Shown: positions 1 through 64,000 of the stretch, one piece after another | Layout of the letters: each line of letters begins with the position of its first letter | How positions within the stretch are numbered: position 1 is the stretch's first letter | DNA from: Caenorhabditis elegans | Taxonomy: Eukaryota; Nematoda; Chromadorea; Rhabditida; Rhabditidae | DNA length: 64,000 nt | Direction: 5' to 3' | Assembly: GCF_000002985.6 (NCBI RefSeq) | Contig: NC_003284.9 | Location: 5,208,001-5,272,000, forward strand | The notes under the pieces: model-generated | The model's input: the letters and a program-made list of their open reading frames with translations, nothing else | Databases searched by the model: none | Told to the model about the DNA's origin: nothing | Position numbers and translations under genes: made by a program

Positions 1-424
1 CTAACCTAACTCTGGTTTTTTTTTACCTTTTTGTTTCTTGGTTTCTATCCGTTTGTTCTATTCTCAATTCCCCACAGTGTCAACATGTTTACTCTAGTTA
101 TCTAGTTATATTTTCCACCTACGATGCGTTGGCTCAGCGGCAGGGAGAGAATATATATTTTTTCCTTCTCTATCTAGCGTCTGGAGAAAACTTCTTCCCC
201 ACCCTCCGATACATAAATTATAGGCGGGGTGTCGAAGAAGGAGGGTCCACAAATGTGTAGTTTTCTCGATTATTGTCTAACATCCCATGCCACCCGTGGG
301 TAGAGGGAGGCCTCCTTCCCCACTCTCTCCTTTTGGCAAGTTTTTGCGTTTCGGCCGAAATTTTTGAAGCAATGCGTTACTTTGCATACCCGTGAATATA
401 TTAGTTGGTTGTTTCTTTTGACAG

Positions 425-3400
425 GCCCCGCCATACTACCTCTCTCGCCAAAACGAAGGGCAATTCAGCAGCTCATCTCGGCACACCTCGGACAGCAGGT
501 GCGGTTTGGCGGCGGCGGTGGAAGATCGAGTTTCAAGGCGAATGATGGGACCCCACGAGTTCATCCGAAGCCATCATCTTTTGAGTATTTGGTTGCTGCC
601 TGTTGCGCCTGCTTGCCCTTTAGATGTGTCGGACTCTTGTCACTCGATATTTTGTTATTTAGGACCCTCGGATATATTCGTTTCATTTCTCGTCTTTTTC
701 TCTTCTTCTTATTCATTTTCTCAACTTCTTATCGCTCGTTTTCTGTGTTGCGGAAACATTTCCAACGTAATTCTTTCGTGACGCAAAACCAAAAGTTCAG
801 TGACCTCCGCATAGTTTTCACCAGGAATTGTATTTCTGTAGTGCATTGTTCAAATTATTAAAATTCAGTGGGTGATTAGAGGAAAGCATTTGGGCTCACA
901 TTTCCGAAAATACCCCACTTTTAAGTTTTAACAAAAGTTGAAATCAAACCGAGAACAAACTACCGTGCTACAAGTTTTCTTATCAAGTGAGATGAGTGCA
1001 ATCGGGCAATGTGGACAAGATCGATGGTGACCTTCATCAAGAATAATGTGTTTTCATTACTTTTTGAAACACTAACTTCACTTGATCTCTGTAGTGCCGG
1101 GAATATTTTTTTTTCTCTAAGTGTTGTTTTTCTCATCTACTACAAAAATTTGTCAATTCGTGTTGCTCTTAAAGAAAAAAAAAGAAAAAGCAAAACAAAA
1201 TAGAAAGAGACAAAGAGAATAGCATGGCAAAATAAAGACGCCCAAAAAATGTGGACCCTTTTCTAGTAGCTTGAAATTCTGGCTGGATCGCTTCTGGAAG
1301 AATTCGAAGACATTTACGGAGAAGAAATCAGGAAAAAAAAACTAGAAAAGATGGGCGACTCGCCACTTAACGACCCCCAAAAAATGGATATCTTCTATTT
1401 GTTAATATTCTAGTTTTGATATGTTTTGGCACGCTACAAACACGTAACCGGCGGCTCCAAAACATTTGCCACGCTAGTGACGCATTTTCTGCAGCAAAAT
1501 TAATTATCACACATAGTTCATCTTTTCGTTCTCTATTGATATTGGTCAAACAACCGCGTTTGAAAAAATGAAAAAAAAAAATACTTCTCAAACTGCACGT
1601 CCGCAACCTTTTTTCTCCCAACAGTTTAATGAGCCCCGTTGAGTCGCCCGGGGGCCCTCCGGGGGTAGTGAGTTGGCCGTGCGGCTTCTCATCACTATCC
1701 ATCACTTTTGCTCTCCCGTTTTCTTTTTCTTTTCCACCTGTGGCACAGCTATCTTTAACACCGCGTAAAGCACACTGCACATTGTACTCGCAAGGGCCTC
1801 ACACAGAGGCACTACCTCAGTCGTCGACTCGGCTCCGTCCGACTGCTCTTCCATTCAAACAGTCTCTTTTGTTTCTACACACTAGTAGTGTCAGTTATAG
1901 TCTGGGACATAGTGTAAGCCGCCAAATAGTTTTTGGTAGATATCTCGACGCCATCTGTGTCCAGAGCGCACTTTTCAAGGTCACCCACTCTTTTTTTTTC
2001 ATCCCATATACTATAATCACGTCACGTCACTCACGTCCAACCTATGAATGTTTCACGAAGGACCCCCCAAGTAATCTTTTCGTGTCGAAAAAGTGGAAAA
2101 GAAAGGATTAGTTCGGCATCAGTTAGGCCCATGAATCTATGAATGTATCCCAACATTTTATTTGCAAGTATTCAATGGTATTAGTTTTTGGCCAATGTAT
2201 ACATGTCTTACCTATTTTTTGTTCTAATTGCTCTTTCCCTGAGCAATATCTTCCTGATCTCGTAAATCAAGTGTGAGAATACAAATACTCCGTAAATGCG
2301 GAAATACGTTATGCCAAGAAAATGCGGAAATACGAATCCCTCGCATCTCCAGAAACAGAACACATCTAAGAGTTGGCTAGTTGTCAGCCTTGTTTTTCCC
2401 TTGCGCCTCATCCGCCATTCAAAAAAATGTGAACGTCGATATGAGAACTGACACCACCAAAGTAGTTGTAGGTCAAATCTGTCTCCGATTACGGTAATGA
2501 TTTGGAGATGTGGGTCGGTGTGTGTTTGTGTGTGAGAGTTTATGTACACAACTAGTTAATCATTTATACTACTACTCGTTCTCCAAACCTCTCTCATTCA
2601 ACTCCCAAATCCCCGGTGCTCCTACTTTTGTGAAGAAGACGCTGCCCGCCTTCTCCCACTCAAGGAAGATGTTTTCCTATTGCGCAGTGCTCGTACTCTG
2701 ACCTCTCCTTCCTGTGTGTGCACAATGTTAGATGCGAGGAAACTAGAGAGAGAGAGAGAGAGAGAGAGACAGTGAGATATAGAGAGTTGCACATGAAAGA
2801 TGCGCAACTTAAAAAAAATAAAACCTCCCAACTTTTATAGGATTACGATTTTGACCTTCCGACCTTTCAAACACTCCAAACGTTTTCACCTATGTACTTG
2901 CATTAGATTATGCATGTTTGCATATTTTCATGAAAAGGTTTATTGAAAAGCCCACTCTGTTTATTATCTCATAGTCTGTATTTAGGTTTAAAAATTATTT
3001 ACAATTTTTCCGCCGCCTCGTCGTCTCTTAATCGAAAATTTCACGGCTACTATCCATTTCATATCATCTTTCTGTGTCTCTGTGTTTCTGTGTTTCTTTT
3101 CATTTTTTCTCCATTTCACACTCTTCGTTGTTTCAGGCCTCGCACGCCACCTCTTCGCGCTCGACAGTTCAGCTGTCCGCAATCGCCAACAAGCCGACAT
3201 CGGAACTCGTCTTTTTCCCCGCCACGCAGGTTAGTCTTCAAAATTTTTGAAAATGATATAGCAACAGACAGTGTCTATTGTATCAAATTAGAGTGTTTCG
3301 GTTTCGTTTGCAAATGAAGGAACAATGCATGCCGTGTCTGATTTTTTAGGATTGATCGTTTGATTAATCGGTCGCACTTTACACCGTCACATGGTTAATA

Positions 3401-6400
3401 CACATTTTGGCGCATTGTATTACTCCCTATCTAAACATGAACATTTTTGCAGACATGCGACTCGCGAAGTTCATTCCCGAAAACGCCGACACGACGATAA
3501 GAAGAGATCAACCGTTAGACCTGAAGTCTCCAAAGAGCTCACTTTCCCAGTTGTTGCCACCCAAAAATGTCTGTCACTGCTGGAATTTGTAGAGAAGCGG
3601 GTATGTGTTTGTGTGGGTTCATCGAAAGTCACAAAAACGACGAGCTGTGTGTGCTACGTCGTGCTGTTTCCGGAAGCCTGTGAGCCAAAGGGTTCCATCA
3701 AAAAAAACGTTTGTTCCGAATGCTTATCAATCACAGACAGCCCCTGCTTGACTTTTACTCTATTTGTGTGGTGCTAGTCGTCTATCGGTCTATCAAGATG
3801 TTTGAAACTTTTGCGATTTTATCACAATATCGGTCCAACCAACTGGCTCCGGCCGAGACGCTTCTGAATTTTTTTTTCTTGCAATCAAGTTTACTCGGGA
3901 TGAAAAAATGTTATCTTTCAATAACAAATATTCTCCTTTTTTTCAAAAACTGCCAGGCTACAATTACATCTTTTTTTTCTCATAGAATTTTTTTGGGGAA
4001 GCGTCTGGTTGTGTCGGCTTTTCCGAATATCAATTTTCTTCATTTTTTTGTGCTGCGTCCCCAGTGTCGCCACAACCCTTCAACCCCTTGCACTCGTCAG
4101 TGGCGGGCAAGAGAGAGAGTCGCGTTTCTAGGCTTTTTGCGCAAGTCGCAAGTAGTCCCATTTTTCTTACTACACCTCGGTTTTCAACGGTTTTTCAAGT
4201 TCACTTGAAGCAGTGTGATGTGCATGGCAAATCCTAAAAATTGCATGTAGTGGCACCAACAGAACTATTGCTCTTTAGGTGGACCTCTTAGGTGCCTTTT
4301 TTGTTTTGCTGCTGCTTTCAAAAATGCAATGTTACCTGTAACCTGCGTAACTTTTGTTAAATCACACCTAGAAGTCAGCGCCAGTGAGAAAATGGATCAA
4401 ACTCACTTCTATGGTGCCAAAATTATTAAATATCATAATAAAGCTTTTCAAAAGAATTGTTGAAAGTTTTTTTTTGGCAATTAAAAAGTGACAATTACTG
4501 TGTTTTTGTCATTTTTTGAAATAACTATAGCACTGTCACATGTTCGAATTCCTAGAATGTTTCAATAATTATATTTGAAACATAAGTAGATCATAAAATT
4601 GGAAAGTATACTGTTTTTGATCGACGACTTCCAAATAAAAATGAAAAACTTGTAATTGCCACATTTTGAAACAAAATTCAATTAAAAAAATTTTTGAAAA
4701 GTTTTACTTTGATATTTGGTCGTTTTTGCCCCACTAGCGCTCCACCTTTAAGTTATGGTATTAGTGACAAGAAGATCTAAGGAGTGACCGTATATACTCT
4801 TTATCTTTCTCTCTCACTCTTTCTCTCTTCTCATTTGCTTGTTCGCTCATCACTCTACGAAAAGTCAAGAGCTATTGCAAACATACAGAAGCGGCTCATT
4901 GTGAGTTGCGAGAACAAATTGTACTCTGCTAATTGTTTTAGAGAATCGAATGGGTACGTACGTCCATCTTCTCCTTCTCCTTCATCTCAAAGTTGATTTT
5001 GGAGGCTAGGTGGAAGGAGCACGCAAACAAATCTGTGTGTTTCTTGTTTTGTAAGAACGACTCAAATTTCTATGGCATGTTAGCTATCGTTAGCTATCAG
5101 TTTTGCATCATGGGTCCGGTAAATGAACTTTGCGGCTATCTTTCTTTTTCGTTTTTTTTCTCTGTAGTTCCTCTCCACGCTAGTTTTCTAGTTTTCTCTT
5201 GGCGTTATCGGCAATCTTCTATTTTGTGAAATTGCATCATTCTCAATCCGTTTTGCGCATTTTCTTGTTTGTTTCGCACTGTTAACGTCATTACAAATGG
5301 CTATGGCTACAATTAGCAGCATAATTGAAACATTCGTGCACAGAATACAAAATACTCAGTGATTTAAGTTGAAGAAGAACATTTAACTGTGGAATGAGAG
5401 TTTGATTCCGCGATACGTAGGCTAGTGACACTTCACTTGAGCTTACGATCTTCGAGTAGCGATCCTTTACACAAACCCTATTGGTGGCAACACCATCAAT
5501 TGTGTGCTTATTTTCTGAGTGGCCCGGACTACTCGCAAACATTTTCCTCAATCAAGTTGTCGGCTGTTATCAGTGGTGATACGTATGGTGTGTTTCGAGA
5601 ACCACAAATATAACCCGTCTCGCTCGCCCTCTCCATAACTCTTATGTGTTGCCAATGATGCAAAAATGAATTTGTAACATTTGAGCTCTGTTATCAACCT
5701 CGTAAACGGAGAAAATTGATTAGACACACACAGATGGTCATAATTGACACACAGTCTCACACATTTGCCGCGGTTTTTATCTTTCACGTTTCAATCGAAA
5801 TATCGGAAAGGCCAATGTGATGTGTGTTCTTAGATCTTCCTTGCTTTCCTTTACTCATGGGTATCAGGTATCACCGAATCCCAAAATGATATCATACATA
5901 GTGATGCAATTTTCCAGCTTGAGTATTTTGTATTATTGCGGTTTCATTGACTTTTGCAAATACGAGTTTTCTTCCATATGTTAGTTCGCACAAGAGTTAA
6001 TAGATTTCAAATGGTTTCACTTCCTTGCACATCCTCGGCTCCTGGTGCCCTGAGCAAACAGAAAACTTTGAAACTTGACTATAATACGGCAACGCATTGC
6101 CAACAATACAGTGTGCTTGTTGACGCGCTTTCCCCTTTTCTCCTGTAGAGATTTTTGGCTTTTTTTTCAACAATTGAGCGGTTTCCCACATATGATCTCG
6201 GCCAGACACAATCCGAAAGTGCTTGCTGCACGACTACTATTTTGATGTTCCATTCATATGTTAATAAATGGTCTCTGATTTCCGAATGACCATTGAAGTC
6301 TTCTATATGTTATGTATTTCAGGGATTGACGATCACCGACGATGAACTTCTTCAAGTTGTTCGAGATAGCATCGAGTTGGATCAAGCAATGGGAAAAATT

Positions 6401-7558
6401 GTGAAAAAGAAGGAAGCAATGAAAAAGCAGATGGAAGACATGGCAGCGTGGGAGCTTGAGAAAATCAAACGAATTCACGCGAACATGCCACGTCACATGC
6501 AAGATGTGCTCAAGTTTGATGGCAAAACGGTGCATATTGCTCAAGAACGTTAGTTGTGCTTTTTATTTTATTTTTTCTGCTCTTCTGAATCTAAGAAAAC
6601 GATTAACCTTTACTCGAATGATGTGCTTTGAAAATGCAGCTGGTGTCAGGAGTTTAGGTTGAAGTAAAATGCATCGGCACATTCTCTTCTTTTTATTTAT
6701 TTTTTCTTCACACTTACCGACTTATGATTTTGCAGGACCCCCCATGCCACCAATGCCGTTCTCCGCTTCATCGCTCGTGTCATTAAAGTAGGACACTTTA
6801 CACACTTTATCCATCTTTCATTATTTCATCTTTTTATTATAGATATGGACAACCAATGCCTCACCACATGGGGATGCCTCCTCCAGGAATGGGTCCACCT
6901 CCGTTCATGCCGCCACCAATTGGGATGCCTCCACCACCACTGGGCATGCCCCCACCACACATTGGCTTGGGGGCCGCTCCGTACGCAGTTCCCCCGCCGA
7001 TGAGTCTTTTGGGACCACCACCATTCAGTGTTCCGCCAAGTGTTCCACCACCCACAAGCTCGGCAGCAGCTCCAATTGTGCCACCTCCACCGGTCCAATC
7101 CACAGCCCAGCCACCGCCAAGTGGGACATCAGAGGCAGAAAAAATGAAAATGACTCATGGTTTGAATCCGATTGCATTCTCCAATGCGCCACCAGGGCTC
7201 AAAGTAAGTCTCAGTCTCAATCGGGGAAAACTTTGATTTTGTTTTTAGTTGGGCATGAACGATTACAACCAGCCACCACCAGCGAAGAAGCCAGCTGCTC
7301 AACAAAATCCGCAAATGAATCGGATTACCAACAATTTATCGAGCATGCTTACCAACGCGTTGAAGGCTCAAGTTAGCAAGGTATATTTGTTGTTTCCGGA
7401 AATGTGAAATATTATTTCCATCCTACTTTTTTTAGGCTCAAAACTCGCTTAACAACAGTAGCCCAACCAGTACTGCTCCGAAAAAACCAGTTCCATCACT
7501 GATGAGCATCAATATTCCAGGCGTCCCTAAAGCTGGATCATCTGGATCCCAAAACTAA
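425..7558 (+). CDS. RS/basic, coiled-coil, proline-rich protein (3' part, 402 codons visible)
   Basis: Exons 425-498, 3137-3229, 3453-3600, 6323-6548, 6736-6787, 6843-7203, 7249-7380, 7436-7558 join in one frame (1209 nt) and end in TAA; every junction has GT-AG signals. No start codon is seen, so the 5' end lies before 425 or outside the window. In order, the protein has a Ser/Arg/Pro-rich start (SPTSRHRNSSFSPPRR), a basic stretch, a helical/coiled segment (ELLQVVRDSIELDQ, then KKKEAMKKQMEDMAAWELEK), a long Met/Gly/Pro-rich tract (MGMPPPGMGPPPFMPPP) and a Gln/Asn/Ser-rich tail. Composition suggests an RNA-processing or condensate protein, but I recognise no catalytic domain and do not name it. 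Introns of about 2.6 and 2.7 kb are unusually long for this genome and may hold alternative promoters. The exon at 6323 is the best supported; the first two are short and less certain. Confidence 0.72.
2745..2769. repeat. (AG)n microsatellite
   Basis: Twelve to thirteen uninterrupted AG units inside the large intron between exons 425-498 and 3137-3229. Confidence 0.95.
4390..4740 (+). repeat. Dispersed repeat family, copy 1
   Basis: AT-rich block in the 3601-6322 intron. It shares an ordered set of blocks with 61120-61400 (same strand) and 42290-42560 (opposite strand): ataactatagcactgtc, an attcctagaatgttt-like block, tagatcataaaattgga, and ttgatcgacgacttcca. The right end reads ccccactagcgctccacc, a motif also present in shorter form at 61387-61393. 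No coding capacity and no clear terminal inverted repeat were seen. Confidence 0.7.
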
Positions 7559-8392
7559 ATGTGAGTTTATATGTAGAATGGCAAAAGCAGCAGTAGCAGT
7601 AGCAGTAGCCGTAGTTTGAGTGAAAGCAGTTAAGATTCTGATGCATAAAGAACCATAAAAATCGGTGCGGTGCTAAACCTATTAAAGCTAAAGTGGCGCG
7701 GACCCCATACTTCAGTACGGCCGCCGGCTCCTCACTTATTTCGTCCCCTGAGTCCCACCTACTAGTTTTGTTGGGACATTGAGCCAAAAAATAGGACGGC
7801 TCAGAGAAATAGATGTGTATACTAAAGGACCGTAGATTCATCACGGCCACCTCGATGCAGGAGGAGATGCCCCGCCTCCTAGCTTGTCATTTTTCGTTTT
7901 TGAGAACTTCTGCGCTCTTTTGCAATTTGAGATGTAGGAGATTCATGTTTTTTTTCTTCATTTCCCAATAAAAATATTTATAACAGACACACTTGTTTTC
8001 AGATTGCCCATTTATCAACACTGCAACTATCTGCAACATTTATAACTTATTAATTCACTATTCGTTTTATAACTATCTGATAAATATTTGTATCATTATC
8101 GTATTGACCTTTTGTCAATATATATTTTCTCTACTTTTTGAATCTCCGTAAGTCATCTTGATTTGGTCATAGTACTACACCAACCTATTTATTGTTTGTG
8201 CATTTTATTCGAACAAAAGTGTTTCTTGTGAACTTGTGCCTTTCTTCTATATTGTTCTTCACGCCAGGTCTACAAACCGGCTAATATATCTTTTATCACT
8301 CTGTCTCACCTTTTTTTTTCAATTTTTAAACTTTCAATATTTATTCAATATTTGATTTTAAGCTGTTCGTCGCCGACCCAAACAATCAGACA
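7559..8392. other. 3'UTR of the proline-rich gene and intergenic spacer
   Basis: Contains an (AGCAGT)-like short repeat near 7590-7610 and a canonical AATAAA at 7967-7972 that probably ends the upstream mRNA. About 420 nt remain before the next start codon. There is no acceptor right at the next ATG, so an SL2 operon is possible but not supported. Confidence 0.6.
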
Positions 8393-10005
8393 ATGTACGG
8401 ACCATATCCGTACCCACCAGGTAATTAATATACAATTGTGTCCATAACGTATGCATGGATAATTTAAGAGGTTGCTGAGATGATTCAATCGGGCGGATTT
8501 CCATTTGCCATGATGAACCGTGGAATGCCGCCACCACCACAGTGGAATGGTTACCCGGTAATACACCCATACGAATTACACCAGATGCTACGAGTGAGTT
8601 CATTTTTTGTCTTATTCTCTAGCCTTGTCGACACTTGTTTATGAGCTCAATCACTAGAGGAAAAAAGAAAAAAATGTGATGGAAAGACAGAATGACGGAG
8701 ATAATGAGAGAGCGTAGAGAGTAGGGGGAACGGATCACAGAATACAGTGTACAGAGCAACGTTTATCTAGAGCGGCCTGACCTGACCAGCGTTGCACCAC
8801 CGAAACAACACTCTTACACATTAGAAGACACTAGCCAAATATTAATGAACCACGAGTGTCTCATTTTACGGCGAATGCATATTTCTGATTTGATAACTAT
8901 CCTAGAACTTCCATACTTGTGGGACACGTTTAAAGTTAGTAAGAAAAATAATTTAAAACTTGGTGTTCGGTCAATTTTCAAATATGCTTTATTCCAGCAG
9001 TTTCAACAAATGGGAATGGGCCAGTACCAACACGATAGCCCACCACAGCTTCGCAAATTGTTTATCGGAGGTTTGAGCCATGACACGACAGACGAGCAGG
9101 TTTGTACAATTTGACGTTGTCTGGGAGATTTATGTTCATTTCTTGTAGCTCGGCAACTATTTCTCGCAATGGGGACCCGTCGTTGACGCGATCGTAATTC
9201 GTGACCCAAACACAAAGCACTCTCGTGGATTCGGATTTGTTACATTTGCCTCAATTTTCAGCGCCGAGTCGGCGATGAATGACAGGCCACACAAGCTCGG
9301 AGGAAAGACGGTTGGGAATACTTGTAAATCTAGAAATCAAAATGATTTTTTCAATCTTACAGGTTGACTCGAAAAGAGCTATTCCACGTGAGCAAATGTC
9401 ATCAATGATTCCGCCACCATTCTTTGAAACCGATCCAGCGCCAGGATGCAAGCTGCTACTCAACGGAATTACCAACGGCGTGCACTCTGTTGACTCACTA
9501 CGCGTTTACTTTGAAACGTTTGGAACTCTTGATCAAGTTGAGATCCTTGGTCAACCACGTGGCCTTGGATTTGTGATCTATGAAGACAAGGAGTCAGCAG
9601 ATCGTTGTCTAGCTCATAACAGCGGTCGTCATATTGTGAACGAACGCAAAATTGAAGTGCGCGTCTTCACCAAACATCCCAATGGAAGCACTTACTGGAA
9701 GCGTCCTCAATCACAATCACATTCTCAACGTGACCTGTTCGAGCAACTTTCACAGCTTAACCTAAAGGACGGAGATCGCAAAAGTACTGGGAACAGTAGT
9801 TCAGCAGCAGACACACCGCAAAACTTTGATGAGGATAGCAATTATGGAGGTACCACAACGGAGGTAAATTTGAAAAAAAAATTGAAAACTTAGTTCACCT
9901 GCTAAATTTCAGGATGATTGCAATGTATTTGAACATGAAGAAGGATCATCGGAAGAAAGTTCAACAGAACAAACGTTAGAAAATGAAAAGGAAAATTCAG
10001 ACTAG
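8393..10005 (+). CDS. Two-RRM hnRNP A/B / Musashi-like RNA-binding protein
   Basis: Exons 8393-8420, 8469-8593, 8998-9099, 9149-9310, 9363-9863, 9913-10005 give 336 aa. The N-terminus is Met/Pro/Tyr-rich (MYGPYPYPP, then NRGMPPPPQWNGYP). RRM1 (about 70-150) shows RNP2 KLFIGGL and RNP1 SRGFGFVTF. RRM2 (about 175-250) shows KLLLNGI and RGLGFVIY, a weaker RNP1 lacking the usual first aromatic. The tail is acidic and Ser/Glu-rich. By family it should bind single-stranded RNA and act in splicing, mRNA localisation or translation; that role is inferred. The acceptor before 8469 (aatttaag) is weak, but it is the only one that keeps the frame. The 5' neighbour on the same strand also looks RNA-related. 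Confidence 0.88.
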
Positions 10006-12578
10006 ACTTATTTTTCCATCAAACTTCAATTTTATAAACTTCATGCTCAAAACGTCTCCGCAGCTCAAATGCACTATCAAATCTTCTCCATTATCACTGC
10101 ATATTTACCCACCCTTCTCCACCGTCAACATGCTCATATCAATAACAAGTAAAAAAAAACTCTCGTCTTGTCGATTTAGAACCCCCTCTCGCCGTCTATT
10201 TGTCACTCTCCGCCATATGAATCACACAAGTAGTTTTTATTTCAATTAAGAACGAGAAAATCATTTGCTCAAATTTATGGTTAGACAAAAGAAGAAAAAA
10301 AATCACACTTTCAGATCACACATATTCATACCAAAATCATCTCTGAAATGTTACTCAAATCACAAACTGCTAATACTTTTTTTGGCTATTATTTTTCATA
10401 AAAATAATACTTTTCTCTTTGAAAGAGCAGTCCTATTCTAACCTTTTATACATCTGGTCATTTCATTTTTGTATATTGTTTCAACATTGAATGTTGTGAA
10501 TGTTCACCTAAGAACACGCCCCGTTGAAGCAAACCTTTCCTCACATCACGTTATGACTGTACTATGCCTATAATATAATCAAATTTTCATACTTGTCTCA
10601 AATTGTGTCCCATTTCTATCAGATAAGCTTTGTCTGTACCGCCTTCCCCATCCCCCCACTCCCGAATCCTGTTCACTCCTTCTCAAATCTTTCAGTCTTT
10701 GAAATACAAGTAGTGCCTTTGTAGTATGCTCATTGTCACCCTCAACACAACCAGTCCCGTTTAACTTTTTTTTTCTTCAAAAAATTGGTTTATTTTCCTC
10801 TCTCTCTCATTTAATTGTATGCTAATCGAGTGTCTAATGTTGTATACCCCGTCATTTCTCATTTTCTTTCACTCTCTTCTCTTTTTATCAATTCTTTAAT
10901 TACATCCATCAAAACTCCCATCCCTCCTCCACGTACCCGCTTTTTTTTCTCATCTCAGAAAAATTCTAAAACATTCAAAATGATATTCATTTCAAAAACA
11001 TTCACGATTTTCTCTGTTGATAAAAGTCATTGAATTCTCTGTTCTGTTCAGGGTTGAACATGGTTTTTATTGTACAATAAAGATAACTTCCGATTTTCCA
11101 TACATTTTGAAATTTCAGAAAAGTAACTGAACATTCAATACGGAAAGTTTACGAAAAACCTTGCAGATATTATTAGTGTAGCCCCCGACGGATTAATCAA
11201 AAATAATGGATTCATGCAAGAATAATAGATAAAAAGAAAGTTGTCTGAGACGCGCAGAAAAATATTATGCACTTCTACTTTTACAGCCATGCAACTGTTT
11301 ACAATTGATGTATATTCTTACAGTTACAGCTTGTTTACAAAACCTAAAATATGTGTGTACTAATGAAATCTGCCATCAAGTTTGAAATATCACACAATAT
11401 TCAAAAACTTTTTTTTTGAATAATTCAAGATGTCAGCCCGGACTTTCACTAACCTGTTATTTATGTAACACTAAAATATATACAGTCACAGTCATAAAGG
11501 TATGCAAAAACGATGTTTCCGTTAATCAAGCTCATATTATTAATCGTCATAACTCAAAAACTAAAAGATATTTTAAAAATCTGTCAACTAGCTAAATGTT
11601 GTCCATGATCTGTTCTGTAATTTTTTGTAAAATATTTTTCACAAGCATTCCTATGAAATAAGTTACAGTGGCAGACATCTGACAGGCCAGTTTTTAACAT
11701 CCAATCAGAAATCGGCTGAAGCTCATGTATATGTTTTTTCACAGAGAAGGTATTAGTAGCAAAATAATCTACATTACATTTTATATTGCTTGCTTATAAA
11801 AGTTTTGCTCTCACGTCGGCGAAATTTAGTTTTTGAGTTATGACGATTAATAAAATGAGCTTGATTAATGGAAACATCGTTTTTCCATACTTTTATGACC
11901 GTGACGGTATGGTTTTTGGATTCTTTAAAAAAATTAAGTTTATGTATGTATTGATTTGAAAAGAAAATACAATAATGCTACGAAACACATCAGATTAAAG
12001 CAATTCAGTATAATAAAATGTTTCCCATAAAAACATTTAATTAAAAGTTACAACAAATGATTGGAACTACAACATCAAAATTACCAATATGATAGTTTAA
12101 AATAAATTGTTACTGTGCATAATTTAAAAAAATGGAACTGAAACGAGAAAATTAGAATAGAGGCAATTACACAGGCTATTTGCTGTTGGGTGGAAATAGG
12201 CATAGCATTAAAGCTAATTTTACAAAAAAAGAACGAAACAGAGCGCTTTTATTTTCTACAAAAACATTTATATTAGTGATATTAGATCTACGACGGGCTT
12301 GTTTGCTAGCCAATTCTGTAGAGTGGACAACAGGGCTGTATCCGGGAAAAATGTTTTTTTTTGAAGATTTTTTTATGAAAAAAAAGAACTCGAAAAAATT
12401 AAAAATTAAAAAAAAATTGTAATTATTAGATGATTTTGAGAAAATTTGAATTTTTGAGACATATTGTTTGATTCGTGGAAAATGTGTTGCAAAAACATAA
12501 TTATTTGAAAAATCCAAGTATAAACTAAAAAGAAAATAGAAAAATATTCAGCCCCGTTTGGAAAAAGGAAAACGATGT
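10006..12578. other. 3'UTR and convergent intergenic region
   Basis: Pyrimidine-rich sequence follows the RRM stop, and AATAAA at 11086-11091 is a plausible but distant poly(A) signal. Apart from the MITE at 11483-11907, I see only AT-rich sequence with no convincing exon. The two flanking genes converge here. Confidence 0.6.
11483..11907. mobile_element. Palindromic MITE with about 82-bp terminal inverted repeats
   Basis: The left arm begins CAGTCACAGTCATAAA and runs to about 11564. The right arm (from about 11828) is its reverse complement with few mismatches and begins, read inward from the right end, CCGTCACGGTCATAAA. TA dinucleotides at 11481-11482 and 11908-11909 fit a Tc1/mariner-type target duplication. 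About 260 bp of non-coding sequence separates the arms. It is non-autonomous; I do not assign a named family. Confidence 0.88.
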
Positions 12579-15500
12579 TCAGCGGCTGGTTCTCTTTTTG
12601 TTTCTACGTTCACTGGAACGTGACTGGCAAGTCCTGGTGCTCGGCATTTGTTCGCGAATATTGCGGCCCTCCTCTTCGAGTCTCCGATTCTTGCTGCGAA
12701 GTCTTTCGATTTCTCGGTCCTTCCTTTTAATACTTTTCTGCATTTCCGCGTGTTCCCTTTGCAAGTACTCGTTCTTGTTTTTCATTTGTTCATACTCCAC
12801 CGTTGATACCCCGGAATAACCTAAAGTTTTTAACTTATTCATCAAATTTAAAACAGTCACATCGTGAAAACGCAGCTAACAGAATTCGAAACTCAAGAAC
12901 TTACCCCAGGCAGCAATTTGTGCTGGAGATGGGGTTTGAACGGCAAAGTTGTCTGCAAGAAAAAATTATAAGTTCTAAACAATATTTTAGTGACGGTTGT
13001 GATCAACAGTTTTGGCTGCATGTTCAAAATTGGCAAAATGGTATTTGTTTATTAGCTGTACCCCAAAATATTTGGAATGGATGAAATTTCTTGATGGTCA
13101 ACTCGTCAGTAGTCATTCTTATGAAATTTTTGTTTTTAAGCTTACAATTTGAAATGGTTTTTCCTAAACCTAAAATACTAGAAGAATTCCGGGTACATCT
13201 ACTACAGAAATACCAGCAAACATATTTCAGCACTATACATACATACAGAAGAAATGTGGACTAAAATCTCCAACTACAAAGTAATTACTAAGAAAAAGTT
13301 TTAGTTATAAGAACTGCGATTTAAAATAGTGTTACTTACTTGCTGGGCCAACATTATAACGAGCAGAACTAGCTGGACGCTGCTGTTCGGCCGCGACTGA
13401 AAAATCAAAAGTCTCGAATAGCTAAATTCAACATCATCTGATTACCGGATGGCTCTCCATAGCTCGGGCTATCAGGGTTGTAAGTCGGCGAGTGGGGAGA
13501 GTATTCTGTAAAAATCAGCTTCTTTAATGTTTTTTTTTTTAATACATGCAAAAAAAACAATTTTTTAGAAAACAGGTGTTAAAAATTGTAATCTTACCAC
13601 GGTATAGTGGAGATGGTGAACGTGGAGTGGGATCATCTGAAATGAATCTTTTAGATGTTTAAGTACTGAAAAATTTAACTGTTTTTAAATTCTCAATTTT
13701 TAAATTAAAACGCTGAGCCTAAAAATTAATGTAGTTGTAATAACTATTACTATTTTGACCCTTACACACAACGGAATAAATAACGAATAAACGTACCCAC
13801 TTATTATGTAGGCACAATATACTAGATATTTGCCACTCTTTTTCTATCCTATCAAACCACTTCCCATGTTTCTGTTTTGTTCTAAAACATTTTTCACAAT
13901 GACTATTTCAGTTGCTTTCTTATTTTTTCAACTATCGCAAGAATCGTGGAAAATATGTAACTTTTTACTTTCTCAAAAATTCACAATGAAAAACTGAAAT
14001 TATTAGATTTAAAACTGAGTGACTTACTTGGTGGTGCAACATCGAATTGCGAAGAATTCGATGGTAGCTGCTCAGCCGCGACTGGAAATAAGAAATAATA
14101 AAAAATTAAATACTACCCAATCTATGCAGAAAACCTTAAAACTATGAAAAACGAAATTGTAACGCTGAAGCTTTTTTTTTGCACAAAACTAAATATTTGT
14201 GTTCATATTTTGTGTTCATTAAAAGTTTGAACAATTTCACCACAGATATATACAATTTTTTATTTACTAATCTTTTTTCTCAGATATCAAACAGACCTGT
14301 TATTCTTCAAGGGTACATGTATACAGGGTGCGCAAAAATTATGGGGAATCGTTTGCGGCTTCATAAAACCTAAGGTAGAAAAAAATGAAACAAACATTTA
14401 TATGGGTTTTATTCTCCGGAAAAAAATAAACAAAATTCCATTAATTCAAAGATATCTCCATCCGCCTCGATACAGACCCGCACACGTTTCGGAAACGCAT
14501 CAACCGTGGCACGCAAGTAAGGAATTTCAAGCTCGTTCCACACCTTCTTTAGTAATTTTTTCAGTGATTATTTTTTCAGTGACTCTCTAGGTTTATGTGT
14601 AGTTTCAAGCATGTTTTCAATTGGAGGACACTCCATACAGGGTGAGTCAAAATTATGGTAAGTAGTTCCCGTGCTCCATACATTTTTCCAGAAACACAAA
14701 CAACTTCTAACTATACACATTTTATTCACCGTAAAAAACACTATAGAAAAACATTTTAAAGTTCGAAAATATCTCCATTAGCAGCAACACAGGCCTCCAG
14801 ACGCCTAGGGAACGAGTCGACTGTGGCGCGCAAGTAGTTGATATCCAGCTCGTCCCATGCCTTCTTCAGTGAATCTTTCAACGAATCGATATTCCTATGC
14901 GGTTTTGAACAAGCTTTTGCTTCGAGGACACTCCATACTGAGTAATCCATCGGATTGAGATCCGGGGATGACGGTGGCCATTGATTGAAAGCGATGAAGT
15001 CCGGGAAGTTGCTTTCACACCATGCCTGAACGTTCTTGTGCTTATGAGCAGGCGCCCCATCCTGCTGAAAAGTCCATTTTGTTTTTTTGAAATGCTTCTT
15101 GACCCAGGGCATGAGTTCCGTCTTCAACATATCTAAATAGTTGTTTCCGTTAACTTTTATCCCTTGTGGAACAAAAATGAGTGGAGTCTTTCCATTAGCA
15201 GTGATTCCGGCAAAGACCATGATTCCTTTCGGGTAACCAGTACGCTGAACGCGGGAGTTTGGCTGAGTTTTTGCATAAACTCGATCATTTTGCGTATTAA
15301 AAGACTGCTCAATGCAAAATATCTTTTCGTCGGTGAAAAGTACCTTCCTGTGAGCTCCATTTCTGAATCTTCGGAGTAGATTCATGGCACGGTCTTTTCT
15401 CTTGATTTTAGCAGCTTCAGACAGAAATTGACAAGTAGATTTTTTGTAAGCCTTCAATTTCAAGTTGTTTTTTACCATTCGGCACAGAGAACTTTGCGAA

Positions 15501-18365
15501 ATTTTCAATTCTCGGGCCATCGCACGGACCGACCGCCCGGAGTTGTGACGGAAGCGTCCACGAACTTTTTTATCATCGCTGGTGTAGTGACTGTGGGGGG
15601 TTTTCCGCGTCCGGATCTATCGGAAAAGTTGCCGAGCTCCTTGAACCGTGCAATGGTGGTAGAAACAAGTTTTTCAGACACTTTGAGCCGTCGAGCAATG
15701 CTCTTCGCCGCGACACCATTCCTATGAAAACGAACGATGGGTTCACGCATGGGTGACGCTCTCATACCTGCGAAAAAAAAATTATTTTTTAGGAAAAACG
15801 ATGGAAAAATAAATGAACAAAACACGAAATAACATAATCAATTAATTTTGGCGGGGAGACCCGAACCACAGAACTTTCGCGCGCGCGCCTCGACTTACCA
15901 TAATTTTGACTCACCCTGTATACTGTAGTCCATCTGATTGAGACCAGTCTTTTTTGATTTTTTTCGGAGTTTTTCGGAGTTCGGAGTTAGAGTAACACGT
16001 TTACAACGACCAAAACGATCAACAAGCAAGCCTAACTCCGCGAACTGTGTAATTGTCTTGTAAACCAAGTGAAATCGGACATTCGGGCGACGGGAGATGT
16101 TGCGTGCCGAAACACCATCTCGGTAAAAATGAACGATAGATTCACGATGAGGTGTGTGGTCTCATCTTGCAGAAAGTGTATACGTATTTTATGTCAAAAG
16201 AAAGGTAATTATGTCAGCAATCAAATAAAAACAAAAATAATGACAAAAAACGTGACAGCCAACGAAAAAAACGCAAGTTCGCGCGCGCAAAAAGATTCCC
16301 TATAATTTCTGCGCACCTGTATTTTTCGTTTTTGAAATCGTTTTCAAAAAGTCTAAATTTACCACGATGGATGTGATGGATTGATGGATCAATAAGATGC
16401 AATCGAATTATAAATGGTTCATCTAAAATATGATTTTTAGATGTTGAAGTCTTGAAAAGTTTAACTGGTTCATCAGAAACGTGATGAGATGTGTTCATTA
16501 AATTTACGATATTTAGTTGTGTACTCTACGATGTGATGCAAAAATTATGCTCATAAAGTAATAATTAAATTTTCAATTGTTTGATTTTTCTAGTTTATCA
16601 AAAGGCTGTTGGCAATATTGTATTTTCCATACTGTTTCTGACTTTAAGAGTTTAAACGTTAATTAATTAAAATTTTTGAAATAAATTTTTCAGTGTTGAC
16701 GCTTTGGGATACAGAAATTTCAAACGTACCCATCAGTTAATTCTAATGCAAAATTAAATAACTTTCAAACTTGCATTTACTGCGGACACATTGACTTTTA
16801 GATAAATTTATATATATATGTTCAAAATCAAAGAGCTAACACATTCTGTGTAATTTCAAAACTGCAAAAATCGATTTTGTGTTGAATGGTGCTTTCTAGC
16901 AACTTGAAAATTTTGAGGTCATAGCAGTTGAATCAACTTACATTCGTGATCGGCTGGTGGTTCAAATTTTGGGGAAGTACCTGAAAAGCTGGTTTGACAA
17001 ACTCAAACGACTTGGAATACATTTTCGTGCAAAAATCGAACGCATGGTACTCATGTAGTAGCCGTACCGCTAAACTTTTCAACGATTTTTCGAAAATTTA
17101 CTGTGATTTTTAGAACAACTTTTTGTTTAGGTATTTTTGGCATAAAATGTAACTTAACCTTCCGTTTTTTTCGAATTGTCATTTAATATAGAATTTAATG
17201 AGTCATTTAATTTTGGGTTACTGCTACTACATAAGCATTGAAATAATCATTACAGATGGGCAACTCACTTTCATAGATGATTGGCGAGCGACCTGCAAAA
17301 TGTTTTTAAAACTTATTGTAGCCGAAATAAGAAAACATTTTCTATGAAACTAGTTTCTGTGTAATTTTTCAATTGTTTTTCCGTTTTAGTTATTCTTGCT
17401 GAAACATATGCAAGGTTCAAATTTGTTTCAAAAATTGACAATTCACTAAGACTTCGCCTAAAGTTTCCTAAATGTCAAGAAGTTTCCGGTGGTTTCAAAC
17501 TACAAGATTAAAAACAATCAGAATTAGTTGACCAATAATTCTTCAAAACAAGCATATAAATTAGAAAACTCACTTCTATTGGCAATCCTGTTTTCGTAAC
17601 CGGGATTGTAGGTGGGCGAAGTGGTACCTATAAATTATGCACAAATTGTAATTTGGGTAACCGGGATAGAGCATGTTTTTGCGTGATTTCTTCAATAATT
17701 ATTTTTTGAGATATTACCGTATCTAGCCGAATTTTTCAATTAATTTTTGATCAACAACTAGTGGAAAGTTTAGAGCAAATTTCTGTTAAAATAATGTTTA
17801 AATTTCGATTTTAAGTAAAAACTAACTCCACACTGGTTTTTTCATCAACTCGGCTTTTGCAGCGACATCACTTGGAGCTTAAAAGCAAATTTATGTAATC
17901 TCGCAAGAAATTGTAATCACCCGCAGCATAAAGTCTCATGGTTCTAAGCACTGTGAAGCTTAGCGGCACACCGGCGTCTTTCATTTTTCTCTCCCAAATT
18001 AAAAACAAATAAAAGAGTTTTTTAATGGAACGACGTCAAAAAATGTTTTGAAAAAATAAATTTTAACCCTTATCCGAACAATTTATAAAAACTCAATATA
18101 CAAGTGATCCTCGTTTGATTTTTTAAGAGCGAAACACAATTTTTTGAACAGCAAGGATTTGACTGAAAAAATCGAACCTGCTTCAATTTCCTCCAGGTCC
18201 TCCTGCTCCAGATTTTGTTGAGGGTGATAGTCGACGGGTGATGATAGAGACTCTAAAATAAATACATTGAAGTTAATACAAATTAGAGAAATTTCAAACG
18301 GTACCCTGTTCAAAGTCCCCGTCATGTTCATGTTTTGTAGAATGTTGGGTTTCCTTTTCAGACAT
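12579..18365 (-). CDS. CTD-heptad-like, Ser/Pro/Tyr-rich protein with C-terminal coiled coil
   Basis: Thirteen exons on the minus strand: 18305-18365, 18178-18252, 17827-17877, 17574-17627, 17269-17292, 16942-16980, 16363-16422, 14028-14081, 13598-13636, 13446-13505, 13340-13396, 12905-12952, 12579-12820. Together they are exactly 864 nt (287 aa) from ATG to TGA. All twelve introns are phase 1. The acidic start is MSEKETQHSTKHEHDGDFEQ. The middle carries proline-directed motifs SPTYNPGY, SPIIYE, TSPKFEPP, PRSPSPLYR and YSPHSPTYNPDSPSY, the last resembling two RNA polymerase II CTD heptads. The last 80 residues form a charged coiled coil (EYEQMKNKNEYLQREH onward) with a basic Arg/Lys/Ser end. 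Exons 14028-14081 and 13340-13396 both begin VAAEQ and look duplicated. The 16363 exon is the least certain. I do not recognise the family; a nuclear or transcription-linked role is inference. Confidence 0.78.
14638..15918 (-). mobile_element. Inner maT-type Tc1/mariner transposon
   Basis: A 1281-bp element with matching ends: CAGGGTGAGTCAAAATTAT from 14638, and its reverse complement ending at 15918. TA duplications are at 14636-14637 and 15919-15920. It was inserted into the outer element at CCATACTG; the equivalent site is visible inside its own sequence near 14930-14945. It carries one broken transposase gene. Confidence 0.92.
14756..15775 (-). pseudogene. maT (DD37D) transposase, frameshifted
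   Basis: The N-terminal part (15775 down to about 15525) has helix-turn-helix features (VRFHRNGVAAKSIARRLKV), then a proline hinge and GGRSVR. The reading frame then shifts, and the rest resumes as MARELKISQSS (15520) and runs to the stop at 14756. All three catalytic carboxylates are present: D in LFTDEKIF, D in FQQDGAPAH, and D in SSPDLNPMDY. The last two are separated by 37 residues, the maT signature. The break is a one- or two-base indel near 15515-15525. The sequence before 15775 ends in ttttcgcag, so an upstream first exon is possible. Otherwise the copy is nearly full length. Confidence 0.88.
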
Positions 18366-19486
18366 TGTTTCTGCAACAAAATTATTAATATGAGGCCCAA
18401 GTTTTTGAGATAAGAACATCAAAAATGTTAAGTACAGTGACAATATTGGCTCTTATGAATAAATTTCTCATAAATTTACATTTTGAACACTAGATTCCCA
18501 CAAATAACTCTAAATTTTAAATAAGATACAGTTTCTGGCGGTCAACAAAAAAACACTCATCATAGCAAACATTCAAGGAATCTTTTTGCTCAAACTGAAC
18601 TAATAACCAACGTTTGTTTTTTGAAAAATGCGGTAGTAGCATAATACAAACTAACGGCAATCGCAAGTTTTCAGCAAACAGAAAAATACTGAAATTTCAA
18701 TATCCGAGATTCGGAAACTGCCACAATTGTCAAAAAATTTAATGGTCAAAGCATTTCGAATAGTCAAGCAATAAATTTATTGCGTCTCAGAGTTGCTAGG
18801 TAACGTGTATTTCAAATGTTTTTGAGAAAAAAAAAGATTATGAGGTAGAAATGGACTCTAAGTATTATCTTACACCGTTTTAATCTTTTCGTATCTGAAA
18901 AAGAACAGTTAATCCTTTTTGAATATCTTTCTAAAAAGCTTATACTTCAGCAGTTTTCTCAAATTGAATAGAAAAACGTTACTCATTGAAACAAATTCTA
19001 TAACAGAATAAACTGGAAAGTGCTAAGTGTGACCGAGTAATTGGAGAACGGAAGAACTAAGTATTATTCAGCAAAAATAATTATTGTACTCCTTGGTTGT
19101 CAAAAATTGTGTTGCCCAATTTTACAAGTGCCCTGTTGAAAAATCACCTAATCTAAGGCAATTCCAAAAAAGTCTAGTAAATACGAAGATTTTCCCAATG
19201 AGTTCGAAATTTCATTTTTTGCCCTCTGGCGTCTTCGTATTGTCTCAGATACCGTTTTCATATTAGAAACTGGAAATCAGAAAAATATGTATTTCTTTAA
19301 TTTATGTGCCGCACTCTATTGTCCGGTTTGGGAACATGAATTACCACTAGACATGTAAAAGAAATAGAGGCTTTTTTGAAAAATTAAACTGTCAATTCTG
19401 AGGTTTTTACAGTTGGCTCATATTTCTAAACAGGCAAAACGAACAGAGAAACGAAAGAAACACGTCTCTGTGTGGCTTTTTATGTT
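18366..19486. other. Upstream region of the minus-strand CTD-like gene
   Basis: AT-rich single-copy-looking sequence with no exon that I can support. It should contain the promoter of the gene starting at 18365. No TATA-like or other decisive element was identified. Confidence 0.5.
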
Positions 19487-19797
19487 TATTTATTTAATTA
19501 ATATTTATTTATTTGAATAATATTTATTTATTTATTTAATTAATATTTATTTATTTAATTAATTAATTTTTTTTTTGTTTAATATTTATTTATTTATTTA
19601 ATTATTATTTATTTATTTAATTAATATTTATTTATTTAATTATTATTTATTTATTTAATTATTATTTATTTATTTGATTATTATTTATTTATTTAATTAA
19701 TATTTATTTCTTCATTTCATTAATATTTATTTAATTCATTATTATTTACTTCTTTAAATAATATTTATTTAATTAATTAATATTTATTTATTTATTC
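19487..19797 (+). repeat. AT-rich tandem array (ATTTATTTAATTAAT-type)
   Basis: Degenerate units of TATTTATTTATTTAAT. This is the reverse-complement counterpart of the TAAATAAATATTAATT arrays at 21317-21460 and 22935-24170. Confidence 0.9.
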
Positions 19798-19799
19798 AT

Positions 19800-19962
19800 C
19801 GTGACGAGACCCATCGTGGTGAGACCCGTGGTGGTGAGACCCATCCTGGTGAGACCTATCGTGGTGAGACCTATCGTGGTGAGACCCATCGTGGTGAGAC
19901 CCATCCTGGTGAGACCCATCCTGGTGAGACCTATCGTGGTGAGACCCATCGTGGTAAGACCC
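19800..19962 (+). repeat. GAGACC 15-mer satellite, left array
   Basis: About eleven units of CGTGGTGAGACCCAT with few changes. The unit length is a multiple of three, so it reads as an open pentapeptide repeat; that ORF is a by-product and not evidence of a gene. It is the inverted partner of the array at 21829-22346. One isolated unit also occurs at 20628-20650. Confidence 0.93.
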
Positions 19963-19964
19963 AA

Positions 19965-20870
19965 AATTTTGGCGGTAAATTTAAATTTTCTGAGAAAAAT
20001 ATTTTGGCGGGAAATTTAAATTTTCTGAGAAAAATATTTTGGCGGGAAATTCAAATTTTCTGAGAAAAATATTTGGCGGGAAATTAAAGTTTTCTGATTC
20101 TAAAATTCTGGAAATCTAGAATCTTCTGGAAATTTCGAAAAAACTCTGGAATGTTCCAGAACTTTTTAGAAAAAAAAATTTTGGCGGGAAATTCAAATTT
20201 TCAGTGAAAAAAAATTTTAGCGGGAAATTCAAATTTTCAGTAAAAAAATTTTGGCGGGTAATTCAAATTTTCAGTGAAAAAAATTTTGGCGGGAAATTCA
20301 AATTTTCAGTGAAAAACATTTTGGCGGGAAATTCAAATTTTCAGTGAAAAAATTTTTGGCGGGAAATTCAAATTTTCAGTGAAAAAAATTTTGGCGGGAA
20401 ATTCAAATTTTCAGTGAAAAACATTTTGGCGGGAATTTCAAATTTTCAGTGAAAAACATTTTGCCGGGAAATTCAAATTTTCTGAGAAAAAATTTTTGGC
20501 GGGAAATTCAAATTTTCAGTGAAAAACATTTTGCCGGGAAATTCAAATTTTCTGAGAAAAAAATTTTGGCGGGAAATTCAAATTTTCTGAGAAACTTTTT
20601 GTTAGCTTAAGTACCACCTGGAACTGGCGAGACCCATCGTGGTGAGACCCTTAAAAATATGGGCGGGAACTTCAAAATTTATGAGAAAAGTAATTTTGGC
20701 TGGAATTCAAATTTTCTTTGAAAAATTTTGGCGGGAATTCAAATTTTCTGAGAAAAATTTTGGCGGGAATTCAAATTTTCTGGGAAAAAAAATTTTGGCG
20801 GGAAATTCAAATTTTCTGAAGAAAACATTTGGCGGGAAATCCAAATTTTTGTTCTGGAATCAATTTTTTT
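19965..20870 (+). repeat. GGCGGGAAA 34-35-mer satellite with E2F-like sites
   Basis: About twenty units of period 34-35 bp, each with the core TTTTGGCGGGAAATTCAAAT followed by a TTTTC(A/T)G(T/A)GAAAAA spacer. The core matches the classical E2F/DP consensus (TTTSGCGGGAAA), and the adjoining TTCAAA matches a cell-cycle homology region (CHR, TTTGAA on the other strand). A block at about 20095-20170 without GGCGGG carries TTC/GAA heat-shock-type motifs instead. A second such block follows at 20875-20950. Confidence 0.9.
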
Positions 20871-21280
20871 GTTTCAGCACCTTCTGGAAGTTTCAAGAAA
20901 ATTCTAGACTGTTCTAGAATCATCTGGAAAATTCAAAAAAGTTCTGAAATGCTCTAAAACCTCCTATAACTGTAGGAGTTTTTATTTGTTTCGTTACATC
21001 TATATTCAAAGAACTTAGTAGTTAATTATTCAGACTTCTCCAGTTAAGGAAAGTTATTAACTTGTTAAAAAAACTGCAACTCTGTGGAATTTTTTCGAAA
21101 ACCTGATAATGATAATGTGTTAGTAGAAAAATCAGAACATTCTAACTGCCTCTTTGAATTTTCTGAATCGTATACCATGGAAGGGGAAAATGCGATTTAA
21201 TCGATGAAGTTTCAACTTTTTTTAATGAGACATTTTTGAATGATTAAAAGGACATCTATTTGTTATACATTTTAAACTCC

Positions 21281-21500
21281 GCCAGTCGTTGGCCGCGCCG
21301 GAGGCGCGGTCATCGGCTGGTAATTAAATAAATAAATAAATATTAAACAAATAAATAAATATTAATTAATTAAATGAATAAATATTAAATAAATAAATAA
21401 ATATTAATTAATTAAATAAATAAATATTAATTAAATAAATAAATAAATATTGATTAAACCAGCCGCTGACCGCGCCTACGGCGCGGGCAACGACTGGCAC
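21281..21500. repeat. AT-rich array bracketed by GC-rich palindromes
   Basis: Left bracket: GGCCGCGCCGGAGGCGCGGT near 21290-21310. Right bracket: CCGCGCCTACGGCGCGGG near 21470-21488. Each can form a strong hairpin and is followed or preceded by the CAGTCG/CGACTGG word. Between them is (TAAATAAATAAATATTAAT)n. A related bracket with GGCCGCGCCGGAGGTGCGGT occurs at about 51421-51441. Confidence 0.82.
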
Positions 21501-21539
21501 CATTAAAAGTATTTGACACACATACACGCCCAGAATTTA

Positions 21540-21680
21540 CTCGATTTTTCTAGAAAGTTCTGGAACACTCCAGAATTTTCCCGATTTTTCTAGAAAGTTC
21601 TGGAACATTCCAGACTTATCCCAATTTTTATAGAAAGTTCTGGAACATTCGAGAATTTTTTCGAAATTTCCAGAAGATTC
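21540..21680. promoter_or_regulatory. Heat-shock-element-like cluster (inner arm)
   Basis: Repeats of TTCTAGAAAGTTCTGGAACA and variants, three closely spaced copies. Alternating TTC and GAA at 5-bp pitch is the binding-site pattern of heat-shock factor. In inverted orientation the sequence matches the block at 20095-20170. Confidence 0.75.
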
Positions 21681-21828
21681 TAGATTTCCAGAATTTTAGA
21701 ATTTTCAGAAAATTTAAATTTCCCTCCAAAATATTTTTTTCAGAAAATTTAAATTTCCCGCCAAAATATTTTTCACAGAAAATTTAAATTAAAAAAGGAT
21801 TAAAGGTATATTTTTAATTTTGGGTCTT

Positions 21829-22346
21829 ACCACGGTGGGTCTCAACACGATGGGTCTCACCACGATGGGTCTCACCACGATGGGTCTCACCACGACGGGT
21901 CTCACCACGGTGGGTCTCGCCACAATGGGTCTCGCCACGATGGTTCTTCCCACGATGGGTCTCACCACGATGGGTCTCGCCACGATGGGTCTTCCCACGA
22001 TGGGTCTCACCACGACGGGTCTCAACACGATGGGCCTCGCCACGATGGGTCTCGCCACGATGGGTCTCACCACGATGGGTCTCACCACGACGGGTCTCAC
22101 CACGGTGGGTCTCGCCACAATGGGTCTCGCCACGATGGGTCTTCCCACGATGGGTCTCACCACGATGGGTCTCGCCACGATGGGTCTTCCCACGATGGGT
22201 CTCACCACGACGGGTCTCAACACGATGGGCCTCGCCACGATGGGTCTCGCCACGATGGGTCTCGCCACGATGGGCCTTCCCACGATGAGTCTCACCACGA
22301 TGGGTCTCGCCACGATGGGTCTTGCCACGATGGGTCTCGCCACGAA
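21829..22346 (-). repeat. GAGACC 15-mer satellite, right array
   Basis: About 34 units of ATGGGTCTC(A/G)CCACG, the reverse complement of the 19800 array. There is a higher-order 180-bp-scale repeat: the segment starting near 21880 recurs near 22080. Both strands are open for more than 180 codons because unit length is 15; no promoter, splice or codon-bias evidence supports translation. Confidence 0.93.
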
Positions 22347-22373
22347 GATCTCGCAGCAACATTTTTTTAAATT

Positions 22374-22486
22374 TTCCAGAAGGTTCTGGAACATTCCAGA
22401 ATTTTCTAGAATTTTCCAGAAGGTTCTAAAGCTTTTCAGAATTTTCCAGAAGGTTCTGGAACATTTCAGAATTTTCCCGAAGTTTC
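22374..22486. promoter_or_regulatory. Dense heat-shock element array (11 perfect units plus more)
   Basis: From 22374 to 22426, TTC and GAA alternate without a break every 5 bp for eleven units (TTC at 22374, GAA at 22379, and so on to TTC at 22424). A one-base phase slip follows, then further runs at 22444-22461 and 22469-22486. HSF trimers need three units, so this is a very strong predicted binding platform. It lies about 4 kb upstream of the CTD-like gene and within the inverted-repeat block. Confidence 0.85.
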
Positions 22487-22499
22487 CAATTTCCCTTCC

Positions 22500-22860
22500 A
22501 AAGACGGAAAGTCTTTTTTTCCCAAACTACAGTAATCCTATAGTACTCCTACAGTACTCCTACAGTACTACTACAGTACCCCGACCATATTCCACTGCTA
22601 ACCGCAAACCTATATCTCTTCAAAAGACAAAAACTCAATTTTTCCTAAACTACAGTAATCCTACAGTACTCCTAGAGTACCTCTACAGTACTACTACAGT
22701 ACCCCGACCATATCCCACTAATAACTCCAAACCTATATCTCTTCAAAAGACAAAAACTCAATTTTTCCTAAACTACAGTAATCCTACCGTACTCCTACAG
22801 TACTCCTACAGTACTACTACAGTACCCCGCCCATATCCCCCTACTAACCCCAAACTAATA
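22500..22860 (+). repeat. TACAGTAC tandem repeat, period about 120 bp, three units
   Basis: Each unit has AAAGACAAAAACTCAATTTT, then CTACAGTAATCCTACAGTAC-type words, CCCCGACCATAT and a CTAATAACCCCAAACCTATA-like end. Related words occur in reverse orientation at 51290-51390. Confidence 0.88.
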
Positions 22861-24170
22861 TCCCTCCAACAGCCGAAAACGCCTTGCCTGTGTAAGCTAT
22901 GACGTCACTTCTTAACAAACGGACACTATTTTTTTATATATAGGTAATGATAAATAAATATTAATTAAATAAACAATTAATAATTAAATAAATAAATATT
23001 AATTAAATAAATAAATATTAATTAAATAAATAAATAATAATTAAATAAATAAATATTAATTAAATAAAAAATATTAATTAAATAAATAAATAATAATTAA
23101 ATAAATAAATAATAATTAAATAAATAAATATTAATTAAATAAAAAATATTAATTAAATAAATAAATAAATATTAATTAAATAAATAAATAAATATTAATT
23201 AAATAAATAAATAAATATTAATTAAATAAATCAATATAAATTAAATAAATAAATATCAATTAAATAAATAAATATTAATTAAATAAATAAATATTAATTA
23301 AAAAAATAAGTATTAATTAAATAAATAAATAATAATTAAATAAATAAATATTAATTAAATAAATAAATATTAATTAAATTAATAAATAAATATTAAACAA
23401 ATAAATAAATATTAAATATTTAAATAAATAAATATTAAATAAATAAATAAATATTAATTAATTAAATAAATAAATATTAATCAAATAAATAAATAAATAT
23501 TAATTAAATAAATAAATATTAATTAAATAAATAAATAATAATTAAATACCCCAAACTAATATCCCTCCAACAGCCGAAAACGCCTTGCCTGTGTAAGCTA
23601 TGACGTCACTTCTTAACAAACGGACACTATTTTTTTATATATAGGTAATGATAAATAAATATTAATTAAATAAACAATTAATAATTAAATAAATAAATAT
23701 TAATTAAATAAATAAATATTAATTAAATAAATAAATAATAATTAAATAAATAAATAATAATTAAATAAATAAATATTAATTAAATAAAAAATATTAATTA
23801 AATAAATAAATAAATATTAATTAAATAAATAAATAAATATTAATTAAATAAATAAATATTATTTAAATAAATAAATATTAATTAAATAAATAAATAATAA
23901 TTAAATAAATAAATATTAATTAAAAAAATAAGTATTAATTAAATAAATAAATAATAATTAAATAAATAAATATTAATTAAATAAATAAATATTAATTAAA
24001 TTAATAAATAAATATTAAACAAATAAATAAATATTAAATATTTAAATAAATAAATATTAAATAAATAAATAAATATTAATTAATTAAATAAATAAATATT
24101 AATCAAATAAATAAATAAATATTAATTAAATAAATAAATATTAATTAAATAAATAAATAATAATTAAATA
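22848..24170. repeat. AT-rich array containing a 701-bp tandem duplication
   Basis: The 145-bp marker starting CCCCAAACTAATATCCCTCC occurs at 22848 and again at 23549. It includes the CRE-like TGACGTCA and is followed both times by (TAAATAAATATTAATTAAA)n. The 701-bp spacing and shared internal variants indicate tandem duplication of the whole segment. Confidence 0.9.
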
Positions 24171-25412
24171 TCAGGTTGTCCCATAAGTTTTTGTACTATT
24201 TTTTTTTTGAAAAAAATTTATTTCTCTCAAGCGACAAGTAGTACTATTCACACAAGTATTCACCATTAGTGTCCACCACTTGTTGCCATTTACTAGGTAA
24301 CATCATGATGCCACGGGAGAAGAAATCCGGCGAACGCGATGAGAAGAAAGTGGAGAGTTCAGTTTTGAGATGCTCTTCGTCGTCGAATTGCTTGTCGCGC
24401 ATGTAGTCACTGAGAGACAAGAACAAATGGTAGTCGGTTGGTGCAAGATCTGGAGAATATGGTGGATGCGGTAAAACAGTCCAACCAAGATCTTGCAGCT
24501 TTTGGAAAGTCTTCTTGGCGACATGAGGCCTAGCATTATCGTGAAGAAAATATAGTTTTTCATATTTTCCGTTGGTCTTTTCTGCAACTCGGTCCAATTG
24601 GGCACAATAGTAATCAGCAGTGATAGTTTTATTAGTTGGCAACAATTCCCAGTGCACGGGTCCTTGAACACCCTACCAGACACAGATCATAATCTTTTTT
24701 GGGTGAAGATCAGGCTTTGGCGTCGGTATTCCTTTCTCACCGATCGGAAGCCATTGACGTTTTCTGGAATGGTTAACATAGAGCACCCACTTCTCATCTC
24801 CAGTAACCAGATTGTTCAGCCAATCGAACTTTCGACGAAAAGTTAGAAGTTGAGTACAAACGTTGACCCGAGTGAGCTTCTGTGATGCCGAAAGTTCATG
24901 AGGCACCCAAGTTCCAAGTTTTGAAGTAAAACCAAGGCGACCCAAGTGACGTGCAATTGTGCTATGACAACACTCAAGCTTCTCTTCCATTTCACGAAGA
25001 CTAAGACGAGGCTCTTCCTCCACCAGCTTCACTAGGTCTTCTTCATTTAACTCTACCGGTCGCCCAGAACGTTCTATTTCTTCGAGACTGAAGTCGCCGT
25101 TCTTGAACTTTTGAAACCAACTCTTTGCTGTATTATAAGAGAGTGCTCCCTCACCCATCGCACCGCATATGTTTCGTTCCGCTTCCATTGCTGAATGACC
25201 AAGACGAAATTCATAAAGAAGAAGCAATCTAACGTCTCGACGTTCAAGTTTGATGATTGTCATCGTGGCAAAGTAGAAATGGATGAAATGAATCTTTTCT
25301 GAAAGGGGACGACCCGACCTTGACACGACCTACGATGAAAAAATTTTAAAACTTTCTAGAAGTTTTGGAAAAATATTTGAAAAAAAGTACAAAAACTTAT
25401 GGGACAACCTGA
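24171..25412 (-). mobile_element. mariner transposon, 1242 bp, essentially full length
   Basis: Ends TCAGGTTGTCCCATAAG at 24171 and its reverse complement ending at 25412, matching for about 26 bp. TA duplications at 24169-24170 and 25413-25414. It was inserted into the AT-rich satellite, which resumes at 25415. It carries one transposase ORF interrupted by a single stop. Confidence 0.95.
24244..25326 (-). pseudogene. mariner (DD34D) transposase with one in-frame nonsense codon
   Basis: About 360 codons on the minus strand in one frame. The N-terminal helix-turn-helix region includes YNTAKSWFQKFKNGDFSLEE, followed by the linker ERSGRP. Catalytic residues are intact: D in TGDEKWVLY, D in LHDNARPH, D in YSPDLAPTDY, with 34 residues between the last two. 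The only defect found is TAG at 24673-24675, directly after the motif MICVW, where relatives usually have a second Trp (TGG). No frameshift is seen. The copy looks young. Confidence 0.9.
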
Positions 25413-26956
25413 TAAATAAATGTTAATAAAATAAATAAATATTAATTGAATGTTGCAGTAACTATCGGAAACCAGCTAAAATGGTTAGAAAATTTTAAGA
25501 GAGAAATAACAACCTTTAAAATGTTACAGCAGATTAATTTTTCGATGACTGTAAAAATTTCAATTGTTAGAGCTGGCAAAATTATCAAAATGGTACTATT
25601 TTTGATAAGGAAATGGTTCAGATGTTTTATATATTACAATTTGTTACAATGAATCACAATGAAGCTGTGAAAGTATTTGTTTACTGCAAAAGATTTCATA
25701 GAATTTAAGTATAAAAGATATCAACATTATCAAGATTAACAGAGCCAGTATTTACACTCTGTATTTTTGTGTTCCTTCCTCTTTGTTGTTTTAATCAATT
25801 TTTCAAAATATTCACGTTAGTGAATTTTCCAATTTTGAAAAAAATGCTCTGCAATCAACTTTCATGGAATATTAATCATTTCTTGTGTTATTTGATGTTT
25901 AGACGAAGTGGCATATATCATTCAAACCAAAGTTTGCTGCATTTTCCCATCTCTTAAAACACTCGACTTTTCTACAGGTTGTAAATCGGCAACCTACAAA
26001 GAAGAGGTGAACATGTGGTCGACTGAAAAAAAATCTATAAGAGTCCTCGTTCTATTAGGCCCTTCGATAAGTGTTGGGATTTCTAGGGATTCAGGATTCA
26101 CCATTTCAGAGAGATTGGATTGGAAATAAACAATTAACTTGGATAACTTTCAAATGGCAATTATATTCAAACTCAGTACTTTTGTACAATACGTTTATCA
26201 GAGTGCGCATTGAATATGGAACAGTAGTATTTTTCCGTTAAAGAGAAAATGGGGGAATTGTGAGCAATAGAGTTTTCCAAGATCCAAAATCCCAGGTCTA
26301 TAGAAATCTCTTTTTTTAATAATTAATAAGGTTTTAACATTTAACACTGCTCGAAATTTCTTAAAATGCTAAATTTTTGTCAATTTCGTTTTGATTGAAT
26401 CTTAATTTATACCAGAAATCTTAAGTCCTCAGCTGTCCTATGTCCTTGTCGGCCACCTGTTAATTCTAATTTGAGAAGTATAAACTTGCAAACTTTTATA
26501 AGGTTGCATCCTGAGATATGCAAGATCAGTTGAAGAAAAGTGTTTCCCAATTCATTAGATCACACCTATCTTGCAGCATGTAAGAAGGAATAGGCGCTGT
26601 CAAAAAAAAACAACTGAAAAACTTTGATCGTTCAGTTTCTGTAAACATTAGTTCAAACAAGAGCAAAACAAATGGCAATAATTTATTTTATCTTTTGCAC
26701 AGCAATCCGTTTAACTGGTTGTAATACACCCGTTGTTGTAGTTTGAGAAAAAAATACAATACATAATCAAAATGCGATGGCAGCAAAGAATCTGGATTTA
26801 GAAATGATAATAGACTAGAAAATCATATTTAGCAAATGTACTGAGTTTGAGTAGATTTACGCTAGTTGTACACCGAGTTGGAAATAATTGATAAGGAACA
26901 TTTCTCAAAAATTGGATAAAGATGAAAACAAAAATATATGCTTTAACAACAGGAAG
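25413..26956. other. Intergenic region and mtm-5 3' flank
   Basis: A short remnant of the AT-rich satellite, then AT-rich sequence without a supported exon. The two genes either side are both on the minus strand. TTTATT near 26682 (AATAAA on the minus strand) could be the mtm-5 poly(A) signal. Confidence 0.5.
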
Positions 26957-29900
26957 CTAATCACGAATAACTTGTTCAATGCATTCTTTCCATCTAATTG
27001 CTTCATTGATATTTTCAGAGAGTAGTCGATGCGTCTTGTTTTTCATATGAAGCTAAAAATTGTTTATTGTTAAAATTATCCTTAGTGTTCTAAATACCTC
27101 AATCAAACCTCTCCGGCCAGTTTGTTCTAAATTAAAACTTTTAAAGTCCACCAGATCTATACATCCTGATGGCTTCTCAGCAGTTTTCCAGTTCTCAAAG
27201 TCCTCGTAGTAATAGACTTTCGGAGAATCCGGGTACAAAACAAAAAATCGTGGCACCCAAAGTTTAAGTTTGGCTCCTCGCTTGCTCAAGTATCCAGTGC
27301 AAAGTGGAGGAATTGTGTTCGCAGTTGGTGGAGACATTGATTCACGAGTCAACGTATTATTTGGGCTGTGGAGCATTTTTTCAGCTAGAAATGAGATTTT
27401 AAATAGCAAACAACTTGACGTATTTCTTACCTTGTGGGGTGCCTATTTGAATAGCTCCTGAGGGCATCTTAATGTCTTCAAATGGCTTTGCATCCCAGGT
27501 ATGCGTGATGTTACCTATTGTAATGTTACGATTCACACACCCTTCGTGAACGTGAATGCGGCATTTCTTGCAGTGAACAGCTGAAACGAATTAAAAATGG
27601 TTATGTTTTAATTTCGCGAAATTATGGCATATAACTTTGAATGAGCATGGTGTTTTACTTGGGAGGTCTCGCCACGATCTTACTAGGGAAGCGTCTGAAA
27701 ATGCCTAATTTGTTTCTAATTTCTGTCTGACACCACAACCGCCCTAGGGAACTGACAGTACTCCATTCTTGCTGCACTGAAGCTCGCCGCAGCTTTCACA
27801 GCTTGAATTTTATACTCATCCGTTTCTCAGCTCTCAGCATGGGCTTTCAATTGAAACATCTCTCGTTGAAAAGACCGGTTTTACCTTCAGACCCTTTCTT
27901 AGCCAGTTATACTGGCTGCTTCAAGTGACAAGTTTCACAGATTTGTTAATTAGAAGTGAAGTTGACTAAATTTGAATGAACAGTAAAAGCCAGGATTAAC
28001 ACAAAGTACTTTGCAGCTAGTTTCACGTTTTTACGAACGAGTCATACCTTTACTCCATCTTGTTAATATATTTGTACAATAGCAACATTGAACCGGCCTT
28101 GCTCCTACTGTGAATGGCGTCAGTTCATGAATAGTTTCCTTTCTGAAAGAAAACGATAGAATAAGGCAAAAGGCACAAAATAAGCCGTCCTACCCATTAG
28201 ATTCTCCGTTTGTCGTAGTTTTTCTATCTGATGCATCAAATAATTCAGTTAAATAACTTTTCTGCAACAGTCGGATCATGTCCATGTTAGCAGGATCTCG
28301 TTCCGGTGATCTGACGCGTCTGTTCAAGTGTCGCTCATCAATATCAGTATTGTTCAATTTCGACCAGTCTTCTTCTTCTTCATAATCCGGGTCAACTAGC
28401 TGCTGTTCATGCGAAGCCGGTTCTGAACATTTTCAGATATTATATAATTTTTTTTAAATACAAGCTCACCAATATCATACGGGGATCCATATTTCAAATG
28501 TGTTTCTGCCAAAAATGGCCACATATGAATCTGGGGTATAGAGCTCGATGGAATCACAATATCGCCGATTTGTTCGTACAACTCATTATAGAATGCGGCA
28601 CTGACACGATTGCGTAGCTTGATAAATTCCCAGACATTGATGGTGGCAAGATTATCCGGAAGGTAAAACTCATTTGCATCGGACTGTAGCCGTTTCTCTT
28701 CACAATCATCGATAAATGTTCGGAAATAGCCAGCAGTAGAGTGGTATGCCAAAAAGCTGATGTAAAAGTAGGAGAACTCAAATGCAGTTGGGTATTGTTG
28801 AGAAATCTAAATACACACATTAAGTTTTGTGTTGCGTTGTCATCTCTAGTTTTACCTGATACACGCAATCCAAAAAACATATAAAAGAGGGCGAGCTCGT
28901 CTCGGTGTCCTTATGAAAGTAATGACCAAACGCTAGCCATTCCTTCTCGACCAACACTTGAAATCCGTCACATGTTCGGTAATAGGGGTCCGACAAGAGT
29001 TGAGAGAGTGACGAGAGTATGGTTGTGATCGATCGTCCCGCTTCTAAGCAAATAGCTACTGACGAGTTGTAGAGATTCATGAGAGCAACAATCGAATTTG
29101 AAAGTTCAATCATTCGTGACACCTGAAGATGTATTTTATAAATGTGAAGTATTAGAAACTTCTCAAAATTTTGTATTGGGTTTTCATTTCTTTCATTGAC
29201 TTTCATGGTTTCTCATTGTTCATGGTTTTTCATTGGTTAATATTTCAAGAAAAATGATCTAATTTCAGCTAAAATCAACAATACGGCCAATTTTCCCATG
29301 TAGAAGCCAACAGTCAGAATGTTGCTTTTATTCAAATATTATCCGCATAGCACATTTTGGTTGTTTATCACACGTTATTACGTTAACTATAATACAGTTA
29401 TAGCCGACAGGAAACCAAAAATGACAAAAATTGGTTGCCTTCAGAAAGACATATAAAGAAAATTCATAATTTTACTAATAGTGTACTTGTTCAGAACGTT
29501 GCTTCGGCAGTTGTTTTGGGATTGACTAGCTTAATTTTAAAAAAATTAAAAAATCCTAATATAACCAAATATGATAAAAATCTCGAAAAAATCAAAAACA
29601 TACACATTGCGGCCAATTCGACGCGTTCCAAGACTCAAGGAACGATGTTCTATTCTCCACTTGAAACTCGGAACTACAAATTTGACGAGCTCTCTGCAGA
29701 GATCGCCTCAGCTCGGACTCTTTCACCGACCGCACCATAATAGCCTCCGCATTAGAATCTATTGGAATTTTGACACCATGTCCCTTTTCCAAAAGCACAT
29801 AGAGCGCCTTCCGATGGATACGAGTGGTTGGAAACCCGTTGGCTGAAATAGACACAGAGTCATATTTAGCATTAGAGGTTGTAAAACCATTATTTTGGGT

Positions 29901-32900
29901 TAGTGTACATCCGTCATTAAATGTGCTGAATTTATCGGCATATTGAGTTGGCAAAGCGTATGATACAGCTCGCTGTGAAGAGTTTGATAGCTTCGCAATA
30001 TAATTCATCTGAAAAAACAATACATTTCGGTGAAATAGCTATATATCTTACCTGAACTTCTGCACTTTTAATCTCGGCGCCTGCAACAATATTTGATGAG
30101 CTCTCCTCGTTGCTACTAGCTTTTGAATGCAGAGTTTGTTGGCTTCCAGTCATGCTTCCAGTAAGTTTTGAGGCATTCCGCCTATAGTTTACAACTTTTT
30201 TCAGCTTCTTGACCATATCAATAGAGGTGAATGCACTGGCTCTGACCAAAAGCGCTCCGTTCTCATTCATCCAAACAACAACAGGCAGCCTATGCTCCAC
30301 AAATCCTTTTGCCACTTTTGCAAGTTCAGACTCATTGGTTTCACTCGGCACGATAAAATTGCCAGGGTATGACGGGCAAATTGTGTAGTCCAAATTCGAA
30401 TGTGACATCCTCAACTTTACAATTTTTGAATTCAGTCCAATTCGTGGGTAATCAATAACTGCATATCGTATATGAGCATTTTTCTTCAAATAATCAAGCT
30501 CTTCTGAAAAAAGACATACAATTATTTCCAAACTTTCTAAATTCTCTACCATACCCATTTTATCAAACGACAGTTGTATAGATCCACGATGGGAAGAATG
30601 GCTTCGTATCCGACGAGTATCTGTCTTCTTTTTTGTAAAACCTCTAATTGCAGAATTCAAAGTTCCAAACTTGTGACTACCATTTTCAACCACTTTCATG
30701 TCTTTTCTGGTGTTATAGAATGCAAAACTGTTGTGCGAATTGGTTTCAATGACTTCTAAGAACTTTTCAATCGCCATATTGTTGATCTCGTCTTCGTCGA
30801 ATGCAATAATAATTGAAGAAGCACATGATGACCGAATTGATATAATGTGCTCAATTTTCACACCCTGTAATAATTCAAATTGATTTTATTCTATATGTAA
30901 AATCTTGACAGTAGATGTTTCCCAAAAGTTGTTCTCAATACATTCTCAATAACGGACTTTAAAACAAAACGTATATTATTTGGAAGCTTACAATCAGACT
31001 AGTCCTTATTAAAATTCTATCGGTGCAACTCAACTTTAAACACCTGAAATTTCAATTTAAAAATGTTTTGCGGGTTGTCGAAGTCCCTCAAACATAGTTA
31101 GGAAAAGTTTCCTACTTTGGAAAAAAAATTTGAAAGTTGTTTCGTTTTGGTGCAATTTTTCAGATCCTCAGAGTAGTGAACTAATGTACTTTCGTGGTGA
31201 CCCAGACTGACGTTAAGCTTTCGAATGAAATAGGTCTCGGCAAACTTTATGGAGTACATCTATTACGAAAACTTCCACCCAACATACCTTTTCAATGAGT
31301 TGTGTAGGAATCAACTTCTTATTCGTCAGCTTCTTGAACGATTCCATGGAGTATAATGGTATAGTTTGAACGATTGTTCCGTTTGTTGCTGAAACTTTTC
31401 AATGATTGCTTTAATATGTTCAATGTAAAATTCAACAAAATCAACCAACCATTAATATCCACCGATTTGCCTTTGAAAATGACACGATAGTTAGTCAAGA
31501 AGAGGGATCCATCAGCTGGGAGAAGATTTTCCAGACGATTCAGAGACATTTCCGACTCTTCGATGCTTGTCAGTAGATAGCAATCAATTGGATCGGAGAT
31601 CAGGAATTCTCCATGTGCAAGTACAGGATCAAAGTTGCCCTTCTTCAAATGCTCTCCTGTTGACATCTCGACATAAACATCACGTAAACTCTCTACGTGA
31701 GCTTCCACATATGTTTGTATTCTTGACAGTGACAACCCATTTATTCTTCCGGTGACTCCTAAAATTGAATCCAAAGTATTGACAATCCATTTACACTTTT
31801 CATTGAGCACAGATCGATGAGCATCTTCGTGTTCGAAAAACTCTTCAGACAAGGGGATTTGCAAACTGATAAGAATATTCGCAAAGTGTTTCGCTTGAGC
31901 TTGAATCATCTCATTTTCTTGTTTTACAAGCTCTTCCTGATCAGTGTCATCGGTGTTAATCATCTCCATTGCACACGGACGAAGTGTATGGCACCACAGG
32001 CTTTCAGTCTGAAAAAATATCTATTTTTTCAGAGAAAAAATAAATAATTTTCTTACTATTTTTCGATCTTTCTGCAACATCTCCGAGAATAACATTTCAT
32101 GAACTTCATAGTAGAAACAAGATGTCCAAAAACGTTGGTTTTTCCAAACTTTATGCTCTTGCACAGCCGTGTACATATACTGCTGCATACCTTGAGCAAC
32201 TTTCTGAAAATTTACAAAAATTGACGTTAATGTTTGTTTGGAAAAAACGTTACGATAGCCTGCTTTAACAATTTACTTACCCTGCTATAAACATTCGAGA
32301 GATACATCAAACTTCTGACAACACCATCTTTGTCTTCTTCGCATTCTGCTTGAAGTGCTGCATTCATAAGAAGAGCAATATCTTCAAACTGTTTATCAGT
32401 CAACTTGTCATGGGAACACTTCTGATTGAGAAGACGGCATAATTCTATCCGAAGAGGTGCAAAACGCATTGACGATTTCACGGCATCCAATGATTTGCTA
32501 GCAAATGCCACTTTGCCTTCGAAAATTGCTGCCAAACAATTTCTCAGGGCTTCAATCCTATGTGCATAAGCTTCAAATTGATTTGCGTGATATTCTGCAT
32601 GGGTGTTCACAACTGGAAGCATTGCTTGAAGAATGACGTTGCTTCGCATTTTCGGTTTTACAGTATGAATAATGCTGTTGTTGTTCTGAGCAAGCTCTTT
32701 CCCCGAGATCCAATGGATTTTAGTGAAGATTTCCTGCTTCCGCGCAGAGCATTTCTCCATGTACCTTTCTTTTTGTATCAGCTCACAGGAGATGTGTTCA
32801 ATGATTTTTTTGCTTTCCGAGCTTGTTGAATTTTGTTTGAAAATCAGTTGATCCAATTCTTTGAAACATGAAATTTCATCAAATAAGTCATGTTTCCGTC

Positions 32901-35792
32901 TTGGCAGTGCTCTTGTCAATATAAAAGTTTGAAAGTAAACGCTTTTCAAGAGTGAACTCGACATCATGTCTGTCAGCTTTCGGAATCCGCGGAATGCACC
33001 AACGTGAAAAGTAAGTGAAGTTGTAAGCTTCTTCTCAAAGTTTCCCTTTATTCGAGTGTATAAAATGTAGTATTGGTAGCCGTAGAGGAGTTCGGCAAAG
33101 TAGTAGATAAAACATGCTCTCAGTTTCTTGTCCTGAAAAAATAAAGATGAGAAGCCAAAATTTCTTTTGAGAAGAAATAAAGGTTTTTTGCTTCTAAACA
33201 GTAATATTTCTGCTGGTGAATTTTTCAATTAGATTTGGGCGCCTACTAGTTACCGAAAAGTTGAAAATGTTTCAATTAATTTTTTTAAACATCGATCAAT
33301 TGAAAACTCATTGTTTTGGGAGCATTTCTAGTGTAGATCCCTGTTCACTAACCAGTATAAAATCATCGACTTCAATTCTCTCTTCATTCGGAATTGACAA
33401 ATCCTCCTGACTTGTCGTCGTGAACATCACATCCCGAAGACGTTGATGTAGCGAATTGTAGTAGTAATCGTCCGACTTGTAGATTTCTGCATGATCTGGA
33501 ACATGTACTTCCCCATTGTCCAAGTAAACGACAATGTTTTCGTCGCCGAATGACTGCAAAAGAAATCGATGACAATTGGCTGTGATTTGATCGACAACCA
33601 CCAAACGTACCGTGACGAATTCGCTCAGAACTCCTATCAAAAACGGCGTCGGCGATTCTAAAACTTCGGCCAGCGAATCGGGTAGAATTGTGACGCATGA
33701 ATGGCTGGAAATAGAGATATGTTCATATGTTCGATAATATTCTATTTGACTTACACATATTCAAAGGGATAAAGAAGTGATAATATTGCGTTTTGGCATC
33801 TTGATAACCGCATTAAAGATGAGCTTGCTAATACAATTCGACAGTCAGATAGAAGTGCATGAATAATTTTTATGACGTTTTGAAACCCTGAAAATGAAAT
33901 TTATTCTAAAACTAGAAAATATGAAGAAAAAAAATCTCACAAAAAAATTGCTCTCTTGTCAGACGGAACTTTTTAGAAATAATATTGGAAAAAATTATGT
34001 TGTCAAGTCATTTATTGTATTGGTAATAGTTTACTGTCGATAAATTAAAAATTAAAATAAACATAACTCACCGAGCATTTTAAAAAGCATGGCAACGTCT
34101 TTTCCGGTGACCGGTGATATTGGAATCAACTCAAATCCCAATTCTACATGTAACGTTTTCGTTCGAATTTCTATTGTTGACCCTTCTTCAACCAATTCGT
34201 ATGTGAGAAATCGAATAAGCTCAGAGGAAGATGAAAATTCTGGAGTACGCAGGTCATTTGAAATCTCAAGCAGAATTTCTTTGAATGCTTTTGGATGAAA
34301 GTTTTGGCTAATTAAAACTATTGACACTGCCTTGAAGTTCAATGTTTTCTCATCTTCTTCCCATGTCTGCAATTAAATTTAGTTATTACCTTTACGATGT
34401 ATTAATTTATCTTTATATCATTTGTTTTACTTGAGTAAGTTGGTTGTATAAAAAATTACATAGCCAATAGGATTTTAATAAATAATTATTCAAAAACTGG
34501 TAACAGTAATGGCACACTATTTGGCTATTTAGTCAGCAACTGGAAGTAATCAACATCAAATGACAAAAAAATCATGTGTTTTGCAAATTTTGTTCATATC
34601 GGGATTTTGTAAAATAAAGAATCACCATTTTAAAAGAGCACGTTATTGCTTTGATGTGCTCGGTTCTCGTCACGATCTCAGTCTCAGATGTTTAGCAAAA
34701 CTGAGAAATTTAACAGGCTTGTTTTTGATGTTTATGAAGTTACAGAATAGAAAATTAACAAAATCCTGGAGTTTCATAATTTGAAATTTCGTAAACTTTA
34801 ATTGCTCACATACATTAAATCAGCAAATATGTGAAACCTGGCACCTGAGAAAAACTCACGGATAGTACGTAGGCAATTCTTCGTGTTCCCCTCTCCGTCG
34901 TCAAAATCTGATAAAAGAACTCGGAGGGAGATGATACCGACTGATTGTACCATCCACGAGGTCGTGCAAATTTTTTGATAGATGAAGTGGGAATATTGTC
35001 GGACGTGTGAGGTGATTGAACTTCATGGAGGACATCGGGTAGGGCATTTTCTGAAAAAAAATAACGTGTTTTTTTGTTCCACATTTGCAAAGTACAATGT
35101 TTATATTTAAAGGCGACTAAAGATGATTTTTTCTTAAAACAATAATAATGAAAGTACTATTCAAGTTTTTAATTAATCCGCAGTTAAAACAGGTACAAAT
35201 ATAGTTAAAGTATCAAAGAACAACTGTTTTTATTCAGAAAATTTTATGTCTTGATAATAACTTCAGGAAGTCACAATTGTTTCATAACCAAATCAAACTG
35301 CACTACTCACCGTCGTCGCTCTCCTCCAGCACAATGACGGCAACCGTGTCACAGATCGGCCCACTTTTCACCTTATCCGGATCTCGCATGATCTTTCTGT
35401 CGAGATCTGAATTGCGGAAATAAAAAGGTGTAAGAGAACAAAATTGATATACGGCAAAAAATAAAATAAATTCAAAAAGTTAAATTGGCAGTTCATTGGA
35501 GGTACTGATAAGCGATAAAAGAAACTTTCACAGGGAAATTGAAGAAAAGGAAATTAAAAGTAAGAAAAAAAGAAAAGTGTTCCACCGAGAGAGTGGTGGA
35601 CAGTGTGCAAGCAACAAGAGAACGCAGGTGGTTCGAGAAAAAGTCAACTAGAGATTAGAAGGGAAAACGTCTGAGGCGGTCAAGGAAAAAACTGGAGCGC
35701 CGGAGAAAACCTTTGTGAGAAATCCGGCAGAGGTCACGGATCCGCACAAAGAGCATTAATTGAATGCAGCTGGGCGGTCAGTTACCAGCCAT
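26957..35792 (-). CDS. mtm-5: SBF/MTMR5-type DENN-myotubularin pseudophosphatase
   Basis: Twenty-one exons: 35786-35792, 35311-35406, 34860-35050, 34072-34366, 33755-33887, 33611-33704, 33353-33553, 32281-33132, 32057-32203, 31450-32008, 31288-31388, 30555-30864, 30052-30503, 29604-30008, 28856-29122, 28470-28806, 28194-28422, 28048-28142, 27431-27580, 27098-27384, 26957-27052 (5304 nt, 1767 aa). Order: tripartite DENN (about 10-400; GFQNVIKIIHALLSDCRIVL, then LPDSLAEVLESPTPFLIGV), SBF2-like region, GRAM (about 830-890; FLTNYRVIFKGKSVD), myotubularin fold (about 995-1490; RIGLNSKIVKLR, YYRTCDGFQVLVEKEW), C1 zinc finger (about 1570-1625; HCKKCRIHVHEGC) and PH (about 1650-1760; GYLSKRGAKLKLW). 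The HCX5R loop is replaced by ICLEAGRSITT at about residue 1306, so no phosphatase activity is expected. Family role: Rab GEF and scaffold for active myotubularins. The 7-nt first exon (ATG GCT G) is inferred from phase alone. Confidence 0.93.
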
Positions 35793-36503
35793 CTGTTGTC
35801 GCCAAATCTATTTAGCAATTTGGCATTTTGGCAAGAAAACGGACGACAAAACAAAAGAAATCAGAAAAAGAAAGAAAAAACATGAAACCTAGGATGAAAC
35901 AATAAAAATAACATGAGAAAAACTAGTTTTGAGTAACTTCTCTCATTTCTTTCAAACCATTATTCACTAGAAACTGCTGAAGAATGTGGAAAACATTGGA
36001 AACACATAACAATTCAATTGTTTAGTAACAATATTTCGCATCTCATCGTTTTCATTTTATTGAGAAGCGAAAGTAAGAAGAGCAAACGTGGACAGAATGG
36101 TTTGGGTGAATAAAAACGGAAAACAAATACTCTACGTCACACTGAACGTAACCACAAATCATCTTCACAGGTTGGGTGGAGTAGGACACTCTTTGCGTCT
36201 CAGACGGGATGTGTCCTCCTCCTCCCTACCTCCCTCTTGCGCGCGCTGCGGGCTAACTCTAGTGCTGACGCGTTTCTCGTGCACTCTTATTTTCTATTAG
36301 TTATATTCATTCTTTTATATCGAGTAATTGATGTAGTTTTTTTGAATATTTCAAATTTTAGGTATATTATGTAAACGACAAAAACTCGATGCCACAAGGA
36401 ATTCTTTACACACCAAATGAGATAGTTTTCAATTTAAAGTTAGTTTCTGAAGTGAAAAAATATTTAAATTTCGAAATTATTTTTCAGAAAGCCACCGCGC
36501 ACA
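35793..36503. other. Divergent intergenic region
   Basis: Likely shared promoter region between mtm-5 (minus) and the methyltransferase-like gene (plus). It holds a GC-rich stretch near 36220-36275 (gcgcgcgctgcggg). A good acceptor, ttatttttcag, ends at 36487, 17 nt before the plus-strand ATG; it is either a 5'UTR intron end or an SL trans-splice site. Confidence 0.55.
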
Positions 36504-38689
36504 ATGTCGCTTACAACAAAGAGGTATTTTGCATTCATATTCTCATTTTGCATCTTCATGTACCTAGTTTTGGTATGTAGTTTTTTTTTCTGGAACCTTG
36601 AGATGGATTTCAATAAATTTTCAGTATTTCTACGTTCTTCCGGCAGAAGTGTTAGTTGATGAGCAGTATGGACGCGGTCTTGATGAAGAATTACTGAATC
36701 AAAAGTATGCACAAATGGCGTAGATAAAACGGTTAATTAAATGGTATTTCAGAAAAGGACTTGAAGAATCGATAATCACACAAGAGTGCTCAACAGTTAC
36801 GGATAATTGCTATGTGGTAGTGGATAAAAAAGTGGAGACGGAACTCGGTCAAATGGTTGAACGGCACATGTATGTGAAGGGGTTCGAGGATGAAAGTGAT
36901 ACAATTGTGAGGCTGATTCCTCAAGGCGGTGAGTTTTAAATATAATATTTTTAAAACTTTTTCTTAATCTATAAAAAACCATTAAAAAATTTTATGCAGC
37001 CATATAAAAATAACAAATTTAAAAAAAATTGCTGATACTTGCCATATGCATATTTGAAAAAATTTGACGCTGCTCCGCCCTTGATGCTGCATTTACTTTT
37101 TGATCAGGAAAGTAGTAACTTTTTAGAGGTATAAATATACAAGGACAGTAACCTAAAAGTTTGAAAAGTTCATTGAGAAATTACAATATATTCCCTATAA
37201 AAAAGATACATTTCAGATCGAACATTCGAATATTCGGACACGCGAATGTGGAAGGTCGATCATCTCTCGATTCGAGCACAATACGTTAGTTTGTTTTTCT
37301 ATGCTCTTCACATTGAACAACAACTCTTTGCACACTTATCAAATACGCATAATCCCATCGTTCATCTTCACTCATTCTCTCGGTCTCTGTATGTATGTGT
37401 GTCTGTGTGCAAGAAAATAAATAAGCATGATACAACAACTTGATCATGTTTTAAAGAAGCGCTCTATCGCGTATCACTTTCATTACTTCACACACATTGC
37501 ATTCTTCGGCCCCGGTCAGTGTACACGATGAACAAGTGTGCAGTAGTGTCTCTCACTCTCCGGAGATACAAAGAATGTAATATTTGAGGCAAATAATTTG
37601 ATCGATTGAAATTGATATTGAGAACTTGGAAAAATAATTAATAATGGAATTGTATGGAGCATGAAAAAAAAAAAACGGAATTAGTACAGGAGACGGCCCT
37701 CTACAACAAACTGATTAGCTAAGGAGCACTTTTAACTGGAACAAGTCGGTCTAAAAACTTTCTTTGTACCCTTCGAGAATCGTCGACTATTCTACGTTTC
37801 CCTATACACTTAACATAACTTTAAAAAAATTTCAGATTGCTGCTCTCATCAGCGCTCCATTCATCGTGTCCTCACTTTCATTAGTGGATTCTGATAATGA
37901 TGGCAAAGCTATACTGGAAATTGGATTGGGAGGTGGTAGTTTGGATATGTTTCTTCATCAACTAAATCCTAAAGTAAGCTATTCCTCATATATACTACAT
38001 ACTCATAAAAACAAACTAATTTGCAGCTTAACATAACTGTTGTTGAACTGGACCCGGTTGTTGTCGGCATTGCTCGTAAGTGGTTCAATGTAGTCAACGA
38101 CAATACTCGGAGAACCATCACCGCTGATGGACTGAAGTTTATTAAGGAAGCCAAGAAAAATGGTACTGGTTTTTTGAGCTTTGCTTTTTCATGTGCTTTA
38201 TTATAATGTTTTCTATTCAGGAGAATTGTACGAGGTGGTTTTTCTGGATGCCTGTGACAACTCTAAAATCATTCCATGCCCATCGAAAATTTTCAGAAAT
38301 CCTGAAACTTTCAGCACCTTATCTTCAATATTGAGTAGCACTGGTGAGTTTTAAGTTTTCATTTAAAATTACTAATGGATCATATTGTTTAGGTGCTCTC
38401 ATTGTCAATATACTACCACAAAATGATGATACAGCTGGCGTGATTCAGGTGATAAACTAAATCTTTTTAATGTATAAATTAATAATTTCAGATTGTCGAA
38501 GACCTTTCCCAACACTTTGGCTCTTGCATTAAAGTTTCCATCACTGATGAAGTGAACGTTATAGCAATCTGTACAAAACAAGCATTCACGGACAGCACAT
38601 CGAACGTGGATTTCTTGAAACGACGAGCCAACGCCGTGACAATGCGATTGGGTCTGCAGGACGTGTTGAAAACTATCAAAATAAACTAG
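36504..38689 (+). CDS. Type II membrane protein with spermidine-synthase-fold methyltransferase-like domain
   Basis: Nine exons (36504-36572, 36625-36704, 36753-36928, 37217-37284, 37836-37973, 38027-38162, 38221-38343, 38393-38448, 38492-38689) encode 347 aa. Residues 7-30 form one hydrophobic segment (FAFIFSFCIFMYLVLYFYVL) after MSLTTKR, predicting a signal anchor with the domain in the lumen or outside. The Rossmann core has the SAM/dcSAM motif ILEIGLGGGSLDMFLHQL, then TVVELDPVVVGIARKWF (acidic residue at the end of strand 2) and EVVFLDACDNSKIIPCPS. This pattern fits the METTL13 C-terminal/spermidine synthase-like superfamily. A true aminopropyltransferase would need further active-site acids that I cannot place, so substrate and activity are open. 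The intron at 37285-37835 is 551 nt; the others are short. Confidence 0.88.
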
Positions 38690-41600
38690 TCATTATTGAC
38701 CGGATCTCTACTAAGTTTAGGCTTCTTTGGTTCATTTTTCTTTCATTTTTCTAGCTGTTCAGTTTGTATACATACGTAGGAAAAACAAACGGATATAATT
38801 GAATTTTCACGGTCGATAGCTTTAGTTTTTGTTGATTTGCTCAAAACAGTCGGCTTTCCAGAAAATTTTTTACAGCTTGCCAGTGTTCATTGTGTTTTAA
38901 ATAAAGTTATTTCAGGAACAAAAATGTAGTGAATGTTTTCAAAAAACATTTAAAATTTTATTAGCAGGCAAAAAATGATAAAAATTTAATTTTGTCTATC
39001 CTTTTCTGGAGGTCGATATGAAAGTGTTCTAGTAGTTTCAAATTTTAATTGCGCTTCAATTGTTTGTAGTTGAATGTTAAAAACTTAAAATTGTATTAAC
39101 TTGAATTGGTTGGGCCACTAGTATCCGTACTTCTAGGCCAGTCCCTGATGTGTTATTGACAAACAAACCAGTAAACAAATTTTGAGCGTGTTCTCTATAT
39201 TTGATCAGACAAACGCGATTCATGACTCCAAATTGTGAATTGACCGTTTTGAGTAACTTCTAAGTGACTAAGTTTTACATTTTAGTTCTAGTTTTGATTT
39301 TTTTCCAGTAACTTTTTTATTATTCCATTTTGTCATTCGATCTATTTTCCATTTTGTTTCTGACTTATTTTTTTCAGCCAGTAATTAATGTAGTCAAAAT
39401 ACACTGAATGTTCTGGTGTGAAAATCTATCTCCAGAGAATTTTGTAGTATGAAAATATTATTATGTTTTGAGAATCAACTAGGAATAGGTGTTAATAAAA
39501 ATACAACAGTTTAATAGATAATTAATTTGGCAAATTATTTATTTTGCTTCTGATATAAATGTATCGTTTCTCCTCGGTTTCTGCAATATGCGGAAGCCGG
39601 TTTCATTTACCCAGAGATTGAAAAATGAAACTTTTGCGAGAAAAAACTTTGATTAGCCCTGCCACATTAGCTTCATATTCTTATAATCAGAAAAAATTAA
39701 ATGATTTGATTAATAGCCAATTGACTTCAATTTCTTGCCTCTTTTCTAATTGTCGAGAAGACCAAAATTAGCCAGTAGATTTCGCTTCCGTTATCTATAG
39801 TACTTTTCGGGCAAAAAAAAAAGAAAAGCAACGCCTTCCACTTCATCTTGGTGAGTGGCATGTGGAAATTGTAGCCAAGGAGATTTGTTGGATTTCTCAA
39901 AAAAAACTAATTTGCTTTTTCAGTTTGCTAGTTTGAAATGAGGTCTGCTCTAGGTGTCACTAGTAAAACTTTTAAGTTGATTTGATTACCCTCCTAGCTA
40001 GTGACAGTAGAACAAAAAAACCAATCAGGAAGAATGAACGCTTTATTCTCGTTTTACGAAGCCGCAGGGCGTGGGCTCAAAAGATTTAGATTACTTTTGT
40101 TTTTTTTGTTTGTCTTCAACTCAATTTTAAAGATTGGTTTATTACATTGCTCAGAAGTTTAGCGTTTTGTGTCTCAGAATTGTTTATGGCTTCAAACTTA
40201 ACAAAAATAGTGTTTTACCTTTGCACTCTAATAATATTTTTTCAAATATATGTATTTATTTAGCTGATTTTTTATAATTTATCATCATATGCATTTTTAT
40301 TCTGGAAAACCTAGACATTATTGAGTTTTTAAAAATGTACAAATCGAAATAGGTTTAACATCTATAATTAATAATAAGTAAAATGTATTTTGGTACATGT
40401 GTATCATAGCTCCACATTTTCAAAGTTAATTTTTTTAACTTAAAAAAAATCAGAAAACGTGTAGAATAATTTTGTGTTTCAGGTTTCAAAAATAACACTT
40501 TTTAGCATGATTAGAATATATAATTTGTCCAACTTGCAGTAAAACTAAAACAAGCATTTTCTCAAATATCATACCTTTTCGTATCATTTAGACGTTTATG
40601 ATTCGTATTCAAATGAAGTAGGTACGTTTTCAGTCTTCAGGTAACTGACTAATCCTAATTTAAACTAATGAAATATGCAATAAATGTACTTAACTTGATC
40701 TTTTTTCAAAACTCAAAACTGTCTAGGTGTTTTCTTTTCCATAATGAAAATAAACATGATATGTACTGAAATTAGAATTTTGTGGCCTGTTTCCGCCATT
40801 TTATTTGTATTCCTTCTTCTCCTTCTACCAAGTTTTACCCTAAAAATTCAATAATTTTGGCAGTAGTATAGGTTTTCAAAAAGGAAAGTGTGTTATTGTC
40901 TTCTTTTTCTGGATTCCAATGGCTTATCATTATTGCGCAATCTATATCATATTTTTGAATATCTTCATGGTCATGAAATCAAGTTTTTTGCTTCAAACTC
41001 CTCTTTTTTTGGTACTCACATCCTTCCCCCACCGAAATTCACTGCCTTTTCCGTACCATCTGCCATTTTTTTGATACGTCCTTCATTAGCTTTTCTAAGA
41101 AAAATGAAGAGGGCGGAAAAAATCCAGATTTGTGAAGATGTATAGAAAAAGCAGGAGGAGCGAGAGAAAGGGTGGCGCAACATCAAGTTCCAGGCAGATA
41201 TTTTCCTCTGCGACCGCCTGTGTGTTTATTTGTGGTTGTGCTTCTTATTCTTCTCTCTATCGTTCTGTATCTCAGTGTTGCACTAGCATCCTCTTGCTTC
41301 CAGATACGGTAGCCGGTTTGACGTATGTTGCCTTACTCAGTTGTCGGTTACGACAGTGACTATAAGGATGACCACAAGGCGAAAAACTGCCAAAGTGATC
41401 TCGTTTTGGGTGGCCATTAGGCAATTCGACAATAGGATCAGACGCCATATCGAGATCCTCCCTTCAGATATTTTTTGCTTGTTTCTTTCTCCCTCCTTTC
41501 TTCGGTCGAATAATCACAGACATAGTTCAAAGCTGTTGTTTCTAATGTTTCAATCTTTCTAACAATCTCGAGGGAAAATCTCGGTAAGAATTTGAATTGG

Positions 41601-41939
41601 TTTCTATTAACATACTTGTTCCTCAACACTTTCACCAACGCATTTCCATTTCAAACGCTGGAGGAAAGGAAGTGAAATTGAAATTGCCAATTGTTTCGTT
41701 TTCATTTCCATTTTACTCTCATTTTTTCTCCAACATTATCCTATCCCAGTTGACAATTTTTTGTTCCAATTCCACATTCCTCCATTATCTTGCGCGATCA
41801 TTCTGAGCTACAATTTACGACATTCAAATGCTCGAGCCTTGAGCTTTGCCATCTCTAATCGTCATTCTTTGGTCTATGTACCCAATTTTTCGCATTTTTT
41901 GGATACTGGTGGCTGACTGAGAGTTTATGCAATTGTCCA
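38690..41939. other. Intergenic region, 3.2 kb
   Basis: AATAAA-like sequence near 38900 (aaataaag) probably ends the methyltransferase-like mRNA. The rest is AT-rich with no ORF that fits splice signals, conserved domains or repeats recognised elsewhere in the window. It probably includes the promoter of the gene at 41940. Confidence 0.5.
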
Positions 41940-44630
41940 ATGTGGCTATCCGGTGTTCTTCTCCTGATATGCCACTATCAGATGGTCTCCACTTCGAAGA
42001 CCATCATGACAAACGAGATTTCAATGCCATCACTTGGTCATAAAGAGGTGAGAAGATAAACGATATTATTAGGAAAAACGTGATTTTTGAACTTTTTAGG
42101 CAGTTGCGACATTCCAAAGACTTCAACCTACAAACGACATTTCAACAAGATATCGGTCTGCAAGATTTGAACGCTTGAGAGGTAACGATCAAAAATGTTT
42201 CTAAATACCAAAAAGTTAAAAAATTAACAAATTGCATTTTAATTTAGACATTCGAACAAAAAGGAAACAGTGAGGGAATTGTTTAAAACAACTCCAATAT
42301 TGCCAAAATGATCAAATACCACAGTAAACTTTTCAAAAAACATCGAAATTTTTTATTGACAGTCAAAAAGTTGCAGTCTCTGAGTTTTTGCTACTTTTGG
42401 ACGTCGTTGATCAAAAATAACTTTCTTTAAAATTTTATGGTCCACTTATATTAATAGCCAAACATTATGAAAATTCAAACATACAACAGTGCTATAGTAT
42501 TATCAAAAAAAGTGGGAAAAACCTAGTAAATACCACTTTTTGAAAGTAAAAAAAATTGTCAAAACGTTTTTAAAATAGCAACAAGTTAGAAAGAAAAAAA
42601 ACCTTGCACAAAAAATAATTTATACGTCCCACATTTCAGGGGTTCCTGACACCATTCAACCAATATTCGTGAAACCCGCTGAAATTGAATCAGAGGAGTC
42701 ACTTATACCAACTACTCCAGCTGCACCAATACAAGTTGTTCCATCTTCTGAAACGGTGTCTGAAATTTCATCAGAGTTTGCTCCAGCTTCAAATGAGTCC
42801 CCATCAGCGCTCTCGTTCACAGAGTTCAATATTGAATCTATGCCAATAATCAAGGAGACTGATTCTCCATCATCTTTCGACGAAAAATCGAACATCGGAC
42901 TAACTTCGTCATCTGTAGCTCCGACTTCGCCAGAAGTGCCTGTGACAACATCCGAATCGACTACTCCCGAACATGCAATCACTTCCGAAGCCCCTGAGCC
43001 AATTTCTGAAGTGTCAAAAGCAACTCCCCTAGAGCATCACTACGCAGAAGAGCGTGTCTATCCAACAATGGGCTCTGTTCAAGCTCCTATTGAATTTGTT
43101 GAAGTTTTGCCAAGCCAACAGACTGAAGTGGCATCTACCAGTATTGCCGAAACAGAAGAACCAACAACTACAGCTAAAACGCCCAAGAAACGCCGTCATA
43201 GAGTAGGGTTGATTTTTTTAATTTCAAATTGATAATTCCTGTTAAAAGGGCGGATGAGACCAACCTAGTGGGCTCGACGGCTTCGAACCTGATATTTTGA
43301 TCATACAAAAGTGGGCGTTTTTATTTCAAAAAAGTTCAAGAAATTCTTCAATTTTCCAATTATTCCAATTATACTAATTTTAACTTCTTATAATTTCTTG
43401 AAAATTGGCCTACAAAAGTAGACTAAATTGAAGTTAAAGCTTGCCGACAAGGTATACTACTACATAGTCGCATGAAAATTATTTTTGATGATTTATTTCC
43501 AAGCATTGCAAATTGGTATTGTAGATCCCCTCGACCTTTCTTGAAGGTCTAAACTAACACCGTTCGAAATAAATGTTGTCAATTACAACAGAATTTATTT
43601 TTTATGCGAACTTAAAATTGAATTTGATATTTTCCAGCGAAAGCATCGAAAGCTGAAAAAAGTCACAAAAGTCACCGAGGCTCCAGCAGAAGTCACAGTA
43701 CCCACGGAAATTGTTACTGAGCCAACAACTGAATCCGCAACAACTCCCACTACTACCACAACAATTTCCACCACCCCATTAGTCACAACTACACCACCAA
43801 CAGCTCAATCTGCAATTGTAATTAAAACATTGCCGACTACAGTTGCTCCAAGCAAAGTGGGCGAGTCTTATCTCGGTGGATGGAATGAAGACGAAGCTGT
43901 AGTGGTCACAACATCAAAACCGTCTCTTGGATATGCAATCAGCCAATTCACACAGCTGCCTGAATCAATTGCTATCGACGACGACAAGTCAATTAAAGCG
44001 TACTATGAAAAATATTACGCTGAGTGGTATCAGTAAGTGTTTTTATAAAAAGATTTCAAAATGTTTAAGCAAACTATTTCCTTATTGCATTACAGAAAAC
44101 ACAATCAAGCTGCCGGCACCCCAGAGGCATCAGCCGCAACAGTTCCTCGAGAAATAAAAATAGAACTGGCTAAGCCAAACACAGCTTCTTTTGGATCAGC
44201 GACATTGCAACCCACTGTGAGTCATTTGCCTCGTCTTACCCAAATCATCTCTCTTTTTTTCTGTTTGAACACGACATCACTGTCAAACATGGGTTATCAT
44301 CAATGCTATCGTTTTAGAAGCTATTAAAATCGAAGCCACATATTTTTATAGGGAATTTCTTCACCGTCCGCTGCAGCCGTAGAGCCGACAAAAGAACAAC
44401 TGGACAAAGTTTGCGAATACGTGGGCAAAATATCCAAATCATTTGGAATCAAAGACCTTGTCGGATTCGCCAAGAACAATTGCCCTCTGGTGCAGAGCTT
44501 CCATCCAGCGGTATATCTCTCGAATTTATAGTCTTTTTGCATTCAAGTATTCTATTTTCAGTCCACCTGCGAGCAAATCCAGCATCTGATGAGTTACTGT
44601 GAAACAGGAATACTTGTAACCAACCAATGA
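41940..44630 (+). CDS. Secreted Ser/Thr/Pro-rich (mucin-like) protein with four-cysteine C-terminal domain
   Basis: Seven exons (41940-42047, 42100-42181, 42640-43202, 43638-44032, 44096-44216, 44352-44510, 44562-44630) encode 498 aa. The N-terminus MWLSGVLLLICHYQMVSTSK is a credible signal peptide. Residues about 65-330 are rich in Ser, Thr, Pro and Glu (for example TTPTTTTTISTTPLVTTTPP), typical of heavily O-glycosylated or extended extracellular proteins. They are interrupted by the basic patch KTPKKRRHRRKHRKLKK, a possible processing or heparin-binding site. The last 60 residues form a compact domain with four Cys (KVCEYV, NNCPLV, STCEQI, SYCETG), saposin-like in spacing but unassigned. 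AATAAA at 44771-44776 is a plausible poly(A) signal. Confidence 0.85.
42290..42560 (-). repeat. Dispersed repeat family, copy 2 (inverted)
   Basis: Lies in the 42182-42639 intron. Its reverse complement carries the same ordered blocks as 4390-4740: the equivalents of aactatagcactgt (seen here as acagtgctatagtatt), of gaccataaaatt (aattttatggtcc), and of the gatcgacgac block (gtcgttgatcaaaa). Confidence 0.65.
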
Positions 44631-45122
44631 TCTCATACATCTTCCCAAACTGTGTATTTCTACTTTTGATGCCATGTTTTGATCTTTTTATTGCTAAATG
44701 TCACCAACTTCCCTGACAAATGTATTCTCTACCTTGTCCACAAATAATGAGATTCCATGACTTTTTTTCTAATAAATCTGGAACTGTAACAAGTAATTAC
44801 CAGCCACGCCTTGTTTCCTGGCGTCATTTTAGGACTGAAAAGAGTTTTCGTCATTTTCAGAGCCGCTCCCTTTTTCATTTTCCATCAAAACTGAAAAAAA
44901 AGTGATAATGCAATTTGAAAAAGGGTATGACTATCATAATAAACGAAACGATAAACGTGCACATACACGCGTTAAGGAGAAAAAGAGGTGGGGAAGAGAA
45001 GGGGATGGTTGGCAAACCCATAAAGCGAGCCGGCCCTCGAAAGGTGGAGATTCAGACAGAAGTGCCAGCGGCAAAGTGATAACGGGAGACACGACTTTGC
45101 ACTACGCCTGCTTCCCCGCGAA
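44631..45122. other. Intergenic region upstream of the DUF19 cluster
   Basis: 3'UTR of the mucin-like gene, then a purine-rich stretch (about 44950-45060). A GATA-type word GTGATAAC at 45076-45083, about 45 bp before the next ATG, is a possible intestinal GATA-factor site. Confidence 0.5.
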
Positions 45123-46967
45123 ATGTGCTCTACCAATTATTGCCTGGCTGTTTTTGTACTAGTTGGTAAGATTCTTGACAGATTCTCTGTATCATGGAGC
45201 GCTTTTAATCGAAATTCTAGTAAAAACTAGGCACTATTTATTTGATTACCGATTTTTCAAAAATTCATAGTTCAAATGTCAATTGCTCACAACGATTTAT
45301 CTAGGCACTCTCTTTTTCAAAATTTCGTTCAATTCCTGATTCTCGCATTCTCATTGCCTTTACCCCATCATTTACAAGTATTCAAAACTAAACAAGACCG
45401 TTCCACAGTTATTAGATTGGCAGAATTAAGTCTTGCACTAACCGGATTGCTTTTGCTTACTTATCATCAGTTTTGATAACGAAAAATTCCACGTGTTGCC
45501 CGGTAACGCCTAAATACTATTATGACTAAGTAACTTTTGCAAGATCGGGAACGTTCCCAAAATGAAATCTGCACAAGTATTAGACTACTGTAATTTCCTA
45601 AATCTAATGTGATTGTTGGTATTAGTTGCGTCACAACTAGCGGCGGGCATTTTCTTATCAAAAAGAAAATGTACGGTGGCACTGGATACGACTTTTAGAA
45701 ACCAAACATTCCAGGCTCGATTATTTTTCAACCTATTAGAAGTTCTGGGAAAAAACTGAGAGACATGACCTTAAAAAATAAACCAATGAAAAGTTTCAGG
45801 CGTTGTGGCGGCACAAAACCCAAGTTTAACGGCATGCGATATCAATAACCAGCTAAATGTTTGTCAGAGTCAGTTCAATCAACTTTTGGGATTTGATGGT
45901 AATGAAACTGAAAAATAGAATTAAGCACAAAAGTTTTGGTGTTTCAGCTTCTCTCGGTGCTGCCAAATATCAAGACTTGAGAAGTGCCATTGAGCAGTCG
46001 TATGCCAATAACCAAGCATACGGGCTTCTTACAACTTGCGATGCCTTCAAGCAGTACAAGCAGTGCTAGTAAGTGACATAGTTTGCAATGTTGTGAGATT
46101 CACAATGTGCGACGGGAATATCTCAGTCGGTAGTGTGGTGATCGCAAGCAATCATGAGACCACTAGTTCAAGTCCTGCCTTTCCCTAGGATCACCCAACC
46201 TAGCTTGGGAATTAGAGGAATCCACTAATGGCTCGTGGCTTGAAACTAAAGCCTAGTGGGAGTTTAAAAACGGAACACCCTTTGATCCTTTAATTTTTAC
46301 ATCTCAAATCAACTGATTTATAGCCAACCAAAAGAACAGTTCTACGCATGTGCTCAGAACCCATACGGTCTTCTAACTGGAACCAAGTAAGTTCTCAATT
46401 CAATATATACTGTAACAGTTTTTGTCTGTTCTTCAGCAACAACGGCGCCCCACTCACACAGGATCAGGCTAATGGATACGTAAAAATCTGGAACCAACTT
46501 GATTTTGTCTGTGGTGCTGGATTCTCGAGTAAGATTAGCAATTATACTGTAATACTGAATACTAGAATTGAATTTTCAGTCTTTGCCAACTCTGAAGTTT
46601 GCGGCTCTTCTGTCTTTAACAACCAGACAGCTGCAATGAGACAGTGCGACAATGACTTCAACGTGAAGTCCATGGCTGACCCAGCTCAAGCTTGCGCGTA
46701 AGTTTTCAAGTTTTGTTTCCAATCAAAAAGAATAATGAATAATCTTAACTTTCTAGATACGTTGAGATCGCAGCCAACTGCTACTTCCAACTGTTCTGGA
46801 ACGCTTGTAAGAAGCCAGAGATGGCCTACTGGGGTTGCAACTACGAGCGTACCGGTACCAATCTTCTCTTCCCACAGTGCTCTCAGATTTTCTGCACATG
46901 TAGGTTTTCAGAATGGGATGGGGTTTAAATAATGTTTATTTTATTTTCAGTCCACGAACGCGTCTGA
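45123..46967 (+). CDS. DUF19 (T20D4.11-like) secreted protein 1
   Basis: Eight exons (45123-45165, 45800-45898, 45948-46068, 46324-46386, 46437-46528, 46580-46697, 46757-46899, 46951-46967) give 231 aa. The signal peptide MCSTNYCLAVFVLVGVVAAQ is split by a 634-nt first intron; phase and hydrophobicity support the join. The mature part is one DUF19 domain with the family landmarks: paired Cys near the start (TACDINNQLNVC), TTCDAFKQYKQC, LDFVCGAGFS, a VCGSS segment, QACAYVEIAANC, YWGCNYERTG and PQCSQIFC. The family is nematode-expanded, secreted and of unknown biochemical function. The 46069-46323 intron holds a tRNA-like repeat. Confidence 0.88.
46100..46285 (+). repeat. tRNA-derived (SINE-like) repeat in an intron
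   Basis: The segment reads ATCTCAGTCGGTAGTG (tRNA A-box/D-arm-like, compare TAGCTCAGTCGGTAGAGC) and, 40 bp on, AGTTCAAGTCCTGCC (B-box/T-arm-like). About 100 bp of unrelated sequence follows to a TTTAAAAACGGAA end. Stem pairing for a working tRNA is poor and there is no clear anticodon arm, so a Pol III-type retroposed sequence is more likely than a tRNA gene. Confidence 0.55.
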
Positions 46968-47037
46968 TCGTCTTTTGTTTAATCATCTCCATTTTTTGTT
47001 TTGGTCAAAATGTTTTATTTGAATTCACATTTTTGGG

Positions 47038-47193
47038 AATAAATCTATGTAATTTAATTCATAATTTTTTAATTTCAAAAATTTGTTTTCGTTTGAAATG
47101 CTTCAATGCATTGAATACTTCTGACTTTGTGTGTGTGTGTGTTTTTTTTTGCAAAATTAAAAATACATATTTGTGCTCACATTATGCTTTCAG
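47038..47193 (+). promoter_or_regulatory. Operon-type intercistronic region: AATAAA plus SL acceptor
   Basis: AATAAA at 47038-47043 follows DUF19 gene 1. A (TG)n/T-rich stretch lies at 47127-47149. The acceptor gctttcag ends at 47193, directly before the ATG of DUF19 gene 2. The roughly 130-nt gap from cleavage site to acceptor, with a U-rich element, is the usual geometry of SL2 trans-splicing in C. elegans operons. Confidence 0.6.
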
Positions 47194-48747
47194 ATGTGGC
47201 AAGACCGGTGTTTGCCATTTCTTGCGTTGATTCTTGGATTGTCAGGTAAGTAAATTGAAATTAAAACTTGTGAAATATTTGTTTTAATCTTATTTTTTTA
47301 TTCCAGGAGTCCAATCAGCCGGTCTAAACTGTGACTCGACGGTTTATTTTGAGTGCCAAACTGCTCTCAATGCGGTTTTGAGCATCAGCGACCCACAGCC
47401 ATGGTTTGACCCCGAAAACTTCCGCAAGGAGGCAAGTTTTTAATACAATAGTTTCCACGCTTGCCATTCCATGAAATGATAACTGAATAAGGTGATATGA
47501 CGAAGGGTGTGCATAGTGAAATGTGAAATGTGAGGTTTAGAACGTGTCGATGATAACTTTTAAGTCAATGGGATTAATTATGTCATCATGATTGTATTAT
47601 AATCTGATTTTTTGATTATCAGAAAAAAGAGCAAAACACAATTATTGATTAAATTTAGGTGGAGACAAACTACCAGGCTCAAGGACCCAGTGGAATGCGT
47701 AAAGTTTGCAAGTCAGTACTTCACTAGATACTCTCTCTCGAATCCTGAATATAATTCCAGAGCTTTCCGCGAGTTTAAAGTTTGCATGGGCTCTGAATAC
47801 GCGAACTGCATGTCTGCGGTCCATTTTGTTTCTGTATCGGCCACTCCATTCAACGCTTATCAATTTGTTGGACTGTTCAACCAAATGCACTTTGTCTGTG
47901 GAGCTGGATTGCAAAGTATGAATTTTTATTGTCATTTCCCGACGCGATGTCGGAATTGAATTTTGTTGAGTACACAATTACACATCTTTTTGGCATGGTA
48001 TGAAGTTTCTAGAATAGGTGGAAAACACGGGGAGTGTCGAAATCAAACTTTCTGGGGCTTGCTGCTGTGGTAATTTATACACATTATGAGACTCTTAGAG
48101 GAATTTCTGAGTTATGATTAGAATAGGCATGAATACTAGCACATATTAGGTTTAAAAAAAACATTCAAGAGACGCAGGAAAATATGATATACATGGGAAA
48201 TAGGTCCATCGCTGACCACAACCGAAGTCGGCTGCGCATTTACTATAAATTCCTAATTTGCTCAGAGATCAGAAATCGATTAACACAAAAATAGCGCCTT
48301 ATACAGACTAATGGATTCCAACCGTAACGAGGTAACTTTCTTCATTTCAGCATACCTCCTTAATGAGGGCTGTATGTCAACTACTTGGAGAAGCCAAAGT
48401 GATGTCCTGAGACAATGCCGACTAGATTATGAGGTGAACAGTGACGTTGACGCAAATCAGGCTTGCACGTAAGAAGACCATCGGGTATTATTAAAAAACG
48501 CCAACCAAACTTACAGACAAGCCAATAAGTACTTGATTTGCTTCGAAACTCAGTTCAAAAACAACTGTGGTGAAAAATCAAACGATGCCATGTTCTGGGC
48601 TTGTGAATACTCAAGAGTCAATGTTTTTACTCGATTCCCTCAATGTGCAGCTAGATGTGTTTGTAAGTGAAACTTGAAAATTGTGAAATCTAGTAAAATT
48701 GATTTTGTTTTTTTGCAGTGCCATATAGCGGAGGAATCATCGGATGA
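47194..48747 (+). CDS. DUF19 (T20D4.11-like) secreted protein 2
   Basis: Exons 47194-47245, 47307-47431, 47659-47711, 47761-47915, 48351-48468, 48517-48662, 48719-48747 give 225 aa. Signal peptide MWQDRCLPFLALILGLSGVQS. Family landmarks match gene 1: CDSTVYFECQTAL, RKVCKAFREFKVC, MHFVCGAGLQ, EGCMSTTW, QACTQANKYLICF, FWACEYSR and PQCAARC. The second intron (47432-47658) must start with GC: only GC-AG splicing keeps the frame (EGV-type alternatives hit a stop), and GCAAGT is the known non-canonical donor form. It probably shares a transcript with gene 1. AATAAA at about 48836 ends the mRNA. Confidence 0.87.
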
Positions 48748-49308
48748 GTCGAATAAAACGAAATGATGTCAGATACAAACAAATTATTAACTTTTTGTCA
48801 TTCAATCTTAACTATGTATTATCATTTGTGATAAGAATAAATTTTTATTACTGAGAAAATGCCATCGGTATAGTATATGACAATCTATTGGTGTGGCGAT
48901 GGGGAACTTCATGAAAAGTTTTGAAAAAAGGGTTTTGAAATAAATATTGCCAATAGCTTTTTTGGGACGTTTTCAACATTTGGTATATTAAACATTTTGG
49001 TAGGACAACAGATTATAAGCAAATTATTATTGAAAAAAAACTATTTTTTGACTGTGTATCTTTTATAAATTGTTTTACTTATTATGCAATATTTGAAATA
49101 AAAAATTAGTTTTTTTTTCATTCGTTTTAAAATTTCACCGTCAAATTCAAATACAAGGTTCCGAAAATACTTTTTCCGCTTAGCCCATTTAATGCAATAA
49201 TCAATGTCTTTTAAGCGTACAGGATTATTGATAATCACTTCAACTGATAAGGACTGCAATTCTTAATCCCATAAATGAAACATTTCCCTAGCTTTTCCGT
49301 TCCACGAC
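48748..49308. other. Spacer between DUF19 genes 2 and 3
   Basis: Contains the gene 2 poly(A) signal, then AT-rich sequence and, near its end, the GATA site listed separately. At about 460 bp from the poly(A) signal to the next ATG, gene 3 probably has its own promoter. Confidence 0.55.
49242..49252 (+). promoter_or_regulatory. Intestinal GATA-factor site (AACTGATAAGG)
   Basis: AACTGATAAGG is a near-perfect match to the extended ELT-2/ELT-7 consensus (ACTGATAAGA) and lies 57 bp upstream of the DUF19 gene 3 ATG. A second, weaker GATA word (TTGATAATC) is at 49229. It predicts gut expression; this is inference from sequence. Confidence 0.6.
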
Positions 49309-50313
49309 ATGCTGTTGAATGTATTGATTGCGGTGTTGGCAAGTAAGTTCAAAATGTACCCCCAGATTGATTGACCTTTTAAGCATGTTCAGTAGCACCA
49401 ACAGCTTTTTGTGCATGCGCTCCTTCAACTACAGGTACATGCACTCCAGATTTACTTCAGTGTTGCGGGCTACAGCTCAAATCTGATCTAGGCTTGTCAA
49501 ACTGTTATGGTAAAGCTTTTATAACAATTTAATTGAATGAGCTATCAATTTTTGAGGAATTCTTGCTTTCGAGCCTGAATGTCACCGTCAAGAAATTGAA
49601 AACATGTACATCAACGGTATAAGTGGTTTGTTCAAAGTTTGCGAGTTCGTTTTTTCATACTTACATTGTCTTTTGCCCATCGAAAAAAATTGATTTCAGC
49701 GCTTTTAACAAGTACTATGAATGTCTTGGACCAGCACGACGTGACTGCACCAGCATTAGTTATCACGTGAAAGCAGGTCTTCGACTTGGGTAAGTTGGCA
49801 CAATTCATTATTTCTGTTAATCTTACCAAGTTTTCAGAGATGCCGTGCAAGTGGTGTCAATGTACAAACAATTCGGATTTGCGTGCGGAGCTGGATTTGA
49901 AGGTAGGTTTTCAATAATTTTTGAGCAACAAAAAATTTTAAATGTTTAAGGATTCTCCAACAACGATGTTTGTATGTCGAACATTTTTTCCACAAAACAA
50001 ACTCAGATCAGCGATTGCCGTGCCACATTTGCCAAGAATTTGTTGGCAGATTATAAGAACCACTGCATGTAATGAAATATGATCAAAAATTTACAACATA
50101 ATTAATTTTTAAAAAATCTGCAGGTACTTCGAGCAATATACCGGATGTTTCAATGCATTGTTCGATCACAGTTCCTGTAACTCTGAGAGCTCTTGGTGGG
50201 GATGTGAATATGCACGACAAGCTGGTCGAGCTGTTCTGCACGATTGCAGTCTTCAATGCTCAAGTAAGTCCAAAACAGATTAATGAGCAATTTTTATTTT
50301 TTCAGCATTCTGA
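49309..50313 (+). CDS. DUF19 (T20D4.11-like) secreted protein 3
   Basis: Exons 49309-49342, 49393-49509, 49557-49644, 49700-49789, 49838-49902, 49951-50068, 50124-50263, 50306-50313 give 219 aa ending in TGA. Signal peptide MLLNVLIAVLAIAPTAFC. DUF19 landmarks: CTPDLLQCCGLQL, KVCDAFNKYYECL, FGFACGAGFE, NDVCMSNIF, NHCMYFEQYTGC, WWGCEYAR and HDCSLQCSTF. The acceptor at 49556 (tttttgag) and the donor at 49645 (gttcgt) are weak but are required by phase. The gene is more compact than its two neighbours and has extra cysteines (LLQCCG) near the start. It shares exon-phase order with genes 1 and 2, as expected for tandem duplicates. Confidence 0.85.
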
Positions 50314-51492
50314 ACGCCGGGAAGAAATGCAAATGTTTTATCAATTTTGTGGTATTTCGATTTTGAAATAAAATATTTCGTATGTTTCAACAAAAAAGCT
50401 AAATCTAAAAGAGATACCATCAAGTTGAAATAATTTCCCATCCAAAAAAAATTAATAAAACTTTTATTACAAAACAGTACAATACGAAATGTTATTGAAT
50501 TTCGTAGAACCAGATCAAATTACATATTGCGCCACGTTGTTCTAACATTATTCGTAAAAAAATAGTGTGAAAATGTAAAAACTCATTTAATTTATCCGAT
50601 AATTACAATCATTTTAGCTGAAAGTGCTTCAAAAATGGTTGGAAATTGCCAAATGATGAATCGAATTTTCCAGCTTTATATTTCCACAATTGATATCTTT
50701 CAGGCAATTTTTTTAGCACGTTTATTAATGTTTCAGCTAACGTCGATGTTATTTTCAAGTAAATCAAACAACATTCTGTAGTTCGGCACTAATTTTTTTA
50801 ATGAAAAATGTGGGAAAAAATAATGCAACTTTTTTTGTAGAATTGCCGAAAATAAATGCCACCCACCCCTGATCATATATGCATTGGCAGGCTAAAATGA
50901 ATACTTGGTACAATTTCAGAACATAACTTTTTTGTTGGTTTTTCAAAATAATTTTTTGGTCTGGTTCCAGTAAAATTTTCAAAAAAAAAACTTCAAATTG
51001 TGAATGCTTGTTAAATGGGTATCTATTTACACCTTAAATACTAGTGTGACTAAAAAGGTGTAATGCTATGGTAGAAATAATTGTTTGGTCCCATTCATGG
51101 CCCGTAATGGCTATGGGGCTTTCCCATCTACGACTCATAAAAAGTAGAAACACTTGTTTTCAACAGACCTGTAAATAAACAAGAATATTAGAAACACGAT
51201 CACCATTTACTATATATAAAGCGCTTATTCCGTTTGTCCATAGTTTGTAGTCTATGTAGTCTTTGTAGTCTGCGAAGTTTTAGCTTCTGGAGGGATAGTG
51301 AGTTGGGGTTAGTGTAGGGATATAGTCGGGGTACTGTAGTGGTACAATGGTGGTACGGTAGAAGTACTGTATGATTACGGTAGTTTCAGAAAAATTGGTT
51401 TTCAGCTCCAGAAGTCGGGGGCCGCGCCGGAGGTGCGGTCCACGGCTGGTATAACAATAAACATAATTTCAGAAAACACTCAGTAAACACCA
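50314..51492. other. Intergenic region with a satellite-type repeat fragment
   Basis: AT-rich with no supported exon up to about 51190. The stretch 51240-51450 carries TGTAGTCTATGTAGTC words, GTCGGGGTACTGTAGTGGTA-type units (reverse complement of those at 22500-22860) and a GC palindrome, GGCCGCGCCGGAGGTGCGGT. It is therefore a solitary fragment of the element type found at 21-23 kb. Confidence 0.65.
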
Positions 51493-52078
51493 ATGACTTT
51501 TGTTCTTAAAAGTGTATTAAACAAGTCATTTTTCTTTGTGCTCAAGAAAAACACGCGTTGTAAACTTCGACTCTACTTTTTTGCATCTTTTAGCTGCAGT
51601 TGTCGCTATCAGTTCATTCGAGATACGAGACCCTGTGACAACTGACATCCCTTTGCTGTATCCGAATTTCGTTTCAAAACACTCCGAACTCGCTGGCAAA
51701 ATGAACTTCCTCTTGCTGATTATCGCACTATATTTGCTGGTTACACTTACTGTAGCATTCCCACTGCTTATGATATCCGTATTTATTGGAATATTTGTTT
51801 ATAAGAACTCAGTGACGCCCGAAGTCCATCAAGATGTTCTGAACTTTGTCGGCAATTCAATTAATGCAATCCAGAAAACATTGACACCATCTTCCCCGGA
51901 AGATGATTCAATGACAAGAAGTGGGATCGATCGAGCAAGAAGGCAATATATGGACCATTGTAATGGAATTAATCGAACTTCTTCAGAGGAAGAAAAGGAT
52001 GCAAAGTTACTCCTAACCTATCAAGTGCCAATTCTTACAAGATATTACGAATCTATCATCCAGTTTTTCAAAAGGTAA
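51493..52078 (+). CDS. Small single- or double-pass membrane protein, unknown family
   Basis: Model: exon 51493-51511 (MTFVLK) joined to 51594-52078, 167 aa. The junction (gtgtat ... cttttag) keeps frame. A shorter alternative starts at 51701 (MNFLLLIIAL, 125 aa) without splicing. A long hydrophobic stretch follows this Met (LLLIIALYLLVTLTVAFPLL, then MISVFIGIFVY), enough for one or two membrane passes. The C-terminal tail is charged and soluble (SSPEDDSMTRSGIDRARRQY). The TAA overlaps a donor-like AG|GTAAAT, so a further exon cannot be excluded, but AAATAA-type poly(A) sequence near 52240 suggests the gene ends here. No family recognised. Confidence 0.5.
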
Positions 52079-55000
52079 ATATATTTTGTTGTATATGTAA
52101 TATTATTTTTTGGAACACTAAAGTAATCCCAAGAGAGTTTGAATGTACGAGACACCCTTTGTTTTTTATTTCAAATTTTTCTTTAGATTTTGATAGTTGT
52201 GACATTACTTTTTTTTGAACAACTCGGTGTTTTTTTCTGCAAAATAAATACGGTTTTCAAATACAATTTTTTTTCAAAAAGGTACTGAAAGCACACTGAA
52301 TGTCTGAAAGCGGTCCAAAAGAAAATTCGGCATCTTTCCGACAGGATGATTCATTATGAGTAAACATTATGCGTGGAAGCGCAGCGCCCCCACAAGCCAA
52401 TCTCCCGACAAAAAATATCGTCCCAATGTTGTGTTTGTGAATACAAGAAGGTACACTGCATTTCGAGTTTTCAAGTTTTTTTCCTCATTCCGGCACACCC
52501 ACATTTCGTGAGCAAAGTTTAAGATTTTTGGTTCCCATCAACTAATTTTTAAGATTTTTTTCATTTGTGTGCAACATCTGGTTGAGTTTAGACATCTGGC
52601 ATTATCTACCACTTCGAGACTCATATTTTTTATTGCATTGAATGTTCTTCGTCCATGTGACAAGGCTTGATGTTTTGGCAGACTTTCACATCAGCTAACC
52701 TTATTTGATTTTCTTACTTTTGGAAGAACGGTTCTTGGTATTATTTATCTAAAGTGTTCCCAAATGAACGAATGTTGTGATAAAACACCTCCGAAAATTT
52801 TTAAATGATTTTATGGCGGTTCAAAATTTCGAAAAAAGGCTATTTTTAACTAAAATTTCTAATTGGAAGCATTGTGTCGTTTGTTTATCTCACATTATTC
52901 TATTAAATTGTTCATTGTTTGGACAGACTTAAAGCCAAGGCAACTAGTTTTTGGTAATGTTGTTATCTCTTGGTTTTAAATGTGCTATCGTCAACAAAAT
53001 TTTGTGAGATAACCTATTAAAATGTGAAATAAAGATTGTTAATTCAAAAAAAGTTATCTTCCGACTACTGTTACACAGAGAGTTTGGCATGATTTGAGAT
53101 TTTAGATGAAATTTGTCCACTTTTTTTAAAGTTGTTTCAAGTTGGCGCACAAAATACTACCACCAATCAAATCCGCACTTGAATCTACTAAAACAAGGAT
53201 AGTTTTTAAATTAAAAAAAATCTATTTCCGGTCACCGCACTATCGACAATTTTACAAATGAAATGTTTGGGTCGCTTATTTCGCACTGAAGAAATATTTT
53301 CTATTCTAGCGGTATGCGATTTTTTTTCCTAAACTTTTCAGTTAATTTTAATACTAAAAATGTTTGTACTTAAACCTACTTGAGAAATACCAGTCTAGGT
53401 TTAATACAGTATCTGATAGTTTACAACTATATATTTTTGAAAATGTTTCTATAGGATTTAAAGTATCAAACATCCAAAAATCAGTGAAAATGTAGAAAAT
53501 ACTTTGAAACAGAAAAAGTTAGATCGACTTTTTGTTCAAATTTTAAACTTTTAAATTTACAGTCCTAGAAAAAACTAAGTTGCTGAAAACTTTTCTCAAA
53601 CAATATTTACTTATTTCTCTGGTTCTTCCAGTCATTTGATAATTCCCTAGGGGTAAAGAAAATATAAAAATGAGCATATTCTCAAGCTGCTCAATTGCTC
53701 AAAGTGCAATTTCTTTAGACCCGTTTCCCACATTTCCACTTTCTTTTCTTTACTTTGTCTTAGTCTACTAATGTTTTCGGTTTTAATGGTTGAATGAACT
53801 AAAATGAATCAATCATAATGCGTTGACTTTTCGTCGTCAGAAATAACAAGCTTAAACTAGATTGCTCCAAGCAGAAGCGGACACACCTATTATGGTTTTT
53901 TGAGCTTCAAATGATCCAATTATGTAACTGATAAGAGGTTCATTTTTTATAATGTCATTGAGTCATTTCCTATCTGTTTTCACCTGGAAAACCCACATTG
54001 TTTGGACAACTGATTCATTTGAAAAAGAAAATAAAAACTGGAAGAACAACTTTGACTGAAGCTGTATTTGTGCTGTGTCCCATCTTTTTTCTCCGACTAA
54101 TTTGCCATATTCACCTTCCATATTGCACTTTGATGCAATTTTCTGTTATGGGTAAGGCAAGTTCAAGTTTGCTCTTTTCTTATTTTTTGTTTGATCAGCA
54201 GTTAACGTTTTGGCAAACTAGGCGTTATCATACAAATAGGTTTGGCAAACGTCATAAAAATTTGATGGCAAAATTGAGTGTTATCATTTTAAGATATTGC
54301 TTTCTTGAGCTTTTTCTCAAGAAAAAATGTAACAAATTTGGAGATTCTATACAAGTGAAAAGTTAAACATTGTAGCCAGAGAGCGCAACGAGGCAAAAAG
54401 TGTTGGCAAATAGTTTAGTTAGGACGAAAGAAAACACAGAGAGAGAGGATGATAGAAAGAGACAACGCGCGAACCGGGAGAAGACAGGCCCCCGGGAAGG
54501 GGCTCAAGAGACAGAGAGATGAGGAAAGTCAAAAGCAAAAGCTTGCACGGGTTGAAGAAGAGGGAACTGTTGCACCGCGCGAGTGTGTGGCCACCACACT
54601 CATTTACTCATTGATCTATTTCGCGCATTTTTATTTTGTTAGGTATGCTTTTCAATAGTCAATTCAACATTGACCAAGAAATTGTTGGAGCTCTATTGAA
54701 AATATATGAAAAAGTTAGAGTCGACTGATAACGTCTAAATTTATTTCTTTTATCAGTTAGGTTTCCCCAAATCTGTTTTGTTCTGCGTTAGTGACATACC
54801 TGTTGAAGTACTGTACTTACAGTTTCAGAACTAATGTTAAGGTAGTTGCCCTAACAAGTCCTGTGTTTTCCTTTTCAGATTCTAGTCCTTCTTCAATAAT
54901 TTGATTACAGTTTTGTCGAGTAAACGTTGCCCAAAAAGATTAGAGATATTGTGTAAATACTCCTACAATAGTTGAACATAACCTAAACTCGTAATAAAAA

Positions 55001-55393
55001 ATGCAAAACATTTTGACGAGTATTACTATAGCACTTGCTATTTTTGCACGTTTTTAGAATGCTCTAAACAGTTTACCACTTACGATTTGCTTATGACAGA
55101 AATTCCTAAGAAATTCCTGCCCCCTACTTTCAAAATGTTTTCTTTTTCAATTTCAAAATGTTTTTAAGAAGCATAATTATGAAATCAAGTCAATATTTGT
55201 TGCATTGTTCCACAAATTTGTTTAGCTCAAAATTTCAAAATATTGGTTGAAGAAGCTCTTCAAAACTGTTTTTTTTTTGAAAACCGCACTCTACATCTGA
55301 AAAATAGAAAGCTATCAAATCCACTGACACCTAGAAACGTAACAACAAGAAATATGTTCGGTACGTTTTTATTATTAACACTCTCGAGTTAAG
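52079..55393. other. Intergenic region, 3.3 kb
   Basis: Mostly AT-rich without recognisable exons. At 54430-54545 there is a purine-rich stretch with scattered AGAGAG. An ORF at 53998-54366 lacks splice or domain support and is not called. Confidence 0.45.
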
Positions 55394-55594
55394 TCACCAC
55401 AGGACACCATTGCCACACACACATGCACACCATTTTTGTTCATGCAACCTCTTGTCGGGGCGAAATTCGCAGTGCTTATTGTCTGCACGCACTTTGGGAC
55501 AAGCTCAACGGCAGTAAGAACCACTACGGAAATTGAAGTATCCGTTGTGGTTGCTGCGCTTTTGGCTTGGCTGACTAAACGTAGACGAATCGCT
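55394..55594 (-). pseudogene. Small cysteine-rich ORF interrupted by UGA
   Basis: On the minus strand, acceptor aaatttccag ends at 55595. The reading frame runs SQPSQKRSNHNGYFNFRSGSYCR, meets TGA at 55505-55507, and continues in the same frame as ACPKVRADNKHCEF, then EQKWCACVCGNGVLW, to a second TGA at 55394-55396. AATAAA on the minus strand follows within about 30 bp. The six cysteines lie on both sides of the stop, which suggests one ancestral domain. Most likely a pseudogene or strain variant. No signal-peptide exon was found; the overlapping ELVPKC frame is an alternative but looks less protein-like. Confidence 0.35.
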
Positions 55595-55606
55595 CTGGAA
55601 ATTTTT

Positions 55607-56329
55607 TTGTTTGATATTCTAACCAACACTGTTTTTTCTTTCATTCGTTTTGCGTCGTTGCTCTTCAAAAACAAAGAGAATACAGAAAAAATGCGAAAAC
55701 AAAATGGTAAAGATTGCCCATAGTTCTTTTCGTGACAGTCATCATTTTCTGATTAGCTAAATGTTGAGCATAATCGTCACTATTTTTCTTCAAGTCGGAC
55801 CGGACGATTCCCAGTTTTTCACAGTTTCTTTTTCCGCCCCACCATTTTCTATTTGGATAGACGACGATTTCACAAACTGTGCCACTACCATCACACTATT
55901 TCCTCTTCATCGTACTCCCCTCCGGCCCCGCATCAGAAGGAGACTCTCGTGCCCTCCTTCTCAGTGTCGCCATCTGAACTGAATCACATTACACACACAA
56001 TTCTATTGCTCAAAACTCTGAATTCTTGGTCTTTATTTCGGGAACGGGCGGGTGGGGGGAATCCCAATAGTTTTCGAATATATACTTTCATATGTTTTCA
56101 AAATGTTTCTCTGTTTTTTTCCGGATAGTTTCATAAACCTAGAGGATTCCCTGAGATACTAAAAGTTCAAACATTTATAAATTCCCTACACCCTAAGTCT
56201 CCAAAAATTAGTCACCTCAGTAATTCAAGCAACTTCTACCCTATCGGCCCTCATTTCAATTTTCAATTTCACTTGTCGCAACTGACGCAAACAGTATTAC
56301 TATTCAATTCTTAATTGCATTTTTCAGAG
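55607..56329. other. Upstream region of the RapGEF gene
   Basis: Pyrimidine-rich sequence. The acceptor attgcatttttcag ends at 56327, 2 nt before the ATG at 56330. This is typical of an SL1 trans-splice site, so the promoter lies further upstream in this interval or beyond. Confidence 0.55.
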
Positions 56330-59300
56330 ATGTCAAAGGAAATCGACATTTCAATACGATACTTGGAAAATGTTCTTTCAACCAACAATTCCACATTGAT
56401 TCTCAGTAAGTTACTATTGTTTTTTAGGTTCTGAATTTTGACAACATCATTAAATAAGTTTATTAAGCTTGTAACCCTGTATTGTATTTTTATTTAAAAA
56501 AATCAATTCGTTTTAAAGTCACATGCTGGTTTTTTGAATGGGTCTTGCCACGATTTCAGTGATCGCCACACGGGCCAAAATTTGCCATTTTTTGTTGAAT
56601 TTTGTAAATTTAAATTAAATTTGGGGGAAGAAATAGATATTTTCTAGAAAGGAAAAATTCATCATACCTACGAAAATTATTGTTTTTTTTTCAGGCAGCA
56701 CAGCTGCTGTTCTTGAAGCTGTATCGAAGAATTGTGATACAACAAATGGAGAACTCAAAGTTGGTTTCTAATTTTTTTAAAAGTTTCCTTTCGAAGCCAA
56801 ATTTTCTTCAGAGATCTATTATTTCACTTTTACGCATAATCGACAAGAAATGTTTCTTGAACCAAGACGTTGACGTCAACCAAATTAAATTTTCCCTTCA
56901 AGAAGTCGGAAAGGTATTTTCATTTCCAATTTTGATTTCTAACCCTACATGATGCTTCTATTTTCAGCTTTCCACAAAATATCCAAAGTCTCATCAGAAA
57001 CCAGGAAACGAAGTGAAAGTGAAAACAAATGCCGAGTTCCGGGAAATTGAAACCGTTCCTAATCCGGATGAGGAGAACATTGACAATCTGCTTAACCAGT
57101 TGAATTTGAAGTTTGTAGACACCAATCATTAAAACTCAGAAACCTGTTATTTTCAGAAAAGTTCCCAGCTTTTCCCCAGCTTTCCCAGATATTGGTGATG
57201 ACTCAGATGATGAAAATGGAATAACCACTAAACAAAAAGAGGAAGAACGAGCTGAGCAACATGGCCAGAAGGTAGAAGCAGGATTTTGATCCCAGATTAT
57301 TAATGATTAGAAATGACGTTTCAGGTGTGTGAAGAAGAAGTGGTAAAGCTACCGGATGGACGGGAGATCAGAATGAAAAAAACTAAAACTGTAAATGTAA
57401 AACAAACCACGAAACATGTCACGATTTCCACAAAAAGTGCAAATATGCCGGAAGTGAGCAGAACGTTTATGAATGCTAGACGAGGATTTGATGAAGATGA
57501 AGAGGAGGAAAACACTAACTTCGGATCAAGTAACATGCGTGGTGGCGATCCATTTGAACGTTTTCGATCTATGCTTAAAGATAAGGATGAGAAGATCGAG
57601 GCAATCGAGGGAGAGTCGTCGTCTGATCCAGGAACACCTGGCTCTTCATCGAAATCAAAAACAATCGAGAGAACGAGTGAAGTGTCACAAAAAGTGTCTG
57701 AGAAAAAAGAGAAAGATGGAAGACTGCTGGCAGAACATGAAGCGTCGAAACTTGACAAGTCCAATTTGTTTGCCAAGCAAGTTGATACATACCAGGTGTG
57801 TTTTACACGATGCAATGTGAGCCACGGGAGAGGGGGTTTGGAGGTTGAGCGGTTTTTAATAGCAAAGACAGAGTTTGTCATTGGAGTGAAAGATGAAACT
57901 AAATAGCATTGTTAGTTTGTTAAAATGTTCGGAAATACTACTCGAACATTTTTATTCAATTAAATGCGGAGAAGCGCAATTTTTCTTTTCCTTTCAAATA
58001 CCGTTAATTCATTAGTTTTGCACCAATATTTTTCAACAGACTTTCACATTTTTTTCCATAGTTTTTCCTTCGAATTTGAGTTGAAAATGAACTAAAAAGG
58101 ATTCCTTTGAAAATAAAGCACTGGAGTTCAGTACTGTTAGAGGAAATGCAAAAATTAAAACTACCTGCAACGACCAAATTTTTATGACATTTATTAAAAT
58201 TTAAAAAAAAATCTTTGAAAAAAGAGACTTAATTAAACTAAATTAGTTCAATTTTACTAAATTAAAAAACTGTTTTTTTGATTGTCCACTTTCCTACTTT
58301 GCGCAATCTGGTCCTATATTGAGAAACCGTAATATTATAAATGTTTTAAGTACATACGCATAATAATTTACACGAGGCAGGTTGACAAAAAACGAGATTT
58401 CATTCAAAATGAGCCTAATTTTCTGGAAGTTTTGAAACCCTATAATTTTTTGAGATAGTTTTGAATTTTATTAAAAAGTGTGGCATTTTTTGAAACATTT
58501 CGGGGTGTTTTATGCTAAAAATTTGTGACTTCATTTTTTACCGAAGAACTGTTCTGAATAGAAAAATAACTAATTTACTTTTAATTTTACTCTATTTTCT
58601 ATGTAAAAAATCCTACTTTTGAACTGCTTGCCATGTTTCTACATACATTCTAGTTTTTAGTCTCAATATGAAATTTGATGGTACTTGTGTATTACATGCC
58701 CTCATTTTAATAGAATTTTTTTAAGCCATGAAAAAAAAAGACGTGAACCACAATTTGTATTTTTAGGCTTAGGAAATAACATACAAAAATAATAAAATAA
58801 CATCACATATATCACGTTTATTTTAATTGGAGAAATTAATGACAATTTAATTTAATTTGAAAATGAGGGCATGTAATACACAAGTACCAATTCGATATTT
58901 CTCATAACCACATTATTTTCAGGGTGCTGCGTTAATTGACAGAAAAGGAGAGGGCAGTTACGAAGAGAGCACATTAGTACGCAGTGCTCTTCCTCAGGAT
59001 TCACAGGTGGCAACACCTCCGAGAATGCACGTTGTCGAGTATATGATGGTGAGTTTTGTTTTTCGAATTGTCACCGCAAGTGTGGGAAACGATTTTCGAC
59101 GCAGCTTTGCATAATATTGTTTCTTCCCGTTTTTTTGTTGTTTTCATATTCGCCTCGATGTTTTCCCATACTGAAACACGGTGCTCTTTTTGTTCCGACT
59201 TTGCGCTGTTCATCTCACTGTATACTATTTTCACTTCAAAAGTTCTGATTATCAATTTTTATCCTTTACAGATGTTTGGTGATGACAAAAAGAACAACGA

Positions 59301-62300
59301 AAATGAGTATCTGAAAGGTACCACCATCTCGTCCTACGTGCGTCTCAATAATAATTTAACGTAGGTTTTGAGTAATCTAGGTTGTTGAGTTTTATGATTT
59401 TTCTTCAGAACTCACGAGGAGCAGTTCAAAAAGAAGATCCAGTTTGAATTCAGTACTGCAGGTAAATTACAAAATAACAAATTGAGATTGTAACATGTGC
59501 AGGGCACATTTCAAAGCCATACAAAATAGATAAATAAAAAAATTTAAAGTGTTTTTGGCAAGACTTTTCATGAGATTTTAATCTTATTGTTTGTTTTCGA
59601 TTGTGATATGATAAGCTTATCTTTTTTTTTGAATTACAGCTAAATTGAAATCATCAGTTTTAAATGAAAGTTTGTGTACAAAAGTATTAAATACTAAATC
59701 TAGGTACTTGAGTGTACTGCAGTTTCAAAATTTTATCAGTGTTGAATATTAGCGTTTTTTCTACTTTTAGTCTGAAAATAACATTGAGGATTAAGACACC
59801 CTGAGATTGAAAAATTCTGGGAAAAATAGGTGTGAATTTTTAAAATTTTGATACTTTCGGTAACCCAAACTCTCTGCAGTTAAAGTTATAAAGTTCTGCT
59901 GAAATTGCCGGAGCCGAACAATTTTTTTCTATTTTCCGTAGGCAATCTCTGGGTTACGAAGCAGGTGTGGCCTAGAGGCATGCGGTTTTTTACAAGTATT
60001 GAGCAAAAAATGAATAAATGAATTAACAAGTAAGAAAATAGGTTTTCTTACACATCTACAACTTCTATTTTTGTAATCGATTAAAAAAAAAATATTGTAC
60101 TACGACCAAATTACCAAACTCTCACTGCACCCAAAAACATACAAACTACCTTTTGCAAAACGTCGCAAAATTTGACAGTTAAATTTTTATGCACCATATT
60201 GCAAACGCAAGTGTCCTCTATCAAAAGAACGTTAAAATTAGAAATGCAAATGAGACGAAATGGAAGCGATATCGTTACCATTATAATAAGTTCCGACAAG
60301 CGAATCAATCCAGTTCTGATGGAAAAGGTCTTGCGTAAACAGCCTTGTCATCTCACCTCGCAATCTCTCTCTGCGCTAATATGGCAAAATGCTTCTCTGA
60401 TAACGAAATTCGCATCAATAATCGTTTTTTCGTTGTGTCTACCATTCTGGCTGCGGTGAGATGAGAAACGAAAGAGGAGAAGACGGAGCAACATTTATTA
60501 TGGAGCTGTCTGATAATCCTGTCACGTATTATCTTCAAATCCTGCCAGGTCTCTGAAATTTTTGCGTAAGAAGTAGTTGGTTAAGAGAACATGTGGGCAA
60601 AACCGTTCAGGATCATATCTGATTATAAACCAGAAGAGGAGGATGCTTTTCAAAATATTTTTATATCTAACATTTCATAAATCTTGAATATGAAATTCTG
60701 TTGTACAATTTCTATTAAGATAAAGTTCAGGAGTTTAAGAAGTAGGGGTATTTGTTTTGTTTTTCAATACGTATATATTTTGATTCTATTTTCAGGAACA
60801 TCATCGACTACAATCGACTTGGATAATTTGTCTGATTTGCTTAATCAGACAGACTTTAACTGCCTAAGACCGCCAAATAAATTTTTGGAAGATACACCGC
60901 TGGTAAGTTCCAAGTATTACCCGGGATTTTTGCATGAAAAAAAACACTGATTCAGATTGTCGAGCAACCAAAAGCTATTGACTGGCAGAGAGAACCTACA
61001 AGTGCACCGCCGGAGAAAGATTTGCTCTTGGAGCATGACGGTGTAGATTATGTCATTTTTCGAGAAAAAGAAGGAAAAGTATTAGAAGTGAGTTCGCATT
61101 TTTTGTTTGGACACCTGATATATCATAGTAAAACTTTTTGATGCTTTTTTATTGAGGGAGCAATTACTGATTTTTCCCACTTTTTTAAAAATAACTATCG
61201 CACTGTCGTATGTTCGTATCCCTACAATGTTTGAATATTTACAACAAGTAGACCATAAAATTCAAAGGAAATGTTTTGATCGATAATTTCAAAAAAGAGT
61301 AATTAAGTATGCAATTACTTTTTGAAACAAAATAACATTTTTAAGTATTATTTTAAAAGTTTAGCTATGGCATTTGACCCTTTCCGCACTCCACCATTAA
61401 AAAAAATTATAATTATTCAGGTTCGTGGTGGGCCGAAAGATGCGCTCATTGTCTATGCCACACAGTCCACGCATTCCAGTTTACTCTACCAAGAGGCTTT
61501 CCTTATCACGTTCCGAACATTTATCAGCTCGCTGGAGCTGGTGAACAAGCTTATCAAACGGTTGGTCGTTGAACTATAACATAATGATTAGGCTAATTAG
61601 ATTAATCGAATCAATTCAGATATCTCTACATGTCACTTGCCGATGACTCGCAATCAGAGTCAATTGCCCGTCACACATTCTCAGTGATTGTAAGAATCAT
61701 TGACGAGACTACACAATATGAATTGGACTTTGATCTCATCACCTCAGTCACCTCGTTTGTGTATCGTCTTATCCATGACGGGAATTTTACGTATTCCAGG
61801 ATTCTACGGTTGGATTTTAAATATTCGGAAATTGAGGAAATGTTTTCTTTATTTTCAGAACTCGTTTATTGGATCGTATCAAAGATTCTTTCGATATTCA
61901 GACTGTACTGGGAACTAATCTTTGCAAACCAAGAAAGTTAGAGTTCAAGCTGACAGAAAAACGTTATACATTACTTTCTTATATTTCAGACCCCATGACC
62001 TATTTGATTTCAAGTCCGCAGAGATTGCATGCCAGCTTACTTTCATTGATTCTCAGCTTTACCATAGAATTGAGTCCGCCGAACTACTCTGGTGGGCTCA
62101 AGAACAAAACGAGAAAAAAAGCAAAAATCTAGTCAATTTTACAGAACAGTTCAATAATGTAAGTTGTTTACAATGATCAGACAAGAAGAAAAACAATATA
62201 ATTTAAGCTGTCCTTCTGGGTACGAACACTGATCATCACTCAAGGAACTCAAAAAGAAAGGGAGCGACACATGATGAAATTTGTTAAAATTATGAAGGTA

Positions 62301-63642
62301 CTTATCTATTAGGACTTTTTAACTTTTATAACCAGTTCAGAAAAAAAACATTAATTTCCTTTTTCCAGCATCTCCGCGAAATGTGCAATTTCAACTCTTA
62401 TTTGGCAATTCTCAGCGCAATTATGTCCACGCCATTGGCTAGGTTGGAATGGAGCAAAAATATCAAAGATGCTCTAAAGGAGCACACTGCAGTTATGGAC
62501 ACAGCTCAGTCGTACAAAAATTACAGAGCACTGTTACAAACAGCGAAGCCGCCATGTGTTCCTTATATGTGAGTCAAATGAATGTAAAGCGCAGGCACTG
62601 ATTGCTCACTTTTGAAAATTTTAATTTAATTCGACGAAAACCACAAAAATCAAGTTGTTTCTTCGGACATTGGCATTTATTTAATTATTTCCTTTTTTTA
62701 ATATATTTCGCAACAAGTGCAAAACTTGAAGCTGTTAAGCCAGACATCGGTAACTTTTCACTGACTTTGGAAACTTTGAAACTAAATTCAACCTCCCACA
62801 CTCTTGTTGCCAACTGTAACAACTTTCCAAAAAACTTTAGACGGTAGAAACTTCTTTGCCAACTTTAGCTACTTGTCTATTAACTTTTCCAATATTCCAG
62901 CTAACTTCAGTACATTTTCAAAGAAATTTAAAATTTTAACTTTAGAATAACTTTAGAAATTTTCTAACTAAACCAGTTTTAGAAAACTAGTTTCAGCATC
63001 TTTCCAGCCAACTTTAGCAATTTCTTACCCTAAGTTAGCCCTCCAAACAGCGGTTTTCTAATTGAAAAAATTATAGAGCCTATATATATATATGAGTTAG
63101 CAAAAAAATCCCTGAATCTTCTAACTTTTGTACCTGGCTTACCACGCAACTGTTTAATTCGGTGTTTCATAAGTAATGACCCTGTGGCGCGCGCGCGTAG
63201 TCAATGATGATGAATGTCACTTGCGCCGCCGTCGTGTCAAAAACCCTCAATTTGCAGCGGCATTATCCTCCAAGACTTGACATTTGTTCACGCCGGCAAC
63301 CCAGACACTATTCCATCCGACCGATGCCACGGCGCCAAGAACATGATCAACTTCCTGAAACGGTGGAACCAGTTTGCCATTCTTGACAGCATCCGCAAAT
63401 TGAAGAAATGGTAAGAGAGGTCGTTATTGTGACTAGGACACACTAGGCGACTCCACTTATTCATCATTCAATAACCCACTAGATAATCTCAATCTAAATC
63501 ATTCAGGAATTATGACATAAAGAAGAACGACATCGTAGTGCAGTATTTTAATGGCTTTAAAGACTGTATCGATGAGGAGCGCACTTGGCAACTTTCTCAT
63601 CAAATTAAGCCGTCAAACCGAAAGTCCAAAACACAGGCATAA
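56330..63642 (+). CDS. RapGEF1/C3G-like guanine nucleotide exchange factor
   Basis: Nineteen exons: 56330-56405, 56695-56759, 56812-56913, 56968-57110, 57157-57271, 57325-57795, 58923-59048, 59272-59360, 59409-59461, 60796-60902, 60956-61087, 61421-61560, 61620-61790, 61859-61936, 61990-62158, 62208-62297, 62369-62568, 63258-63410, 63507-63642 (871 aa). The N-terminal half is low-complexity and acidic, with LPDGREIRMKKTKTVNVKQT and a Ser/Glu-rich coil. RasGEF_N lies at about 490-600 (YQEAFLITFRTFISSLELVN). The CDC25 catalytic domain lies at about 600-860 (PHDLFDFKSAEIACQLTFID; HLREMCNFNSYLAILSAI; LQDLTFVHAGNPD; NFLKRWNQFAILDSIRK), and the protein ends shortly after. The QDLTFVHAGNP block and the ending resemble C3G rather than RalGDS, SOS or PDZ-GEF: there is no RA, PH, PDZ or cNMP domain. 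Expected to activate Rap-type GTPases. Obvious Crk-binding PPPALPPKK-type motifs were not seen. Confidence 0.9.
58678..58890. mobile_element. Palindromic MITE in a RapGEF intron
   Basis: GTACTTGTGTATTACATGCC (58681-58700) is repeated as its reverse complement at 58867-58886, with TCATTTT extending the match inward. Flanking sequence also pairs imperfectly. Total about 210 bp; the interior is AT-rich and non-coding. It lies in the 57796-58922 intron. Confidence 0.82.
61120..61400 (+). repeat. Dispersed repeat family, copy 3
   Basis: Lies in the 61088-61420 intron. Shares ataactatcgcactgtc, a tatccctacaatgttt block, tagaccataaaatt and ttgatcgataatttc, in order, with 4390-4740. The left boundary is set only by loss of similarity. 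Confidence 0.68.
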
Positions 63643-64000
63643 TATACAATCCACAATTCACAGCCCCTGTCATTATTTCTCAGATTTCTTTTCTCACTTT
63701 CTTTTTTCATTCAGCTCTCTCGTTCTCTCTTTCTCTACATTTTTCCGACAGTATAATAATATTGACAATGATAATAACAATAATATAAAACATGTTTATA
63801 TTTTCATCTACTCAAAATTTAGTGGGCACACAATGAATATACAAAAAAAGATAAAAAGAAGAAAGAAAGATGCACAAAAGTGACACTTCAATATGCATAC
63901 CGGATGGGATGACTTTTTCGTTGAATTGTGGAACAAAAGAAAATAATTTTAAACTGGGTTTGGAGCATTGTGAAAACTGAAAATAAAATGTTATGGAGGA
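63643..64000. other. RapGEF 3'UTR and flank
   Basis: Pyrimidine-rich then AT-rich. AATAAA at about 63982 near the window end is a candidate poly(A) signal. No further gene seen. Confidence 0.5.

Follow-up and report, generated by a model that had tools for sequence, protein, structure and literature searches.

The window analyzed here is a 64,000-nucleotide stretch of the Caenorhabditis elegans genome (positions 5,208,001-5,272,000 of contig C6, which has 17,718,942 bases and which we take to be chromosome X), and the genome searches described below covered 100,286,401 bases in 7 contigs. On the minus strand of this window lies a gene of many small exons, whose splice model is given in Table 1. 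As judged from its translation, the protein begins with an acidic N terminus and continues with a Pro/Ser/Tyr linker that small in-frame exons encode; a coiled coil and a basic tail form its C-terminal part. The linker is probably disordered, given its composition. The coiled-coil pattern of exon 11, LHMIKILNLGIM, puts hydrophobic residues at 8 of the 12 a and d positions in the best 42-residue register, a register chosen as best and set against no control. A TTGCAG that ends 5 nt upstream of the exon 1 ATG presumably corresponds to the pattern of an SL1 trans-splice site.

Table 1. Splice model of the heptad-bearing gene, with two doubtful exons; acceptor and donor scores are based on assumed splice-site weights.
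Feature	Position	Strand	Remarks
Coding region, whole	12579..18365	-	splice model: 11 exons, 753 nt, 250 aa; very likely H28G03.2
Exon 1	18305..18365	-	MSEKETQHSTKHEHDGDFEQ; weakest donor of 10 (3.1)
Exon 2	18178..18252	-	acidic; SPVDY inside
Exon 3	17574..17627	-	TTSPTYNPGYENRIANR; first SPTYNP core
Exon 4	17269..17292	-	SRSPIIYE
Exon 5	16942..16980	-	STSPKFEPPADHE
Exon 6	14028..14081	-	AAEQLPSNSSQFDVAPP; exon 9 duplicate
Exon 7	13598..13636	-	NDPTPRSPSPLYR
Exon 8	13446..13505	-	EYSPHSPTYNPDSPSYGEPS; two consecutive CTD-like heptads and Tyr; second SPTYNP core
Exon 9	13340..13396	-	AAEQQRPASSARYNVGPA
Exon 10	12905..12952	-	NNFAVQTPSPAQIAAW
Exon 11	12579..12820	-	predicted coiled coil (about residues 180-231), basic Arg/Ser tail, stop codon
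Doubtful extra exon	16363..16422	-	NEPFIIRLHLIDPSIHHIHR, 20 aa; acceptor 7.4, donor 7.9
Doubtful extra exon	17827..17877	-	TPSDVAAKAELMKKPVW, 17 aa; acceptor 5.2, donor 6.0

The nine exons from 2 to 10 all begin and end in phase 1 in this model, so that each could be skipped or duplicated without a break in the frame. Duplication is visible in exons 6 and 9, where 14088-14006 and 13403-13318 agree at 72% over 86 columns. A scan for open exons with phase 1 at both ends returned 16 candidate rows, which include all of exons 2-10 and, as extras, 16422-16363, 17877-17827 and five shorter rows. The first of these extras is a diverged duplicate of exon 7 (16470-16416 against 13684-13630, 78% over 55 nt, mostly in the upstream intron), and it lacks the SPLY coding motif of that exon. 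The preliminary description had assigned 287 residues to the protein, a length that corresponds to our 250-residue model plus both 16422-16363 and 17877-17827; as we regard the two exons as doubtful, we keep the shorter form.

The gene is flanked on one side by a plus-strand neighbor with a Pfam RRM match and a KLFIGGLSHDTTDEQ stretch, as in hnRNP A proteins, and on the opposite side by frames that match DENN, SBF2, GRAM and myotubularin, with a PH match slightly below its cut-off, which we take to belong to mtm-5 (H28G03.6). The other stop-to-stop frames of at least 110 residues in between, one of which was tested for domains, were judged to be transposase or tandem repeat for the most part and otherwise non-coding. 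H28G03.1 has been described as an hnRNP A1/A2 homologue (PMC7260222, PMC6826867). Taking the RRM neighbor as H28G03.1, and the heptad gene as the first one after it, we name the latter H28G03.2, an assignment that rests on gene order and cosmid numbering rather than on a sequence match and that is very probably correct.

Mobile and repeated DNA is present both within and beyond the gene. Exons 5 and 6 are separated by an intron that holds what appears by eye to be a mariner/Tc1-like element (14635-15921) with identical 29-bp inverted ends and two overlapping transposase-like frames on the minus strand (15837-15505 and 15616-14756); it is nested in an older element, whose ends at 16322-16290 and 14321-14354 agree at 88% of 34 positions. 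A second mariner-like transposase lies on the minus strand at 24244-25329, with a Pfam Transposase_1 match for 24244-24672 and a further frame at 24673-25329. The block at 19485-24170 consists of tandem arrays in a roughly mirrored order, in which the arrays of TTTA type, of 15-nt GGTGAGACC type and of 35 nt on one side return inverted on the opposite side.

Two consecutive CTD-like heptads had been noted at 13446-13505, with no strand given, and frame 1 of either strand translates differently. The heptads are indeed present: they lie on the minus strand in a 60-nt phase-1 exon with TTTACAG as its acceptor and GTAATC as its donor, where the preceding G and the exon together read EYSPHSPTYNPDSPSYGEPS, that is, E-YSPHSPT-YNPDSPS-Y-GEPS. 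This exon can be skipped in frame, and its donor score of 5.0 is the second weakest of the 10. The peptides that had been cited from three other exons are also exact (17627-17574, TTSPTYNPGYENRIANR; 13636-13598, NDPTPRSPSPLYR; 16980-16942, STSPKFEPPADHE).

We scored the likeness of exon 8 to the polymerase tail with a matrix of 33 heptads from C4:4.255-4.258 Mb, the CTD locus of the gene that we take to be AMA-1. These heptads were gathered by the pattern Y.P..P., a choice that fixes Tyr1, Pro3 and Pro6 in advance and omits those AMA-1 heptads that deviate from the pattern or are interrupted by an intron. The exon 8 14-mer, YSPHSPTYNPDSPS, scores 34.5 bits; in a C. elegans sample of 99,344 bases, made up of the window and 11 of 37 loci, six-frame translation gave 95,487 stop-free 14-mers, of which the next non-overlapping one reaches 2.8 bits and exon 8's own one-heptad shift 3.9. 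In 20,000 composition shuffles of the 250-residue protein the 14-mer score was never reached, and the score of the best single heptad was reached in 12; the pattern Y.P.SP.Y.P.SP arose in none of 20,000 and Y.P.SP in 290. Assuming independent residues over about 2e8 six-frame windows, the genome-wide expectation at 34.5 bits is about 0.01, a figure that SP-rich proteins raise.

Residue by residue, both heptads carry Tyr1, Pro3, Ser5 and Pro6 and are followed by a further Tyr. Every residue at their positions 1, 2, 3, 5, 6 and 7 occurs among the 33 AMA-1 heptads, so that positions 2 and 7 are fully covered as well, the Asn at position 2 having its counterpart in the AMA-1 heptad YNPTSPR. Position 4, with His and Asp, departs from the Thr, Ser and Ala of AMA-1. 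The larger differences are of scale and setting: there are two heptads in exon 8 against the 33 collected from AMA-1, and whereas the Pol II CTD is a C-terminal extension of the largest subunit, the heptads here belong to a coiled-coil protein of 250 residues without a polymerase core.

Database searches place exon 8 close to the CTD and outside its Pfam family. Against PDB, with E values up to 10, all 8 of the sequences matched by exon 8 are CTD peptides (best E 0.0058), seven of them named as Pol II CTD, CTD peptide or RPB1 and one recognized by its CTD letters only. Together with the shuffle tests and the 34.5-bit score, these matches bear out the CTD-likeness that had been claimed. The Pfam model PF05001 (RNA_pol_Rpb1_R) gives 13.4 bits to exon 8 alone (E 0.095), below its curated cut-off of 20.3, 9.1 bits to a 33-residue context of the exon (E 2.3), and no match to the whole protein; the 15 rows of a genome search with PF05001 do not include exon 8, 14 of them belonging to the AMA-1 locus and the remaining one to C3:3,738,246. 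On sequence grounds, the exon 8 peptide is CTD-like, yet outside the Pfam CTD family. The single row away from AMA-1 is an isolated PSPTSPGYSP-like stretch (C3:3738246-3738272, 16.9 bits against the Pfam CTD repeat) in an open frame of 13 residues, and is probably a chance match.

The remaining linker exons share a shorter motif with exon 8. Exon 2 contributes one instance of the pattern S-P-x(1,2)-[YF] and exons 3-8 another six, which makes seven for the protein, and SPxY is seen four times; neither count was reached in any of 20,000 shuffles. The longer core SPTYNP is found in exons 3 and 8, where its codons differ at 4 of 6 and every change is synonymous, which suggests constraint on the peptide, two copies being no proof. 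In this form the CTD theme that the preliminary description had extended to other exons holds; true heptad spacing is confined to exon 8.

These features admit two readings that we consider equally likely. The one that we tentatively favor, developed below, is that the protein is a CTD-mimicking adaptor in the SNA-3/SUT-1 assembly, with a phosphorylated Ser-Pro linker that would be read by a CTD reader. Its chief rival is that the linker is a disordered Ser-Pro spacer, phosphorylated by proline-directed kinases of the CDK/MAPK type, in which the likeness to the CTD is convergent and goes unread by CTD-binding proteins, the coiled coil being the working part. The 12 [ST]P sites of the 250-residue protein fit such a spacer, as does the fact that most exons with S-P-x(1,2)-[YF] lack heptad spacing; the one exon that has it falls below the Pfam cut-off, could be skipped in frame and has a weakish donor. 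A generic spacer does not lead one to expect two heptads in register with Tyr1, Pro3, Ser5 and Pro6 in both, an arrangement that no shuffle produced, nor a second copy of SPTYNP from which the first differs at synonymous sites only.

The SPxY sites might instead serve, with or without phosphate, as ligands for splicing-factor domains of the WW, SH3 or Pin1 type or similar ones. Splicing-factor WW domains recognize the CTD as well as proline motifs, and the fourfold occurrence of SPxY beyond any shuffle would suit them. We nevertheless regard this as improbable, since PPxY is absent, by eye, from the 250 residues and two full heptads are more than such a ligand needs.

Searches for relatives returned little beyond the gene itself. 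Pfam gives the 250-residue protein 4 weak rows, each over the coiled coil and all below their cut-offs (best E 0.022), and among the 8 PDB rows for the whole protein, with E values from 0.2 to 9.6, the last is a CTD peptide and none is a credible relative. A genome search with the whole protein at E up to 10, in which the best candidates were scored, yielded 9 rows, 8 of them its own exons and the ninth at E 0.47; exon 8 alone, with 1 candidate scored, found only itself. A second copy of the gene was not found in the genome, and a distant one could be missed when the best candidates only are scored. Elsewhere in the genome there are 3 DNA matches to 12560-14100, and all of them concern the part of it that forms the intron separating exon 9 from exon 10. 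A scan across contigs of bacterial and archaeal genomes gave 26 pattern stretches and no confirmed relative, as expected, and Rfam gave no match at gathering score in 10001-27000.

This isolation bears on the identity of the gene. The published work identifies H28G03.2 only by its name and UniProt id (H2L0D2), and that gene could still lie beyond 36 kb of the window, in which case the link to SNA-3 would fail and the protein described here would be an orphan with a CTD-like exon. The heptad gene is, as noted, the first past the hnRNP A-like RRM gene in the direction of the DENN/SBF2/GRAM/myotubularin gene, and its want of a Pfam family above cut-off and of a credible PDB relative agrees with the published remark that H28G03.2 has no homologues outside nematodes; a mistaken identity is therefore quite improbable.

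The GFP::SNA-3 pull-down from embryos that PMC9303266 describes enriched eight proteins, with H28G03.2 discussed among them; it is described there as lacking a known function and homologues outside nematodes, and only it and TIAR-2, among the eight, interact with SNA-3 in an RNase-resistant manner. The corresponding section of PMC11229312 lists H28G03.2 as highly enriched with SUT-1::GFP, along with SNA-3, NCBP-1, NCBP-2, SRRT-1, TIAR-2 and PIR-2; the published pull-downs were made from embryos. From these data H28G03.2 is a reported partner of the SNA-3/SUT-1 (SmY snRNP) assembly with CBC-ARS2, an assembly that the two studies place with the cap-binding complex at the 5' ends of nascent transcripts (PMC9303266, PMC11229312). 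Leaving SUT-1 aside, NCBP-1 was the sole SNA-3 partner whose RNAi altered an SL1 reporter, according to a passage that does not list each knock-down by name (PMC9303266). This result counts against a required role for H28G03.2 in trans-splicing, and the passages of that paper on the assembly attribute neither a role nor a reporter effect to H28G03.2 itself. The term CTD does not occur in the main texts of PMC9303266 and PMC11229312, and their pull-down sections name neither a CID protein nor P-TEFb among the partners; our literature search found nothing joining CDK-12 with trans-splicing. Recruitment of ARS2 has the consensus [DE][DE]G[DE][ILV] (PMC10720265), and this ARS2-binding motif (ARM) is absent, by eye, from the 250-residue protein, the nearest approach being H-D-G-D-F in exon 1, two positions off. 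The EHDGDF in which it lies (exon 1, 18305-18365) is thus a near miss of the motif in a protein whose presumed partners include CBC-ARS2.

Short mimics of the CTD are known from yeast, where Trf4, Mpp6 and Sen1 carry NIMs that are bound by the CID of Nrd1 (PMC4186968, PMC7110113). The Trf4 mimic, which ends Y-N-P-Y-T-L, binds this domain at about 1 uM, some 100-fold more tightly than phospho-CTD, and excludes CTD binding; what is recognized is a Tyr with negative charge on its N-terminal side, after which Trf4 and the CTD form an S/N-P-x-x turn, whereas the Sen1 mimic is extended (PMC4186968, PMC7110113). The worm protein has the same Tyr and S/N-P-x-x in YSPH and YNPD of exon 8 and in YNPG of exon 3, where YNPGY resembles the YNPY of Trf4; in both systems the Tyr-Asn/Ser-Pro turn is short, and the RNA-processing partner that bears it is presumably disordered there. 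As for charge, an acidic EDLEEIE lies upstream of the exon 3 site and a single E precedes YSPHSPT, and the place of Ser5 is taken by a serine that would need a phosphate. The two systems differ in that NIMs have a fixed acidic stretch, whereas here Ser-Pro stands upstream of Tyr, at several sites, and phosphorylation would be needed. By analogy, SPTYNPG and SPTYNPD would match the elements recognized by CIDs, with the spacing of the CTD, if their Ser-Pro were phosphorylated.

A nematode protein with a CTD-like heptad is already at hand in C. elegans PIE-1, whose motif, YAPMAPT, has alanines in serine places and which also has a CCCH zinc finger. The exon 8 heptads keep serines where PIE-1 has alanines, and the zinc finger has no counterpart in the Pfam scan of the 250-residue protein. 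PIE-1 has been reported to block Ser2 phosphorylation (PMC11094015). A decoy of this kind, in which the heptads would occupy the CTD kinase P-TEFb/CDK9 and repress transcription, had been proposed in the preliminary description and is very improbable: the heptads are there and the coiled coil matches HEXIM1 in PDB at chance level (E 8.1), but that match ranks under geminin and other chance-level rows, the partners reported for H28G03.2 (SNA-3, SUT-1, CBC-ARS2 and TIAR-2) are 5'-end processing factors, and, because both heptads, YSPHSPT and YNPDSPS, keep Ser5 and the first also keeps Ser2, they are not of the non-phosphorylatable PIE-1 type and should be phosphorylated rather than block.

The two other functions that had been suggested, a scaffold for CTD-binding proteins or a kinase substrate, fit best among the three proposals, since Ser5 is kept; both binding and phosphorylation are predicted. 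In the adaptor reading that we tentatively favor, H28G03.2 would be a component of the SNA-3/SUT-1 assembly, which is found alongside ARS2 and the cap-binding complex on nascent transcripts, and its coiled coil would either dimerize the protein or dock it on SNA-3 or another partner. We infer that CTD-type kinases could phosphorylate Ser-Pro sites of the linker, which would then present pSer-Pro-x-Tyr-x-Pro with the spacing of pSer5-Pro6-Ser7-Tyr1-Ser2-Pro3 in the polymerase tail. The reader might be, in the first place, a CID protein (Pfam CID matches fall at 6 places in the genome, in 7 rows that are all above cut-off) or, next, capping enzyme or a CTD phosphatase, and it would then be exchanged between the polymerase and the trans-splicing assembly at the 5' end. 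Rather unlikely as it stands is the further proposal that the SPTYNP sites, when phosphorylated, rival the Pol II tail as ligands of a CID protein or capping enzyme and so transfer the 5'-end machinery from the polymerase to the SmY/SL1 snRNPs.

A partner of SNA-3 and SUT-1 that bears CTD heptads would offer a direct and cheap test of how nematodes couple spliced-leader trans-splicing to transcription. If the competition proposal is true, H28G03.2 would be a nematode-specific CTD mimic in the SL1 trans-splicing assembly and an animal counterpart of the yeast NIMs.
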